From assembly GCA_947313855.1 (NCBI GenBank), contig CAMZNS010000004.1:1-64000 (forward strand): a stretch of 64,000 bases of DNA, read 5' to 3'. The position numbers and the translations under genes are program-made. The stretch comes from an uncultured Deferribacteraceae bacterium. Lineage in GTDB: Bacteria > Chrysiogenota > Deferribacteres > CAMZNJ01. Below, in pieces: positions 1 to 64,000 of the stretch. Numbering within the stretch: position 1 is the first letter of the stretch; the number at the start of each line of letters is the position of its first letter. Under the pieces are notes generated by a model that was not told where the DNA came from, searched no databases, and worked only from the letters and a program-made list of their open reading frames with translations.

Positions 1-2
1 TG

Positions 3-119
3 AAAGAGTCGGGCACATCCAAGCTCTCCATGGTACTGGATATCCCAAATCGTGCCACGCAGGACAAGATTCGCCAATCCCTTACGACAAATATTAAGCA
101 CGTTATACGCATACTCTAG
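3..119 (+). CDS. C-terminal fragment of a CDS truncated by the window start (…KESGTSKLSMVLDIPNRATQDKIRQSLTTNIKHVIRIL*), product unknown
   Basis: Open frame from the left edge to TAG at 117-119; non-repetitive, followed immediately by a tandem array. Confidence 0.4.
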   Translation, partial: KESGTSKLSMVLDIPNRATQDKIRQSLTTNIKHVIRIL

Positions 120-537
120 TTGTGCGGTGTTGCGGTTGTGCGGTTCCACACAGTGCCACGCCCACACGGTTCCACACAGTTGCCACGGTATTCGCGGTTG
201 TCACGGTGCCACGCCCACACGGTTCCACACAGTTGCCACGGTATTCGCGGTTGTCACGGTGCTACGCCACGCCACGCCACGCGGTTGTCACGGTGCCACG
301 CCCACACGGTTCCACACAGTTGCCACGGTATTCGCGGTTGTCACGGTGCTACGCCACGCTACGCGGTTGTCACGGTGCCACGCCACGCGGTTCCACACAG
401 TTGCCACGGTATTCGCGGTTGTCACGGTGCTACGCCACGCTACGCCACGCCACACGGTTTCACACAGTGCCACGCCACTCAACACGCTACGCCACACGGT
501 TGCCACGGTTGCCACGGTTGCCACGCCACGCCACGTC
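120..537. repeat. GC-rich tandem array (CCACACGGTTCCACACAGTTGCCACGGTATTCGCGGTTGTCACGGTG-type units with short GCCACG/TACGCCACGC subrepeats)
   Basis: Directly visible reiteration filling the gap between stop codons at 119 (+) and 538 (-). Confidence 0.95.
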
Positions 538-1893
538 TCACTCCCCGCGAATAATGTTGAGTGCCTCCTGAGTCACACTCTCCATTAATGCACGATTACC
601 TCGCGACTCAACGTTGAGCCTTATGAGGGGTTCGGTGTTCGCCTTGCGTACGTTGAGCCTCACGTCGCCGAGGTCGATACTAAAGCCGTCAGTGGTATCA
701 ACCCCCTTGGCTCTCCCCTTGAAGTGCCTGTAGAGCTGATTAATCTTGTCATCAGGGTTGCTGTCAGGCTTGAGAGCGGTATTGATTTCGCCACTGATGG
801 GGTACTGCATCTCGTATTTATTGATGATGTTTGTGAGGTCGCCACCCTTGGTTTCGAGTATTTGCATCATCAGTAGGAACGCGATCATACCGCTATCGCT
901 GAAGGAGAAGTCTTTGAAGTAGTGGTGTGCAGAGATTTCGCCGGCGTAGATTGCGTCCACGTCACGCATGCGTTGCTTGAGGAAAGCGTGTCCTGATTTG
1001 CAGACAACGGGTGTACCGTCGTATTCGTCGATGGTGTCCAGCACGTTGAATGTTACTCGAGGTTCGTGTACGACGGTTGCTTTGGGGTTACGTTGTAGCA
1101 TCGCTTCGACCATTAGTGAGACAACGTATGCACCTTCGACAAAACGACCTTTGCTGTCGAAAAAGAAGCATCTGTCGAAATCACCGTCCCATGCGACACC
1201 GATATGTGCGTTATTTGCGATGGTTGCGTCACCCGTGGATTTTTGGTTTTCGACGAGCATGGGGTTGGGCACACCGTTGGGGAAGGATCCGTCGGGTGTT
1301 TCGTTGATGAAGATTAGTTCCCAAGGTAGGTGTGGTTCGAGTAGTCGTAGAACAGGTGCTGCACAGCCGTTTCCGGGGTTGACCACAACTTTGAATTTGT
1401 TTGTTGAGTTGCCGAGGAATTTCAGTAGGAACCGTATGTAATCGGTTTTGTCGTGGTTTATTTCTACAGTGCCTTCGGTTTTTGCGTGTGTGAAGTTGTC
1501 TTCAATGATTAGGTTTTTGATATCTTCGAGTCCGTTTTCCGAACCGATGGGTATGGCTTTTTCGCGTACGGTTTTGAGTCCGTTGTAGATGCTAGGGTTG
1601 TGGCTTGCGGTAATCATTATGCCGCCGTCGAGGTTGTTGTTGAATACGGCGAAGTAGAGTTCTTCACTCCCTGCCAGTCCGATGTTTACGACGTCAACGC
1701 CCATTTGTGTGAGTCCTTTTGTGAGTGCTGTGGCGAAGGGGATGGATGATGGTCGTACGTCGTATGCGATGGCGACTTTTTTGGGTTTGAGGAATGTTGC
1801 GAAAGCGAGTCCGTATTTGTAGACGATGTCTTCATTGAGTTCGGCTGGTACTCGTCCACGAACGTCGTACGCTTTAAATATGTCTAGATTCAT
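538..1893 (-). CDS. Phosphomannomutase/phosphoglucomutase family protein
   Basis: 451 aa; KAYDVRG N-terminus, TASHNP catalytic serine motif, GVAWDGDFDRCFFFD metal loop. Confidence 0.93.
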   Translation of the reverse strand: MNLDIFKAYDVRGRVPAELNEDIVYKYGLAFATFLKPKKVAIAYDVRPSSIPFATALTKGLTQMGVDVVNIGLAGSEELYFAVFNNNLDGGIMITASHNPSIYNGLKTVREKAIPIGSENGLEDIKNLIIEDNFTHAKTEGTVEINHDKTDYIRFLLKFLGNSTNKFKVVVNPGNGCAAPVLRLLEPHLPWELIFINETPDGSFPNGVPNPMLVENQKSTGDATIANNAHIGVAWDGDFDRCFFFDSKGRFVEGAYVVSLMVEAMLQRNPKATVVHEPRVTFNVLDTIDEYDGTPVVCKSGHAFLKQRMRDVDAIYAGEISAHHYFKDFSFSDSGMIAFLLMMQILETKGGDLTNIINKYEMQYPISGEINTALKPDSNPDDKINQLYRHFKGRAKGVDTTDGFSIDLGDVRLNVRKANTEPLIRLNVESRGNRALMESVTQEALNIIRGE

Positions 1894-1921
1894 AACACAC
1901 CACCTTTAGTTTATATTTGTT

Positions 1922-2053
1922 GTGCGAGCTGTTCACGTTGCTCACGTTGTTCACGTTTGTGCGAGCTGTTCACGTTGCTCACGTTGTTCACGTTTGTGCG
2001 AGCTGTTCACGTTGCTCACGTTGTTCACGTTTGTGCGAGCTGTTCACGTTGCT
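1922..2053. repeat. 37-bp tandem repeat, about 3.6 copies (GTGCGAGCTGTTCACGTTGCTCACGTTGTTCACGTTT)
   Basis: Units at 1922, 1959, 1996 and a partial copy at 2033; essentially identical copies. Confidence 0.97.
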
Positions 2054-2223
2054 GAGTTATGCAGGATAGCGGCACCCGTTTTCAGCGATTTACTCAGTAT
2101 ATCATACTGTCACACTAGATTTCTAGTGTTTAGTAATATTTACGAATAACCTTTTTGGGGTGTTATTTCTAAAATTTGGCTTGTATTTTGTATGGATATG
2201 GTTTAAACTTATGTTTCTTTTGT

Positions 2224-2310
2224 GGAGGAGTGTCCGAGTCTGGCTTAAGGAGACGGTCTTGAAAACCGTTAACGGGCAACCGTTCGGGGGTTCGAATCCC
2301 TCCTCCTCCG
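2224..2310 (+). tRNA. tRNA-Ser (anticodon UGA)
   Basis: GGAGGAG/CTCCTCC acceptor stem, ACGGT-CTTGAAA-ACCGT anticodon arm, long variable arm, GGGGGTTCGAATCCCTC T-arm; CCA not encoded. Confidence 0.93.
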
Positions 2311-2387
2311 CTCTCTTGTTTTTTGCGATTGTTTGTGTTGGGGAGTATTCCTCTTTAGGGATGGTACTCGCCACGTCTACCGTCGTG

Positions 2388-3326
2388 CTAGTCGTAGACG
2401 CCCTTGGTTACCACACCAGACATAATCCTTGCATTACCTTTAATGATGGCGTTCCCGCCGATGAAAGCGTCTCCGCCGATGATAGCGTTCCCTGAGATTT
2501 GTGCGTTGCCGGTGATTGTTGCACGCCCTTTAACTTCTGCGTTCCCCCCCACAGTGGCAAATTCGCTAACGGTTGCACTATCCATGATCTTGGCGTTATC
2601 TTTGACGACAGCGTCCCCTTGTATGGCGGCTTTTCCGGTGATGACAACGTCTCCGCTAATGCGAGCATGTCCTTGCACCACAGAGTAGCCTTGTATGATG
2701 GCGAGATCGTCGATGTGAGCACGTTCTTTGATGGAGGCGTTCCCTCGAATAATCGCATCCCCCTCTACAAGGGCACTCCCTGCGATGGAGGCGTTGTTGC
2801 TGATTTTGGCACTCCCTTTTACGGTAGCGTTGTTGGCGATGATGACGGTATCTCGTACCCTGGCCGAGCCGTTAACATGAGCCATATCCTTGACGGTGGC
2901 TTGTCCATATATTTTGGATGAACCAGACACGGTGGCTTGGTCGAAAACCTTCGCATTCCCGTAAACGCTACCCATCATGCTGACAACAGCGTTGCCGCCC
3001 ACGGAGGCTCTATCAGACACTTCAGCGTCGCCGGTAACATGGGCATTGCCGAAGACAACGCCGTTTTTGATTACTCGACCACGGTGGGAGATGGTGGCAT
3101 TCCCCCGAACAGTAGCTCTGTCGCGTACTTGAGCGTAGTCGATAACCCGTGATGAGCCGTATATTTTGGCGGAACCGGTAACCTTGGTGTTGTGCAAGAC
3201 AGTGCTATTGGCGTCGATGTACACACCACTGCTGGAGGCACCAAAAGATAGTCCGGGGAGGGTAATCAGAGCACTTGCCACAAGGGTGACTAAGCCCATG
3301 GATAGGGGGGAGAAGTTGTATTTCAT
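2388..3326 (-). CDS. Secreted left-handed beta-helix (hexapeptide-repeat-like) protein
   Basis: Signal peptide MKYNFSPLSMGLVTLVASALITLPGLSFGA followed by near-continuous 6-residue periodicity (NAxVxGxAxI…); start chosen at 3326 after GAGGT SD (ORF track extends to 3365). Confidence 0.85.
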   Translation of the reverse strand: MKYNFSPLSMGLVTLVASALITLPGLSFGASSSGVYIDANSTVLHNTKVTGSAKIYGSSRVIDYAQVRDRATVRGNATISHRGRVIKNGVVFGNAHVTGDAEVSDRASVGGNAVVSMMGSVYGNAKVFDQATVSGSSKIYGQATVKDMAHVNGSARVRDTVIIANNATVKGSAKISNNASIAGSALVEGDAIIRGNASIKERAHIDDLAIIQGYSVVQGHARISGDVVITGKAAIQGDAVVKDNAKIMDSATVSEFATVGGNAEVKGRATITGNAQISGNAIIGGDAFIGGNAIIKGNARIMSGVVTKGVYD

Positions 3327-3430
3327 TGAGGTACCTCGAAACAATCGCCTGAGCACAAAGCCCAAGGGTAGATACTTTTTATAATAGCAAAAGTTGCCCC
3401 CTTTTGTAAATAAAAATATAAACTAAAAAG

Positions 3431-3459
3431 TTGAATTCATACGTAATTTATGTTAGAAT
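3431..3459 (+). promoter_or_regulatory. Sigma-70-type promoter TTGAAT-17-TAGAAT upstream of the beta-helix gene at 3502
   Basis: Hexamers with exact 17-nt spacing, followed by AAGGAGG SD and ATG. Confidence 0.55.
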
Positions 3460-3501
3460 AAAACAAGGTTATTGTTGCTACTTTAAACTAAGGAGGAAGA
3501 T

Positions 3502-4083
3502 ATGAAAAAAATACACATGATAACGCTAGTACTAGGCTTGGTGTTGCTACCAGCCACAGTGTTTGCATACGTTGATCGTAATGCAACTGTTGATCGCACT
3601 GCCATTGTTGATCGTACTGCTAAGGTGGACGATCGTGCACAAGTGTTGGACAAAGCAAGGGTGCTCAACTATGCCGAAGTGGACGACTACGCGATTATCT
3701 CTGGAAAAGCAACCGTTTCTGGTAGTGCGGAGGTGTCTGATAGTGCACAAGTTTCAGATAACGCTGTTGTTACCGACAAAGCAGAAGTTAGCGACAGAGC
3801 ACAGATCTCAGGCAACGCAGTTATCTCAGGACATGCGGAAGTTGATCAAAGTGCAATCGTAACAGGTGATGCAGTCGTAACAGGCTTTGCACAAGTGTAC
3901 GGCGATGCTGTCATCAAAGGTAACGCAGTTATACGGGGGTGTGCACGCATTCGTAGCGGTACCATCTCCTCTGGTATTCACGGCGATAACGACTCATGCC
4001 GACACATTGATGACGACTACGACAGAGATCGTTACCACCGCGATGGACGTACAATCGACAACCAAATGCCGCCAAAAAGGTAG
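3502..4083 (+). CDS. Secreted left-handed beta-helix repeat protein with charged D/R-rich C-terminal tail
   Basis: Signal peptide MKKIHMITLVLGLVLLPATVFA, then hexapeptide-like repeats; strong AAGGAGG SD. Confidence 0.87.
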   Translation: MKKIHMITLVLGLVLLPATVFAYVDRNATVDRTAIVDRTAKVDDRAQVLDKARVLNYAEVDDYAIISGKATVSGSAEVSDSAQVSDNAVVTDKAEVSDRAQISGNAVISGHAEVDQSAIVTGDAVVTGFAQVYGDAVIKGNAVIRGCARIRSGTISSGIHGDNDSCRHIDDDYDRDRYHRDGRTIDNQMPPKR

Positions 4084-4086
4084 TAT

Positions 4087-4797
4087 TTAACCCTGACGTG
4101 CAATATTGCGTTGTACCTTGTTCACTCGGAGGGTAGAGAACGCGCCCACCGTAATGATTATCATAAGGAAGACAATCCCTTGGTGTAGTAGCCCTGTGGC
4201 TGTAATAAACTCTAGCCACATGATAACGAGTGCTAACTCGGCTACTACACCTTTGTAAAAGATGTCCACACGGCTACTCCGCCTGAGGCTCCAAAGTATT
4301 ATCACAGCACTCACGGAGATGGCAAAAACCACTGTTGATCCTGTTATTATTAGTGGTAAGGTGATTATGAGGATAAGGTACAACCCTGCACCTATAAACT
4401 TTTCACGCGTGTATTTTGCTGTGTACGCGATGGTATTTTTTACACCGAAGAGCAGTGATTTGAGGCTACTGTTTGGTGTTTCTTTTTTGTGTGTGAGGCT
4501 GATAATATACCCACGGCTGATTAGTATGATTAGTGTGAAAACTAGTATGGCAGTTGGCTGGAATGTGACACCGATGTTTAGTCGTGATGTGAACTGAATA
4601 ACATTTTGCGTTAAGAAGATCCCCCATATTAGCCATAGGGGTATGTTGGCGGTGAAGTGTACTAGTGTTGTTGCTGGGTTTTGGATGATATAGTTTTTGA
4701 GCTTGATGGTGAGTCCGATTACCCCTGTATTGCCACCTATTGTAGCTCTTAGGATAGACTGTAGCATCTGCGAAGTTGTTTTGATTATGTTACTCAT
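4087..4797 (-). CDS. Multi-pass membrane protein of unknown function
   Basis: 236 aa with several hydrophobic segments; GGAG SD upstream. Confidence 0.7.
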   Translation of the reverse strand: MSNIIKTTSQMLQSILRATIGGNTGVIGLTIKLKNYIIQNPATTLVHFTANIPLWLIWGIFLTQNVIQFTSRLNIGVTFQPTAILVFTLIILISRGYIISLTHKKETPNSSLKSLLFGVKNTIAYTAKYTREKFIGAGLYLILIITLPLIITGSTVVFAISVSAVIILWSLRRSSRVDIFYKGVVAELALVIMWLEFITATGLLHQGIVFLMIIITVGAFSTLRVNKVQRNIARQG

Positions 4798-4813
4798 AAT
4801 GGTGGTATCTCCT

Positions 4814-7564
4814 TTATTTCTGGTTATTGTTAATAATTTTTTGGATAGTTTGTAGGGCTGTTAATGCTTCTACGGGTGTTGTGTTGTTCATATCCATGTT
4901 TTGGATATGCGTTTTGATACTCAGGTATTTCGCATATTCTTTTTCGTTTTGCCTATCTACAGTTAGAGTATCGAGTTGCTTATTTGTTCCAATACTTTTT
5001 TCAGGGAATAGTATTATGCCTTGGTAAGGGATGTTGTTTGCCAAGTCGCTGTTATCGTCAGGGTTTTCGTTTTGTTGTTGGGTAAGTTTTTTGGTATTGA
5101 GGTTATTTTCCAGTATTTCCATGATATTGTTGGCTCTTTGTATGAGTTTTGTTGGCATTCCAGCCATTTGAGCCACATGTACGCCGTAACTTTTGTTTGC
5201 GACGCCGTCTTTGATTTGTCGTAGGAATATGATACTACCATTGTTTTCACTTATTTGCATGCTCATATTTGTTACAGCGTTGTATGATTCTTCGAGTATT
5301 GCGAGTTCGTGGTAGTGCGTTGCGAACAGTGTTTTTGCGTGTATGTTGTTGATGATGTGTTCGACGACGGCAAAAGCTATTGCGACACCGTCGTAGGTTG
5401 AAGTTCCTCGTCCTACTTCGTCGAGTATGATTAGTGAGTTTTGTGTTGCGTTGTTGATGATGTTTGCGGTTTCGATCATTTCGACCATGAATGTTGATTC
5501 GCCTAGGGCGAGGTTGTCGTTTGCTCCCACTCGTGTGAAGATTTGATCCATGATGGGTATAATTGCTTTGTCGGCTGGTACGAATATGCCCATGTGCGCC
5601 ATGATGGTGATGAGAGCGACTTGTCGTATGTAAGTACTTTTGCCGGCCATGTTTGGTCCGGTGATGAGCAGTATTTGTCGTTGTGTTTGGTTGAGCAGTG
5701 TGGAGTTTGGTACGAATTCTTTGTCTTGCGTTTCGTTGAGTACTTTTTCGACAATACAGTGTCGTCCCCCTTGTATTTCGAGGTTTTGGTTGTGTTCGAT
5801 ATGTGGTCTTGTGTGGTTGTATTTTGTTGCGACGTGTGCCATTGCTGTTGCGAAGTCTAGTTGTGCGATTAGTGATGCTATTTGTAGTATGTTGTTTCGT
5901 TGAGCGTTGCATGTTTCGCGAATGAGTAGGAATTCTTGGTATTCCATGTTGTGTAGAGAGTCTGTTCCGCCGAGAATCTCTTCTTCGATTTTTTTCAGGT
6001 TTTGGTTGATAAATCGTTCAGCATTGACGAGTGATTGTTTGCGTTCGTAGTTGTCGGGTATTTTTTTGGAGTGTGTTTTGCTAACTTCGAAGTAGTAGCC
6101 GAAGACTTTGTTGTAGCCGATTTTGAGGTTGTGTATCCCTGTGTGTAGTCGTGCTTCTGTTTCGGCGTTGTCGAGTTTTTGTTGTAGCGAGTCGTAGGCT
6201 ATTTTGAGTGTGTCGATTTCGTTGTTGTGTCCGATTTTGATGAGTCCCCCTTCGGTGATATTTGTGGGTGGGGGATCGATGATGCTGTTTTCGAGTGTTT
6301 CGGCGAGTTGGATGAGTGTTTCGGCATCTTGGAGCATATTTGCGATGAATTGGTTGTTTTGTGTTTGTAGAATACTGTGTAGTATTTGTATGTTGTGTAG
6401 TGATGTTTTGAGTGTGATGAGGTCTTTGGGTGTTGCTTTTGTGTTAGCGAGTCGAGCGGCAATTCGTTCGAGGTCGTAGATTTCGTTTAGGACAGAGCGT
6501 ACCGATTCGTTGAGGTCCCATGCGTTGAAGAAGTGTTCGATTAGGTCGAGTCGAGCGTTGATTTCGTTTTTGTTGCGTGAGGGGTGTATGAGTCGGTTTT
6601 TGAGTAGTCGTTTGCCCATGGGAGTTTGGCAGTGGTTGAGGGTGCTGAAGAGGGTATTTTTTTGTGAGCCGTCTAGTGCTGTAACGAGTTCGAGGTTTCG
6701 GTATGCGGATGGATCGAGGGTGAGTGTTTGTTGTGGTAGTAGTAGTGTTGGTGTGTTGAATATGGGTTCGAGTATGACATCTTGCATGTAGTCGAGTAGT
6801 TGTGAGAATGCGAGTAGGTATTCGGTGTTGTCTAGTCCGAACCCTTTTTCGTTGTTGACGTTGTAGTAGTTGAGGAACCTTGTTCGTAGGTAGTGTGGGT
6901 CCACTTTTTTGGTCATGAGTTTGAAGGGTGTGTTGCGAACTAGGCATGATTCGTGGTTGGCGATGACCTCTTTGGCGTTCCATTTTTGTACAATTTCGGT
7001 GAGTACTTTTTGTATGTTAGCTGGTGAGTTTGTTTCGGTTGAGCAGGGTAGTTTTTGGAAGAACAGTTCGCCGGTGGCAATATCGGCGATGGCACAGTGG
7101 ACGAACCCTTTTGTTAGTGCGGCGGATATGAGGAAGTTGTTGTCGAATTCGTGTAGTGATTCGTCTTCCATGATGGTTCCGGGGGTGACAACGCGTGTTA
7201 CGCCTCGTTTTACGAGTGTTGTGGTTTTTTCCCTGAGGGATGGGTCTTCGAGTTGGTCGCAAATGGCAACTTTTTCGCCGTGTTTGAGCAGTATGGGCAC
7301 GTATTTGTGGTAAGCGTGGTGTGGGATGCCACACATGGGGATTTCGTTGGGAGTGCCCTTTTGTCTTGCGGTGAGTGTGAGTCCGAGTATTTTGGATGCA
7401 CGTACAGCGTCGTCGCCAAACATTTCGTAGAAGTCGCCCATGCGAAAAAACAGTATGGAGTCGCCATGGGTTTGTTTTATTTCGTAAAACTGTTTCATCA
7501 TGGGTGTGTTGGGTGTGTTGGGTGTGTTTTGGCTAATTTTTGTGGACACTGCTTTAACCTCCAA
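4814..7564 (-). CDS. mutS: DNA mismatch repair protein MutS
   Basis: 916 aa; FFRMGDFYEMFGDDA N-terminus, TGPNMAGKSTYIRQ Walker A, LDEVGRGTSTYDG, ATHYHEL. Confidence 0.98.
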   Translation of the reverse strand: MEVKAVSTKISQNTPNTPNTPMMKQFYEIKQTHGDSILFFRMGDFYEMFGDDAVRASKILGLTLTARQKGTPNEIPMCGIPHHAYHKYVPILLKHGEKVAICDQLEDPSLREKTTTLVKRGVTRVVTPGTIMEDESLHEFDNNFLISAALTKGFVHCAIADIATGELFFQKLPCSTETNSPANIQKVLTEIVQKWNAKEVIANHESCLVRNTPFKLMTKKVDPHYLRTRFLNYYNVNNEKGFGLDNTEYLLAFSQLLDYMQDVILEPIFNTPTLLLPQQTLTLDPSAYRNLELVTALDGSQKNTLFSTLNHCQTPMGKRLLKNRLIHPSRNKNEINARLDLIEHFFNAWDLNESVRSVLNEIYDLERIAARLANTKATPKDLITLKTSLHNIQILHSILQTQNNQFIANMLQDAETLIQLAETLENSIIDPPPTNITEGGLIKIGHNNEIDTLKIAYDSLQQKLDNAETEARLHTGIHNLKIGYNKVFGYYFEVSKTHSKKIPDNYERKQSLVNAERFINQNLKKIEEEILGGTDSLHNMEYQEFLLIRETCNAQRNNILQIASLIAQLDFATAMAHVATKYNHTRPHIEHNQNLEIQGGRHCIVEKVLNETQDKEFVPNSTLLNQTQRQILLITGPNMAGKSTYIRQVALITIMAHMGIFVPADKAIIPIMDQIFTRVGANDNLALGESTFMVEMIETANIINNATQNSLIILDEVGRGTSTYDGVAIAFAVVEHIINNIHAKTLFATHYHELAILEESYNAVTNMSMQISENNGSIIFLRQIKDGVANKSYGVHVAQMAGMPTKLIQRANNIMEILENNLNTKKLTQQQNENPDDNSDLANNIPYQGIILFPEKSIGTNKQLDTLTVDRQNEKEYAKYLSIKTHIQNMDMNNTTPVEALTALQTIQKIINNNQK

Positions 7565-7596
7565 AATATTGTTTCGGTTATTTTCGTTGTACTAGT

Positions 7597-8487
7597 TTAG
7601 CATAACGACAGGTAAATCGCCACACCCTTCCCGTCATCTCGAATATTACTTTCGGTGGAGGTTTTGAATCCTACAACGGGGGTATTGGCGGGGGTATTGG
7701 CGGGGGTATTGGTGGTGTTGAGCATGCGTGGGGATACTTCCGAGTACACAACATGGGCAACGCTATCGGAGCGACCGCTACGACTAGATGCCACAACAAA
7801 CACGCCGTTACGGAGGCAGCGGGAGATTTGTGGACGAAGTTGGGCAGGGAATCGGCTGAGGATGCGGGGCTCAGGGATGTTGTGCACGGTAACTCCTGCA
7901 AGGCGAAGCTTTTTCATGGTTTGAGCGTTGTTGCGGTTGAGGGTTTTGGAGGTAGTGTTGCTCAGCAGAAACACCTCCAAAGTATGGGGGTCGCCTGTGC
8001 GTGCAGTGTATTGCAGTGCCCCCAACATGATGCTGTCTGGGGTGCCCACCGACGGGATGCCCCCCGTATTGAACACACTGGCGAATAGCTGAATACGCTG
8101 ACCACGTTGTTTGGCAGTGTTTGCGTGGAGGCTTATCTGGCGGATGACCACAGGGTATATTTGGGGCAAGCTTACGTATGGCTTGGTTGTGCTAGGTGTG
8201 GTCGCTGTGGTTGAAAGGTAGGCGTGGTTCACGACGGGGAAGCCGTTGGAGATAGTTGCGAATGGTTGTGCGTTTGTGTTTTCGGGTGTGTTGGTTGCTA
8301 ATGTGGCAGCGTTGTGGGATCGCATCAGGGGTAGCAAGAGGTAGTAAGACAGTAGGGTGCTGAGTAGGAAGAGGGCGATGAATATGGGGAGGGCGAATGT
8401 TGAGGCACGCAGGAGGAAGAGGTGTAGCTGAGGTGGTCGTATTCGATGGTAGTATTGTTTGGCTTGCAAAATGGTACGTTCAAGCAT
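7597..8487 (-). CDS. Membrane-anchored hypothetical protein
   Basis: N-terminal hydrophobic segment; start at 8487 (MLERTIL…) avoids the 31-bp overlap of the ORF-track start with engB. Confidence 0.55.
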   Translation of the reverse strand: MLERTILQAKQYYHRIRPPQLHLFLLRASTFALPIFIALFLLSTLLSYYLLLPLMRSHNAATLATNTPENTNAQPFATISNGFPVVNHAYLSTTATTPSTTKPYVSLPQIYPVVIRQISLHANTAKQRGQRIQLFASVFNTGGIPSVGTPDSIMLGALQYTARTGDPHTLEVFLLSNTTSKTLNRNNAQTMKKLRLAGVTVHNIPEPRILSRFPAQLRPQISRCLRNGVFVVASSRSGRSDSVAHVVYSEVSPRMLNTTNTPANTPANTPVVGFKTSTESNIRDDGKGVAIYLSLC

Positions 8488-8498
8488 GCTTGCCACTC

Positions 8499-9092
8499 TT
8501 ACCCACTGTTGTTGGAGTCCAAAGCACACCGCTCGCGTATTGCGTCAAACACTTCGGTAACCCCAACGGACTTGGTTGTGGAGAAGGGTATGATGGTTTT
8601 GGCTGAGACACCCATGTCGTTGGCGACAATCTGGATACGTTTCAGCATCTGGCTACGGGATAGTTTGTCCACCTTGGTGAGCACAAGAATGGGGTGTATG
8701 CCGTATTCGTATGCCATTGCGAGCATATTTTTGTCTTGTTGGTTCGGTTCGCGTCGACAATCGAGTAGTAGCACGAGTGTTGTTAGTGTTTCTCGTCGTT
8801 GGAAGTATTCGGCGATCATTGGGTCCCATGTTTTTTTCTGTTCACGGCTAACCTTTGCGTAACCGTATCCTGGTAGGTCGGCGAAGATGAATTCGCCGTT
8901 GATGTCGAAGAAGTTGATGAGTTGAGTTTTCCCTGGAGTTTGGGATGTTTTTGCGAGTTTTTTGCGATTGACTAGTTTGTTGAGCATGCTGGATTTGCCC
9001 ACGTTTGAGCGTCCACAGAATGCGATTTCGGGTAGTGTTGTTTCGGGGTATCCGCTGTATTTTACGGCAGAGATAATAAATTTTGCGTTCAT
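8499..9092 (-). CDS. engB: Ribosome biogenesis GTP-binding protein EngB/YsxC/YihA
   Basis: FCGRSNVGKSSMLN, TSQTPGKTQLINFF, ADLPGYGYAKV, LTKVDKLSR. Confidence 0.95.
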   Translation of the reverse strand: MNAKFIISAVKYSGYPETTLPEIAFCGRSNVGKSSMLNKLVNRKKLAKTSQTPGKTQLINFFDINGEFIFADLPGYGYAKVSREQKKTWDPMIAEYFQRRETLTTLVLLLDCRREPNQQDKNMLAMAYEYGIHPILVLTKVDKLSRSQMLKRIQIVANDMGVSAKTIIPFSTTKSVGVTEVFDAIRERCALDSNNSG

Positions 9093-9149
9093 GGGTGATG
9101 TCCTACTTAGGTTTTCCCTAGGGTTGGTTTGTGTTGCTGTGTTGCTGTG

Positions 9150-10001
9150 TTATGTGTTTAGTCCGATGGTTTGTAGAATGGCGTTTTGGATGCTGGTGGT
9201 GTCCACGGGGAACCCTGCTGCTTGTGGGTGTCCACCGCCACCATTGCGTTTGGCAATATGCAGTATGCTCATTTCGGAGGTGCTACGCAGGGACGCACGA
9301 CCTTTTGCCATGTTGATGATGACAACGTAGTTGCAACTGGGTGTTTCGACTAGGACTCTGTTCCCTATTTCGGATGAGTAGCGTTCGGCAAAGAGCAGTG
9401 CGAATGTGTATCCGTCGGGGTCGGTGGCTATCTGCACGGTGTCCATTGCGGATTGGAGGTATGATTCCATCCGTTCCTCTTCTGTTTGGATAATATCCTC
9501 TTCGGTACTGCTAAACCCTTGGAAAGCTTTGCTTGCGAGTAGGTCGAACATGCGATTGATGCCGACAACGTTGAGTAGGAAGTTCATCTTTAGTGATTCG
9601 TCGTGTTTGAGTATCCACAGGTCGTAGTCGTTGATTAGTTCGACCATGTATTCGTACTGTTCGATGTTGTGTCCTTGTGCTAGTAGCCATTGGAACATTA
9701 GTTTGGTTGCAGAGACGGTATTGTCGTAGACGATTTCGTGGAAGTCGCCCACGTATTGCTGTGTGGTAGCGTGGTGGTCGACAACGGTGCACTGTGTTTC
9801 GGCACAGACAATGGCTAACACATTGGCACTTGGCACGATGTCTGAGATGATAACACGTTGGTAGTTTTCGTAGTTGTCCATTACGACTTGGTCGATGTTG
9901 TTGTGGTTTGTGTGAATGATGTCCACACTGCCGAGAGCTGCTTTGGTGAGGATGGTGCATCCGATTCCGTCTAGGTCGTTGTGTGAGATGTGTAGAGTCA
10001 T
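9150..10001 (-). CDS. DHH/DHHA1-family phosphoesterase
   Basis: SHNDLDGIG, VDHHATT, C-terminal GGGGHPQAAGF. Confidence 0.88.
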   Translation of the reverse strand: MTLHISHNDLDGIGCTILTKAALGSVDIIHTNHNNIDQVVMDNYENYQRVIISDIVPSANVLAIVCAETQCTVVDHHATTQQYVGDFHEIVYDNTVSATKLMFQWLLAQGHNIEQYEYMVELINDYDLWILKHDESLKMNFLLNVVGINRMFDLLASKAFQGFSSTEEDIIQTEEERMESYLQSAMDTVQIATDPDGYTFALLFAERYSSEIGNRVLVETPSCNYVVIINMAKGRASLRSTSEMSILHIAKRNGGGGHPQAAGFPVDTTSIQNAILQTIGLNT

Positions 10002-10089
10002 GTTCCCCTCAGTGTTGTTGGTGTGCGTTGGTGTGTGCGTTGGTGTGTGTGGGTGGATATTGATGCGTGCGTTGGTGTGTTGGTGTGTG
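10002..10089. repeat. GTTGGTGTGTGC-type tandem repeat between two minus-strand genes
   Basis: Reiterated GCGTTGGTGTGT in an otherwise short intergenic gap. Confidence 0.8.
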
Positions 10090-11022
10090 TTAGGTTTTGC
10101 AGGCTACTCCTGCTTTGTTGAGTAGTTCGAGGTAGAGTCCTGTGTAGGCGAAGCATGTGTTGGGGAATTTTTGTCGTATGTTCCTCAAGACGGCGTCGAG
10201 GAATTTGTCGTTGTAGAGGTGGTGGTGGTGTGAGAGTATTAGGTATTTGACACCTGCTGCTTTGGCGATATCCACGGCGTGTTCGTGTGTGGAGTGTCCC
10301 CAGCCGATGTAGTTTGCGATGTAGTCGTCTTGTGTGTAAGAGCTGTCGTAGATGAGGAAGTCGGCGTTTTGTGCGAATTCGATGAGGGCGGCGTCTTGTT
10401 GTAGGTTGTGTTCGTAGTCGCCTGTGAAGCAGTGTGATCCTACCCCTTCGATATTGAGTCGGTACATGACACAACCACCGGGGTGATTCCCTTTTCGTGT
10501 GAGTACGTCCACTTCGTTTATGGGGAATCGGTACACGCTACCATCTTCAGGTATGTCGATGTTGTGGAACACTATTTTGGAGGAGAAGGCGTCTTGCACA
10601 ACAGGGAAGTAGGGTGTTGCGAGGAATGGTGAGATCATTTCGGCGAAGGAGTCGAAGCCGTAGTATGATGGTACGTAGAGGTGTATGGTGGTATGGTTGC
10701 TGTAGAAGATGGGCAGGTAGAGTAGTCCTAGTATGTGGTCGAGGTGCATGTGTGTGAAGAGCATGTGCACGGTGTTGTATTTGGAGAAGTCATGGTGCAG
10801 TACGCCTGTTCCGGCATCGATGGCGATACAAACAGTGGGATCGTTTGTGTCCATGACAAAGCTAGTTGTTGCACCGCCGAACTTGGTGAACTGCTCCCCT
10901 GAGACAACGGTTGAACCGCGGGCACCGAGTATGCCAAGGGCGTGGATAGGCAAGGTTCGCCCCCCCTCTTCATCGTTTCCGAAGGGGTAGTAAGGGCTTA
11001 ATATTTTAGAACTGTTTAGCAT
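10090..11022 (-). CDS. Metallo-beta-lactamase-fold hydrolase
   Basis: THMHLDHILG zinc motif; GARGST N-terminus; SHHHHLYND near C-terminus. Confidence 0.88.
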   Translation of the reverse strand: MLNSSKILSPYYPFGNDEEGGRTLPIHALGILGARGSTVVSGEQFTKFGGATTSFVMDTNDPTVCIAIDAGTGVLHHDFSKYNTVHMLFTHMHLDHILGLLYLPIFYSNHTTIHLYVPSYYGFDSFAEMISPFLATPYFPVVQDAFSSKIVFHNIDIPEDGSVYRFPINEVDVLTRKGNHPGGCVMYRLNIEGVGSHCFTGDYEHNLQQDAALIEFAQNADFLIYDSSYTQDDYIANYIGWGHSTHEHAVDIAKAAGVKYLILSHHHHLYNDKFLDAVLRNIRQKFPNTCFAYTGLYLELLNKAGVACKT

Positions 11023-11263
11023 GTGACTCTCCCCTAGCAGTGAAGTGGCAATATCAATGAAGTGGCAATATCAATGGCAAGATAGCACACTACATATTAA
11101 ATATACTTTTAACACAATAAGATATAAATTTCAACCAACTATTAAAGTGTCGCAAGTCAAGTGGTGGGAAAAAACTTGCAAACGTAGCCCCTTTCAAGCA
11201 GAATTGTAGGCAAAGTTGGGCGATGATCAAAGTGGTGACGACTAATTATTACGGGTATGTTAA

Positions 11264-11533
11264 ATGGATTTTTATGCAGAAAGCAACAGCAATGTTAAAA
11301 AAGAACGGGCACAGGCGAGGCGAATGAGAAAAACGCAGTGGTGGCTAACACTCGCAAACAGAGGCGTGTGCCACTACTGCAACACGAAGGTTGGCAAGGA
11401 AAATATTACCATGGATCACGTTGTGCCCCTATCCCGTGGGGGGAAGTCCACCAAAGGGAACATTGTGCCGTCGTGCAAGGAGTGCAACAATCAGAAAAAA
11501 TCGGGCACACCCGTAGACAGTATTCTCGACTAG
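11264..11533 (+). CDS. Small HNH endonuclease
   Basis: CHYCNTKVGKENITMDHVVPLSRGGKSTKGNIVPSCKECNNQKK. Confidence 0.87.
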   Translation: MDFYAESNSNVKKERAQARRMRKTQWWLTLANRGVCHYCNTKVGKENITMDHVVPLSRGGKSTKGNIVPSCKECNNQKKSGTPVDSILD

Positions 11534-11922
11534 GTGGTGCTCGCGTCGCAGGGAACACCCTCGCCACAGGGAACACCCTCGCCAAGGTGACGAATATTTT
11601 GCCCCCATGGCACAAATGACTTGACACATCGGTGCAAATAAGGTAACGTGGTGGTTCTGATACATGCACATATGCATAACCATATGTAAAACACACGTCT
11701 TCCCCCTATTCGCTATTTCGTCGTGCGTAGCCACAGCGTGCCCAATGGTAACGGTGCTCGAAACGGTACACCAAGAGCATGCCAAACGGCTAACTAAGTT
11801 GCGACACTCTAGCGGATCTGACCAAATACCGGTGGTCGTGGTAGCTCGCTTAACACAACAAGCTTGCTGCTCCCCGTATTGCGAAGACGGAGGTTTAACA
11901 AATTTTTTAAGGGGGTATAACT

Positions 11923-13815
11923 ATGTCACACGTATCAATGAAGAACCTACTCGAAGCCGGTGTCCATTTCGGACACCAAACACGCCGCTGGAACCCAAAA
12001 ATGTCCAAATACATTTACGGCTCACGTAACGGCATTCACATTCTCGACTTGCAAAAATCCTTGCGACTCTTCAACAAAACATACGACTATGTTGCACAAG
12101 AAGCATCACAAGGGAAAGTATTCCTGTTCGTCGGTACAAAAAAACAGGCACGTGACTCTGTTCGCGACGCTGCCAACAATTGCGGTCAGTACTACATCAA
12201 CCACCGCTGGCTAGGCGGACTGCTAACCAACTTCAACACAATCAAAACACGCATCGTTCGCCTGAAAGAACTCACCGAACTACTCTCAAGCGACACAGCC
12301 GAACTCTACACCAAAAAAGAACTAGCCAACCTAAAAAGGGAACACGACAAACTCGAACGTAACCTTGGCGGTATCAAAGATATGCCACGTATCCCAGATG
12401 TCATATTTGTCCTAGACATCAACATCGAACACAACGCCATCGCCGAATGTCGCAAACTAGGCATACCCATCGTTGCCCTTGTTGACACAAACTGCGACCC
12501 CGAACTTGTAGACTACCCTATCCCCGGAAACGACGACGCTATTCGTGCCTGCAAACTCTTTGTCGACAAACTATCCGAAGCTATCCTTGTCGGCTTCCAA
12601 GACCTAGTGGACAGAGCCGAACGGGAAGACGCTGAAGCTGCCGCAGCCGCTGGTGTGGCTCTGGAAGGGGCTAGCACCGCTGGTGAAGCTGTCGATACCT
12701 CCGCTCCTGCCACCAATGCTGATACGGCAAACACTACCCCCGAACCTGTAAAGGTTGATGCAGCAAAACTTGCAGCAAGCATGGTGTCCTCTCGCGATAG
12801 TGAAGATGCTGCCTTGGACAGCGTTGTGAAGAAAACATCACAGCTCAAAACCGCTCCCACAACAGCACCTGCACCTGCTCCCACAACAGCAACAGCACCT
12901 GCACCTGCTCCCACAACAAAAAAACCTAGCTCTGCCGCAATGGTAAAAGAGTTACGCGAACGTACTGGTGCAGGTATGCTCGACTGCAAGAAGGCTCTGG
13001 AAGAGTGTGGTGGTGACATTGAGAAGTCCATCGATTACTTGCGTGAAAAAGGCTTGTCCGATGCTGCGAAGAAAGCTGGACGTATTGCTGCTGACGGACT
13101 TGTTGTTGCTGTGCAAAACGATGCCAACACAATGGCAACACTCATCGAGCTCAACTGCGAAACCGACTTTGTTGCAAAAAATGAAGGGTTCCAAAAGGTT
13201 GCCGATAATGTTGCTGGCGAGCTCCTCAATATTCAAGGTGCTGACGCAATGAGCGTTGAAGACTACCTGACAAAACCTCTACCATCTGCTGGTACGTCTG
13301 TGGGCGAATACATCGCGAATCAGGTATCGGTCATCGGTGAAAATATTCAGCTGAGAAGGTTCTCGGTGTACAGCACTGAGGCAAATTCTGCCATCGGTTC
13401 GTATATTCATGGTGGTGGTAAGGTTGGTGTTTTGGTTGAGCTTAAGACCGATTCAGCCGATGCTGTGGCTAAGGTTGGTGATCTCTCCAAAAAGCTTGCC
13501 ATGCATATTTGTGCTTCTAACCCCACAATTATCTCTGCTGAGCATGCTGATGCGAGTGTTCTTGCTTTTGTCAAGAAAGAGGCTGAGCTTTCAGATATGA
13601 AAGAGTCTAAGGTGTTGTCCAATATTTCACTTTTGTCTCAATCGTTTGTGGTTTCGCCATCCGATACTGTTGAAAAGTATTTGCAGAAAGAGGGTGAGTC
13701 TCTTGGTTGCAAGATTGAGGTATCTCGTTTTGTTCGTTATGAGCTTGGCGAGGGTATTGAGAAGAAGGTTGAGGATTTTGCGAAAGAGGTTCAGGAGCAG
13801 TTGCGTAAGAAGTAG
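11923..13815 (+). CDS. rpsB-tsf: Fusion of 30S ribosomal protein S2 and translation elongation factor Ts
   Basis: Single 630-aa ORF: S2 (MKNLLEAGVHFGHQTRRWNPKM … LVDTNCDPELVDYPIPGNDDAIRACK), Ala/Pro/Thr linker, EF-Ts (MVKELRERTGAGMLDCKKALEECGGDIEKSIDYLREKG … ELNCETDFVAKNEGF). Confidence 0.95.
   Translation: MSHVSMKNLLEAGVHFGHQTRRWNPKMSKYIYGSRNGIHILDLQKSLRLFNKTYDYVAQEASQGKVFLFVGTKKQARDSVRDAANNCGQYYINHRWLGGLLTNFNTIKTRIVRLKELTELLSSDTAELYTKKELANLKREHDKLERNLGGIKDMPRIPDVIFVLDINIEHNAIAECRKLGIPIVALVDTNCDPELVDYPIPGNDDAIRACKLFVDKLSEAILVGFQDLVDRAEREDAEAAAAAGVALEGASTAGEAVDTSAPATNADTANTTPEPVKVDAAKLAASMVSSRDSEDAALDSVVKKTSQLKTAPTTAPAPAPTTATAPAPAPTTKKPSSAAMVKELRERTGAGMLDCKKALEECGGDIEKSIDYLREKGLSDAAKKAGRIAADGLVVAVQNDANTMATLIELNCETDFVAKNEGFQKVADNVAGELLNIQGADAMSVEDYLTKPLPSAGTSVGEYIANQVSVIGENIQLRRFSVYSTEANSAIGSYIHGGGKVGVLVELKTDSADAVAKVGDLSKKLAMHICASNPTIISAEHADASVLAFVKKEAELSDMKESKVLSNISLLSQSFVVSPSDTVEKYLQKEGESLGCKIEVSRFVRYELGEGIEKKVEDFAKEVQEQLRKK
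12863..12919 (+). repeat. In-frame repeat encoding the APAPTT…APAPAPTT linker of the S2/EF-Ts fusion
   Basis: GCTCCCACAACAGCACCTGCACCTGCTCCCACAACAGCAACAGCACCTGCACCTGCTCCCACAACA. Confidence 0.9.
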
Positions 13816-13858
13816 TTTACTGCTTTGTATGCGACCCCTATTTTTGTTCTAGGTTATG

Positions 13859-13896
13859 CCCCTTCAGGTTGTGTCCTGAAGGGGTTTTGTGTTTTT
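13859..13896 (+). terminator. Rho-independent terminator after rpsB-tsf
   Basis: CCCCTTCAGG-TTGTGT-CCTGAAGGGG followed by TTTTGTGTTTTT. Confidence 0.93.
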
Positions 13897-13955
13897 GGTT
13901 GAGAAACTACGGTTGATGCGGTTGCGGTGCAGTTGTGTTGGAGTTATATTTTCGA

Positions 13956-14067
13956 GTTAGGTTTGCGGATGACACATATTTGTTTAGTTTTGTTGTGTAA
14001 CTGTGTTAGAGTTAGGTTTGAGGCTTGCACGTATTTGTTTAGTTTTTGAGGTATAATTATGTTAGAG
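13956..14067. repeat. Imperfect tandem duplication (about 56 bp) covering the upstream/start region of the MFS gene
   Basis: GTTAGGTTTGcggatgaCACaTATTTGTTTAGTTTT…TTAGAG versus GTTAGGTTTGaggcttgCACgTATTTGTTTAGTTTT…TTAGAG. Confidence 0.8.
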
Positions 14068-15258
14068 ATGTCAAAGGTACAGAAGCGTACGATTATTGCG
14101 ATTTTGGCGTTGATAAATATTATTGCTATCGTTGATTTTATGATTATGATCCCCATGGCTCCGTTTTTGATTGAGGGTTTTGGTGCGACAACGTCTACGT
14201 ATGCTTATGTTTTGTCGTCTTACTCCATATCGGCAGGCGTATCGGGTTTTTTGTGGTTGAACGTTGTTAACCGTGTTAATTACAAGTGGATGCTTGTTTT
14301 GTTGTTGTCTGGTTTGGGTTTGGGTACCTTGCTTTGCGGTTTTGCTCCAAATATGACTTGGTTGATGGTTGCCCGTTCGATAGCTGGTGCTTTTGCTGGT
14401 ACGATTGGTGGTTTTAGTTTTGCTGTTTTGGCATTTTTGTTTCCGCCGTCGGAGCGTGGTCGTGCTGGTGCATTTTTGGCATGGGGTTATCCCATAGCGT
14501 TCATGGCTGGCATCCCTTTTAGTTTGTATCTTGTTACTGTTATCGATTGGCGTGCACCGTTCCATCTTCTTGCATTTTTGTGTCTTCCAGTGTTGGTTGT
14601 GATATTGCGTTATTTTCCGTCGATGCCAGTTGATAGTTCTTGGAGTTTGCCGTATTTTTCGACTCTTCGCAGTGTTTTCGGTCGACCTACCAACATCCTT
14701 GCGATGGCGACTAATATTACTCTTATTTTGAGTACGGCCACAGTTATGCCCTACTTGATTATTTATATGACGGCGAATCATGGTTATCCTAAGGAGGGTA
14801 TTTTCCTTGTTTACATGCTTAGTGGTGCGGTTACGATTGTGACGTCAGTGATAGTTGGTCGTTTGTCAGACAGTGTTGGTAAGGTACGCATGTATCGCAT
14901 TATGAGTGTGTTGCAGATTGTGAATATTGTAAACGTTACGACTTTGATATTGTGGGATGCTAATATTTACTTTTTGCTATCAGCGGTGATATTTATTGTT
15001 ATTTCGTCGAGTCGTTTTGTTCCTGCCAGTGTTTTGGTTACGGGTGCTGTGCCCTCTTCGATACGTGCTCCGTTCATGAGTGTAAATTCTAGTATGACGC
15101 ACCTATTTTTCGGCATTAGTGCAAACATTGCGGGTTTCCTTTCTGGTGCTCAGGTTGGCACGGACACGTTGCAGACGTACTATTACAACGGGATATTTGC
15201 GACGGTGGCACTCCTGCTCTCCATTTACATAGTTGGTTTTTTGCGTAAGGAGTATTAA
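14059..15258 (+). CDS. MFS transporter (sugar-efflux/drug-efflux-like)
   Basis: 399 aa with about 12 hydrophobic segments, MFS-type loop VGRLSDSVGKVR. Confidence 0.85.
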   Translation: MLEMSKVQKRTIIAILALINIIAIVDFMIMIPMAPFLIEGFGATTSTYAYVLSSYSISAGVSGFLWLNVVNRVNYKWMLVLLLSGLGLGTLLCGFAPNMTWLMVARSIAGAFAGTIGGFSFAVLAFLFPPSERGRAGAFLAWGYPIAFMAGIPFSLYLVTVIDWRAPFHLLAFLCLPVLVVILRYFPSMPVDSSWSLPYFSTLRSVFGRPTNILAMATNITLILSTATVMPYLIIYMTANHGYPKEGIFLVYMLSGAVTIVTSVIVGRLSDSVGKVRMYRIMSVLQIVNIVNVTTLILWDANIYFLLSAVIFIVISSSRFVPASVLVTGAVPSSIRAPFMSVNSSMTHLFFGISANIAGFLSGAQVGTDTLQTYYYNGIFATVALLLSIYIVGFLRKEY

Positions 15259-15387
15259 TATTCTTGCGATTTTGCTGTTATTTGTAGCGATAGGATATTG
15301 AATATGAATCTATTTTGGGTATAATAATTGGAAATACTAAAAACGCTCGCACCATAACTAGCAAGATGTTGTATCGGGTGCAAGGGG

Positions 15388-17208
15388 ATGGTTTTCATGG
15401 GGATACTTACGCCAACACCGATTTCAAGTGGAAAACGTAGACCTCGCAAGAGCACTGAAGACAGGGGCATAACAACACTACTGTTGTGGGGTTTAGCTGT
15501 TGCAGGGATGCTCATGGGGGTCGCACCCGCCTTCGCCGCAAACACTGAGACAAACAATCAGCAAGTAACGGTGCACATTAGCCAAACCAACTCCACCTAC
15601 AGCGAAATACAGCCGTCAAGCAGAGCCTATGTGGGCAATCGAGGCACGTTTCAGGCGTACAAACATGGTGACGAAAAGCTGTTCATCGCCATGGACAACA
15701 TCGCCAACGCAACCCTATTCATTAACGGAAAAGTGGTGAGCCTCAAAAGTGCCATGGGGGGGAGCAAAGCCAAAAACGTGGGGGGAGGGAGCGTTGGGAG
15801 CGTTGGGAGCAAAGCCGATAACAGCAATGACACCACCATTACCCAAAACCTAACCGCAATAAACATCTCGAAAAATGTTGTTGCAGGAACAAACTTTATC
15901 CGTGTGGAAAATATCACATCCGCGGACGAAAGTAGCAACGCCACAATAAACATCTACATCCCATACCCCACGTTAAACATTGCAAAACCGAACAGTGGCA
16001 AGGGATTCACCCCCGCAAATCTGAAAAAAGTGGACGAAATTATCGAAGCCGACATCGAGAACGGATTCCCCGGAGCTGTGTTGGCAATCGTCAAAGATGG
16101 TGCCCTAGTCAAACTTTCCGCCTATGGAAACCAACGAACATTCCTCGACGGGGGGAACACCATGGACACACCCCAACCCATGACCGTCAACACTATGTTT
16201 GATATGGCATCGGTCACCAAAGTGTACGCCACAACACTGGCACTCATGAAGCTCTCATACGAAGGGAAACTAGATATCAACAAACCCGTCTACTACTACC
16301 TCCCCGATTTTGCCAAAAACAACACAGGGAAATTCGACAAACGAACAGTAACAGTACGAAACCTACTGGAACACTCCGGCGGACTACAACCCGAAATCGT
16401 CTTCTTCAACGAAAACAAGGTGCCACCAAACCTGTTCTCACTAAACAAAAATACAACCAAACGTATTGCTTTGCAGAACGCACCCCTAGTTTACCGACCC
16501 GGAACGCAGTACGTCTACAGCGACACAGGCTTCATCATCCTCGGATTCATCGTGGAAAAGATAACCAACATGCCACTGGACAGCTATGTGGAACAGTACA
16601 TCTACAAACCCATGGGGCTAAACAGCACCGTGTTCAACCCCCTAACAAAATCGTTCCGCAAAGAGGAGTTCGCCGCAACAGAGGTGTGGGGCAATACGAG
16701 GAAATTCCAACGGAACTTTAACGCAAGCCGAGAGTACGTACTGCAAGGGGAAGCTCACGACGAAAAAGCATGGTACTCCATGGGCGGAGTCTCAGGACAC
16801 GCAGGACTATTCTCAAACGCCACAGACCTCGCAATACTCGGACAACTCATGATCAACAAAGGGGGGTACGGTGACGTGAAAATCTTCGACGAAAATACCT
16901 ACAACCTGTTCACAAAATCGCTGGACAACCACTCCGACCAAGGGCTAGGGTGGCGAAAAAGGGGCTCATGGGAAGAGGATGCCAAAACATGGATGTTTGG
17001 GGACTATGCCAGCTACAACACAATTGGACACACAGGATGGGTAGGGAACGTTGTGCTCGTTGATCCCGAGATGGGGATGAGCATTGTGCTACTCACAAAC
17101 AAAAAACACACCGATATTGATGAAAACATTGTGTTTGACGGCGATAGATTCGAAACAGGACGGTACGGAAGTATTGTGAACAAGGTGTACGAAGCTCTCA
17201 GGCAGTGA
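15388..17208 (+). CDS. Secreted serine hydrolase, beta-lactamase class C / PBP4B-like
   Basis: Signal peptide; SVTK (SxxK), YSDTGF (YxN-like), GHTGWVGN (H/KTG) motifs. Confidence 0.85.
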   Translation: MVFMGILTPTPISSGKRRPRKSTEDRGITTLLLWGLAVAGMLMGVAPAFAANTETNNQQVTVHISQTNSTYSEIQPSSRAYVGNRGTFQAYKHGDEKLFIAMDNIANATLFINGKVVSLKSAMGGSKAKNVGGGSVGSVGSKADNSNDTTITQNLTAINISKNVVAGTNFIRVENITSADESSNATINIYIPYPTLNIAKPNSGKGFTPANLKKVDEIIEADIENGFPGAVLAIVKDGALVKLSAYGNQRTFLDGGNTMDTPQPMTVNTMFDMASVTKVYATTLALMKLSYEGKLDINKPVYYYLPDFAKNNTGKFDKRTVTVRNLLEHSGGLQPEIVFFNENKVPPNLFSLNKNTTKRIALQNAPLVYRPGTQYVYSDTGFIILGFIVEKITNMPLDSYVEQYIYKPMGLNSTVFNPLTKSFRKEEFAATEVWGNTRKFQRNFNASREYVLQGEAHDEKAWYSMGGVSGHAGLFSNATDLAILGQLMINKGGYGDVKIFDENTYNLFTKSLDNHSDQGLGWRKRGSWEEDAKTWMFGDYASYNTIGHTGWVGNVVLVDPEMGMSIVLLTNKKHTDIDENIVFDGDRFETGRYGSIVNKVYEALRQ

Positions 17209-17412
17209 TGGGCGACGGGCGATTGTTGCGGGCGTGTTGCACGGCGGAACCGTGGGCGTGTTGCGGGCGTGTTGCACGGCAGAACCGTGGGCGACGGGCG
17301 TGTTGCACGGCAGAACCTTGTCCTTGTGAGCACGGGCAGAACCGTGGGCGTGTGGCACGGCAGAACCTTGTCCTTGTGAGCACGGGCGGAACCGTGGGCG
17401 ACGGCGATGACC
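17209..17412. repeat. GC-rich tandem array (GGGCGTGTTGCACGGCAGAACC / TTGTCCTTGTGAGCACGGGC units)
   Basis: Visible reiteration filling the gap between convergent stops. Confidence 0.93.
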
Positions 17413-18219
17413 CTAGTATTCGTAGTCGATGCTACTAATATCGGAAGCGTAGCCGAACTTGCGGGAAATACTGTCACGCATCTCCAAGAGCAGAGGAGCA
17501 ATCTCCCCCTCAATACGATCGGGGCTGAGCCTATCTTTAGGGGCGATGATGCTGATTCCCAGTCGAGGTTTGCTCATGAAGTCCACAGCGGCGATACCAA
17601 CACCACGAACACCCACATGGTACTCTTCGTTATCGATGGCGAATCCGATCTCTTTTACCTTAGCGAGTTCTTCATGTAGTTGATTGATATCGGTGATGGT
17701 GTTGTCGGTGAGTCGTTGGAATTTTTCGGGGTAGTATGAGTTGGCGTAGTTGGGGTTGCGGAATGCCAACTGAGCTTTGCCGCAAGATGTGGCATAAGCG
17801 GGACGTAGGTTGGCCAAAACGGGGGCAACACGGACTGCTCGATTTGTTTCGGAGTAGTTGATGTACACCACAGAGCCTTTGCGTAGGATGCTGACGAAGA
17901 CGGATTCGTTGAGTTTGTCCCTTAGGGCACGGATTTCGTTTATGGTGGTTTTGTTGACATCGAGTTTGTTGGAGTATGCGGTTGAGATTTGGAATGTTTT
18001 GACACCTAAGCGGTATTGATCGGAGTAGGGGGAGTATTCCAAGTAGTCGTAGCGTTCGAGTGTTCGCAGTAATTTTTTGGCACTACTGGGGGTGATATTT
18101 AGTTTTCGGATGATGTCAGTGGTATTGGTTACGGGTTTTTCGTTGGCGACATAATTCATAATATCCAGCGCACGTTGTATACTTTTGATGGTATAGTTTG
18201 TTTTGCTTTGTTTTTTCAT
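17413..18219 (-). CDS. IclR-family transcriptional regulator
   Basis: N-terminal wHTH (SIQRALDIMNYVANEKPVTNTTDIIRKLNI) and IclR effector domain (AVDFMSKPRLGISIIAPKDRL). Confidence 0.88.
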   Translation of the reverse strand: MKKQSKTNYTIKSIQRALDIMNYVANEKPVTNTTDIIRKLNITPSSAKKLLRTLERYDYLEYSPYSDQYRLGVKTFQISTAYSNKLDVNKTTINEIRALRDKLNESVFVSILRKGSVVYINYSETNRAVRVAPVLANLRPAYATSCGKAQLAFRNPNYANSYYPEKFQRLTDNTITDINQLHEELAKVKEIGFAIDNEEYHVGVRGVGIAAVDFMSKPRLGISIIAPKDRLSPDRIEGEIAPLLLEMRDSISRKFGYASDISSIDYEY

Positions 18220-18431
18220 ATGTGGCGTTCCCCTGCAGTATTTTTAAAACACATTAGATACATTTCTTGCATTATAACACATGTTCAATAATTATTCAAA
18301 TATTTTCGCAGACAGATGTGAAACAGACTTTTTCCCTGATGGCGAATACCACAGTGTTTGAGCTCTGCTTAAAAGGATATTCCGACGAAGATAAAAAATA
18401 TACTTAGGTTAATTATTGGCGGCGTCTGGGC

Positions 18432-18899
18432 TCAGAATAGGGGGCGTTCGTTGAGGTTGTCGCTAGGATTGCTAGTATCGATGGGGTAGCCGAGGCGTAA
18501 CCATTCGTCGAAACCGTTTTCGAGGTAGTGGATGTTGCGAAAACCGCTATTAGTCAGGTACAGGGAGTAGGAGGCGGCTTTGGAGCCGTTTTGGCAATAA
18601 ATATGGTAGTTTTTGTCACGGGGGAGTGAGTCCATGAGGGCTTTCATTCGGCTGCTGGAGATATCGATATTGGTGGCACTAGGGATGCAGCCGAGGCGAT
18701 AGTCTTTGGCACTGCGAATATCGATGATGACAGAGTTTGGATCGGCGGCATCCCGTTGTGTGGACAGCATAAACTGCTTGCTGCTTAGGGGGAACGACCG
18801 CTGTTTGCGGGTAAAGCCACCACGGAAAAATATGAAGTATATGAGTGCTAAGGATCCAACAATAAAGTAGATTTTGAGAAAGTTGCCGTCAAAGTTCAT
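18432..18899 (-). CDS. Membrane-anchored rhodanese-like protein (1)
   Basis: TM + rhodanese domain with CQNGSKA loop; start at 18899 after GGAGG SD. Confidence 0.83.
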   Translation of the reverse strand: MNFDGNFLKIYFIVGSLALIYFIFFRGGFTRKQRSFPLSSKQFMLSTQRDAADPNSVIIDIRSAKDYRLGCIPSATNIDISSSRMKALMDSLPRDKNYHIYCQNGSKAASYSLYLTNSGFRNIHYLENGFDEWLRLGYPIDTSNPSDNLNERPLF

Positions 18900-18963
18900 A
18901 ACAGTGCCTCCATGAGTGGTATCTATCACGCACCTCGCCTAAGGTTGCAGGAGTATGAGGGGG

Positions 18964-19446
18964 TTACTTATATTTAATTACAGGCAGTCCTGATCTTTTC
19001 CAATTGAGGATACCGCCGGAAGATAGGTATGCGTGTTCGAAACCAAGATTACGGGCGATGGCAACAGCCTTTGTGGCACGGTTTTGTGTGCGACATATGA
19101 ATATGTAGGTTTTGTTTGGGTCGAGTGCTTTGATTTCGTCGGCGAAGTTGTTTTCGGAAATGGGGAGGAGTTTGCACCCTTCAGCGTGCCCTGAGGAGTA
19201 TTCCATGGGGGTACGAACATCGATGCAGACAACTTCATTGCTTGCGATGAGGTTGTAGGTTTCTTGTGGGGTAAATCCTAGGTTATCCTTGGGTATGGCA
19301 CCGGTGGTGGTGTTTGTTGCTGTGTTTGTTGTGGTATCGGTTTCGGTGCTGTTCGTTTTCTTGGATGATGTTGTGTAGATTACTGCAGTTATTGCCATTA
19401 TGGTGAGTATTATCAGGAGGATAGGTTTGTTTTTTTTGTTTGCCAT
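18964..19446 (-). CDS. Signal-anchored rhodanese-like protein (2)
   Basis: Signal/TM, VCIDVRTPMEYSSGHAEG, CRTQNRA active-site loop. Confidence 0.87.
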   Translation of the reverse strand: MANKKNKPILLIILTIMAITAVIYTTSSKKTNSTETDTTTNTATNTTTGAIPKDNLGFTPQETYNLIASNEVVCIDVRTPMEYSSGHAEGCKLLPISENNFADEIKALDPNKTYIFICRTQNRATKAVAIARNLGFEHAYLSSGGILNWKRSGLPVIKYK

Positions 19447-19552
19447 ATGTTGAGCACCTGTTTATTTATTGGAGATGTGTGGGAGCAGGTTTTGTTTCTG
19501 CCCCCACTATTTTCGTGTTCACTGTGTTGCGTTCACTGTGTTGCGGTGATTG

Positions 19553-19885
19553 TTAGCCTTTTACGGGTAGTCCGCTTCTTGCCCAGTTTGAGATACCGCC
19601 TTGGATGTTGTAGATGTTTGTGAATCCGAGTTCTTTTGCGATACCGAGGGCACGTTTGGATCTCATTCCGCTAGCACAGAGGAATAGGTAGGTTTTATTT
19701 TTGTCGAGTTTGCCTAGTTCAGTGTTGAAGTTGCTTTCGTTTAGGCAGATTAGTTTTGCTCCTTGCACACTTGCTCCGGCGTGTTCTTCGCGACTACGCA
19801 CGTCGATACAGATTGCACCGTCTTCCTGCATTTTTTTGAGTGCCTCACTTGGTGAGATGTTCGTACTGTTCCCTTTGAAAAACAT
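19553..19885 (-). CDS. Rhodanese-like protein (3), apparently cytoplasmic
   Basis: ICIDVRSREEHAGASVQGA, CASGMRS loop, GGISNWARSGLPV. Confidence 0.9.
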   Translation of the reverse strand: MFFKGNSTNISPSEALKKMQEDGAICIDVRSREEHAGASVQGAKLICLNESNFNTELGKLDKNKTYLFLCASGMRSKRALGIAKELGFTNIYNIQGGISNWARSGLPVKG

Positions 19886-19935
19886 TAGTTTTCCTCCATA
19901 AAGTTTTATAGTTTTGTATTTTATAGTTTATTTTT

Positions 19936-21369
19936 TTAATAAAGTATACGTTCTATTTTGTTGCGACTTTGAATTTTGTAGACGCCGAGTGTGTTTGCGG
20001 CGTAGTTGAAGTCGGCACCTTCGATACTGTAGAAGAAGTTGGGTATTTTGTCGTTAGGGGCACCATGGATGTACCACTGCGTAAATTTGACAACGTCGTC
20101 GCCGAGTAGTGATAGTGAGGTTGGTTCTTGGTGGTAGAACAGTTTGTATCCTTTGGCGAAGTTACTGTATTGTTTGTTGTTGATGGCGAGTAGTGGTGTG
20201 TAGATGGAGCTTTTTATGAAGTAGTTGATGTTGTTTCTGTCGAGGTATGTTGGTGGTAGGAGGTCTGTGATGTAGTAGTTTGCCTGTTCGTCGCCATCAT
20301 TGATGTTGTATCGTGCGTATGGTGCGAAGGTTGATATTTCGGTGGATGATCCTAGTGCGAGTGTTACGTATGGTGTGTCTTTGCGAGCTGTTCGGTATCG
20401 TATGAAGCGTTGTTGCATCCCTGGCGAGTTGTAGTTGAGTACGGCAACGTTGACGCCTTGGTTTTCGAAGAATGTTTTGGCGATATTGGCTGATTGTGAG
20501 TAGTTGTCGGAGACGCCGATGAGTAGGTGATCAATCCCTTGTAGTGAGATCTGGTAGAGTGCTTGTGTGATAATTTTGTTTCTGTCGGAGAAGAATTTGT
20601 ATTGGTTGCCGTAAATGATCATGCGGTATTCGTCGGGGATGAGTATGACTCGTGTTTTCAGGTTGTTACGCAAGTTGTTTGTGGGTTGTACTTGGTAGCT
20701 GAGGTTGAGTGTGTTGATGGTAGCGAAGAGTCCGTAGACCATTTCGGAGCCGATCTGGTTTTCGGGTATTTCGATGATAATTGGGTTGGTGCTGTTGGTA
20801 TCGATGTTGGTTTTGAGGTTGTTGACGATGGATGTGGGTTCGTTGAGTTTGACGAGGTAGCAGGCGTTGTATCCTTGTGCGAAGGGGTAGAGTCGTTCTC
20901 GTAGGCAGTAGTTGTGTACGACTCTGTTGAAGGTAACGGCGTTTTGGAAGGCGTGAATATTTGTTGTTTGTGTGTTGGCTTGGTCAAGATCCCCTTTGGC
21001 GATGAGTAGGTCGTAGTACCAGAGTTGTCCGTAGATTTGCATGGATGGTGAGAGGTTTGGTGAGTTGTAGTTGGAGCTGAGGATTTTCTCACTTTTGCTG
21101 ATTTCGCCGGATTCCAGAAGGTATTTGCCGAGTATGAGGTTGGCTTCAGCTTTAACGGTGCTGTTGGTTGATTTTGCGTACCGATTGAGCAGGATAATGT
21201 CGGATGGGTTAGGTCGTTTGGTGGCGTAGTATTCGGCGTAAAAGGCTGTTGTTGGTTGGATATTGTCGCCTTGTGAGACTACTCCAGAGCAGGAGATCAG
21301 TGTGGTGCTAACGATTGATAATGCAATAAGTACGCTGAATAGGTGTTTCAACCCGTTGAAGGTGTGCAT
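19936..21369 (-). CDS. Lipoprotein with TPR-like N-terminal region and periplasmic-binding-like C-terminal region (LpoA/LppC-like)
   Basis: Lipobox TTLISCSG; helical repeats; alternating alpha/beta C-terminal region. Confidence 0.55.
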   Translation of the reverse strand: MHTFNGLKHLFSVLIALSIVSTTLISCSGVVSQGDNIQPTTAFYAEYYATKRPNPSDIILLNRYAKSTNSTVKAEANLILGKYLLESGEISKSEKILSSNYNSPNLSPSMQIYGQLWYYDLLIAKGDLDQANTQTTNIHAFQNAVTFNRVVHNYCLRERLYPFAQGYNACYLVKLNEPTSIVNNLKTNIDTNSTNPIIIEIPENQIGSEMVYGLFATINTLNLSYQVQPTNNLRNNLKTRVILIPDEYRMIIYGNQYKFFSDRNKIITQALYQISLQGIDHLLIGVSDNYSQSANIAKTFFENQGVNVAVLNYNSPGMQQRFIRYRTARKDTPYVTLALGSSTEISTFAPYARYNINDGDEQANYYITDLLPPTYLDRNNINYFIKSSIYTPLLAINNKQYSNFAKGYKLFYHQEPTSLSLLGDDVVKFTQWYIHGAPNDKIPNFFYSIEGADFNYAANTLGVYKIQSRNKIERILY

Positions 21370-21910
21370 TTAATCCTCTCTTGGTCATGAGCTTGCGAGC
21401 TAAGACTAGTTCTTCTTCCACGCGTTCCCCTTTGTATAGGAGCATTTTGGTGGTTGGCGTCCATAAATCTGACGTTAGTGTTAGCATCTTGTTGACAGGT
21501 GCAACACCCCGTGAGGTAATGTAGTCGGTGGCTTTGAGGGTGGTGTTTTCGATACGGTCGGCGATGACCGTAACATTTTCCAGCTTTAGTGTTGCCACAG
21601 CCATTCGTAAAAAGTCGCACTTCTTGCTGATGGATTCAACAAGGGTAACACTCGCCTGTGGGTTGGTGATGGCAAGGGGTATCCCAGGGAATCCGCCACC
21701 GCTACCGATATCGATGATATTGTGGTAGGGTAGTTTGTTGGCTTCAAAGTAGTACACACTATCGAGGTAGTGTTTGGTATGAAACTCAGCTTTGTTTTTG
21801 ATGGCGGTGAGGTTGAGTGTTGCTTGTGAGTGTAGGTCGTACAGGGTGTTAAGCTGTTGTTGTTGACGCTGACTCAGTGAGCTCCACCATTGCTCGTAAC
21901 TATACATCAT
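21308..21910 (-). CDS. rsmG: 16S rRNA (guanine527-N7)-methyltransferase RsmG
   Basis: NIIDIGSGGGFPGIPLAI, TLVESISKKCDFLR; start trimmed to MMYSYEQWW. Confidence 0.92.
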   Translation of the reverse strand: MMYSYEQWWSSLSQRQQQQLNTLYDLHSQATLNLTAIKNKAEFHTKHYLDSVYYFEANKLPYHNIIDIGSGGGFPGIPLAITNPQASVTLVESISKKCDFLRMAVATLKLENVTVIADRIENTTLKATDYITSRGVAPVNKMLTLTSDLWTPTTKMLLYKGERVEEELVLARKLMTKRGLNAHLQRVETPIQRTYCIINR

Positions 21911-21978
21911 TTCAGAAGTATAACCTATTTTCAACCAAAAACACAAGGCTAATAAAATTATAATTGTAAGTTATGGTG

Positions 21979-22008
21979 TTGATCGGTTGTGGGGTTTTGC
22001 TTTACAAT
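21979..22008 (+). promoter_or_regulatory. Putative promoter TTGATC-18-TACAAT upstream of the metal ABC operon
   Basis: Hexamer match with 18-nt spacer in a divergent intergenic region. Confidence 0.4.
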
Positions 22009-22093
22009 GCTTGACGAGCGTGGTAGAGTATGTTCCTTGGGAGTATGGTTGCGAACGCCACCGCTCTGAGGGAGATATTAGGGAGATATTAGT

Positions 22094-23125
22094 ATGGTAA
22101 ATATTCGTAGGATAGTTTCTGTTCCACTTTTTGCAATCGTAATGCTAGCACTACCGTTGTTGGTGGCATGCGAGAAGAGATCAGCCCCACAGGTGAATGA
22201 GACCTTTGCTATTGTTGGCGAGGTTCAACCCATATGCTACTATGTGGACGTCATCATCGGTGCCAAGGTGTGCACCCCTTTGTTCCCCCCCACTGTGTCC
22301 CCTGAGGTGTATGAGCTCAAAGCGTCCGACTTGGCTCTGCTGAACCAGAACGTAACCCTGTTCTACTACATATCCACACTGGGCAACGAAGTTACCATAG
22401 ACAAGCTGAAAGCATCCTACCCCGACATCGAGTTTGTTGATCTAGTGGAGGCATACCCGTCCATTGCTGTTGAAACGGCGAGCTGTTTAGTATCGAAGGA
22501 TGCCATACCATTGGCTGTGTTGGAAGACGATCACGATGCCGACCACACAATCGACGACGGACACGATCACGATGCCGACGAATTCCTAGACACCAGCATC
22601 GATCCAGCCGTTGGCGAATTCCTCGCACAATCCCATTACCACGCTAGCGATCCCCATTTGTGGTTGTCCCTTTCGCGTGGAGATCAGATTGTGGCATCCG
22701 TTAGTGAGGCGTTGCGACGCACCTACCCGTTTTTGGCAACAACAATCGATGCCAACAGCGACAGGTTATCATTGGAGATGGAGTACAAGTATGAAGAGGT
22801 GTTGCGACGTATTGCCGACTCAGGTATTCGGGGGTTCGCACTCTACCACCCATCGTTGAACTACTACGCCGACGACTACAATATCTGCTACCTTGCTCTA
22901 GAAGACATGGGGAAATCACCAGTGCCACAAACAGTGAAAAAGATTATCGAAATGTCGGAAGATCTGTCGGTAAAAACAGTATTTGTGCAGAAAGGGTTCC
23001 CCCAGCGAGACCTCGACACCCTCTCAGACGCAATTAACGCACACCTAACACCATTCGATCCCATGGGGTATGACGTAATAGAAACAATCGACAACATCAC
23101 CAACAGTCTCATAAAAAATAAGTAG
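22094..23125 (+). CDS. Zn/Mn ABC transporter substrate-binding lipoprotein (ZnuA/TroA-like)
   Basis: Lipobox LLVACEK; His/Asp-rich loop DDHDADHTIDDGHDHDAD; DPHLWLS motif. Confidence 0.9.
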   Translation: MVNIRRIVSVPLFAIVMLALPLLVACEKRSAPQVNETFAIVGEVQPICYYVDVIIGAKVCTPLFPPTVSPEVYELKASDLALLNQNVTLFYYISTLGNEVTIDKLKASYPDIEFVDLVEAYPSIAVETASCLVSKDAIPLAVLEDDHDADHTIDDGHDHDADEFLDTSIDPAVGEFLAQSHYHASDPHLWLSLSRGDQIVASVSEALRRTYPFLATTIDANSDRLSLEMEYKYEEVLRRIADSGIRGFALYHPSLNYYADDYNICYLALEDMGKSPVPQTVKKIIEMSEDLSVKTVFVQKGFPQRDLDTLSDAINAHLTPFDPMGYDVIETIDNITNSLIKNK

Positions 23126-23164
23126 TGCTGTACGGCAACCAAAAACGGTGAAAAATAAATAACG

Positions 23165-24286
23165 GTGAGCATGGGTATGGATAGCAACGTTTTGCTAGAA
23201 CTAAATGGCGTGGACTACAGCTACCACACAGACAAAAGTGGCAACTCCAAAGTGCTAGACAGTATCTCCATGACTATCCTCAAAGGGGACATGGTTGCCC
23301 TCGTTGGACCAAACGGCGGTGGCAAAACCACCCTAGTCAAAATTATCCTCGGAATACTCAATCCGCAAAAAGGCTCCATTGCAGTCAACATGGACAGGAA
23401 AAAGATAAGCTACGTACCGCAGTACTTCTACAGCGGACGCGACTACCCCCTAAGTGCCATGCAAGCAGTACTCATGGGCATGGGGAAGGGGCACAGAATC
23501 TACACAAGGGCAAACAAAACCCAAGCCATGGAGGTTCTCGCCAAGTTCGGCGTCGACCATGTGGCAAACAGACGGGTGGGAACACTCTCCCCAGGGCAAC
23601 TGCAGAAGGTTATCATCGCCCGAGCGGTCATGAACAAACCGGAACTCATCGTTATGGACGAACCCCTCTCCGGCATCGACGAAAGTGGTCAAGGGGAGAT
23701 TTACGCACATCTGGACACACTCAACAGGGAGGGCACAGCCATTGTTGCCGTAACTCACGACCTGTACGCTGTACCAAAATATTTTCAGACAATTGCGTGT
23801 ATCAAAAAAACACTGCACTTCCATGGTCATAGTAGCAATATGGATGAAGTTGCGAAAGTCATCTACGGAAGCACGGGCACAAGTACCACGGGCACAAGTA
23901 CCACGGGCATATCTACCGATTATCAGCGTTTGGTTCATGTTCATAGTAGCGGTTTGCCTGTGAGGGTTTTGGACTGCCACGAGTGTCGCCACAATCAAAG
24001 TCGTAGTCAAAGTCGTAGCCAAAATCGTCAGGGTGATGCTGGCGACACGTCCCCCTCTGCCCATACGGCACGTGGTCATGACCGCGTGCACGACCATGAC
24101 CACGTGCATGACCGCGTGCACGACCATGACCACGTGCATGACCGCGTGCACGACCGCCACGACCGCGTGCACGACCACGACCGCGTGCACGACCACGACC
24201 ATGACCGCGTGCACGACCGCCATGACCGCGTGCACGACCATGACCACGTGCATGACCGCGTGCACGACCGCCATCCCCATGATTAG
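23165..24286 (+). CDS. Zn/Mn ABC transporter ATPase (ZnuC-like) with a long His/Asp-rich repetitive C-terminal tail
   Basis: GPNGGGKTTLVK Walker A, LSPGQLQKVIIARA signature, LIVMDEPLSGID; tail CHECRHNQ… (HDRVHDHDHVHDRVHD)n. Confidence 0.92.
   Translation: MSMGMDSNVLLELNGVDYSYHTDKSGNSKVLDSISMTILKGDMVALVGPNGGGKTTLVKIILGILNPQKGSIAVNMDRKKISYVPQYFYSGRDYPLSAMQAVLMGMGKGHRIYTRANKTQAMEVLAKFGVDHVANRRVGTLSPGQLQKVIIARAVMNKPELIVMDEPLSGIDESGQGEIYAHLDTLNREGTAIVAVTHDLYAVPKYFQTIACIKKTLHFHGHSSNMDEVAKVIYGSTGTSTTGTSTTGISTDYQRLVHVHSSGLPVRVLDCHECRHNQSRSQSRSQNRQGDAGDTSPSAHTARGHDRVHDHDHVHDRVHDHDHVHDRVHDRHDRVHDHDRVHDHDHDRVHDRHDRVHDHDHVHDRVHDRHPHD
24067..24284 (+). repeat. In-frame minisatellite CATGACCGCGTGCACGACCATGACCACGTG encoding the His/Asp tail of the ABC ATPase
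   Basis: Visible reiteration with modular variants (CATGAC, CACGAC, CGCCAC). Confidence 0.96.
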
Positions 24287-24303
24287 GAGTTGCAAGAGTT
24301 ATT

Positions 24304-25113
24304 ATGTTTGATTTTATTCCGTCGTTCATGGTGAATGCTTATATTTCTGCCCTTTTGATTAGTGTTGTTGTTGGTATTGTTGGTACTTTGGTTGTTGTTA
24401 ATCGGATTACGTACATTGCGAGTTCCATATCTCATTCGTCTTATGGTGGTATCGGTTTGGCGTTTTTTTTCGGTTTGCCACCGTTTTTGGGTGCATTGTT
24501 GTTTGTTCTTCCCGTCGCGGCATTTGTGTCTTACATTAGTTTTCATCATGTTCGTCGAGCGGATGCTTTTATCGGTATGGTTTGGGCGTTGGGGATGTCC
24601 ATCGGAATAATTGCTGTTGATCTTGCTCCCAGCTATCCGGGTGATCTGATGTCCTATCTTTTTGGTAATGTTTTGTTGATACCTCGTGGCGATTTGATGT
24701 TAATCGGTTTGCTTGCTTTGGTTGTGTTTTTGATTGTTGTAGCAATCTACCGTCAGCTTGTGATATTCAGTTTTGACAAGGACTACGCATTGGCTCTTGG
24801 TATCCCTGCACAAGCCCTCCATTTTGTGACGATTTTCATGATTGGTATAGCGTCTGTTTTGTTGATAAAGATGGTTGGTTTGATCTTGGTGATAGCTCTT
24901 TTGACCATGGCACCATTGATAATGGAGAAGTATTCACGCAGTATTGCGTCCATGATGGTTTATACGGCCGTGTTGTCTTTGTTTTTCATGTTATCGGGTT
25001 TGGTGCTTTCTTACTACCTCAACCTTTCCACATCTCCCATGATAATCATAGTTGGGAGCGTAGTATTTTTTGCGGATTATATGTTGTACCGTTGGGTTTG
25101 GGGTCGATCTTAG
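24304..25113 (+). CDS. Zn/Mn ABC transporter permease (ZnuB-like)
   Basis: 269 aa hydrophobic ABC-3-type permease; ISHSSYGGIGLAF, ALGIPAQALHF. Confidence 0.9.
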   Translation: MFDFIPSFMVNAYISALLISVVVGIVGTLVVVNRITYIASSISHSSYGGIGLAFFFGLPPFLGALLFVLPVAAFVSYISFHHVRRADAFIGMVWALGMSIGIIAVDLAPSYPGDLMSYLFGNVLLIPRGDLMLIGLLALVVFLIVVAIYRQLVIFSFDKDYALALGIPAQALHFVTIFMIGIASVLLIKMVGLILVIALLTMAPLIMEKYSRSIASMMVYTAVLSLFFMLSGLVLSYYLNLSTSPMIIIVGSVVFFADYMLYRWVWGRS

Positions 25114-25316
25114 CTTAAGTGCGAATCTTTCTTAGTGTTGCAATAATCGTTCTTGCTTGAGGTACGTAGTTGTGGTAGAATTGTAGTACTTGACTGCACG
25201 GTAAGGGCAGGCAGGGAAGTGGAAAAAAGTAAGAACAAGTGAAAAAAGTAAGAAATATATATGATAATCGGCAGGCTAGTACCAACTTAAGCTTAAGCGT
25301 AAATCTGCGTGTTTGA

Positions 25317-27911
<2,595 letters not shown>

Positions 27912-27971
27912 GGGGTAGAGCTTGTTTGTGAGCTTTGTAGTTACGCACAATTTAATTAGGAAATTGCAATT

Positions 27972-30461
27972 ATGATACTTGATGACCAAAATATTATTGA
28001 TTTGAATATTGAAGACTCCCTGAAGAAGAGCTACCTCGATTACGCCATGAGTGTTATTATCGGTCGTGCTCTCCCCGATGCTCGCGATGGGCTGAAACCT
28101 GTTCACCGTCGCGTCCTCTTCTCCATGCACGAAATGGGGCTACGCTACAACAAACGTTACCTCAAGTCTGCCCGTGTTGTTGGTGATGTTATCGGTAAGT
28201 ACCACCCACACGGCGACACAGCCATTTACGACACCCTTGTGCGTATGGCTCAGGAGTTCTCCTTACGCTACCCCCTTGTTGACGGTCAGGGTAACTTCGG
28301 CTCCATTGATGGTGATGCTGCCGCTGCCATGCGTTATACTGAGGCGAAGATGATGCGTATTACCGACGAGCTGCTGCAGGATATCGACAACGATACCGTT
28401 GATTTTGCTCCAACTTACGATGACGTGTTGGAGGAACCCACAGTTTTGCCCACCAAAATCCCCAACCTTTTGGTTAATGGGAGTAGTGGTATCGCTGTTG
28501 GTATGGCGACCAACATCCCACCCCACAACCTTACGGAGATTATCGATGCACTTCTGTTGATGGTGGACAACCCCAACTACACTGAAGATGAAATACTGAA
28601 CATTGTCACTGGACCCGACTTCCCCACACGCGGCTTTATCCTCGGTAAAGAGGGGATAACCAAGGCGTACAAAACTGGTCGTGGTTCGGTGAAGCTTCGC
28701 TCTCGAACCAACATCGAGATAGACAAATCTGGACGCGAACGCATCATTGTCACCGAAATACCCTACCAAGTGAACAAATCCACCATGATCGAACGCATGG
28801 CAGAGCTTGCTCGTGATAAGGTGATTACCGGCATTTCAGATCTTCGTGATGAGTCTGACAAAGACGGTATTCGCGTTGTCATCGAAATAAAACGCAACGA
28901 TGCTGGTCAAGTTGTTCTCAATCAGTTGTTTAAGTACACACAGCTGGAAACATCTTTCGGTATCAACATGGTTGCCATTGTGAATGGTCGTCCTAAGATT
29001 ATGAACCTTATCGGTCTTTTGGAGGAGTTTAAGGCTCACCGCGTGATTGTTGTTCGTCGTCGCACCGAGTTCTTCCTACGCAAGGCTAACGACAGGTTGC
29101 ACCTTATCGAAGGTTTGCGTACGGCTGTGTCGAATATCGACGAAGTTGTAAGCATTATCCGCACCTCTGCCGATACGCCTGAGGCGAAGCGTCGCTTGAA
29201 GGAGCGATTCAGCTTGTCCGATATTCAGGCACAGGCGATTCTCGACATGCGTTTGGCGAAAATCACTAGTCTGGAGATCGACAAACTCAACGAAGAGTAT
29301 CAAGAGATACTGAAAAACATTGAATACCTCATGGGTATCCTAAACAGTCGTGAGGTTCTGATGGGTGTTGTTCGTGATGAGCTTGAGGGTGTCAAAGAGG
29401 CTTATGGCGACGATAGGCGTACTGAAATCATCCCTGTTGAAGGGGAGATTAGCATGGAAGACCTTGTTTCCGACGACAACGCTATCATCACATTTACCCA
29501 TTACGGCTACATTAAACGTATGCCTAGCGATGCATTCCAATCGCAACGTCGTGGTGGTAAAGGCAAGATGAGTTCGTCCACCTCTGGTGACGGCGAAGAC
29601 TTTGTTACCGATGTTATTCATACCACCAACCACACTAAGTTATTTATATTTACCAATCAGGGTCGCGTCCACTACCTCAAAGCTTACGAAATCTCTGAAA
29701 TGGGTCGTGTTGCCCGCGGTCGACATATCTCCAACTCACTCTCACTCAACGAAGACGAACGCATCGTAAGTATTCTGCCGTTGACCAAGGATGTGATGAA
29801 GCTTGATTCCGTTGTTGTGACCAAAAATGGGATGATCAAACGCTCGCCATTCTCCGTATTCAAGAGTGAACGATCAGGTATTCGTGGCATTAACCTGCGT
29901 GAGGGTGACGAAATAGTCGGGCATGTTTCCGCAAGTGAAGACTCCTACGTATTCATTGCCACAAGGCAGGGGAAATCCATACAGTTCAAGCTGTCAGACA
30001 TTCGTGCCATTGGGCGAGTTGCTCAGGGTGTCCGTGGTATCTCCCTGTCGGAAGGGGATGCTGTTGTAAGCATCAACGTTGCCACCCAAGCCGATGAAAT
30101 ACTGACCGTTACTGAAAACGGGTACGGCAAACGCTCATCCCTAGCCGATTACCGCTTGCAAGCACGTGGTGGACAGGGTACAAAGCTCTCCAATGTTACA
30201 GAAAAAACAGGTGAGATAGTTGGTGCGAATGTTGTTACTGTTGATAACGATCTGGTTCTTGTGTCCAAGTCGGGCAAGCTAATTAAGCTGAATGTTGGTG
30301 ACATATCCCTACTCGGTCGTGCAACTCAAGGTGTGAAGCTCATGTCTACTGGTGGCGACTCCATCATTACGTTTGCTGTTCTGCCCCCTGGCATAGACGA
30401 GGATGATGGCGATAACGCTAACGGCGATGGCGATAATGGTGCTACCCCCGCCGATTCTTAA
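27972..30461 (+). CDS. gyrA: DNA gyrase subunit A
   Basis: [53 protein letters not shown] GyrA box. Confidence 0.97.
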
Positions 30462-30524
30462 GCATTTGACTCCACAAAAAAAGGTATGACTAAACATATA
30501 TAAATTTTAGAGTAGGAATATGCT

Positions 30525-31370
30525 ATGACAAACAACAGGGATGAGAAGAAAATACTTTTTTGCGATCTGGATGGCACGCTAATCAACCACCTAGGGGAGA
30601 TTGATGAATACACGCTAACAAGAATTCGTCAGTTTTGTGATGCTGGTAACGAATTCATCATCGCCACAGGGCGTCAGTACGATGATATTACCCATTTCGA
30701 ACGGCGAATCGACCGTGGTGACAACTACCGTGTTTCGCAAAACGGAGCGGTTATCATCGATGGTGCGGGGAACACACTGCAAGACATTCGCATCGATGAT
30801 GACATAACTCTCCCCCTGTACAACCACTTGGAGGGGCTATCCAACGAACGCACAGTTCCCCTTGACGATCCGAGCTACATTCGTCTAGAATTCACCAACG
30901 ACGCCAACAGGTACATCATCACCACACGACCCGAACTCACCGGCTATCTCGGTGGCGATATCGGTCGCACACCCATATTCGAAGATATTAACGGGTTTGC
31001 CAATCGTATCCAAAGTATTCGTCCTGTGAAATATGTGATATTCAAAAACACACCCGAATTCAGTGCCGAAAAAGAGGGGTTGGAATCCCTGTTCCCTGGC
31101 AGATTCTACTACCCCATGACTAGCCCCAATACTGTGGAAGTTGTCCCCCTCGCTTCCACCAAAGGTGCTGGACTCAAATTTGTTACAAAACATGCCGGCT
31201 TCAACCTCGATAACTGCTACGCTGTTGGCGACAATGGGAACGACATACCCATGTTTCAAGCTGTGAAAGTATCTTTCGCAATGGACAATGCCTCAGACGA
31301 TGTCAAACAACACGCCACACACGTTGTTGCAACCGTAGGTGAAGCCATCGACAAAATAATGGGAGCCTAG
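30525..31370 (+). CDS. HAD-superfamily (Cof-type) hydrolase
   Basis: FCDLDGTLINHLGEI, AVGDNGNDIPMFQ. Confidence 0.92.
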   Translation: MTNNRDEKKILFCDLDGTLINHLGEIDEYTLTRIRQFCDAGNEFIIATGRQYDDITHFERRIDRGDNYRVSQNGAVIIDGAGNTLQDIRIDDDITLPLYNHLEGLSNERTVPLDDPSYIRLEFTNDANRYIITTRPELTGYLGGDIGRTPIFEDINGFANRIQSIRPVKYVIFKNTPEFSAEKEGLESLFPGRFYYPMTSPNTVEVVPLASTKGAGLKFVTKHAGFNLDNCYAVGDNGNDIPMFQAVKVSFAMDNASDDVKQHATHVVATVGEAIDKIMGA

Positions 31371-31473
31371 GTGCACTCATTATAAAAGTTACCACTACAG
31401 TATTGGCAAAAAATGTGTTACAATGCCTAACTACTGAAAATGAAAAATACCCTGAAAAGAGGGAGGGGTTGCT

Positions 31474-31929
31474 ATGAAAGTAATATTTCTCAAAGATATG
31501 AAGGGTATCGCCAAAAAAGGCGATATCAAAGAGGTGAAGGACGGTTACGCCAATAACGTACTCTTTCGACAAAAAATGGCAACAAGGGCAACAGCCTCAA
31601 ACCTCAAACGTATCGCCGCCGAAGCAGCACAGGTGCAAGCCGCTGAAGATGCTCGACTACAAGAAGCCGTGGACTTAGCTCGCACACTAAGAGACATACG
31701 TATCGAAACCACCGCCAAAGCAGGGCAAGGGGGATCACTATTCGGTGCCATCACAAACAACGATATCGCCAAAATGCTCGCCGAACGTGGCATCGAAATG
31801 GACAAACGTATGATCGAAGTGGAACGCAAAGGTATTAAAAAAACAGGGGAACACACCATTGTTGTCAACCTATACAAAGGTGTCAAAGGGGAATTTACCC
31901 TGGCCGTAAAAGGCATTGTCGCCGAGTAA
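31474..31929 (+). CDS. rplI: 50S ribosomal protein L9
   Basis: [31 protein letters not shown]. Confidence 0.96.
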
Positions 31930-31938
31930 GTACTCAAC

Positions 31939-33360
31939 ATGGAACACAACTACAGCGACAACCCAAACCCAATCATGGATGACAACAACTACGAAGCTGG
32001 CGGTGCACTAAGCTACGGCTTCATGAAGGCAACAGAGATGGAGAGAGCCGTGCTGGCATCACTCATCACAGACGCCACCGTTGCCGACGAAGTCTTCTCC
32101 AAACTCACCGAATCCGACTTCGCACAATCAAATCACGCAACAACATTCAGTGCCCTCAAAAAACTTTTCCAATCCGAACGACCCCTAGACATGCCCTCCC
32201 TAATCCATATCCTCCAAGAGCGGTCGCAAATGGACGTGCACGGCTTTGCCGAATTCATCCACGAACTCAGCTTCACATACCCCGAAACAGTCAACATTGC
32301 TGACTACATCAAGGTTGTTTACTTCTACTCCACACTACGCAAACTTGTCAAATCGTGCGGTAATATTGTTGAGCGTTGCCGTACCGAGTCCGACAAAAGT
32401 GTGCACATGGACGAATTCATCGACAGCGTTGAGAAAGAGATTCTGGACATTACGCAACAGCAGAATCGCTCCGAGCTTGTCCCTATGGAAGACATTGTTG
32501 TGGGGTTCCTCGAAAACCTCGACTCGTTATGGCTAAACCAAACACACGAAGGGATTACAGGGCTTGCAACAAAATTTTCTGAGCTTGACCAAATCACCAG
32601 TGGACTACAACCTACCGACCTGATTATCGTTGCGGGTCGCCCTGCCATGGGGAAAACAGCGTTCGCCCTCAGCATGGGGCTAAATGTTGCCAAGGAGGGG
32701 AAGTCTGTTGCCGTTTTCTCCCTCGAAATGAGCAGTGGACAGCTTGTTCAACGCCTAATCTCAACAAGTGCAGGTGTGCCCGCATCTGAAATTCGTTCCG
32801 GCAAGTTTAAGAAAGAAACTTGGACACTCATCCGTAACGCCGCAAATGAATTCGCCGAACTACCATTTTATATCGACGATACACCATCCATAACTATCTC
32901 AGAGCTTCGCTCCAAAGCACGACGCCTTAAAGCTCGAAGCGGACTCGACCTCATCATAATCGACTACTTGCAACTTATGTCGGGCATCGGTGGCGATAAC
33001 CGTGAGCAGGAGATATCACAAATATCACGATCGTTGAAAGCCCTTGCCAAAGAGCTCGAACTACCCATTGTGGCACTGTCGCAGCTTAATCGTGACGTGG
33101 AGAAGCGTGCCGATAAGCGACCAAACCCATCGGATCTGCGTGAGAGTGGTGCCATCGAGCAGGATGCGGATATTATCATGTTCCTTTATCGCGACGAGGT
33201 TTACACCAAGGAGAAGTGCACCAAGCCTGGTATTGCCGAGGTTATCATATCGAAGCATCGTAATGGACCTACAGGTATGGTTGAGCTGCTGTTTGAGAAT
33301 ACCTATGTGCGGTTCAAGGATAAGACGCCCTATCAGGGTTCCTACAAGCAGGGTCGGTAA
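31939..33360 (+). CDS. dnaB: Replicative DNA helicase DnaB
   Basis: EMERAVLASLI, IIVAGRPAMGKTAFAL, IIIDYLQLMSG, SQLNRDVEKRADKRPNPSDLRESGAIEQDADIIMFLYRDE. Confidence 0.97.
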   Translation: MEHNYSDNPNPIMDDNNYEAGGALSYGFMKATEMERAVLASLITDATVADEVFSKLTESDFAQSNHATTFSALKKLFQSERPLDMPSLIHILQERSQMDVHGFAEFIHELSFTYPETVNIADYIKVVYFYSTLRKLVKSCGNIVERCRTESDKSVHMDEFIDSVEKEILDITQQQNRSELVPMEDIVVGFLENLDSLWLNQTHEGITGLATKFSELDQITSGLQPTDLIIVAGRPAMGKTAFALSMGLNVAKEGKSVAVFSLEMSSGQLVQRLISTSAGVPASEIRSGKFKKETWTLIRNAANEFAELPFYIDDTPSITISELRSKARRLKARSGLDLIIIDYLQLMSGIGGDNREQEISQISRSLKALAKELELPIVALSQLNRDVEKRADKRPNPSDLRESGAIEQDADIIMFLYRDEVYTKEKCTKPGIAEVIISKHRNGPTGMVELLFENTYVRFKDKTPYQGSYKQGR

Positions 33361-33366
33361 TCGTCG

Positions 33367-33526
33367 TTTGGGGTGGCTCGCGTTCGGGGTGGCTCGCGTT
33401 CGGGGTGCCTCGCGTTTGGGGTGGCTCGCGTTCGGGGTGCCTCGCGTTTGGGGTGCCTCGTGTTCGGGGTGGCTCGCGTTCGGGGTGCCTCGTGTTCGGG
33501 GTGGCTCGCGTTTGGGGTGGCTCGCG
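33367..33526. repeat. 16-bp tandem array, about 10 copies (TTCGGGGTGGCTCGCG and variants)
   Basis: Directly countable copies with TTC/TTT, GGTGG/GGTGC, CGCG/CGTG variants. Confidence 0.97.
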
Positions 33527-33548
33527 TTGTGTGTGGTATCCGTTCAGC

Positions 33549-33630
33549 ACCTCCGTCCAGCACCACGCACCTCCGTCCAGCACCTCCGTCCAGCACCTCC
33601 GTCCAGCACCTCCGTCCAGCACCACGCACA
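33549..33630. repeat. 13-bp tandem array CCTCCGTCCAGCA with CCACGCA interruptions
   Basis: Directly visible reiteration next to the 16-bp array. Confidence 0.94.
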
Positions 33631-33653
33631 CCCGTCCTGTGGTCATCTTGCCC

Positions 33654-35309
33654 TTAGCCGTGGTTGTCCAGCGTTGCGGTATGGTCTGCAAACCCTTTAA
33701 TTATTGCTGTATTGTGTGTTGTGAGCATTATTGTTGTTCCCAATCGTTCGTTGATGTCCAGTAGCATATTGAGTATTGTTGCGGTTGCGTTGGCGTCGAG
33801 GGCGGATGTGATTTCGTCTGCGATGAGGATTGTTGCTCCCCCCAGGAGTGCTGTTATTATTGCGATGCGTTGTTTTTGTCCCCCTGAGAGTTGGTGTGGG
33901 TATTTGTTGAGTGCGTCTGTTGGCAGTATGAATTCGTTCATCAGGTATTTTACGTGGTATGGGTGTATTGCGGGGTTGTAGTTGTTTGTGGCACTGTTAC
34001 GCAGTATATTTTTGATGGTCATTTTGGGGTTGAGCATGGTGTTTGGGTATTGTGTTACGATTCTGACATGTTTGTAGCGTTGTGTTGTGTTTGTTTTTTC
34101 TCCCCATACGGTGATTGTTCCTTCGGAGGGTGTTTCTAGTCCTGCGAGTATGTTTGCGAGTGTTGATTTTCCGCTTCCAGATTGTCCGATAAGAGCTGTA
34201 ATTTTTCTTGCGGGTATGTTTAGGTTGATGTTTTTGAGTGCTGTGTTGTTCCCTTTTTTATTGTTGTATATTTTGGTAAGGTTTTTGATTTCGATGGCGT
34301 TGGTGCATTTGTTGAGGTTGATTTGTTTGTCGGTGGCACCTTTGGTCCACATTGTTTGCGTGATATTTTCCCCTTTTGGTGTTAGAGGTTTGTTGTTGTT
34401 TGTTTGCGAGTTGTTGTTTGTTAGGGTGAAGAAGCGTGTTTTTTTGTTGTTTGGGATTGTTTTGTGTTTTGTTTGGAATTGGTTTGCGCTGAGCAGGTTT
34501 TTGGTATGTTCCTGTTTTGCGTTTGCGATGAGGTTGTTTAGGTTGCTGTTCGGTTTGTTGTTTATTGTTTCGATGATAGTTCCGTTTTGTAGGATGGCTA
34601 TTTTTTGTGCAACAGATGCTGCCATGACCATGTTGTGTGTAATGAGAATTAGGGATGTGCTATTTTGTTGGCAGAGTTGTTGTAGCATATTGATTATGAG
34701 TGTTTGGTTTGTTTCGTCGAGGTTTGAAGTTGGTTCGTCTGCGATGATGAGTTTGGGTTTGTTTGCGATTGCGAGTGCGATTGCGACGCGTTGTGCTTCT
34801 CCGCCGGATAGTTGGTGTGGGTAACGGTTGTGGTAGTTTGTGTTGAGTTCGACTTGTGTTAGGGCGTCATGGACTTTGTTTGTTACCTCTTGTTTGGTCA
34901 TTTTTTTGTTACGGTGTAGTGTGATGATTTCGCCGATCTGTTTTCCGATTGTCATGAGTGGGTCGAGGGATGCGTGTGGTTCTTGGAAGATGATACCGAT
35001 GCCGTTTTTTTGTCCTAGTAGTTTGTTGAGTGATTGTGTTTGCGGGTTGTTTGTGATGGAGCCGTTGATTGTTGCTTCGGTGTTGAAGTAGTTGTTTAGT
35101 TGTTTGTTTGTTTTGGGATTTAGTACCCCTACCATAGATTTCCAGAGCATTGTTTTGCCACTTCCGGAGAGTCCGACGAGAGCCATGATTTCGTTTTCGT
35201 TGAGTTGTAGGTTAACGTTTTGGAGTAGTTTTGTTGTTGAGTTGTTTGCGTAGAGAGTTGTGTTGAGGTTTTGGAGGTTAAGTAGTTGTTGTGATTGTTG
35301 TTGGGTCAT
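33654..35309 (-). CDS. Peptide/nickel-type ABC transporter, two fused ATP-binding domains
   Basis: Two Walker A (GLSGSGKTML; GQSGSGKSTL) and two signature motifs (LSGGEAQRVAIA; LSGGQKQRIAI) in 551 aa. Confidence 0.95.
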   Translation of the reverse strand: MTQQQSQQLLNLQNLNTTLYANNSTTKLLQNVNLQLNENEIMALVGLSGSGKTMLWKSMVGVLNPKTNKQLNNYFNTEATINGSITNNPQTQSLNKLLGQKNGIGIIFQEPHASLDPLMTIGKQIGEIITLHRNKKMTKQEVTNKVHDALTQVELNTNYHNRYPHQLSGGEAQRVAIALAIANKPKLIIADEPTSNLDETNQTLIINMLQQLCQQNSTSLILITHNMVMAASVAQKIAILQNGTIIETINNKPNSNLNNLIANAKQEHTKNLLSANQFQTKHKTIPNNKKTRFFTLTNNNSQTNNNKPLTPKGENITQTMWTKGATDKQINLNKCTNAIEIKNLTKIYNNKKGNNTALKNINLNIPARKITALIGQSGSGKSTLANILAGLETPSEGTITVWGEKTNTTQRYKHVRIVTQYPNTMLNPKMTIKNILRNSATNNYNPAIHPYHVKYLMNEFILPTDALNKYPHQLSGGQKQRIAIITALLGGATILIADEITSALDANATATILNMLLDINERLGTTIMLTTHNTAIIKGFADHTATLDNHG

Positions 35310-36160
35310 TTTTTGCCCCTGAGTTTTTGGTTTAGTCCGTCGCTAATGAGGTTTAGTCCTAGTATTGTTGTGATGATGGTTGTTGCGGGAGCGATGGCTG
35401 CCATGGGTTGTTGGTTGATATATGGTATTGCTTGGTTGAGCATTATTCCCCAGCTTGGCGTTGGTGGTGCGACTCCGAGTCCGAGGTAGCTGAGTCCTGC
35501 TTCGACAAGTATTGCTGTGCTCATGTAGATTGGTATTGCGACGATGATGTTTGGTGTAGCGTTTGGCAGAGCATGTTTGAGGGCGATGTTGATGTTGCTG
35601 ACGCCCCAGGTTTTGGCTACTTTGATGTAGTCTTCTGCGTACACCTGTATGAGGGTTGCCTGCATAATCCTTGTGAGTCCCGGTACGAGCATGATTGTGA
35701 TTGCGATGGTTGTGTTTGCGATTCCGCCCCCTAGGATAGAGACCACTGCGAGTGCGAGTAGTAGTGATGGTATCCCCATTAGTGTGTTTGTGATGAATGT
35801 GATGGTTTTGTGTGTTAGTTGTGCTGTGTGTGATGGTGTTGTTGTGTTGCGTGCTGCTACTGCGGTTGTGCTGAGTGCAAAAGCGGTAATGGTTGCAGTA
35901 GCGATTGCCATTATTGCCATTGTCATTGTGATGCGAGCTCCAGTCATGAGTCGGCTGAGAGTATCTCGTCCTAGGTAGTCGCCGCCGAGTGGGTGTGTGG
36001 CTGTGATGGGTGCAGAGACGGCGTCGGGGATGATGAGGTTCGGTTCGAAAGGTGTGTACAGTAGCGATACGAGTCCCATGGCGAGTGGTGTGCCAGCAAA
36101 GATGATTCCTAAGGCGAGGTTGAGAGGCATGAATGGTGCTGTACCTTGGTTGTGGTTCAT
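35306..36160 (-). CDS. Peptide/nickel-type ABC transporter permease (OppC/DppC-like)
   Basis: HPLGGDYLGRDTLSRLMTGARITM; EAGLSYLGLGVAPPTPSWGIML. Confidence 0.95.
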   Translation of the reverse strand: MNHNQGTAPFMPLNLALGIIFAGTPLAMGLVSLLYTPFEPNLIIPDAVSAPITATHPLGGDYLGRDTLSRLMTGARITMTMAIMAIATATITAFALSTTAVAARNTTTPSHTAQLTHKTITFITNTLMGIPSLLLALAVVSILGGGIANTTIAITIMLVPGLTRIMQATLIQVYAEDYIKVAKTWGVSNINIALKHALPNATPNIIVAIPIYMSTAILVEAGLSYLGLGVAPPTPSWGIMLNQAIPYINQQPMAAIAPATTIITTILGLNLISDGLNQKLRGKK

Positions 36161-37171
36161 CTAGGATCTCCTTAGTTTGGGGTTGAGTATGTAGTAGAGT
36201 CCGTCGGTGATTTTGTTGATGACCACCACTAGAAACGCAACATACAGCACAGCACCTTGCACAAGAAGGGTGTCTCGCTGATGAATACCTGTGACGAGTG
36301 TGTTGCCTAGCCCCGGAATGTTGAAGATGTATTCGACTAGCACCGATCCTGCAAGGAGATCGATGAGGAGGATGCCACTGAATGTGGTGTAGCCCACAAG
36401 AAGGTTACGTAGTGTGTGGCGTCGCAGGAGTTGCCAGCCACCGATACCACGACAGTGTAGTGCTAGCATGAAGGGTTGTGCGTTTAGTTCGCGAACAGAG
36501 TTGTAGGTGTATCGGCTGAGTATTGCTATTGCGGGGAGAGCCAGTGCTAGTGCGGGTGCAAAGAGGTATGCCAGTGCGGGGATGGTGTTGTGGCTACCAC
36601 TGCCTGCTGCTGCCATGGGGAGGATACTGCTCAGGGGAACGTACAGACCCGGTACAAAAGCGGAAAACACGTTGCCGAATAAGTAGAGGAGGAGTATCCC
36701 CCATAAAAATTGTGGAACAGCCACGCCAAGGGTAACAGCGGTGGTAAGGGGGGTGCGTAACACTTGTGAGCCGTTGCTACCGAGGTAAAGACCAAGGGGC
36801 AAGGATACTGAAACAGCAATAACCATCGCAACACTAGCAATTACGGCAGTAACACCCAAAGCATGAAGCACGATGGTGAAAACAGGGGCATGGTAAACAT
36901 ACGAAACGCCGAAATCACCTCGCAACAAGCCTTGCAACCACTCAAAATACTGTATGAAAGGTGAGGTATTGAGGGAAAATAGTGCCTGATACGACTCAGT
37001 GAGAACACGATCGGAACCAACACCAACCTGAATGAGCAAAGCATTGCCAGGGGTTAGGTATAAAAGTGAAAATACGACAACACTGACGCCAAGGAGGAGT
37101 AGTATGGCATCCAGAGTGTTTTTCACAAGTTTGGTCATTATCAATATGGTAGGGGTAGGCATGGTAAGCAT
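36161..37171 (-). CDS. Peptide/nickel-type ABC transporter permease (OppB/DppB-like)
   Basis: VEYIFNIPGLGNTLVTGIHQRD; operon position. Confidence 0.94.
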   Translation of the reverse strand: MLTMPTPTILIMTKLVKNTLDAILLLLGVSVVVFSLLYLTPGNALLIQVGVGSDRVLTESYQALFSLNTSPFIQYFEWLQGLLRGDFGVSYVYHAPVFTIVLHALGVTAVIASVAMVIAVSVSLPLGLYLGSNGSQVLRTPLTTAVTLGVAVPQFLWGILLLYLFGNVFSAFVPGLYVPLSSILPMAAAGSGSHNTIPALAYLFAPALALALPAIAILSRYTYNSVRELNAQPFMLALHCRGIGGWQLLRRHTLRNLLVGYTTFSGILLIDLLAGSVLVEYIFNIPGLGNTLVTGIHQRDTLLVQGAVLYVAFLVVVINKITDGLYYILNPKLRRS

Positions 37172-37199
37172 TATACATCAGAAGTTACGGGAAGTGTTA

Positions 37200-38843
37200 T
37201 TATTTTGTGGTGTTGGTGTTGGTGTTGGTGGTGGTGTTGGTGGTGTTGGTGTTGGTGTTGGTGGTGTGGAGTGCGTACACGTCGATTACGCTAATGGGGT
37301 AGGTTGTCCAGCCAGCAATACCCTTTCGCACCGCTGTGTGCACTGCGGGATCCATGATAAAGTATGCCGCCAAGTCTTCAGCCAAAATACCTTGGGCATC
37401 GCGGTATGCTTTTTCACTTTGGGACTCATTGCTATGCAGGGCGGTGTTGATTAATTGGTCAAACGTTGTGTTTTTGTAGTGGAAGAAGTTGTTGCTGTAT
37501 GTTGATGAGTATCGTCGTAAGGTTTGGTACGGGTCGAGTTTCCCTGCGAAGCCCACAACAGTTGCTTCGTAGTTTGCCGATTTGTAGACGTCGTTGAGCC
37601 ATACCCCCCACTCCACGGTTTTGATTGTGGTGTTGATGCCGATTGTGTTGAGGTTTTCGGCGATGAGTACTGCTGTGTCCACGTGTAGTTGGTAGTTGGA
37701 GGGGACAGTTATTGTGAGGTTGAAGCCGTTTTTGTAAGGTGAGCGTTTGAGGCTGAGTAGAGCTTCGGTTTCGTTGTATGGGTATGGTGTGGCGATGGAG
37801 CTGTTGTAGTATTGCCCCATGAGCGGTGTCATGTGCGATTCGAGGGGGGTGCCTTCGTTGTTTGTGAGTAGCTCGATGATGCGGGTTTTGTTGATTGCCT
37901 GACTAATGGCGATACGAACGTCTTTGTTGGCAAGGGGTGCATAGGTGTGGTTGTATGCGAGTATTTGTACGAGGTTGAGGTTTGCGGCGATGTTGTTGAA
38001 GTTTGACATGTTTAGCATTTTGAAGTTGTTGTAGGGTAGGTCGGGGATAATGTCGAGGCTGTTGCTACTCTGACTGTTGGCTGCGAGTATGGTGGTTGTC
38101 ATGTGGGGGATGATTCGGAATGTAACATTTTTGATGGGAGCCTCGCCCAGGTAGAACTGTGGGAATGCTTCGAGGGCAACAAACTGTGTTGGGGAGTAGT
38201 TCTGCAAGCGATACGGACCTGCACCGACGGGGTTGACGCCCACAGTGTCGCCACTATTTTCGGGGATAATAGCTCGGGTAAACTCTGTTAAGATGGAGTT
38301 GTTGGACTCAGACAGGGTAAAACGTACGGTAGAGGGGTTCACTGCCTCCACCCCCGTTACAATATCGAGGGACTTATAACGTATGCTTGGATCCATATCA
38401 CCCATGAGCCTGCGGTAGCTGTAGACAACATCTTTGGATTCGACGGGGTTGCCGTTGTGAAACAGGGCATTGGGGCGAAGGTGGAAAGTGTACTGAGTGC
38501 GGTTGTTGTTGACGCTATAGCTGCTGGCAATACCATCCACAAGGCTACCGTTCGGTGTTGGCGTGAGCAGTCCGCGAAACACGTTGAACATTACCTCTTT
38601 AGTACCAGCAGACGAGGCTTTGTGGGGATCGAGGGTGTCCATGTCTTGCGGGATACGAATATTTAACGTGTGGGTGTTGTAGTTTTTGGTGGTTGCCATG
38701 TTGTTGGTTTTGGTGCACGCACCTACAATTAGGGGGAGCATGGTTAGTGTGACAGCTGTAAGGGCAAGTGTGGTGTGTTTGGGTAGTATTCGTCGGTGTT
38801 TTGGTGTGAGTTGTTGGGCTGTCGCTGTTTCTGTCGCGGTCAT
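37200..38843 (-). CDS. Peptide/nickel-type ABC transporter substrate-binding lipoprotein
   Basis: Lipobox LIVGACTK; DTLDPHKASS…FNVFRGLL; GVNPVGAGPYRL; start at 38843 after GGGGAG SD. Confidence 0.92.
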   Translation of the reverse strand: MTATETATAQQLTPKHRRILPKHTTLALTAVTLTMLPLIVGACTKTNNMATTKNYNTHTLNIRIPQDMDTLDPHKASSAGTKEVMFNVFRGLLTPTPNGSLVDGIASSYSVNNNRTQYTFHLRPNALFHNGNPVESKDVVYSYRRLMGDMDPSIRYKSLDIVTGVEAVNPSTVRFTLSESNNSILTEFTRAIIPENSGDTVGVNPVGAGPYRLQNYSPTQFVALEAFPQFYLGEAPIKNVTFRIIPHMTTTILAANSQSSNSLDIIPDLPYNNFKMLNMSNFNNIAANLNLVQILAYNHTYAPLANKDVRIAISQAINKTRIIELLTNNEGTPLESHMTPLMGQYYNSSIATPYPYNETEALLSLKRSPYKNGFNLTITVPSNYQLHVDTAVLIAENLNTIGINTTIKTVEWGVWLNDVYKSANYEATVVGFAGKLDPYQTLRRYSSTYSNNFFHYKNTTFDQLINTALHSNESQSEKAYRDAQGILAEDLAAYFIMDPAVHTAVRKGIAGWTTYPISVIDVYALHTTNTNTNTTNTTTNTNTNTTK

Positions 38844-38929
38844 AATTCTCCCCTTAAAATGGGTTGTGTGTTTGGTTGTGTAGCAGTACCCCAATAAAAG
38901 GTACTGCTACAAAGTTGTGCTAGTTGTTG

Positions 38930-40495
38930 CTAGTCTTTGTTGTAGGCGATGTAGGTTTTGCCCCTAGGTGTGGCAACACGCATGTTGACCGTATCACCAG
39001 ATTTAATTTTGGAGTAGGTTGCTTTGAAGTCTGCAACGGATGTTATTTTTGTGCCATCAATAGCCATGATGATTACCCCCGCTTTCAGACCAACACTGCT
39101 CGCATTCGATTCGGCTTCGACAGCCCATACGCCAACGCCGTAAGCAACGTCATATTCTTCGGCAGTTTTGTTGTCAATGTTTTGTACCGATATTCCGTCT
39201 ACGGTGGTGGAGTTTTGGTTGTTGTCATTGTTTTGGTTGTTGTCATTGTTTTTGCGTCCAGCGGTTTCGGGTCGTTCGCCCACAGTTACCTTGACGGTTA
39301 TCCGTTTGTTGTTTCGTAGTATCCCTAGTGTAACGGTTTTCCCTGGCTTGGTGCTTCCAACAGTTTGTGCAAAGCCTCTGAAGCCGTTGACGGGCATTTT
39401 GTTGACGTCGAGGATAACATCTCCGGGTAGGAGTCCACTTTTGTCAGCAGGATTGTCGGGCACCACATCGGCAATAACAATGGCGTTGTTGTAGTCTTTG
39501 GGAACGCCAAACGATGACGCTAGTTCGGGAGTGAGTTCCTGCAGTGTAACACCTATCCAGCCGTGGACAACAGAGTTGTTGAGTAGTTGTGGCATTAGTG
39601 TTGTGAACGTGTTGATGGGTATGGAGAAGCCGAGTCCGTGTGCACTACGAAATATTGCGGTGTTGATACCGATGACTTCGCCTGCCATGTTGATTAGGGG
39701 TCCGCCAGAGTTGCCAGGGTTGATGGATGCGTCTGTTTGTAGGAAGCTGTCGAATGGTCCGCTTTGAATGCTTCTGTCCTTTGCGGAGATGATTCCAGCG
39801 GTAACAGTGGCGTCAAGTCCGTACGGGGATCCGATGGCGAGCACCCATTCGCCGATATTGGTGGCGTCGGAGTTGCCTAGAGGTAGGGGGGTGAGGGTTT
39901 CGTTGGCATCGATTTTGATTAGGGCAAGGTCGGTGAGGGGGTCTGTGCCGATGAGGGTGGCGTTGTACGCGTTGCCACTAGACAGGGTTACGACGATACT
40001 CGTTCCGTTGTCCACAACATGGTTGTTGGTAACGATGTAGCCATCTTGGTTGATCACAAAACCTGAACCTTGGGACTGAGATTCTCGTGGTTGTGTTGGT
40101 CGTGGTGTTTGTGGGTGTTGCGGGAAGGGTTGCTGAAAGAACTCGCCGAAAAACTCATCGAAGAAGTTGTTGGGCATGCCGTTGAAGAGGCTCGACATGG
40201 GCTGCTGCTCCACGATTTGCGTTACGACGATGTTGACCGTACCGTTGCGTGTTCGGTTGATAATCTCCACGAAGTTGGGGTATGGCGTGTTAGTGTTAGC
40301 GTTAACGTTGTTTTGGAGATTGGTTTCGCCCACGTTAAGTGTGGTTGTATCTGTGTTGAGGTTTTGGTTATCGGGGTTTGTTGCGGTTTGTTTTGGGTTA
40401 CTGCATCCTTGGAGTGCCACTAGAACAATAAGTGCTAAAAGTATGATTGTGGCGATGTGTTGAATACGCAGTACCGGTTTTGTGTTAATATGCAT
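38930..40495 (-). CDS. HtrA/DegP-type serine protease with two PDZ domains, predicted lipoprotein
   Basis: GSGFVINQDGYIVTNNHVVDNG, DLALIKID, GNSGGPLIN; lipobox VALQGCSN; start at 40495 after TAGGAGGAG SD. Confidence 0.94.
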   Translation of the reverse strand: MHINTKPVLRIQHIATIILLALIVLVALQGCSNPKQTATNPDNQNLNTDTTTLNVGETNLQNNVNANTNTPYPNFVEIINRTRNGTVNIVVTQIVEQQPMSSLFNGMPNNFFDEFFGEFFQQPFPQHPQTPRPTQPRESQSQGSGFVINQDGYIVTNNHVVDNGTSIVVTLSSGNAYNATLIGTDPLTDLALIKIDANETLTPLPLGNSDATNIGEWVLAIGSPYGLDATVTAGIISAKDRSIQSGPFDSFLQTDASINPGNSGGPLINMAGEVIGINTAIFRSAHGLGFSIPINTFTTLMPQLLNNSVVHGWIGVTLQELTPELASSFGVPKDYNNAIVIADVVPDNPADKSGLLPGDVILDVNKMPVNGFRGFAQTVGSTKPGKTVTLGILRNNKRITVKVTVGERPETAGRKNNDNNQNNDNNQNSTTVDGISVQNIDNKTAEEYDVAYGVGVWAVEAESNASSVGLKAGVIIMAIDGTKITSVADFKATYSKIKSGDTVNMRVATPRGKTYIAYNKD

Positions 40496-40616
40496 CGTAA
40501 TATCTCCTCCTAAGTGAAAAGTAGGGTGCGATTTATTATACAAAACTGCAGGAAAATTGCAAGACATGGGGGATAATTATTGCGGGGCTAGGGTTGTGGC
40601 TAGGGATGGCAATGGT

Positions 40617-40738
40617 GACGGGCGACAAGTACGGGCGACAAGTACGGGTTGAGGCTTGAAGGAGCGGGGTAGCGTAACGGTAGCGTAACGGTAGGTAGCA
40701 GTAGCGTAACGGTAGGTAGCAGTAGCGTAACGGTAGGG
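40617..40738. repeat. Tandem repeats: GGGCGACAAGTAC x2 and 21-bp AGTAGCGTAACGGTAGGTAGC x about 3
   Basis: Directly visible between htrA and the anti-sigma gene. Confidence 0.9.
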
Positions 40739-40744
40739 CTCAGT

Positions 40745-41293
40745 CTACTTTTCAATATCAATATCCGACACCATGATAACCAAAGAACCGTCGTTTAAGG
40801 ACTCGTGCTGTACGCTAGAGAATGAGTACAACATACTAGTACTGCTCCCCACAAGTATTAAAAGGCTCGCCGCGGATGTAATGATTAGGGGTCGTGGGTT
40901 AAAAAGAAATTCGTATTTCGGGTTATGGCGACTATCCCCAGCACTGTTTTTTGTGGTATCAGGGTTGGTGTTGGTGTTGCCGAAGTGGTTGTGGTTAGCG
41001 GGGTATTTGCGATAGTCATCGATAGTTTTGGTTTGCTGTGCTATTCGAGCCATAATGGTGCTTGCCATGGCGGTATTTTCTGTTTGGGAGTTGGTTTTGC
41101 CGGCAAGGAAATGGATATTAGAACGCACGATATTGTGTACCTGTTTTTGTGCTTCGAGCTCCGAAAAGCAGTACGCACAACTCTGTGTATGTTGCATCAG
41201 TGATTTTTTATCCTGATTGGGCAGGGCGTTGTCCATAAGTGCAGAGATATTGCGTTTGTACTCTTCGCAGCTACTTAATCGTTGTGGCTGCAT
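40745..41293 (-). CDS. Zinc-finger (zf-HC2-like) transmembrane anti-sigma factor
   Basis: HTQSCAYCFSELE, single C-terminal TM, overlaps the ECF sigma gene. Confidence 0.8.
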   Translation of the reverse strand: MQPQRLSSCEEYKRNISALMDNALPNQDKKSLMQHTQSCAYCFSELEAQKQVHNIVRSNIHFLAGKTNSQTENTAMASTIMARIAQQTKTIDDYRKYPANHNHFGNTNTNPDTTKNSAGDSRHNPKYEFLFNPRPLIITSAASLLILVGSSTSMLYSFSSVQHESLNDGSLVIMVSDIDIEK

Positions 41294-41864
41294 CTGAGAT
41301 AACTCCTTTTTTCATTAATTTATCTTTAAAAATACGTCTGGCATTAAAGAGCCTACTACGCACTGTTCCAACGGGGATATACAGTGCTTCGGCTATCTCT
41401 TCGTACGATAAGCTTTCCACTTCACGCAAGTAGTAAACAGTTTGCAGTCGTTGTGGAAGTGTGTTGTAAATATTTTCTAATAGTACTGACACGTCGGCAT
41501 TTGCCAGAATATCTTCGGGTGTTTTGTCGGCGACAATACTATTTATGATATTGTCGTGGTGTTCTTCGTCGGCGAACGAGTATTGGTGTTTGATGGTTCT
41601 GAAGTATGAGTACGAGTTATTGATGGCAACGCGTCTCAACCATGGGTAGAAGCTGTTTGGGTCCTTGAGGGACTTGAGGTTGATGTAGGCAGCCACAAAG
41701 CTATTCTGTACAATATCTTTAGACGCATCTTCATTTCGGGTAATTCTCATTACCAGTGCTAACAAAGGATTTTGATACTTTAAAACAAGCGACTCAAAAT
41801 CGTTCGTCGATCCACTTAAAACCTTATCGATGATAGCTTTATCACCAGTATTATCTGGAATCAT
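41271..41864 (-). CDS. ECF-type RNA polymerase sigma factor
   Basis: Region 2 (DIVQNSFVAAYINLKSLKDPNSFYPWLRRVAINNSYSYFR) and region 4 (YYLREVESLSYEEIAEALYIPVGTVRSRLFNARRIFKDKL). Confidence 0.94.
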   Translation of the reverse strand: MIPDNTGDKAIIDKVLSGSTNDFESLVLKYQNPLLALVMRITRNEDASKDIVQNSFVAAYINLKSLKDPNSFYPWLRRVAINNSYSYFRTIKHQYSFADEEHHDNIINSIVADKTPEDILANADVSVLLENIYNTLPQRLQTVYYLREVESLSYEEIAEALYIPVGTVRSRLFNARRIFKDKLMKKGVISDAATTIK

Positions 41865-41900
41865 AACCCCTGTGAACCCCTTTTGAGTAGGTGTAGGTTT

Positions 41901-43445
41901 TTATAACCCACATTTAAATAGAGCAACAAAGGAGTCATTGATTAGCTTGTCGATAAAGTCAGCTATATATGTTTTGCTGTAGCAAAACATATTGTCTTCG
42001 TGTTTGTAAAGTCGACCACTAGAACACGAGGATTGGTTATCAATAACTACCTTATAGTTGTTCGGGAGCTGGTAAAAGTTCATTGTTTTATTAAGAATAT
42101 TATTACCAGAGTCGTCGTAAACGTAGACATAAGCCCTTGTTTTTAAAAACAGTATATATATATCTTCGTTGTTTGCCAAGGCATTTTTGCTATACAGTGC
42201 AAAATTGGCTGTTTGTCGTGTTAGTTCGTTGCTCTGGCCGATATTTTGCAACCGTATGGAGAGTTGTCGCAGGTTGCCTTGGTATTCGTCTAGAGTCTTG
42301 CTATCATATAGCACTGTTGTGTTCTGTATGTCAACTGTTTGAAATATTTTGTCGGGATTAAAAAATTTGGAAAGCAACAGACCTTTAACGTAATCGGCGA
42401 TGCTTATTGCATCTGAGTTCAACCATGCGTCAATATTATTCTGAAAAATATCGGTACATTTCTTATCGATGTTGGTTTTGGTAGTGTCAATCTTTAACGA
42501 CGATATGGTATCTAAGGCGTGGGGGAGGAAGTTGGAAAAATCGCTAGGGGAGGGGGAGTGTGCAACAAGTAGGTATGTTCTGGCACCATCTTGCACCATT
42601 GCTTCGAGACCTGAAGGGCTGAAGGATATGCTAATCATGTTGGCACCATCGTATGTTCGCAGAGTATTGTGTGTCCATAAATTACTGGTGTTGCTGGCGT
42701 CCGTATCTATGTCGTAGAGGGACATGTTCAGCGTGGAACCGGTGGTGTTGTCTGTGACGGTCATGAAGTAGTATGAGAGTTTGTCGGAGGTGTAGTTGAT
42801 GTTGTAGTGGAGGCTACTGTTGCGGTCGGGGTAGAGGCTGAAGCGTGTGCCGGGGATATCTATTGGCGAAGGTTGGGGTGTGTTCCATGATGTTGTGTCG
42901 ATGTGTGTTACGGTGTTGCTGTGTTTTTGTGCTTCCGTGGCAAGTTTTTGCAGGTAGCTGTTTGCTTGCTGGAGGAGCCCCTCTTGTAGTGCCTTGCGTT
43001 TTGCGTAGATGAGTCCGAAGTCGGACAACCCTTTGCGGTAGGCAACACTGGCGTTACTTTCGCGGATGATAAACGTGTAGCTGTTGTCGGCGGGGAGTAC
43101 GCTGATTATGGGGGGCGGGATGACCATCACTAGCTCTTTGGGTGACTCAGAATCGGTTTTGTTTTCGATGTAGTGGGTGGTAATCCCCTTGGTGGCGATT
43201 TTGGCGGTAACAAGGTAGGGGGTGATTCGTGAGATGCGGGGGATGTCGAGATACAGATCGACCTGAGTCACGGCAAGGGTGAGCTCAGACTGGTTGTACA
43301 TGTTTTGAATGCCGACGTCGGCGGGTGACATGGACGGGATACTACGAAGACGCTGTTGTAGGGGCAAGGATAGGGCAACCATGAGTGCAAACGCTGAGAT
43401 GAGTAGCACTGGGGAGGATAGTTTTCGTAGGATTAGTTGCGTCAT
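41901..43445 (-). CDS. Membrane-anchored protein, possibly DUF4230-related
   Basis: N-terminal TM; VTAKIATKGI…MVIPPPIISVLPADNSYTFIIRESNA…KRKALQEGLLQQANSYLQKLATEA resembles that family from memory. Confidence 0.45.
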   Translation of the reverse strand: MTQLILRKLSSPVLLISAFALMVALSLPLQQRLRSIPSMSPADVGIQNMYNQSELTLAVTQVDLYLDIPRISRITPYLVTAKIATKGITTHYIENKTDSESPKELVMVIPPPIISVLPADNSYTFIIRESNASVAYRKGLSDFGLIYAKRKALQEGLLQQANSYLQKLATEAQKHSNTVTHIDTTSWNTPQPSPIDIPGTRFSLYPDRNSSLHYNINYTSDKLSYYFMTVTDNTTGSTLNMSLYDIDTDASNTSNLWTHNTLRTYDGANMISISFSPSGLEAMVQDGARTYLLVAHSPSPSDFSNFLPHALDTISSLKIDTTKTNIDKKCTDIFQNNIDAWLNSDAISIADYVKGLLLSKFFNPDKIFQTVDIQNTTVLYDSKTLDEYQGNLRQLSIRLQNIGQSNELTRQTANFALYSKNALANNEDIYILFLKTRAYVYVYDDSGNNILNKTMNFYQLPNNYKVVIDNQSSCSSGRLYKHEDNMFCYSKTYIADFIDKLINDSFVALFKCGL

Positions 43446-43494
43446 AGTGGTTGTCTCCGTGTTGTAAAAGTCGGTTAGTGGTTACGGTTAGTGG

Positions 43495-44898
43495 TTACGG
43501 GTTGAGGTTGATGGTGCTGACATAAAGGTTGTTTCGGGCATACTCAGTGTACAAAAATATCTTTAAAGTATCAACCATGGTACTGTAAATCTGTCCGTCA
43601 GAGAGTAGGCTAATGGCTATCTGTTCGTCTAATCTGTTGACGTCGATTGTTGGGCTTGAGTTGTGCTCGGACGATAGAATCGTATTGATGATGAGGTAGT
43701 TGGTTTCAGGGGTAACGGGGTTAGCAAGCATGGTGTTTTGTTCGGTAGTGTTGTTGTCGGCAACGGTATCTGCAACGGTATTTATATCTGGCATTGGTAT
43801 CGGTGTCGGTGCGAGATAGTGGATAATCTTGGAGTGGTCGCTAATCTGGTAAAACAGGGGCTCGGTGGGTGTGTACACCGCATTATCGATGTTTTCCCCA
43901 AGGGTTGTGAGGTTACTGTTGTTCTGAGTTCCGACTGGCTGTGTGTGTATTTTTTTGGGTTGCAGTCGAAGCCAACCATCGGCTGTGGTAAAGGTTTGCA
44001 TGGGTAGTGCGTTTGCGGCTTTCCCCGTATTGGGTTCGATGTAGCTTTGTGCGAAGCCCACTTTGACAAGGGTTGCGTTGTGGATGGTCACCTTGATGCG
44101 AAATGGGATTAGGTTGAGGTCTGATTTGTGTGATACGACTGAGTTGAGGTAGCTAAACTCGGTTAGGTCGATGGATATGTCGGCATAACCTTGGACATTG
44201 TAGACGGAGCTGTTTGTTGTTGCTGATGCGATATTGTCTTGGGAGAGAACGCCGTTGATGATAAACTTATCGAATTCGATACGTTGTAGCACTGGGTATA
44301 TGGCGTTGCGTGCCTGTTCGTCTGTGGTGTTCGCCGTGGTGTGGATGAGGCTTACTGCTGGGATAGCCTCGTCGTCGTCAAGGAGTATGCCTACGATGGG
44401 CATGGTAATTGCGATTATGGTAAATGTTACGGTGAGTATTGCCATGATAATGCCACGGATACCGGCGTTTTCAGTGATACCACTCATAACCGATGATTTT
44501 ATTTGGTACGAGATTTTTCGTTCGATGTTGAAGGCGTCGTGAATTCGGTTGAGTTCTTGTCCGTGTGCAAAGGTTACGAGGTTTTCGGCGATACTGAGTA
44601 TTTTTTCACGTTGTGGTTCTCCCATTTCGAATGTGAGTTCGAGTAGTTTGGAGAGCAGTTCTTTTTCGGTCATCCCCTGCGATTGGATGTTGTTGACGAG
44701 GTTGATGATGAAGTCGTCTTTGTTGGGTATGGAGTTGTATTTTTTTTTCAGGGCAACGCAGATGTATTCGGATATGTGTCGTTCTTTGCGGTGTGAGCGG
44801 AACACTTTTCGTGCAAGGTAGTAGATAGCGTAGACCATGATGACAAGATTTTGTTCCATACTGCTTTGTTGTTGGTTGCGGTTTGGGTTGTTGTTCAT
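43495..44898 (-). CDS. Membrane protein with helical cytoplasmic N-terminal domain and extracytoplasmic domain, unknown function
   Basis: 467 aa; central TM GIIMAILTVTFTIIAITMPIVGILL. Confidence 0.6.
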   Translation of the reverse strand: MNNNPNRNQQQSSMEQNLVIMVYAIYYLARKVFRSHRKERHISEYICVALKKKYNSIPNKDDFIINLVNNIQSQGMTEKELLSKLLELTFEMGEPQREKILSIAENLVTFAHGQELNRIHDAFNIERKISYQIKSSVMSGITENAGIRGIIMAILTVTFTIIAITMPIVGILLDDDEAIPAVSLIHTTANTTDEQARNAIYPVLQRIEFDKFIINGVLSQDNIASATTNSSVYNVQGYADISIDLTEFSYLNSVVSHKSDLNLIPFRIKVTIHNATLVKVGFAQSYIEPNTGKAANALPMQTFTTADGWLRLQPKKIHTQPVGTQNNSNLTTLGENIDNAVYTPTEPLFYQISDHSKIIHYLAPTPIPMPDINTVADTVADNNTTEQNTMLANPVTPETNYLIINTILSSEHNSSPTIDVNRLDEQIAISLLSDGQIYSTMVDTLKIFLYTEYARNNLYVSTINLNP

Positions 44899-44932
44899 GA
44901 CAGCATGGCTCCTTGTTTGGTCGTTGTTTTGT

Positions 44933-45562
44933 TTAGCTGTTGAGTTTTGTGCGTATTTCGCGAAAAAATCTTCGTATTAGTGTTTGTGATTCGTTCTGCA
45001 TGAGTCCGTATTGGTAGTTGACTTTGTGGTTGAGTGTTGGTATGTCGAACAGGTTTGTTTGGCTGATGATGCCTCCGAATTTGGGTTCGTTGGTGCAGAA
45101 GACAACACGGTTGATTCGTGCGTGTATGATGGCACCACAGCACATTATACACGGTTCGATATTTGTGTACAGTGTAGAGTTGTTGAGTCGCCATGAGCCG
45201 AGTTTTTTGCTAGCGTCTTGTATGGCTAGTATTTCGGCGTGTGCGACAGTATCTTGCCGTGTTTCTTTTCGGTTCTGTCCGACTCCCACTATCTCCCCCT
45301 CCGCGACGACTATGGCACCGATGGGTACTTCCCCATTATCATAGGCATTTTGTGCTAATTTTAGTACATATTCCATGAAATAAATATCTTCGGGTGAGTA
45401 GTTGTCGTTGTTGGGTTTGTGGTTGAGGTTTGTGTTTGTGTTGTTCATGGTTTGTGTTGTTTTTGTATCTCCGTGGGTTTTGCTTATCTTGGTTCTGGTG
45501 TTTGTTATGTTATAGTTGATTGCCGTAAAAATCAACATATCTAACGAGCTTTCGTCGATCAT
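44933..45562 (-). CDS. tadA: tRNA adenosine(34) deaminase TadA
   Basis: GEVPIGAIVV, AHAEILAIQDA, PCIMCCGAIIHARI. Confidence 0.94.
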   Translation of the reverse strand: MIDESSLDMLIFTAINYNITNTRTKISKTHGDTKTTQTMNNTNTNLNHKPNNDNYSPEDIYFMEYVLKLAQNAYDNGEVPIGAIVVAEGEIVGVGQNRKETRQDTVAHAEILAIQDASKKLGSWRLNNSTLYTNIEPCIMCCGAIIHARINRVVFCTNEPKFGGIISQTNLFDIPTLNHKVNYQYGLMQNESQTLIRRFFREIRTKLNS

Positions 45563-45589
45563 AATTTATCGTGCTAGTGAAAATCCCCT

Positions 45590-45618
45590 TTGCTATTGGT
45601 ATTTTTTTCGTGTAAAAT
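45590..45618 (+). promoter_or_regulatory. Promoter TTGCTA-17-TAAAAT directly abutting the next CDS
   Basis: -10 ends 9 nt before ATG at 45628. Confidence 0.45.
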
Positions 45619-45627
45619 GTGCTTTCT

Positions 45628-46650
45628 ATGCAAAAGTTAGCTACGCAAGCCGAGGATACTTCCATCGTGGGTATGAAGAATAGCATTTTGGTTACGGCAA
45701 GGAAGTATCGTGTTCTGATTGTTTCAGTTTCGATACTGGTGATTCTTGTTGCTGGTCTTACGTACGTGTTGGTTCAGCGGTATGCTGCTAGTCATGTCAA
45801 GTTTGTGTCCATTAACGGCAAAATGTACTACACTTCAGATTTCTCCGATTACATGTCCCTTAAAATGGGGGACATCTCCCCCAAGCTATTAAATAGTACT
45901 GAGGTTTTTCAGTTTTATCTCCACGATTTTGTACGCTACAACCTTATCTATCAGGATGCTCGTGGGGGCGGTTCATCTATCCCCCCCGTGGCGGGTAGCG
46001 AAGTGCGATACGCCCTCGAGGGGAATGCCTCCAAGGCGGATACCGTCAGGATACTCAGCAACCCACAAGTATTCAACAGCTTCCTAGGGATAACTTATCA
46101 AGACAGTGTTATTCACGGCTACATGGTCGACAACTTCTACAGGGTGATAACCATCTCGCCTGCTGAGATTAGCCAAGAATACGACAGGGTCAAAAAAGAG
46201 TTCGACAACTACCCCATTCGCCATATTTTAGGGATTGTCACCGACAACAGCTCCCTGCAACAGGAGATACTCGAAGAGCTCAAAGAGTACGATTTCGAAG
46301 AGGTGGCACGCCGTTATGGTGAGAGGTACAGCGACGTTTTCCTTCAGGAGGGGTTTTTGCTGGAAGGGAGTATCCCCCAAGAGATTATCCCTGCAGATGA
46401 AATGTCTCAGGGTGAAGCGCACTTATACGACCAAGGTGGCGTGCATCACATCTATCAAGTACTAGGGGTGTACCGCAATAGCAGAAACTTTATCCCGTTA
46501 GACTTGCTACGCGACAGTATCGGCAAATATCTGTACCACCAAAAGGTAAACTCTTATGTAGACGACTATATTGAAATATTGTACACTACTACCGATATAC
46601 ACTACTACATACCGAACGGAACGGTAATCAACACAATCATGACCCCATAA
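45628..46650 (+). CDS. Membrane-anchored peptidyl-prolyl isomerase-like (SurA/PrsA-like) protein
   Basis: N-terminal TM; IRHILGIVTDNSSLQQEILEELKEYDFEEVARRY parvulin-like segment. Confidence 0.6.
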   Translation: MQKLATQAEDTSIVGMKNSILVTARKYRVLIVSVSILVILVAGLTYVLVQRYAASHVKFVSINGKMYYTSDFSDYMSLKMGDISPKLLNSTEVFQFYLHDFVRYNLIYQDARGGGSSIPPVAGSEVRYALEGNASKADTVRILSNPQVFNSFLGITYQDSVIHGYMVDNFYRVITISPAEISQEYDRVKKEFDNYPIRHILGIVTDNSSLQQEILEELKEYDFEEVARRYGERYSDVFLQEGFLLEGSIPQEIIPADEMSQGEAHLYDQGGVHHIYQVLGVYRNSRNFIPLDLLRDSIGKYLYHQKVNSYVDDYIEILYTTTDIHYYIPNGTVINTIMTP

Positions 46651-46691
46651 CACCACAACATACCCACAACATAATACTTGTTGAGCTGTGA

Positions 46692-47786
46692 ATGTTATGG
46701 GAAACTTCAGACGGAGACGTTATGGCCATATATTTTCAGAGATTGGGGCATGCAAACCCAACAATAACGGACAAAACACTACGAATTATTACGCCACCTG
46801 CAACAGCACCTGCACCTGAAACAGCAACAGCACCTGCAACAGCAACAGCACCTGCAACAGCAACAGCAATACTCCTCAGCCTAGTGGCAACGGCTCTCAT
46901 CCTCACCAGCCTGCCCCGCACAGCGATTGGTGCCGATACCCCCCGCTTTAGTGGCACATCCTTGGCGTTGGTGATTAACCAAAACCCACTAACGTACAAA
47001 GATATTGCCGACATGGGGTTCGATCTTACTTCGCAAAACGGGGGTGCTTTCGGTGCTGAGAGTGGCTTCGTGGACAAGAGTTTGGCGAGTAACGAAACCT
47101 TACGTGAGTCGATTGTCGAAGGGGAGATACTAACCAGAGCACTCAAGCAGGTTCGCTTACCTGAGCCCACCCCTGAGGATCAAAACACCTACATTCAAGC
47201 AATACTCGACGCCCAAGGGGCAACGCGGGAACAACTCCTGCAAGACCTCAAAACCAGCGGTCTGAGCTACGACAGCTACTTGGCACGCATCAACCTTGAG
47301 CTCAAACGACAAAGCATCGCCCAAAACGTTATCGCCCCCACGATTGTTATCACTAGTCGTGACATCCTCGAGTACGGGTTTGGCGAATATAAGGAGGCGA
47401 AGCCGTATGTTATCAACGTTATTTACGATCCCAAATACGACACCCAGATCACAGATCTGTTTCGGGATGGATTGCGGGATCAAGAGTTGGCGGCACTGAG
47501 CCGTGTTGCCCAAGCAGTGGTTATCCCTTACGACAAAATTGGCGATATTCGCGACGACCTGCAACCCATTGTAAAAACCTTGAAAGCAAAAACCATCTCC
47601 CCAGTGCGTGTTGTGGATGGTAGTGCGTACCGATTCTACATTACCTCCAACCCCCGCACGATAGCGTCATTTTACGACCTAAACGGGAGAGTTCTGCAGG
47701 AACTGTACGCCTCCAAGCTACAAACAACTTACGACCAGTGGCTCGAGATGCAGATGAGGTTTTCAGTTGTACAGGTGTTCGAGTAG
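46692..47786 (+). CDS. Exported SurA-like chaperone/PPIase family protein
   Basis: ALVINQNPLTYKDIADM…IVEGEILTRALKQVRLPEPTPEDQNTYIQAI SurA N-domain-like architecture. Confidence 0.6.
   Translation: MLWETSDGDVMAIYFQRLGHANPTITDKTLRIITPPATAPAPETATAPATATAPATATAILLSLVATALILTSLPRTAIGADTPRFSGTSLALVINQNPLTYKDIADMGFDLTSQNGGAFGAESGFVDKSLASNETLRESIVEGEILTRALKQVRLPEPTPEDQNTYIQAILDAQGATREQLLQDLKTSGLSYDSYLARINLELKRQSIAQNVIAPTIVITSRDILEYGFGEYKEAKPYVINVIYDPKYDTQITDLFRDGLRDQELAALSRVAQAVVIPYDKIGDIRDDLQPIVKTLKAKTISPVRVVDGSAYRFYITSNPRTIASFYDLNGRVLQELYASKLQTTYDQWLEMQMRFSVVQVFE
46796..46870 (+). repeat. In-frame repeat (GCAACAGCACCT/GCAACAGCA) encoding ATAPATATAPATATA in the N-region before the signal helix
   Basis: Directly visible reiteration. 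Confidence 0.9.
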
Positions 47787-47806
47787 GTCGACCTTAGGAG
47801 CACTTT

Positions 47807-48070
47807 ATGCGTTTAGATAAATTTTTGAAAGTTACGATGATTGCAAAACGTCGCTCCGTTGCCTCTGAGGCAGCAAAAGAGGGGTTTGTAACCGTAAATG
47901 GTGCCAAAGTCAAGGCATCCTACGTTGTTAAGGTTGGTGATCGCGTGGTCATGGAAACTCCTGCACGACGCATCAGTGTTGACGTTGTACAGGTGCCAAA
48001 CACCAACAGCGTTAACAAAAAATATATTGATGATTACATTACAGTTGTGGAAAATACACCCCTGAATTAA
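47807..48070 (+). CDS. S4-domain RNA-binding protein (RqcP/Hsp15-like)
   Basis: MRLDKFLKVTMIAKRRSVASEAAKEGFVTVNGAKVKASYVVKVGD. Confidence 0.9.
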   Translation: MRLDKFLKVTMIAKRRSVASEAAKEGFVTVNGAKVKASYVVKVGDRVVMETPARRISVDVVQVPNTNSVNKKYIDDYITVVENTPLN

Positions 48071-48121
48071 ACATGGGGCATCATGGCGAAACCCCCGCTT
48101 GGGGGCAGGATGGGAGTGTGT

Positions 48122-49900
48122 ATGCGTATCTTCAATCGTGAGTACCGCATTAGTATTCGTGGTACAAATAAGGTTATTTCGGTGCAGAAAGGGGCAACCC
48201 TCTATCAAGCATTGCGTGATAGAAATATTATGCACACAACCATGTGCAACGGTAAAGGGCGGTGTGGCAAATGTCAGGTGCAGTTCTCCGCGGATGGAGA
48301 ACGCATAAGCAAGGCGGATAGACTGCATGTTGGACAGCTACTACTAAACAACGGTTACCGACTAGCATGCCGATACAGTGTTGGACACGACGTGGAGATA
48401 TCCCTCCCCGACAGCAGCACCAACAACACACAGCAGGAGAACGACGCGCACCACAACGCTGGGGGGCAGTACGTTGATGGCGGTGCTCAGATGTCGCCAA
48501 CGTCTTCCACGTCGCCATCCAGCCAACAGGGGATGTTCGACTACGTTGATGGTGGTGCTCAGATGTCGCCAACGTCGCCAATGTCAACATCGCCATCACT
48601 GCACGCCATCACCTCGCAGGCAGGTGCAACCCACTCATCCTACTACAGAGACGTGCCCCACCTTGCGGAAGCAACCATCGATGACATTACCCATCCTGAG
48701 CCCCTTGCTGCCGGTCTGACTGATGGCATAGTTGTGTACGATAACGGCGATACCATTCGCATTTTGCAGTACAGTGCCCCCTTGGACAGAATAATTAACG
48801 ATACAACAATACCGGTGTCCAGCTTAGTTGGGTATATTGTTCCTGTTCAGGAGTCTGTTCAGGAGTCTGTTCAGGAGTCTGCTCAGGGTTCCGAGGTCAT
48901 CACAGCGTCCCAGTTTTTGCATCGGGTGATTAGTGAGGGTTTGTTGCCCCAAGTAATCAATCGCATGCTTAATATTCAGCATTCTGAGCGTGTTATCTGC
49001 ATTATTCGTGAGTATGCTGAGATGGCTACTGTTGATGTTAGGAAGAACCTGTTCGGTCTTGCTTTTTACGCTTCTGAGAGTGTTGATGGCGTCCGCATCG
49101 AGTATTTACAGCCCCTTGCCACGGACACTACCCCTGCGAATTTGGATCATTTTTTGCTTCTTTCGAATTTGCATAGCAGTGGAACCTTGGTTTTGAGTAC
49201 TCAGCATACAGATAGGGTTTATTACTATGCTAAGTCGGGGTATTACGAGTTTTCCACGTCACCGTTGTCTTTGCCACCATCTTTGGAGTTACCTGAGTTT
49301 TCGGCAACGAACCCTATAATTAGCATGCATAAGGGTATTGGTGATGTTGGCATTTTGGATCCTGATCTGCCGCCTAATGGGATAACTTTTGTGGCGATGT
49401 TGCATTGTATCCATATTCTTTTGGGTCGCGGTTTTTTGGATGAGACTTATCAGTTTTATCCCCGTACGGAGCTTTCTGAGCGTCTTCCTTTGGAGTTGGC
49501 ACTTAAGGTTGCGGCGAAATCTAAGGGTAATTTTTTCAATATATACCGTGATCGTCATTCCGTTGTGTCTGTTGATGGTGAGTATATTCGTGGCGTGGAC
49601 AAATACGGCAAGGCTGTCCGTGCACTGCTTCCCCTTGTTGCGTCGGAGATAGTTCCCCTTGTTGGTATTCGCATCTACACAGGAGCGTCCGTTGGTGATA
49701 TTTCGTCGTTTGCCCAATACCTAGGGATAATCGACAAAACATACCACGGTAAGCTGGAGAATGTTACTTACGACGGTGCCTTAATCGGCATAAACTACTT
49801 CAGTGCCCCTAGTATTGATGATTTTGCCACACGCTACATAAAAGGTATTAGCTGTGTGTCCATCTCCGATGTTCCGGGGTTGGCTGGCTTGATATCGTAG
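48122..49900 (+). CDS. 2Fe-2S ferredoxin-domain protein with large C-terminal domain (possibly divergent RACo/ASKHA-like)
   Basis: CNGKGRCGKCQVQF…LACRY cluster motif; repeat-rich linker; start at 48122 after GGGAG SD. Confidence 0.7.
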   Translation: MRIFNREYRISIRGTNKVISVQKGATLYQALRDRNIMHTTMCNGKGRCGKCQVQFSADGERISKADRLHVGQLLLNNGYRLACRYSVGHDVEISLPDSSTNNTQQENDAHHNAGGQYVDGGAQMSPTSSTSPSSQQGMFDYVDGGAQMSPTSPMSTSPSLHAITSQAGATHSSYYRDVPHLAEATIDDITHPEPLAAGLTDGIVVYDNGDTIRILQYSAPLDRIINDTTIPVSSLVGYIVPVQESVQESVQESAQGSEVITASQFLHRVISEGLLPQVINRMLNIQHSERVICIIREYAEMATVDVRKNLFGLAFYASESVDGVRIEYLQPLATDTTPANLDHFLLLSNLHSSGTLVLSTQHTDRVYYYAKSGYYEFSTSPLSLPPSLELPEFSATNPIISMHKGIGDVGILDPDLPPNGITFVAMLHCIHILLGRGFLDETYQFYPRTELSERLPLELALKVAAKSKGNFFNIYRDRHSVVSVDGEYIRGVDKYGKAVRALLPLVASEIVPLVGIRIYTGASVGDISSFAQYLGIIDKTYHGKLENVTYDGALIGINYFSAPSIDDFATRYIKGISCVSISDVPGLAGLIS

Positions 49901-49997
49901 AGGTTTCGGTAAGTATTTACTGTTTCTGTTTTGTTTTTGGTTGTAGTTTGTTATAATTTATTGTTAAGCTGTTAAGCTGTTAAGCTGTTGCGATTCC

Positions 49998-52868
49998 GTG
50001 TTGCTATGTGGGGTTGGTGCAGTAGTGTCGCTTTTGGGGTGGAATAATATTATGGTGAATGACAAAATTATTATCAAGGGTGCACGTGAGCACAACCTAA
50101 AAGGTATCGATCTTGATATTCCGAAAAATAAACTGGTTGTGATTAGTGGTGTGAGCGGTTCGGGTAAGTCAACCCTTGCGTTCGACACACTTTACGCTGA
50201 GGGGCAGCGTCGTTACGTGGAGTCGCTGTCCGCTTATGCTCGTCAGTTTTTGGAGCTAATGAGCAAGCCCGATGTTGATTCGATTCAATTCCTGTCCCCT
50301 GCCATTAGTATCGAGCAGAAGTCTGTGTCTCGCAATCCACGCTCCAACGTTGCCACTGTGACCGAAATATACGATTATATTCGTCTTTTGTATGCCCGTG
50401 TTGGCGACGTTCACTGCTACTCATGTGGCAAGCGGATACACTCCTACTCCCCCCAAGAGATTGTTGACTACATTCTGACTCGCAGTGCTGGTGCCAAACT
50501 CGAGATTATGTCGCCTGTGGTTCGCGGTCGCAAAGGGGAGCAACGCAAGCTGTTTGCAGATCTGTTCAAACAGGGATTTGTTCGCGTCTACGTTGACTCC
50601 AAACTTTACCGCTTGGATGAAGAGATTAAAATTGCAAAAACCGTTAAACACACCATAAGCGTTGTTGTTGATCGATTGAAGGTTGACGCCGACAACAAGC
50701 GTCGCCTCACCGATTCTGTGGAGGTAGCGTTAGAGCTTAGTTCCGGTCTGGTTGAGCTGAAGTTTGACGAAGAGGTTGTACTCATGAGCGAACACCTCTC
50801 CTGCCTCGACTGTGGCGTTGCCATTACCGACATGGAACCACGCAACTTCTCCTTCAACAACCCTTACGGCTCCTGCAAAGCATGTGACGGCTTGGGGGAG
50901 AGCAACGAGCTGGATGTTGCACTAATCGTGCCCGACGGTAGCCTGAGCATTCAGGAGGGGGCAATACTCCCTTGGAAAAAGATGGAAAGCTACCACTTCT
51001 ACAACACCCTCAACGCCGTATCGTCCACCTATGGCATAGATATGGACAAACCGTGGAACCTTCTCAGCGACAAACACAAAGATATTATGATTAACGGTGT
51101 TGACGAAAAGATTGTCATCCACATGTACTCCGATACGGAGAAGATTACCATTGAAAAACCCTTCAAAGGGGTTATGGGACACCTGCAATCCATGTTGCGA
51201 AGTGGAGTGGCAAAAGACAAAGAGAAAACCGAAAAATATATGCTGGCAAGACCATGCCCAGCCTGCAAAGGCAAACGACTCTCACCCGAATCACTGTCCG
51301 TTTATGTTGGTGGCAAAAATGTTGCAGACATTATGGAGATGAGCACCACCGAAGCCCTGACATTCTACCAAAACCTAACGCTAGACGGATTCCGACAACT
51401 TGTTGCCGACAAAATCGTCCAAGAGATAATCCAACGACTCACATTCCTCAACGATGTGGGACTGCACTACATTAATCTAGGACGACGATCCGGCACACTC
51501 TCAGGGGGAGAAGCACAACGCATACGACTCGCAAGCCAAATAGGATCAGGACTCACCGGCGTGCTGTATGTTTTGGACGAACCATCCATCGGACTACACC
51601 AACGTGACAACGACAAACTACTAGCAACACTCAAGGGCTTGCGGGATCTCGGTAACTCCGTTTTAGTGGTTGAACATGACGAAGACACACTAAAACAGTG
51701 CGATTATGTTGTTGATGTTGGTCCCTACGCCGGTGTTCATGGTGGGGAGGTAATCTTTGCGGGCACACCCGAAGAGCTTCTCCTTAGCGAAAAATCCCTC
51801 ACAGGGGCATACCTTTCAGGGCGATTGAAGATCGAAGTGCCAACAACACGACGCTCAACCACCAAAGGGGCGATTGTTGTTCGCAATGCCAGCGAAAACA
51901 ACCTTCAGGGGGTGGATGTTTCATTCCCCTTGGGAGTATTCACCACCGTCACAGGTGTTAGCGGTTCGGGCAAGTCGTCCCTCGTCATGGACGTCCTTTA
52001 CGGCAACATCGCAAAAACCCTGTACGGGGGTGCGTTTATCCCTGGGAAGTGCGATTCGGTCGAGGGTATCAACCTTGTGGACAAAATCATACACATCGAC
52101 CAAAACCCCATCGGACGCACTCCACACTCCAACCCTGCCACCTACACCGGCGTTCTTACCGATATCCGCGAGGTGTTCGCAACACTGCCTGAGGCGAAAA
52201 AACGTGGCTACACATCCGGCAGATTCTCATTCAACACAAAACATGGACGATGCAAAGAGTGTGCCGGCAACGGATCCATCAAAATAGAGATGCACTTCAT
52301 GCCCGACATGTACGTCAAGTGCGATACCTGCAAGGGGAGCCGATACAATCGCGATACCCTAGATATCAAGTTTAACCACAAATCCATTGCCGACGTACTA
52401 GACATGACCATCAATCAGGCATGCGACTTCTTCGACAACATATCACGCATCAAAGGGAAACTAGTAGTGCTCCAAGAGGTGGGGTTAGGATACCTCAAAC
52501 TAGGACAATCATCCACAACACTGTCGGGGGGGGAAGCACAACGACTCAAACTCAGTCGCGAACTCAACAAACGATCCACCGACAACACACTCTACATATT
52601 CGACGAACCCACAACAGGACTCCATTTCCACGATATCGCCAAACTAATACACATTTTCAACGCCCTTGTAGACGAAGGGAACACCGTCGTGGTTATCGAA
52701 CACAACCTAGATATTATCAAAAGCTCCGACCACATCATCGACATGGGACCAGATGGTGGAACAGGTGGCGGGATGGTAATATTTGAGGGGACGCCAGAAG
52801 AGATATCCAAGGCGAAGCACTCGCACACAGGCAGATACATGAAAACTAAATTGGCACAACACAAATAA
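49998..52868 (+). CDS. uvrA: Excinuclease ABC subunit A
   Basis: GAREHNLKGIDLDIPKNKLVVISGVSGSGKSTLAFDTLYAEGQRRYVESLSAYARQFL; CysX2Cys zinc modules; LSGGEAQRIRLASQIGSGLTGVLYVLDEPSIGLHQRD. Confidence 0.98.
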   Translation: MLLCGVGAVVSLLGWNNIMVNDKIIIKGAREHNLKGIDLDIPKNKLVVISGVSGSGKSTLAFDTLYAEGQRRYVESLSAYARQFLELMSKPDVDSIQFLSPAISIEQKSVSRNPRSNVATVTEIYDYIRLLYARVGDVHCYSCGKRIHSYSPQEIVDYILTRSAGAKLEIMSPVVRGRKGEQRKLFADLFKQGFVRVYVDSKLYRLDEEIKIAKTVKHTISVVVDRLKVDADNKRRLTDSVEVALELSSGLVELKFDEEVVLMSEHLSCLDCGVAITDMEPRNFSFNNPYGSCKACDGLGESNELDVALIVPDGSLSIQEGAILPWKKMESYHFYNTLNAVSSTYGIDMDKPWNLLSDKHKDIMINGVDEKIVIHMYSDTEKITIEKPFKGVMGHLQSMLRSGVAKDKEKTEKYMLARPCPACKGKRLSPESLSVYVGGKNVADIMEMSTTEALTFYQNLTLDGFRQLVADKIVQEIIQRLTFLNDVGLHYINLGRRSGTLSGGEAQRIRLASQIGSGLTGVLYVLDEPSIGLHQRDNDKLLATLKGLRDLGNSVLVVEHDEDTLKQCDYVVDVGPYAGVHGGEVIFAGTPEELLLSEKSLTGAYLSGRLKIEVPTTRRSTTKGAIVVRNASENNLQGVDVSFPLGVFTTVTGVSGSGKSSLVMDVLYGNIAKTLYGGAFIPGKCDSVEGINLVDKIIHIDQNPIGRTPHSNPATYTGVLTDIREVFATLPEAKKRGYTSGRFSFNTKHGRCKECAGNGSIKIEMHFMPDMYVKCDTCKGSRYNRDTLDIKFNHKSIADVLDMTINQACDFFDNISRIKGKLVVLQEVGLGYLKLGQSSTTLSGGEAQRLKLSRELNKRSTDNTLYIFDEPTTGLHFHDIAKLIHIFNALVDEGNTVVVIEHNLDIIKSSDHIIDMGPDGGTGGGMVIFEGTPEEISKAKHSHTGRYMKTKLAQHK

Positions 52869-52933
52869 ACACCGCAAAACACAACCGCAAAACACAACCG
52901 CACAACACTGAAAGATTAGGGGCAAATACATGG

Positions 52934-52962
52934 TTGAGAACTGCAATGTTTTGTGCTACAAT
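52934..52962 (+). promoter_or_regulatory. Promoter TTGAGA-17-TACAAT upstream of the amidase
   Basis: Hexamers with 17-nt spacing. Confidence 0.45.
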
Positions 52963-53052
52963 GCACGTAAGTACGTTTGTACGCTGCTCTAAGCAAGTAC
53001 CGTGTGCCGAGTCAAACATGTTAGCCATTGGCGTTAACAGTCGGGGTGTGTT

Positions 53053-54876
53053 TTGAAGTTTGTATTGCAACAAATAAATATGCAAATCATGACCATGGTT
53101 GCCCTGATTACAATGGGTACCATCACCCTTGCCCTTATCCCGACGAACTCAGCATTCGCCAACACCGCCTCCACTGCCAAATACTACTCCATCTTGGGCG
53201 ACCTCAGAGACAACAAAAATGCCATGCGTAAGCAGTACACAACCTTCGCAACAGAAGTATGTAAAAAATACTCCGATAACCCCCAAAGTGATGACGCACC
53301 CGACTACATCTTCGCCTGTGCAACCATCTACTGGGACTCATACATGCGGTATGCAGTCAAATCCGACATGGACAACGCACTGAGATACTACCGACTAGTA
53401 GCAACCAACTACGAAACCGACCTCGCAGCAAGGGGCTACCTCGAAACATCAGCCATCTACGAACTCCAAGAAGACTACTCATCCGCCCTCTACAACTACA
53501 ATCGCGTCTTAACACGATTCGCTGGCTCACCATACGCTGACGAAGCCCTGAAAAAGATCGACTCCCTAACCAAAAAATTCGGCGGAACACCACTACCAAA
53601 AGAAACAGCAACACAAAACCAAAACGATAAGGGCATAAACAGAGGGGTAATCGACGAAATACTACAACCGGTCGCAAATACCGCAACAAGCAACGGCGAG
53701 CCCCTTGGCGACGCAAGCTTCGGACTGGTAATCCCCGCCAACAGCAACACGCAAGCACAAGAAGACAACCTTGCCCATGGATTCGAACTACTGAAATCGT
53801 TCCGACACTACTCGGGCAAAAACTACACACGCCTCGTCATCGACCTCTCCGACGCCGTGGACTACACCTTCAAAGACCTTCCACCAGACCCCAAATTCAA
53901 CCGCTCCGCACGCATCTTCATCGACCTCAAAAACACAACAGTCAACAAAGATATCCCCACAACAGTCAACGTCAACGACTCGCACCTACAACAGATACGT
54001 TGGGCAGTAAATCGCCCTGGAGTTGTACGTGTTGTACTCGGACTAGACAAACCCACCGGGTACAAGGTGTTTGAACTGAGCTCACCACACCGAATTGTTG
54101 TGGATATCTCCGACGACGCACCTCTGCGTGCAACACTGGGCGGAAGCACAACCCTGGTGTCAAAAGATGTGGACATCGAAACACTAGCACAAGTCATCGG
54201 CGTTAAAATTCGCAATGTTGTGGTGGACCCCGGTCATGGTGGCAAAGATCCCGGTGCCATCTATTACGGGCTCAAAGAGAAAGATATCGTCCTAGATATC
54301 AGCAAAAGACTCGCCAAAAGACTCGCAACCAACAAAGACCTGAGCGTATACCTAACACGTAGCTCAAATAAATTCATAGAACTCGACGAACGAACAGCCT
54401 TTGCAAACAAACGTCATGCCGACCTATTCCTCTCCGTGCATGCCAATGCACACACCAATCCCAACCTCTACGGTGTCATGACATTCGTGCTAAACATTAC
54501 AAAAGACAAAACATCGCTGGATATTGCCGCATTCGAAAACCAAGCAACAACCAAAGCCATGAGCGACCTGCAGGGGATAATGTACGATATTATTCTGGGC
54601 TCAAAACTCGAAGAATCATTGCTGTTGGCAAACTATGTGCAAAAAGGTATCCTTGGGGAGCTCAAATTAGGGCGTTCATACGACAAAGGGGTGCGACAGG
54701 CACCATTCTACGTACTTGTAGGGGCACGTATGCCATCCATACTCATCGAAACAGGGTTCCTGTCAAACAAAAACGACGCCTCAAGATTTAAAAGTTCTCG
54801 AAACTTGGACAAGTATGCCGACGGCATCAGTAAAGGGGTATTCCAATACATCGAAAACTATAACGGTAAAAAATAA
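53053..54876 (+). CDS. N-acetylmuramoyl-L-alanine amidase with TPR-like N-terminus and AMIN domain
   Basis: YTRLVIDLSDAVDYTF (AMIN), VVVDPGHGGKDPGAIYYGLKEKDIVLDISKRLAKRL (Amidase_3), SVHANAH, LIETGFLSNKNDASRF. Confidence 0.95.
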   Translation: MKFVLQQINMQIMTMVALITMGTITLALIPTNSAFANTASTAKYYSILGDLRDNKNAMRKQYTTFATEVCKKYSDNPQSDDAPDYIFACATIYWDSYMRYAVKSDMDNALRYYRLVATNYETDLAARGYLETSAIYELQEDYSSALYNYNRVLTRFAGSPYADEALKKIDSLTKKFGGTPLPKETATQNQNDKGINRGVIDEILQPVANTATSNGEPLGDASFGLVIPANSNTQAQEDNLAHGFELLKSFRHYSGKNYTRLVIDLSDAVDYTFKDLPPDPKFNRSARIFIDLKNTTVNKDIPTTVNVNDSHLQQIRWAVNRPGVVRVVLGLDKPTGYKVFELSSPHRIVVDISDDAPLRATLGGSTTLVSKDVDIETLAQVIGVKIRNVVVDPGHGGKDPGAIYYGLKEKDIVLDISKRLAKRLATNKDLSVYLTRSSNKFIELDERTAFANKRHADLFLSVHANAHTNPNLYGVMTFVLNITKDKTSLDIAAFENQATTKAMSDLQGIMYDIILGSKLEESLLLANYVQKGILGELKLGRSYDKGVRQAPFYVLVGARMPSILIETGFLSNKNDASRFKSSRNLDKYADGISKGVFQYIENYNGKK

Positions 54877-54927
54877 ACATACGAATAACAATGCCCCCCG
54901 TTGTGTTTGTGTTAGGAGTTGCTTCGA

Positions 54928-57015
54928 ATGGCTGGTGTAAATAGTGGTGCTCGTGGTGCTGAAGACGGGCGTGCTCATGGTGCTGAAGACGGGCGTGCTC
55001 GTGGTGCTCATGGTGCTGAAGACGGGCGTGCTCATGGTGCTCATGGTGCTGAAGACGGGCGTGCCCGTGGTGCTGAAGACGGGCGTGCTCGTGGTGCTGA
55101 AGACGGGCGTGCTCGTGGTGCTCATGGTGCTCATGGTGCTGAAGACGGGCGTGCTCGTGGTGCTCATGGTGCTGAAGACGGGCGTGCTCGTGGTGCTCGT
55201 GGTGCTCATGGTGCTGAAGACGGGCGTGCTCGTGGTGCTCATGGTGCTGAAGACGGGCGTGCTCATGGTGCTGAAGACGGGCGTGCCCGTGGCTCCCGTG
55301 GCGGCAGAAAAATACTCACAATGAACATAACAAGCAGACGTGTGGGGGTAGTGGCTCTAATCTTGGCGGGGGTATTCGCTGGGTTAGGCACCCCCGGCAT
55401 CTCGCCAACACCTTACTTCGCCTTCGTGGCATTCATACCCATGTTTTGGGTGTGGGACAATGTTCGATCCCATTCAACCTTTACCAAGGGGTATATTTTT
55501 GGGTTCGCCTACTTCTTTGTTAACTCCATATGGCTCTACAACACGGCTTACCAATACGGATTGCCCGCCATCGTTGGTCTTGTGGTGTATGTTGTTCTTT
55601 TCGGCTTAGCATTTTATTACGCATTGATAGCGTTGTTCTATTCTCGCGTCAAATCCCCCCTACTGGTGGGTAGTTTCGTCGGTGGCGTGGAGCTCCTCAA
55701 GGGGGTTCTCCTAACCGGTTACCCGTTCGGCAACGTGGGGGTCATGCTCCATGGTGAGCTGGCACTTATTCAGGGTGCATCCTTTTACGGTGAGATAGGG
55801 CTTTCGGTTCTGGTGATAACGGTCAGTCTTGGTGTTTACCGTGCCATTATGTATTCGCGTCGTAACCTTGTCTATGTTGCTTTGGGGCTTGCGGGGTTGC
55901 TGTTGCCTAACCTTTATTATGCTCCGTACGAGTATGGTTCCGGTGGGGAGAGTGGTGCGTCACAGTTGCATACGGATCTGCCAAGCTATCGCGAAGGGTA
56001 TTCGTGGTCTGGTGCTAGTGCCGACGGTGTTGCCGGCGGTGTTGCCGGCGGTGTTGTTGACGGTGTTGTTGACGGTGAATATTCCGTTTTACTCGTGCAG
56101 ACTGGTCTCGATCAGCGATACAAGTGGAGCGTTCGACGTCATGTGGAGGTGATGTCGTACGTTGGTGATGTTATTCGTGAGGCGGCTCGCATCGCGTCTG
56201 AGACTAACCCCGATATCGTTGTTTTCCCGGAATCGGTGTACCCCCAAAACATGAATGGTGTAGGGGAGATTGAGGTGCTCTTGAACACCTACTTCCCCAC
56301 AACGCCAGTACTCATCGGCGTAATCTACAATCGTCTTGCCAACGGCTCTGTGACCGATCTATCCTCCAACGCTACAGCACGATCTTACTTCAAGCGAAGG
56401 GTTGCGGTGAAAAGTTTTACGTCGGTTTATGCCCATCGCAGTGTTTACGAGAAGTACACCTTGTACGACAAAAATAGACTTGTTTTGTTGGGTGAATACC
56501 TCCCTTTGTACTCGTTGTTAAAGCCTGTTTACAACCTGTTTTATGGGTTTGAATCTGGGGAGGGGTATTCGTCGGGGGAGCAGATAGGTGCAATTAGCGT
56601 GGCGAATAAGTTCCGCATCTTGCCCCTTTTGTGCATGGAGGCGTCGTTTAGTAGTGCTGTTACCCGCTACCAGCCGGATAGTTTCAACGTAATCGCCATT
56701 ATGGGTAACGACGATTGGTTCAAGTCTGATCGTGCCAAGGAGCAACACCTTGCCATGCATACCATGCGTGCTGTTGAGTCTCGTAAGTATGTTTTGCGTT
56801 CGGGTCAAACAGGTATCACCACAGTGATTGAGCCTAGTGGGGCGTATGAGAATAGTGAGGCGGATGGTGTGGCATTTATGCTTCAGAGTTTTCAGACAAG
56901 TGAGTCGATACCCCTGTTTGCGAGAATACATTATTGGTGGCTAGCTTTGCCGTTATTTTTGGGTATGTTTCTTTGGGTAAGACGTTTCGTTTTAAAAAAG
57001 GTGTTTACAAACTGA
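54928..57015 (+). CDS. lnt: Apolipoprotein N-acyltransferase with repetitive N-terminal extension
   Basis: FVAFIPMFWVWDN, LLTGYPFGNVGVMLHGELALIQGASFYGEIGLSVLV, VVFPESVYP, LLCMEASFS, IMGNDDWFKSD. Confidence 0.93.
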   Translation: MAGVNSGARGAEDGRAHGAEDGRARGAHGAEDGRAHGAHGAEDGRARGAEDGRARGAEDGRARGAHGAHGAEDGRARGAHGAEDGRARGARGAHGAEDGRARGAHGAEDGRAHGAEDGRARGSRGGRKILTMNITSRRVGVVALILAGVFAGLGTPGISPTPYFAFVAFIPMFWVWDNVRSHSTFTKGYIFGFAYFFVNSIWLYNTAYQYGLPAIVGLVVYVVLFGLAFYYALIALFYSRVKSPLLVGSFVGGVELLKGVLLTGYPFGNVGVMLHGELALIQGASFYGEIGLSVLVITVSLGVYRAIMYSRRNLVYVALGLAGLLLPNLYYAPYEYGSGGESGASQLHTDLPSYREGYSWSGASADGVAGGVAGGVVDGVVDGEYSVLLVQTGLDQRYKWSVRRHVEVMSYVGDVIREAARIASETNPDIVVFPESVYPQNMNGVGEIEVLLNTYFPTTPVLIGVIYNRLANGSVTDLSSNATARSYFKRRVAVKSFTSVYAHRSVYEKYTLYDKNRLVLLGEYLPLYSLLKPVYNLFYGFESGEGYSSGEQIGAISVANKFRILPLLCMEASFSSAVTRYQPDSFNVIAIMGNDDWFKSDRAKEQHLAMHTMRAVESRKYVLRSGQTGITTVIEPSGAYENSEADGVAFMLQSFQTSESIPLFARIHYWWLALPLFLGMFLWVRRFVLKKVFTN
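54940..55298 (+). repeat. In-frame hierarchical minisatellite at the 5' end of lnt (24-bp GAAGACGGGCGTGCTCGTGGTGCT plus 9-bp CATGGTGCT modules)
   Basis: 11 EDGRA(R/H)GA units separated by variable numbers of (H/R)GA units. Confidence 0.97.
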
Positions 57016-57155
57016 GATTAAACCATTAGACTAGTGGCGATTAGTTTTTTATAATGGTGTGGGCATTGATTATTTTTGTTGATTGCTTGTTGTACAATCG
57101 TTAGTATTTGTCGGTATCATGGGTATTATTGGTATCGTGGCAGGGCATTTAGTGA

Positions 57156-58139
57156 TTGTTGGGTTATTATTCATTTGTAGAGGGCATTTTTGTGGTTAGA
57201 ACATTCGATCGTGCTTTTAAGTCCATCAGTTTTGTGAGTGCATTGCTGAGTCTTGTTCTCATTTTTTCCATATTCTTTACCCTGCTGTATTACTCCAGGG
57301 AGGCCATTGGTGGAATAGGTTTCCTCGACTTTATTTTTGGTACAGTTTGGGCACCGTCTCAGGGTGTTTACGGTGCGTTTCGCCCCTTGATGGGTACACT
57401 CATTACCACCATCATCGCCATAGTTATCGCGGTTCCTTTCGGTATCGGTATTGCTATTTTCATTGTTGAGGTATGTCCCAAGGTTTTAAAGCGTCCTATC
57501 ACCACAGCCATCGAGCTTTTGGCGGCCATCCCCTCTATTATTTACGGTATGTGGGCGTTGTTCACCTTCTCCAGTTTTTCCAACAAGTTTATTGAGCCGT
57601 TCCTAGATTTCACCCTTTCTTGGTTACCCTTTGTTGGTCATTTTTTCTCTGTGGACTGTGGTGGTGCCGACGTATGCGTCAACACTAGTGGTGTTAATAT
57701 CCTTACGGCAGGTATTATTCTTGCGACTATGGTTCTGCCTTTTATTACCATGGTTGCTGTGGAAACGTTTGAGCGTGTTCCTCGCGTCATCAAAGAGTCG
57801 GCTTACGGGTTAGGTGCCACTCGATGGGAGGTTGTTCGTGATGTTATGATCCCCTACAGTAGCGTGAGTATCATGGGTAGCATAATTGTTGCGTTAGGTC
57901 GTGCATTGGGTGAGACCATGGCCGTTGCATTTATTATCGGCAATAGCTACGCTGCGTTGCAGACATTGTACTCCCCATACTCCACCATTACCTCCGTTTT
58001 GGCCAACGAATTTAATGAAAGTGATGGTTTGCATCGATCGTCGTTATTTTTCCTTGCGACAATTCTTTTCATGGCGAACTTCATAATTTTGGCTCTGTTT
58101 AAGTACTACATTCATAAGCGTGCCAATAGGCTTTCATAA
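57156..58139 (+). CDS. pstC: Phosphate ABC transporter permease PstC
   Basis: FGIGIAIFIVEVCP, ELLAAIPSIIYGMWALF, ALGRALGETMAVAFIIGN; start uncertain. Confidence 0.93.
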   Translation: MLGYYSFVEGIFVVRTFDRAFKSISFVSALLSLVLIFSIFFTLLYYSREAIGGIGFLDFIFGTVWAPSQGVYGAFRPLMGTLITTIIAIVIAVPFGIGIAIFIVEVCPKVLKRPITTAIELLAAIPSIIYGMWALFTFSSFSNKFIEPFLDFTLSWLPFVGHFFSVDCGGADVCVNTSGVNILTAGIILATMVLPFITMVAVETFERVPRVIKESAYGLGATRWEVVRDVMIPYSSVSIMGSIIVALGRALGETMAVAFIIGNSYAALQTLYSPYSTITSVLANEFNESDGLHRSSLFFLATILFMANFIILALFKYYIHKRANRLS

Positions 58140-58199
58140 TGTTGTCTAAGTTTGGTATTATTTCGCCACATGATTTTGTGGCATGGGAGGTTTAAGGTT

Positions 58200-59057
58200 G
58201 TGAATACATATTCTTATCGCAAGTTAAAGAGTGCATTATGGATGTTTGTTTTTAGTGTTTTTGCTATTATTGCTATCTCGTTTTTGGCATTTATTACTAT
58301 TGACGTGTTTATTAATGGTATTTCCGCCCTTAGCCCCATGATATTCGTTCAGGATCAGGTTCCGCCATTTATGCCTGAGCTTGGTGGTTTACGTTTTGCC
58401 ATTGTTGGTCACTTGATAATAACGGCGTTGGCTATCCTTCTCGGTATTCCGTTGGGCATTCTTGCGGGTACATTTTTAGCTGAGTACGGTAAAAATTCAC
58501 GCATTAAAACGTTTATTACTATTTTTTCAGATATGATGCTGAGTATCCCCTCCATCGTTATCGGCACCTTCGTTTATGCCATTGCAGTTGTTCCCTTCGG
58601 CAGTTACAGTGCTCTTGCTGGCTCCCTTGCGTTGGCAATCATTATGTTCCCCGTTGTTTTGCGTATTACAGAAGACATGATGAACCTTGTTCCGAAGGAG
58701 CTCCGTGAGGCTGGTTTTGCCCTTGGTGCCCCTTACTACAAGGTAATTTTCTCCATTGTTTACCGCTCAGCTGCCAGCGGAATCATCACAGGTGTGATTT
58801 TGGCCATCGGCAGGGTGGCAGGCGAAACAGCACCACTACTATTCACATCGTTCAACAACAACTATTTCACAACAGACTTAACAGAGCCCATGGCGTCCCT
58901 TACGGTTACAATATTCAACTATGCAGGTTCGCCCTATGAAAACTGGCAATCCTTAGCATGGGCAGGGGCATTTATTATTACGGCATTCGTGCTTTTCATT
59001 AATATTGCCAGCAGGCTTTTGGTATCTTGGAGGTATGGTAAAGATGGCAATAGGTAG
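58200..59057 (+). CDS. pstA: Phosphate ABC transporter permease PstA
   Basis: [60 protein letters not shown] start after GGGAGG. Confidence 0.93.
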
Positions 59058-59826
59058 AGTGAGCAGTGCCGAAGAGACCACCACCCTTTCCGTTCGGGGG
59101 CTAAACTTCTTTTACGGCAACACACAAGTATTAAAAAATGTTACAATGGATATATACGAAGGTCGCGTAACAGCACTAATCGGACCATCAGGGTGCGGGA
59201 AAACCACATTCCTACGAACCTTCAACCGCATGCACGACCTCTACCCCGGCAATAGGTACGAAGGGGAGATTATCCACAACGGCGAAAACCTACTCAAAGT
59301 AGAAGACCTCATCGCCCTCAGAGGACGACTCGGTATGGTCTTCCAACGACCAACTCCCTTCCCAATGAGCATATTCGACAACATCGCTTACGGACTCAGA
59401 CTCGGTGGACTACGAAACAGAAGCGAAATAGCGGGCAGGGTGGAAAAAGCCCTCAAAGACGCCGCACTCTGGAACGAAGTGGAAGATCGACTCAAACACA
59501 GTGCCATGGGACTCTCAGGGGGACAACAACAACGACTCGTTATCGCCCGTGCACTAGCCGTCGAACCCGAAATACTACTCCTCGACGAACCAACATCAGC
59601 ACTCGACCCCATCGCAACAAACAAAATCGAAGAACTCGTGGTGGAACTCAAAGAGAAGGTAAGCATCGTAATGGTTACACACAACATGCACCAAGCAGCA
59701 AGACTCTCAGACTACACAGCATTCATGTACCTCGGAGAACTCATCGAATACGGTGGCACCGACAAACTATTCACGCAACCGAGAGAAGAGATGACCGAAA
59801 GATACGTTCGGGGCATGTTCGGGTAG
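59044..59826 (+). CDS. pstB: Phosphate ABC transporter ATPase PstB
   Basis: [53 protein letters not shown]; start after GGAGG. Confidence 0.96.
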
Positions 59827-59837
59827 GAAACGAATAC

Positions 59838-59965
59838 AATAAACACAGCACAATACAGCACAACACAGCACAACACAGCACAACACAGCACAACACAGCG
59901 TAACGCCAAACACAGCACAACACAGCGTAACGCCAAACACAGCACAACACAGCGTAACGCCAAAC
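59838..59965. repeat. AGCACAACAC decamer array followed by 30-ish-bp AGCGTAACGCCAAACACAGCACAACAC repeats
   Basis: Directly visible between pstB and phoU. Confidence 0.95.
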
Positions 59966-59990
59966 GGTATCGTGCTCAGGAGAAGGGGTA

Positions 59991-60665
59991 ATGGTTTACA
60001 AACTACTAAGGGAAAATTTAACTCTACTAGAACACGACCTAAAAGACATGGTAACAGTAAGCACGGAGATGCTGCAAATTATCTCCAGCGACATGGAAGC
60101 CAACAAATACAAGCGGTATCGCGAAATACGCAAAATGTCGAGCAACGTATCCGCAATAGGCGAACACCTCACAACTGATGCCATCTTTATCATCGCAAAA
60201 TTTGAACCGAAAGCCTCAGACCTAAGAGCAATCATCGCAATGATGCAGATGACTCTCGACCTCATTCGTATCGGCGAACACTGTCGCAAATTCTACCAAA
60301 GAATGATGGAGGTGGAGGTACCATTCAGTAACATACAAAAAAATGCCATCATCAAAATGAGCGACACATCCGTCAATATGCTGGAACTAGTAATCGAATC
60401 GTTCGTGGATTGGACACCAAAACTCGCCAAACAGGTCATAACAATGGACGACGAAATGGACAATCTACGAAAAATGCTCATACACGACGCATTCACTAGC
60501 CTCACAGCTGAAGGGGCAAAAAAAACACTCTCCGATTACCAAGACTTCGCCTTCTTCATGCTTAGCTCATCCTCGCGACTAGAACGTATTGCCGACCACT
60601 GTGTCAACATGGCAGACCTAACCTATTACGCAATTACAGGACGCAAGCTTGATACTAAAATATAA
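59991..60665 (+). CDS. phoU: Phosphate transport system regulator PhoU
   Basis: Two PhoU-type helical repeats; DHCVNMADLTYYAITG; SD AGGAGAAGGGG. Confidence 0.9.
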   Translation: MVYKLLRENLTLLEHDLKDMVTVSTEMLQIISSDMEANKYKRYREIRKMSSNVSAIGEHLTTDAIFIIAKFEPKASDLRAIIAMMQMTLDLIRIGEHCRKFYQRMMEVEVPFSNIQKNAIIKMSDTSVNMLELVIESFVDWTPKLAKQVITMDDEMDNLRKMLIHDAFTSLTAEGAKKTLSDYQDFAFFMLSSSSRLERIADHCVNMADLTYYAITGRKLDTKI

Positions 60666-61245
60666 ATTTAGACGCAACCGAAAAATTGTCACTAACAGGA
60701 CGGGTGCTGTTGCAGACAAAAAAGGGCTCTTCCTAGACAGAGATGGCATAATCAACGTGGACAACGGCTACGTACACCGAGAAGAAGATTTCTTCTGCTA
60801 CCCGGAAATATTCCCCATATGCAAAAAATTTCTGGACAAAGGGTACACCATCGTCGTGGTCACAAATCAGTCGGGCATTCAACGAGGCTACTTCACTGAG
60901 GAAGATTTTGAAAACATAACAAAACATATGCTAGGTATATTTGAACGCAACGGAATACACATACAGCGGGAAAATATCTACCACTGCCCATACCTAGACG
61001 CAACACAACCATGTCGTAAGCCTAATCCCGGTATGATACTGGAGAGTGCCTCGCAATTGGGCATCAACGTTGCCAAGTCGGTGATTATTGGCGACTCAAA
61101 TAGGGACATTGAGGCGGGTGTTGCTGCTGGCGTTGGCACTCGTGTGAAAATTGGCGTTGAGGGGTGCAGTGATGCCACGCACCACTTCGTCTCCATGGGG
61201 GATCTGCTTTCGGGGGTGAATGCAGGGGCACTACGCATACGATAG
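60649..61245 (+). CDS. D-glycero-D-manno-heptose 1,7-bisphosphate phosphatase-like (GmhB/HisB-type HAD)
   Basis: GLFLDRDGIINVDNGYV, VVTNQSGIQRGYF, CRKPNPGMILESA, IIGDSNRDIEAG. Confidence 0.9.
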   Translation: MILKYKFRRNRKIVTNRTGAVADKKGLFLDRDGIINVDNGYVHREEDFFCYPEIFPICKKFLDKGYTIVVVTNQSGIQRGYFTEEDFENITKHMLGIFERNGIHIQRENIYHCPYLDATQPCRKPNPGMILESASQLGINVAKSVIIGDSNRDIEAGVAAGVGTRVKIGVEGCSDATHHFVSMGDLLSGVNAGALRIR

Positions 61246-61260
61246 TTTGCGGGTGGTGGT

Positions 61261-61374
61261 TGTTTTGCCATCACGTCAGCACGACCGCCATCACGCCATC
61301 ACGTCATCACGTCATCACGCCATCACGTCAGCACGACCGCCATCACGCCAGCACGACCGCCATCACGTCAGCAC
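61261..61374. repeat. CATCACGTCAGCACGACCGC / CATCACGC tandem array
   Basis: Directly visible; fills gap between convergent stops 61245/61377. Confidence 0.95.
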
Positions 61375-61376
61375 GT

Positions 61377-62042
61377 CTACGCCTCCCCCATGAGGGACGC
61401 AATCCGCTGTTGGTAGTCGCCACTAAACACGTAGTTGCCCGCAACAAGCATGTTCGCCCCAGCGTTACGCAGGTCGATTGCGTTGTCAGCGTTGACGCCA
61501 CCGTCCACCTCTAGGAGTATGTTTCGTTCTCCGATCATACTGCTCACATTTCGCACTTTGTTTAGCATTTCGGGGATGAATTTTTGTCCACCATATCCAG
61601 GGTTAACGCTCATGATGAGTATTAGATCCAGTTGTGGTATTAGGTATTCGATGTTGGATTCGTGTGTTGCGGGGTTGAGAGCGATGCCTGCTTTTTTCCC
61701 TAGTTCCCTGATTTTCATTATGGTACGGTGCATGTGCGTTATCCCCCTTGCTTCGGCGTGTACGGTGATGATGTCTGATCCGGCCACGGCGAAGTTTTCC
61801 AGCATATGGTAGGGGTTATCGACCATTAGGTGTGTGTCGAGTGTGAGGTTAGTGTTTTGTGCAATGTCGGCGATGAGTTTGTGTCCGAAAGTTATGTCGG
61901 GCACGAATGATCCGTCCATAACGTCTAGGTGTAGGTGTGTTGCGCCGGCGTTTTGTAGGTCTTGGACCTGTTGTCCTGCTCGTGCGAAGTCTGCACTTAG
62001 CAGGGATGGTGCTATGATAGTGTTGTTGTTAGGTTTCGTCAT
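61377..62042 (-). CDS. rpe: Ribulose-phosphate 3-epimerase
   Basis: APSLLSADFARAG, HLDVMDGSFVPDITFG, VNPGYGGQKFIPEML, EVDGGVNADN. Confidence 0.96.
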   Translation of the reverse strand: MTKPNNNTIIAPSLLSADFARAGQQVQDLQNAGATHLHLDVMDGSFVPDITFGHKLIADIAQNTNLTLDTHLMVDNPYHMLENFAVAGSDIITVHAEARGITHMHRTIMKIRELGKKAGIALNPATHESNIEYLIPQLDLILIMSVNPGYGGQKFIPEMLNKVRNVSSMIGERNILLEVDGGVNADNAIDLRNAGANMLVAGNYVFSGDYQQRIASLMGEA

Positions 62043-63006
62043 TCCTTCCCCCTAGTATCTGTTCGGTAAGGTCTGGTCTTCCGTTGATGATATCGCTCAC
62101 AGGCATGCTTCTTTTCCCTTCGAGTTGTGCGTTGTGCACCTGTAGCATGGTGTTGTTGCCACAGAGGATGATGAGTCCGCCCTTGGCTGATGCATGTAGT
62201 ATTGTGCCACAGAGTTGTGTTTGCGGTAGTGTTTCGGTGTTGATTCCTGCTTCGAGTAGCTGTTTGTTGTTGATTACGTTGACCTTAGTGATTTTGAATA
62301 TTTTTGAGTCAAGAGTTGTGTAGGCTGATGGCCATGGTGCGTATCCTCTGACCATCCTTTCGATGGTTTGTGCGTCTTGTGTCCAGTGTATTTCGCCGTC
62401 AGTTTTTTGTATTATTGATGTGTATGTTGCTTGTGTGTTGTCCTGTGGTTTTGGGAGTATTGCGTCGAAATTTTTCACAGTTTCGACTATGACACGCCCA
62501 CCTAGGAGTGTAAGTTCTTCGAGTAGTGTTGCTGTTGTGTGGTTGCCCACAACCACAGTCCTTTGTTGCAGGATATCCCCTTCGTCCATCCCTAGACTCA
62601 TGATCATTGTGGAGACGCCAGTTTGTTTGTCACCGCACAGGATGGCGTTATGGACGGGTGAAGCCCCGCGATGTTTTGGGAGGAGTGAGTAGTGTACGTT
62701 GATGCAAGCTTTTGCGGGCACATCTAGAACTTTTTGGGGGAGTATTTTACCGTACGCAACAACAATGATGAACGTTGGGTTGTGGCTTTTCAGAAGTTGG
62801 ACGAAGCTGTCGTCTTGTACGGATTTTGGTTGCACAACGTCGATACCTAGGTTTGTTGCCATGGTTTTGGTTGGTGGTGGCGTTGTTTTGTGTCCACGTC
62901 CCGTTGGTCTGTCGGGTGCGGTGACGACTAGGGATACATTGAAGCCAGATTTGACTAGTTGTTCTAATGTGTATGCTGCTGTTTCGGGTGTGCCCATGAA
63001 GATCAT
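62029..63006 (-). CDS. fmt: Methionyl-tRNA formyltransferase
   Basis: IFMGTPETAAYTLEQL, CINVHYSLLPKHRGASPVHNAIL, MDEGDIL. Confidence 0.95.
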   Translation of the reverse strand: MIFMGTPETAAYTLEQLVKSGFNVSLVVTAPDRPTGRGHKTTPPPTKTMATNLGIDVVQPKSVQDDSFVQLLKSHNPTFIIVVAYGKILPQKVLDVPAKACINVHYSLLPKHRGASPVHNAILCGDKQTGVSTMIMSLGMDEGDILQQRTVVVGNHTTATLLEELTLLGGRVIVETVKNFDAILPKPQDNTQATYTSIIQKTDGEIHWTQDAQTIERMVRGYAPWPSAYTTLDSKIFKITKVNVINNKQLLEAGINTETLPQTQLCGTILHASAKGGLIILCGNNTMLQVHNAQLEGKRSMPVSDIINGRPDLTEQILGGRNDET

Positions 63007-63056
63007 AGTGCCTGTACTCCTTTACTCAAAACATGGCGATAGTATTTCGGCATTCT

Positions 63057-63087
63057 GTGGTCGTGTGGTCGTGTGGTCGTGTGGTCG
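63057..63087. repeat. 8-bp tandem repeat TCGTGTGG upstream of fmt
   Basis: TCGTGTGGTCGTGTGGTCGTGTGG. Confidence 0.9.
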
Positions 63088-63187
63088 CTGTAGATGTTGT
63101 ACAACGATTCTGCTTATTTTACAAAAATTATGAACAGCCGTACAATATTTTAGTCCATATTTAACAAGTAAGCTACAAGTTTTTACT

Positions 63188-63237
63188 CTTGACATTTTGT
63201 TGTTGATTCTGCTCGTCCGTTGTGGTAAAATGTCAAG
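63188..63237. promoter_or_regulatory. Promoter TTGATT-17-TAAAAT nested between perfect 11-bp inverted arms CTTGACATTTT…AAAATGTCAAG
   Basis: Arms at 63188-63198 and 63227-63237; -35 63203-63208; -10 63226-63231. Confidence 0.5.
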
Positions 63238-63332
63238 TCTTATTAGTTTGGCAGGGTTTATCTGAATCTGTTGTCGGCGAAAAATATAACAAAATTCGTC
63301 TCAGTTATATTGCGGGCGAGTAGGAGACTCTC

Positions 63333-64000
63333 ATGAATGAAGTGGATATTGGCGGTTTCGGGTATGGGTGGATAACCCTGATGCCCACAGTTTTAACGAT
63401 TGTGATGGCTATCGCTTTTAGACGCATGATAATCGCTCTTAATATCGGTATTGTTTCAGCAATAATAATAATCGTTTTCCGAAAACCTGAGATCCACTCC
63501 TTGGGTATGATTAGTCAACTTATTGAAGCAACGAAGCAGGTTGTTGTTATGTTTTTCTCCCTGTTTTGGGGTTCGGTGAGTGACCCATGGAACCTTGGGC
63601 TGATTATCTCCGTACTCCTTTTAGGGGGGTTCATCGGTTTGATAACGTCTAGTGGCTCCATTGAAAGGGCGTTCTCCATGCCCTTAAAATATGCCCACAC
63701 GTCGCGATCCGCCTCCATATTGACGGCTCTTTACGGCTTGATGCTATTTTTTGACGACTACATCAATACCATCGCCATCGGATCGGCAATGTCATCCATT
63801 ACGGGTAAGTTGCGTGTATCCAAGGCGAAGCTGGCATACGTCGTTGATGCCACGGCGGCACCCATGGCAACGGTGGCTGTTCTCACAACGTGGACAGTTT
63901 TCTACATCGGGCAAATAAGTGGTGCTGTTGAGGGTTACTCCCTCGGTGTGGAGCCGTTTCAGCTGTACCTCATGTCCATCCCTGCAATATTTTACGCATT
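63333..64000 (+). CDS. Na+/H+ antiporter NhaC-like family protein, truncated by window end
   Basis: MNEVDIGGFGYGWITLMPTVLTIVMAIAF…LFFDDYINTIAIGSAM…KLAYVVDATAAPMATVAVLTTW; open to the right edge. Confidence 0.87.
   Translation, partial: MNEVDIGGFGYGWITLMPTVLTIVMAIAFRRMIIALNIGIVSAIIIIVFRKPEIHSLGMISQLIEATKQVVVMFFSLFWGSVSDPWNLGLIISVLLLGGFIGLITSSGSIERAFSMPLKYAHTSRSASILTALYGLMLFFDDYINTIAIGSAMSSITGKLRVSKAKLAYVVDATAAPMATVAVLTTWTVFYIGQISGAVEGYSLGVEPFQLYLMSIPAIFYA

Follow-up and report, generated by a model that had tools for sequence, protein, structure and literature searches.

A His/Asp array on a ZnuC-type ATPase: probably an ordinary histidine-rich end stretched by genome-wide repeat expansion

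The ATPase of a putative zinc importer from an uncultured Deferribacteraceae bacterium carries, behind its catalytic domain, a long tail closing in an array of histidines and aspartates, which raises the question of whether that array has been selected to handle metal or merely reflects the genome in which it lies. The window—the whole stretch of DNA that was analysed, 64,000 nucleotides with a G+C content of 47.7%—comes from a 1.34-Mb genome of the Deferribacterota in 49 contigs (G000). Its sole same-genus relative, referred to below as the sister species (G001; record CAMZNJ010000055, M_SnakePit_MAG_00002), is Candidatus Rimicarispirillum nautilei (Aube et al.), which lives as a symbiont in the midgut of the vent shrimp Rimicaris exoculata (PMC9636832); the window genome probably represents the other species of that genus, as judged from, among other things, the G+C content and this kinship.

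The ATPase gene occupies the middle of a znuA-znuC-znuB operon (22094-25113, all on the + strand; matches to PF01297, PF00005 and PF00950), which the sister species retains. An ATPase lying beside an ABC-3 permease and a ZnuA-type binding protein is the arrangement that identifies an ABC importer of the ZnuABC type (zinc/manganese, cluster A-I). The features concerned are as follows:
22094..23125, +, znuA-like zinc/metal-binding protein (PF01297, E=8.1e-28; top NCBIfam model ZnuA, under its cut-off)
near 22524-22582, +, His/Asp-rich loop of ZnuA, DDHDADHTIDDGHDHDAD (shorter counterpart DDHTIDD in the sister species)
23165..24286, +, znuC-like ATPase, 373 residues, GTG start, with ATG at 23171 or 23177 as alternative starts (ORF list, Pfam, NCBIfam)
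23255..23668, +, ABC ATPase domain, residues 31-168 (PF00005, 1.1e-27; well folded in the AlphaFold2 model)
23870..24283, +, ZnuC C-terminal tail, residues 236-373, with 30 His (sequence and ORF translation)
23872..23909, +, 15-bp repeat, 2.5 copies, encoding TGTST and missing in the sister species (Tandem Repeats Finder, sister alignment)
23912..24070, +, non-expanded tail core STDYQRL...DCHECRHNQSRSQ...SAHTA, kept in the sister species (omega 0.083, 53 codons)
23975..23986, +, CHEC (CxxC) motif, CHEC in the sister species too (sequence)
23995..24028, +, 12-bp repeat, 2.8 copies, encoding QSRS, of about the same length in the sister species (Tandem Repeats Finder, sister alignment)
24077..24283, +, His/Asp array, 69 residues (25 His, 21 Asp, 11 Arg, 11 Val, 1 Pro) in units HD(R/H)VHD and HD (HDHHPHD alone in the sister species)
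24304..25113, +, znuB-like permease (PF00950, E=1.4e-59; closest NCBIfam model AztB (zinc), under cut-off)

Concerning the substrate—zinc versus manganese or iron—the top NCBIfam models of all three proteins describe zinc systems (AztA, AztB and ZnuA), all with scores under the cut-offs, and the His/Asp-rich loop of ZnuA is compatible with zinc. The nearest models for the ATPase include AztA, MntA and ZnuC, each again scoring under its cut-off. The zinc ABC transporter ATPase AztA comes top with 154.5 bits, as AztB does for the permease, but the curated cut-offs lie at 220 and 280 bits, so that the protein is to be regarded as a relative rather than as a confirmed member. The znuC product would be an ATPase of the ZnuC/AztA type, powering ABC import of the zinc type.

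A preliminary description of the locus had the ZnuC-like reading frame running through the whole tail, and the frame indeed extends from 23165 to the stop at 24286 without interruption (ORF list; PF00005). Both the Cys/His motif CHECRHNQ (found as DCHECRHNQ, with CHEC at 23975-23986) and the closing His/Asp array had been rightly recognized, whereas the length given to the tail, about 130 residues, is to be corrected to the 138 residues that follow the ABC fold. Of the three successive minisatellites proposed, all three stretches were found by Tandem Repeats Finder, but the first two amount to just 2.5 and 2.8 copies, and only 24077-24271 is a real array; nor does the latter have the 20-bp unit ascribed to it, its spacings being 12, 18, 21, 30 and 51 bp, each divisible by three (Tandem Repeats Finder). 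It translates as HDRVHDHDHVHDRVHD..., and its unit is matched 12 times in the window against 0.03 matches expected from shuffles.

It should be pointed out that an open frame is by itself little proof of translation in this case, since repeats leave several frames open; the same repeat stretch of znuC is covered by overlapping ORFs with 281, 138 and 92 residues. The case for translation is made by the comparison with the sister species and by the same ending (HPHD-stop) resuming past the array. The sister tail, STDYQRLVHVHSSGLPVRVLDCHECQHNQSRSQNRSQSRQGDVGDTSPSAHTAHDHHPHD, is the same tail without the array, lacking the TGTST repeat as well and ending in HDHHPHD only. Across the 53 codons shared by the two tails omega is 0.083, versus 0.092 in the ATPase core, and it falls to 0.023 in the 26 codons from STDYQ to CHECR (two species), the Fisher p-values for synonymous versus non-synonymous changes being 1.5e-6 and 1.5e-7, respectively. 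Since omega is low across the shared codons, selection is acting on the tail as a protein sequence; its retention by the sister species and the constraint on its residues make translation very probable. The objection that the tail might not be translated, owing to a frameshift or a stop, was checked and finds no in-frame stop and purifying selection on the tail core between the two species; an untranslated repeat behind an earlier stop in znuC was rejected on the same two grounds, the selection showing coding in the species pair. Residues 216-373 have a pLDDT below 50 in the AlphaFold2 model, which suggests that they are disordered, low values obtained from a shallow alignment being only suggestive.

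The constrained layer of the tail has counterparts elsewhere in the phylum. In 24 of 24 ZnuC-type homologues examined from the Deferribacterota, the short end after YG/FG keeps Cys and His, as patches such as HDEHxC, CDEC, CAHC, HDHRCATC and others. The window protein resembles them in having its Cys/His patch at the corresponding position behind YG/FG, with CHEC where several have a CxxC of their own (CDEC, CAHC, CATC, CLTC), but they end some 15-40 residues further on and are without an array. Judged by sequence, the Cys/His segment of the tail is a patch of the type in which most ZnuC proteins end. From its composition and conservation, such a patch would bind Zn2+ near the transporter exit on the cytosolic face, as a local acceptor or a weak feedback site.

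His-rich ends are likewise common on ZnuC proteins at large. The preliminary description had proposed surveying homologues for them, and among 13 plasmid-borne ZnuC homologues—picked by core sequence only, in a sample leaning to Proteobacteria—10 have such an end, with at least 6 His directly after the fold; ZnuC from E. coli K-12 also ends His-rich. In the window protein, too, the His-rich stretch directly follows the ATPase fold, which is what defines a His-tailed ZnuC. It shares with the ZnuC proteins of E. coli, Klebsiella, Phaeobacter and Paracoccus the operon partners, the ABC ATPase and the position of the His-rich end right after the fold; their ends, however, mostly measure about 15-70 residues and have no long tandem array, whereas the window protein has 138 residues including an array of 69. 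Long HDHDHVHD tails were found on ZnuC from Thioalkalivibrio, Rhodobacteraceae, Sneathiella and Evansella, in a scan biased by having HDHDHVHD itself among its search patterns.

No paper with a measured function of a His-rich ZnuC tail was found in the open literature, nor one accompanying the solved ZnuC structures 9oko-9okr. Two other systems offer a comparison. H. pylori HspA and SlyD (PMC7840056), proteins with a different main job, likewise carry a His/Cys-rich C-terminal extension in the cytosol, although these extensions bind nickel and have no sequence relation to the ZnuC tail; that of SlyD is dispensable for the role of SlyD in nickel uptake, and this counsels caution in deriving function from His content. 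The cytosolic His-loops of CDF/ZnT proteins (PMC10932157) are also His-rich stretches of variable length on a zinc transporter, but of another transporter family, and one for which effects on transport have been measured.

Between the two species the array differs in length from 69 to about 7 residues, and was gained here, or lost in the sister species, after the two compared species split. Non-metal genes (PcrA, HisS and PseC) differ likewise. The setting is a genome whose disordered ends, loops and spacers hold a great many tandem arrays: 234 kb of it, i.e. the window plus ten further stretches, contain 5.4 arrays per 10 kb covering 4.3% of bases, versus 0.31 per 10 kb and 0.14% over 160 kb taken from four related Deferribacterota (TRF), a density about 17 times higher. 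Of the array rows in the window, 29 of the 34 lying within ORFs have a period divisible by three, versus 3 of the 15 in intergenic DNA (p = 2e-5); gene calls by ORF length favour open repeats, and the p-value stays similar after dropping doubtful ORFs and nested rows.

Arrays of the HD type were found in about eight gene families, two of which serve metal transport (ZnuC and CopA), and the loop of ZnuA, too, exceeds that of the sister species in length. At the N-terminus of the CopA-like copper ATPase (G000 C48:71-2557), CCSSS is followed by about eight HD pairs; the sister assembly yielded no close orthologue. About 16 HD pairs end the PcrA/UvrD helicase of the sister species (G001 C66:13902-15998), whose orthologue in the window genome (G000 C26:75138-77123) ends in GESGHDH. 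The C-terminal tail of HisS consists of HDHDGDHD repeats in the window genome (G000 C35:24951-26498; HDHDGDHDHDGD / HDHDGDHDHDGDHDHDGDHDH) and of DYDNDDDY repeats instead in the sister species (DYDNDDDYDYDN / DYDNDDDYDYDNDDDYDDDD). An internal loop of the aminotransferase PseC reads DDHDHDHDHD here (G000 C35:67429) and holds a longer HD run in the sister species (G001 C37:15615), and a TPR protein (G000 C38:28500-32500) has a long linker of DR/DH repeats with poly-Asp and DADADA runs. The share of metal transporters among these families is probably above that of a random draw, and this is the chief objection to the reading preferred below; pre-existing His-rich seeds, however, explain the surplus equally well as selection.

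As for the origin of the arrays, the exact ZnuC unit, with its GTG, was found only in znuC, simpler (CAYGAC)n arrays occurring elsewhere, and independent local expansions therefore fit better than the spread of a mobile or shared repeat from a single origin, an idea rejected on this basis. A 16-bp repeat of a similar DNA word is located outside long ORFs. Loss of mismatch repair was likewise discarded as the source of the repeats, both species encoding MutS and MutL family proteins.

Based on the above results, it appears quite probable that the window protein is a zinc-importer ATPase with a His tail of the ordinary kind, the disordered end of which has been stretched by genome-wide repeat expansion. 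The array would have arisen from a short end rich in His and Asp, resembling HDHHPHD, through slippage during replication or through unequal recombination; the disorder of this end and the preservation of the frame by the changes in length would explain why the array was tolerated. By analogy with His-tags, it would probably bind metal in vitro, weakly in bulk, and could buffer zinc; no selection for this capacity is visible.

The view of the array as a dedicated metal buffer or sensor, advanced in the preliminary description, has to be weighed here. It would have the array bind cytosolic Zn2+ leaving the permease and slow ATP hydrolysis or dock a partner, with its length tuning the set point. 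The 25 His in an HDxxHD pattern and the constraint on the Cys/His tail speak in its favour, and the long-tailed ZnuC proteins of Thioalkalivibrio, Rhodobacteraceae, Sneathiella and Evansella suggest that such tails are useful on ZnuC, but these distant proteins were found partly through the HDHDHVHD pattern itself and form a biased sample. The sister species, moreover, has the same operon without the array, similar arrays are borne by the helicase PcrA, the tRNA synthetase HisS, the aminotransferase PseC and a TPR protein in one or other of the two genomes, and the window genome has about 17 times the array density of its relatives; the claim is not upheld, and a buffer or sensor of this kind is considered unlikely. 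Still less likely is a variant joining both views, in which slippage throughout the genome supplies disordered protein ends with length variation, and selection has made of one such product, the array, a zinc buffer of tunable length on the importer's cytosolic side; if it held, the symbiont would adjust its metal handling in the vent-shrimp gut by means of a repeat-prone genome.

Nor is there support for the array as the tunable contingency element proposed earlier, with all its spacings multiples of three, a terminal position, and non-metal genes varying likewise in length. Phase variation, in which slippage of the array would toggle the ATPase or the downstream znuB by frameshift, might be suspected from a repeat array within an operon gene and from the large difference in length between the species. 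Gain or loss of such units, however, keeps the frame, and a frameshift so close to the stop codon, past all catalytic parts, would leave the ATPase intact; frameshift phase variation was rejected for these reasons and is regarded as extremely improbable.

An error of short-read metagenome assembly, affecting the length or the presence of the array, has only a slightly better chance of being the explanation, and a very small one. The sister genome was assembled with Megahit from 2 x 150 bp Illumina reads (PMC9636832), and the 207-bp array exceeds one read, if the window genome comes from the same study. The copies of the array nevertheless differ among themselves and leave the frame intact, the HPHD-stop ending follows directly as in the sister species, and similar arrays lie at many other sites in both genomes. 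Should the window assembly also be a short-read one, which is likely, the exact copy number is uncertain.

Under the preferred reading of an ordinary His-rich end stretched by repeat expansion, the ZnuC tail is a longer form of a feature common on zinc-importer ATPases. It calls for caution, too: where repeats crowd a genome, a metal transporter can acquire a conspicuous His-rich array without metal-specific selection, given that a helicase and a tRNA synthetase bear the same arrays. The wider interest lies in the genome itself, that of a reduced vent-shrimp symbiont with about 17 times the array density of its relatives and many arrays inside essential genes despite the presence of mutS and mutL.

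Several further repeats were observed. GyrB has an N-terminal extension of GDGNNDGN repeats (window 25317-25560), with ANANAN and NGNGNG runs instead in the sister species. The reading frame of PrmC opens with a His-rich repeat, translated or not, and an in-frame 300-bp array of RAHGAEDG repeats precedes the ORF of apolipoprotein N-acyltransferase (window 54919-57015) and may lie before its true start. Between genes, a 37-bp unit is repeated in 3.6 copies with 100% identity (window 1920-2053).
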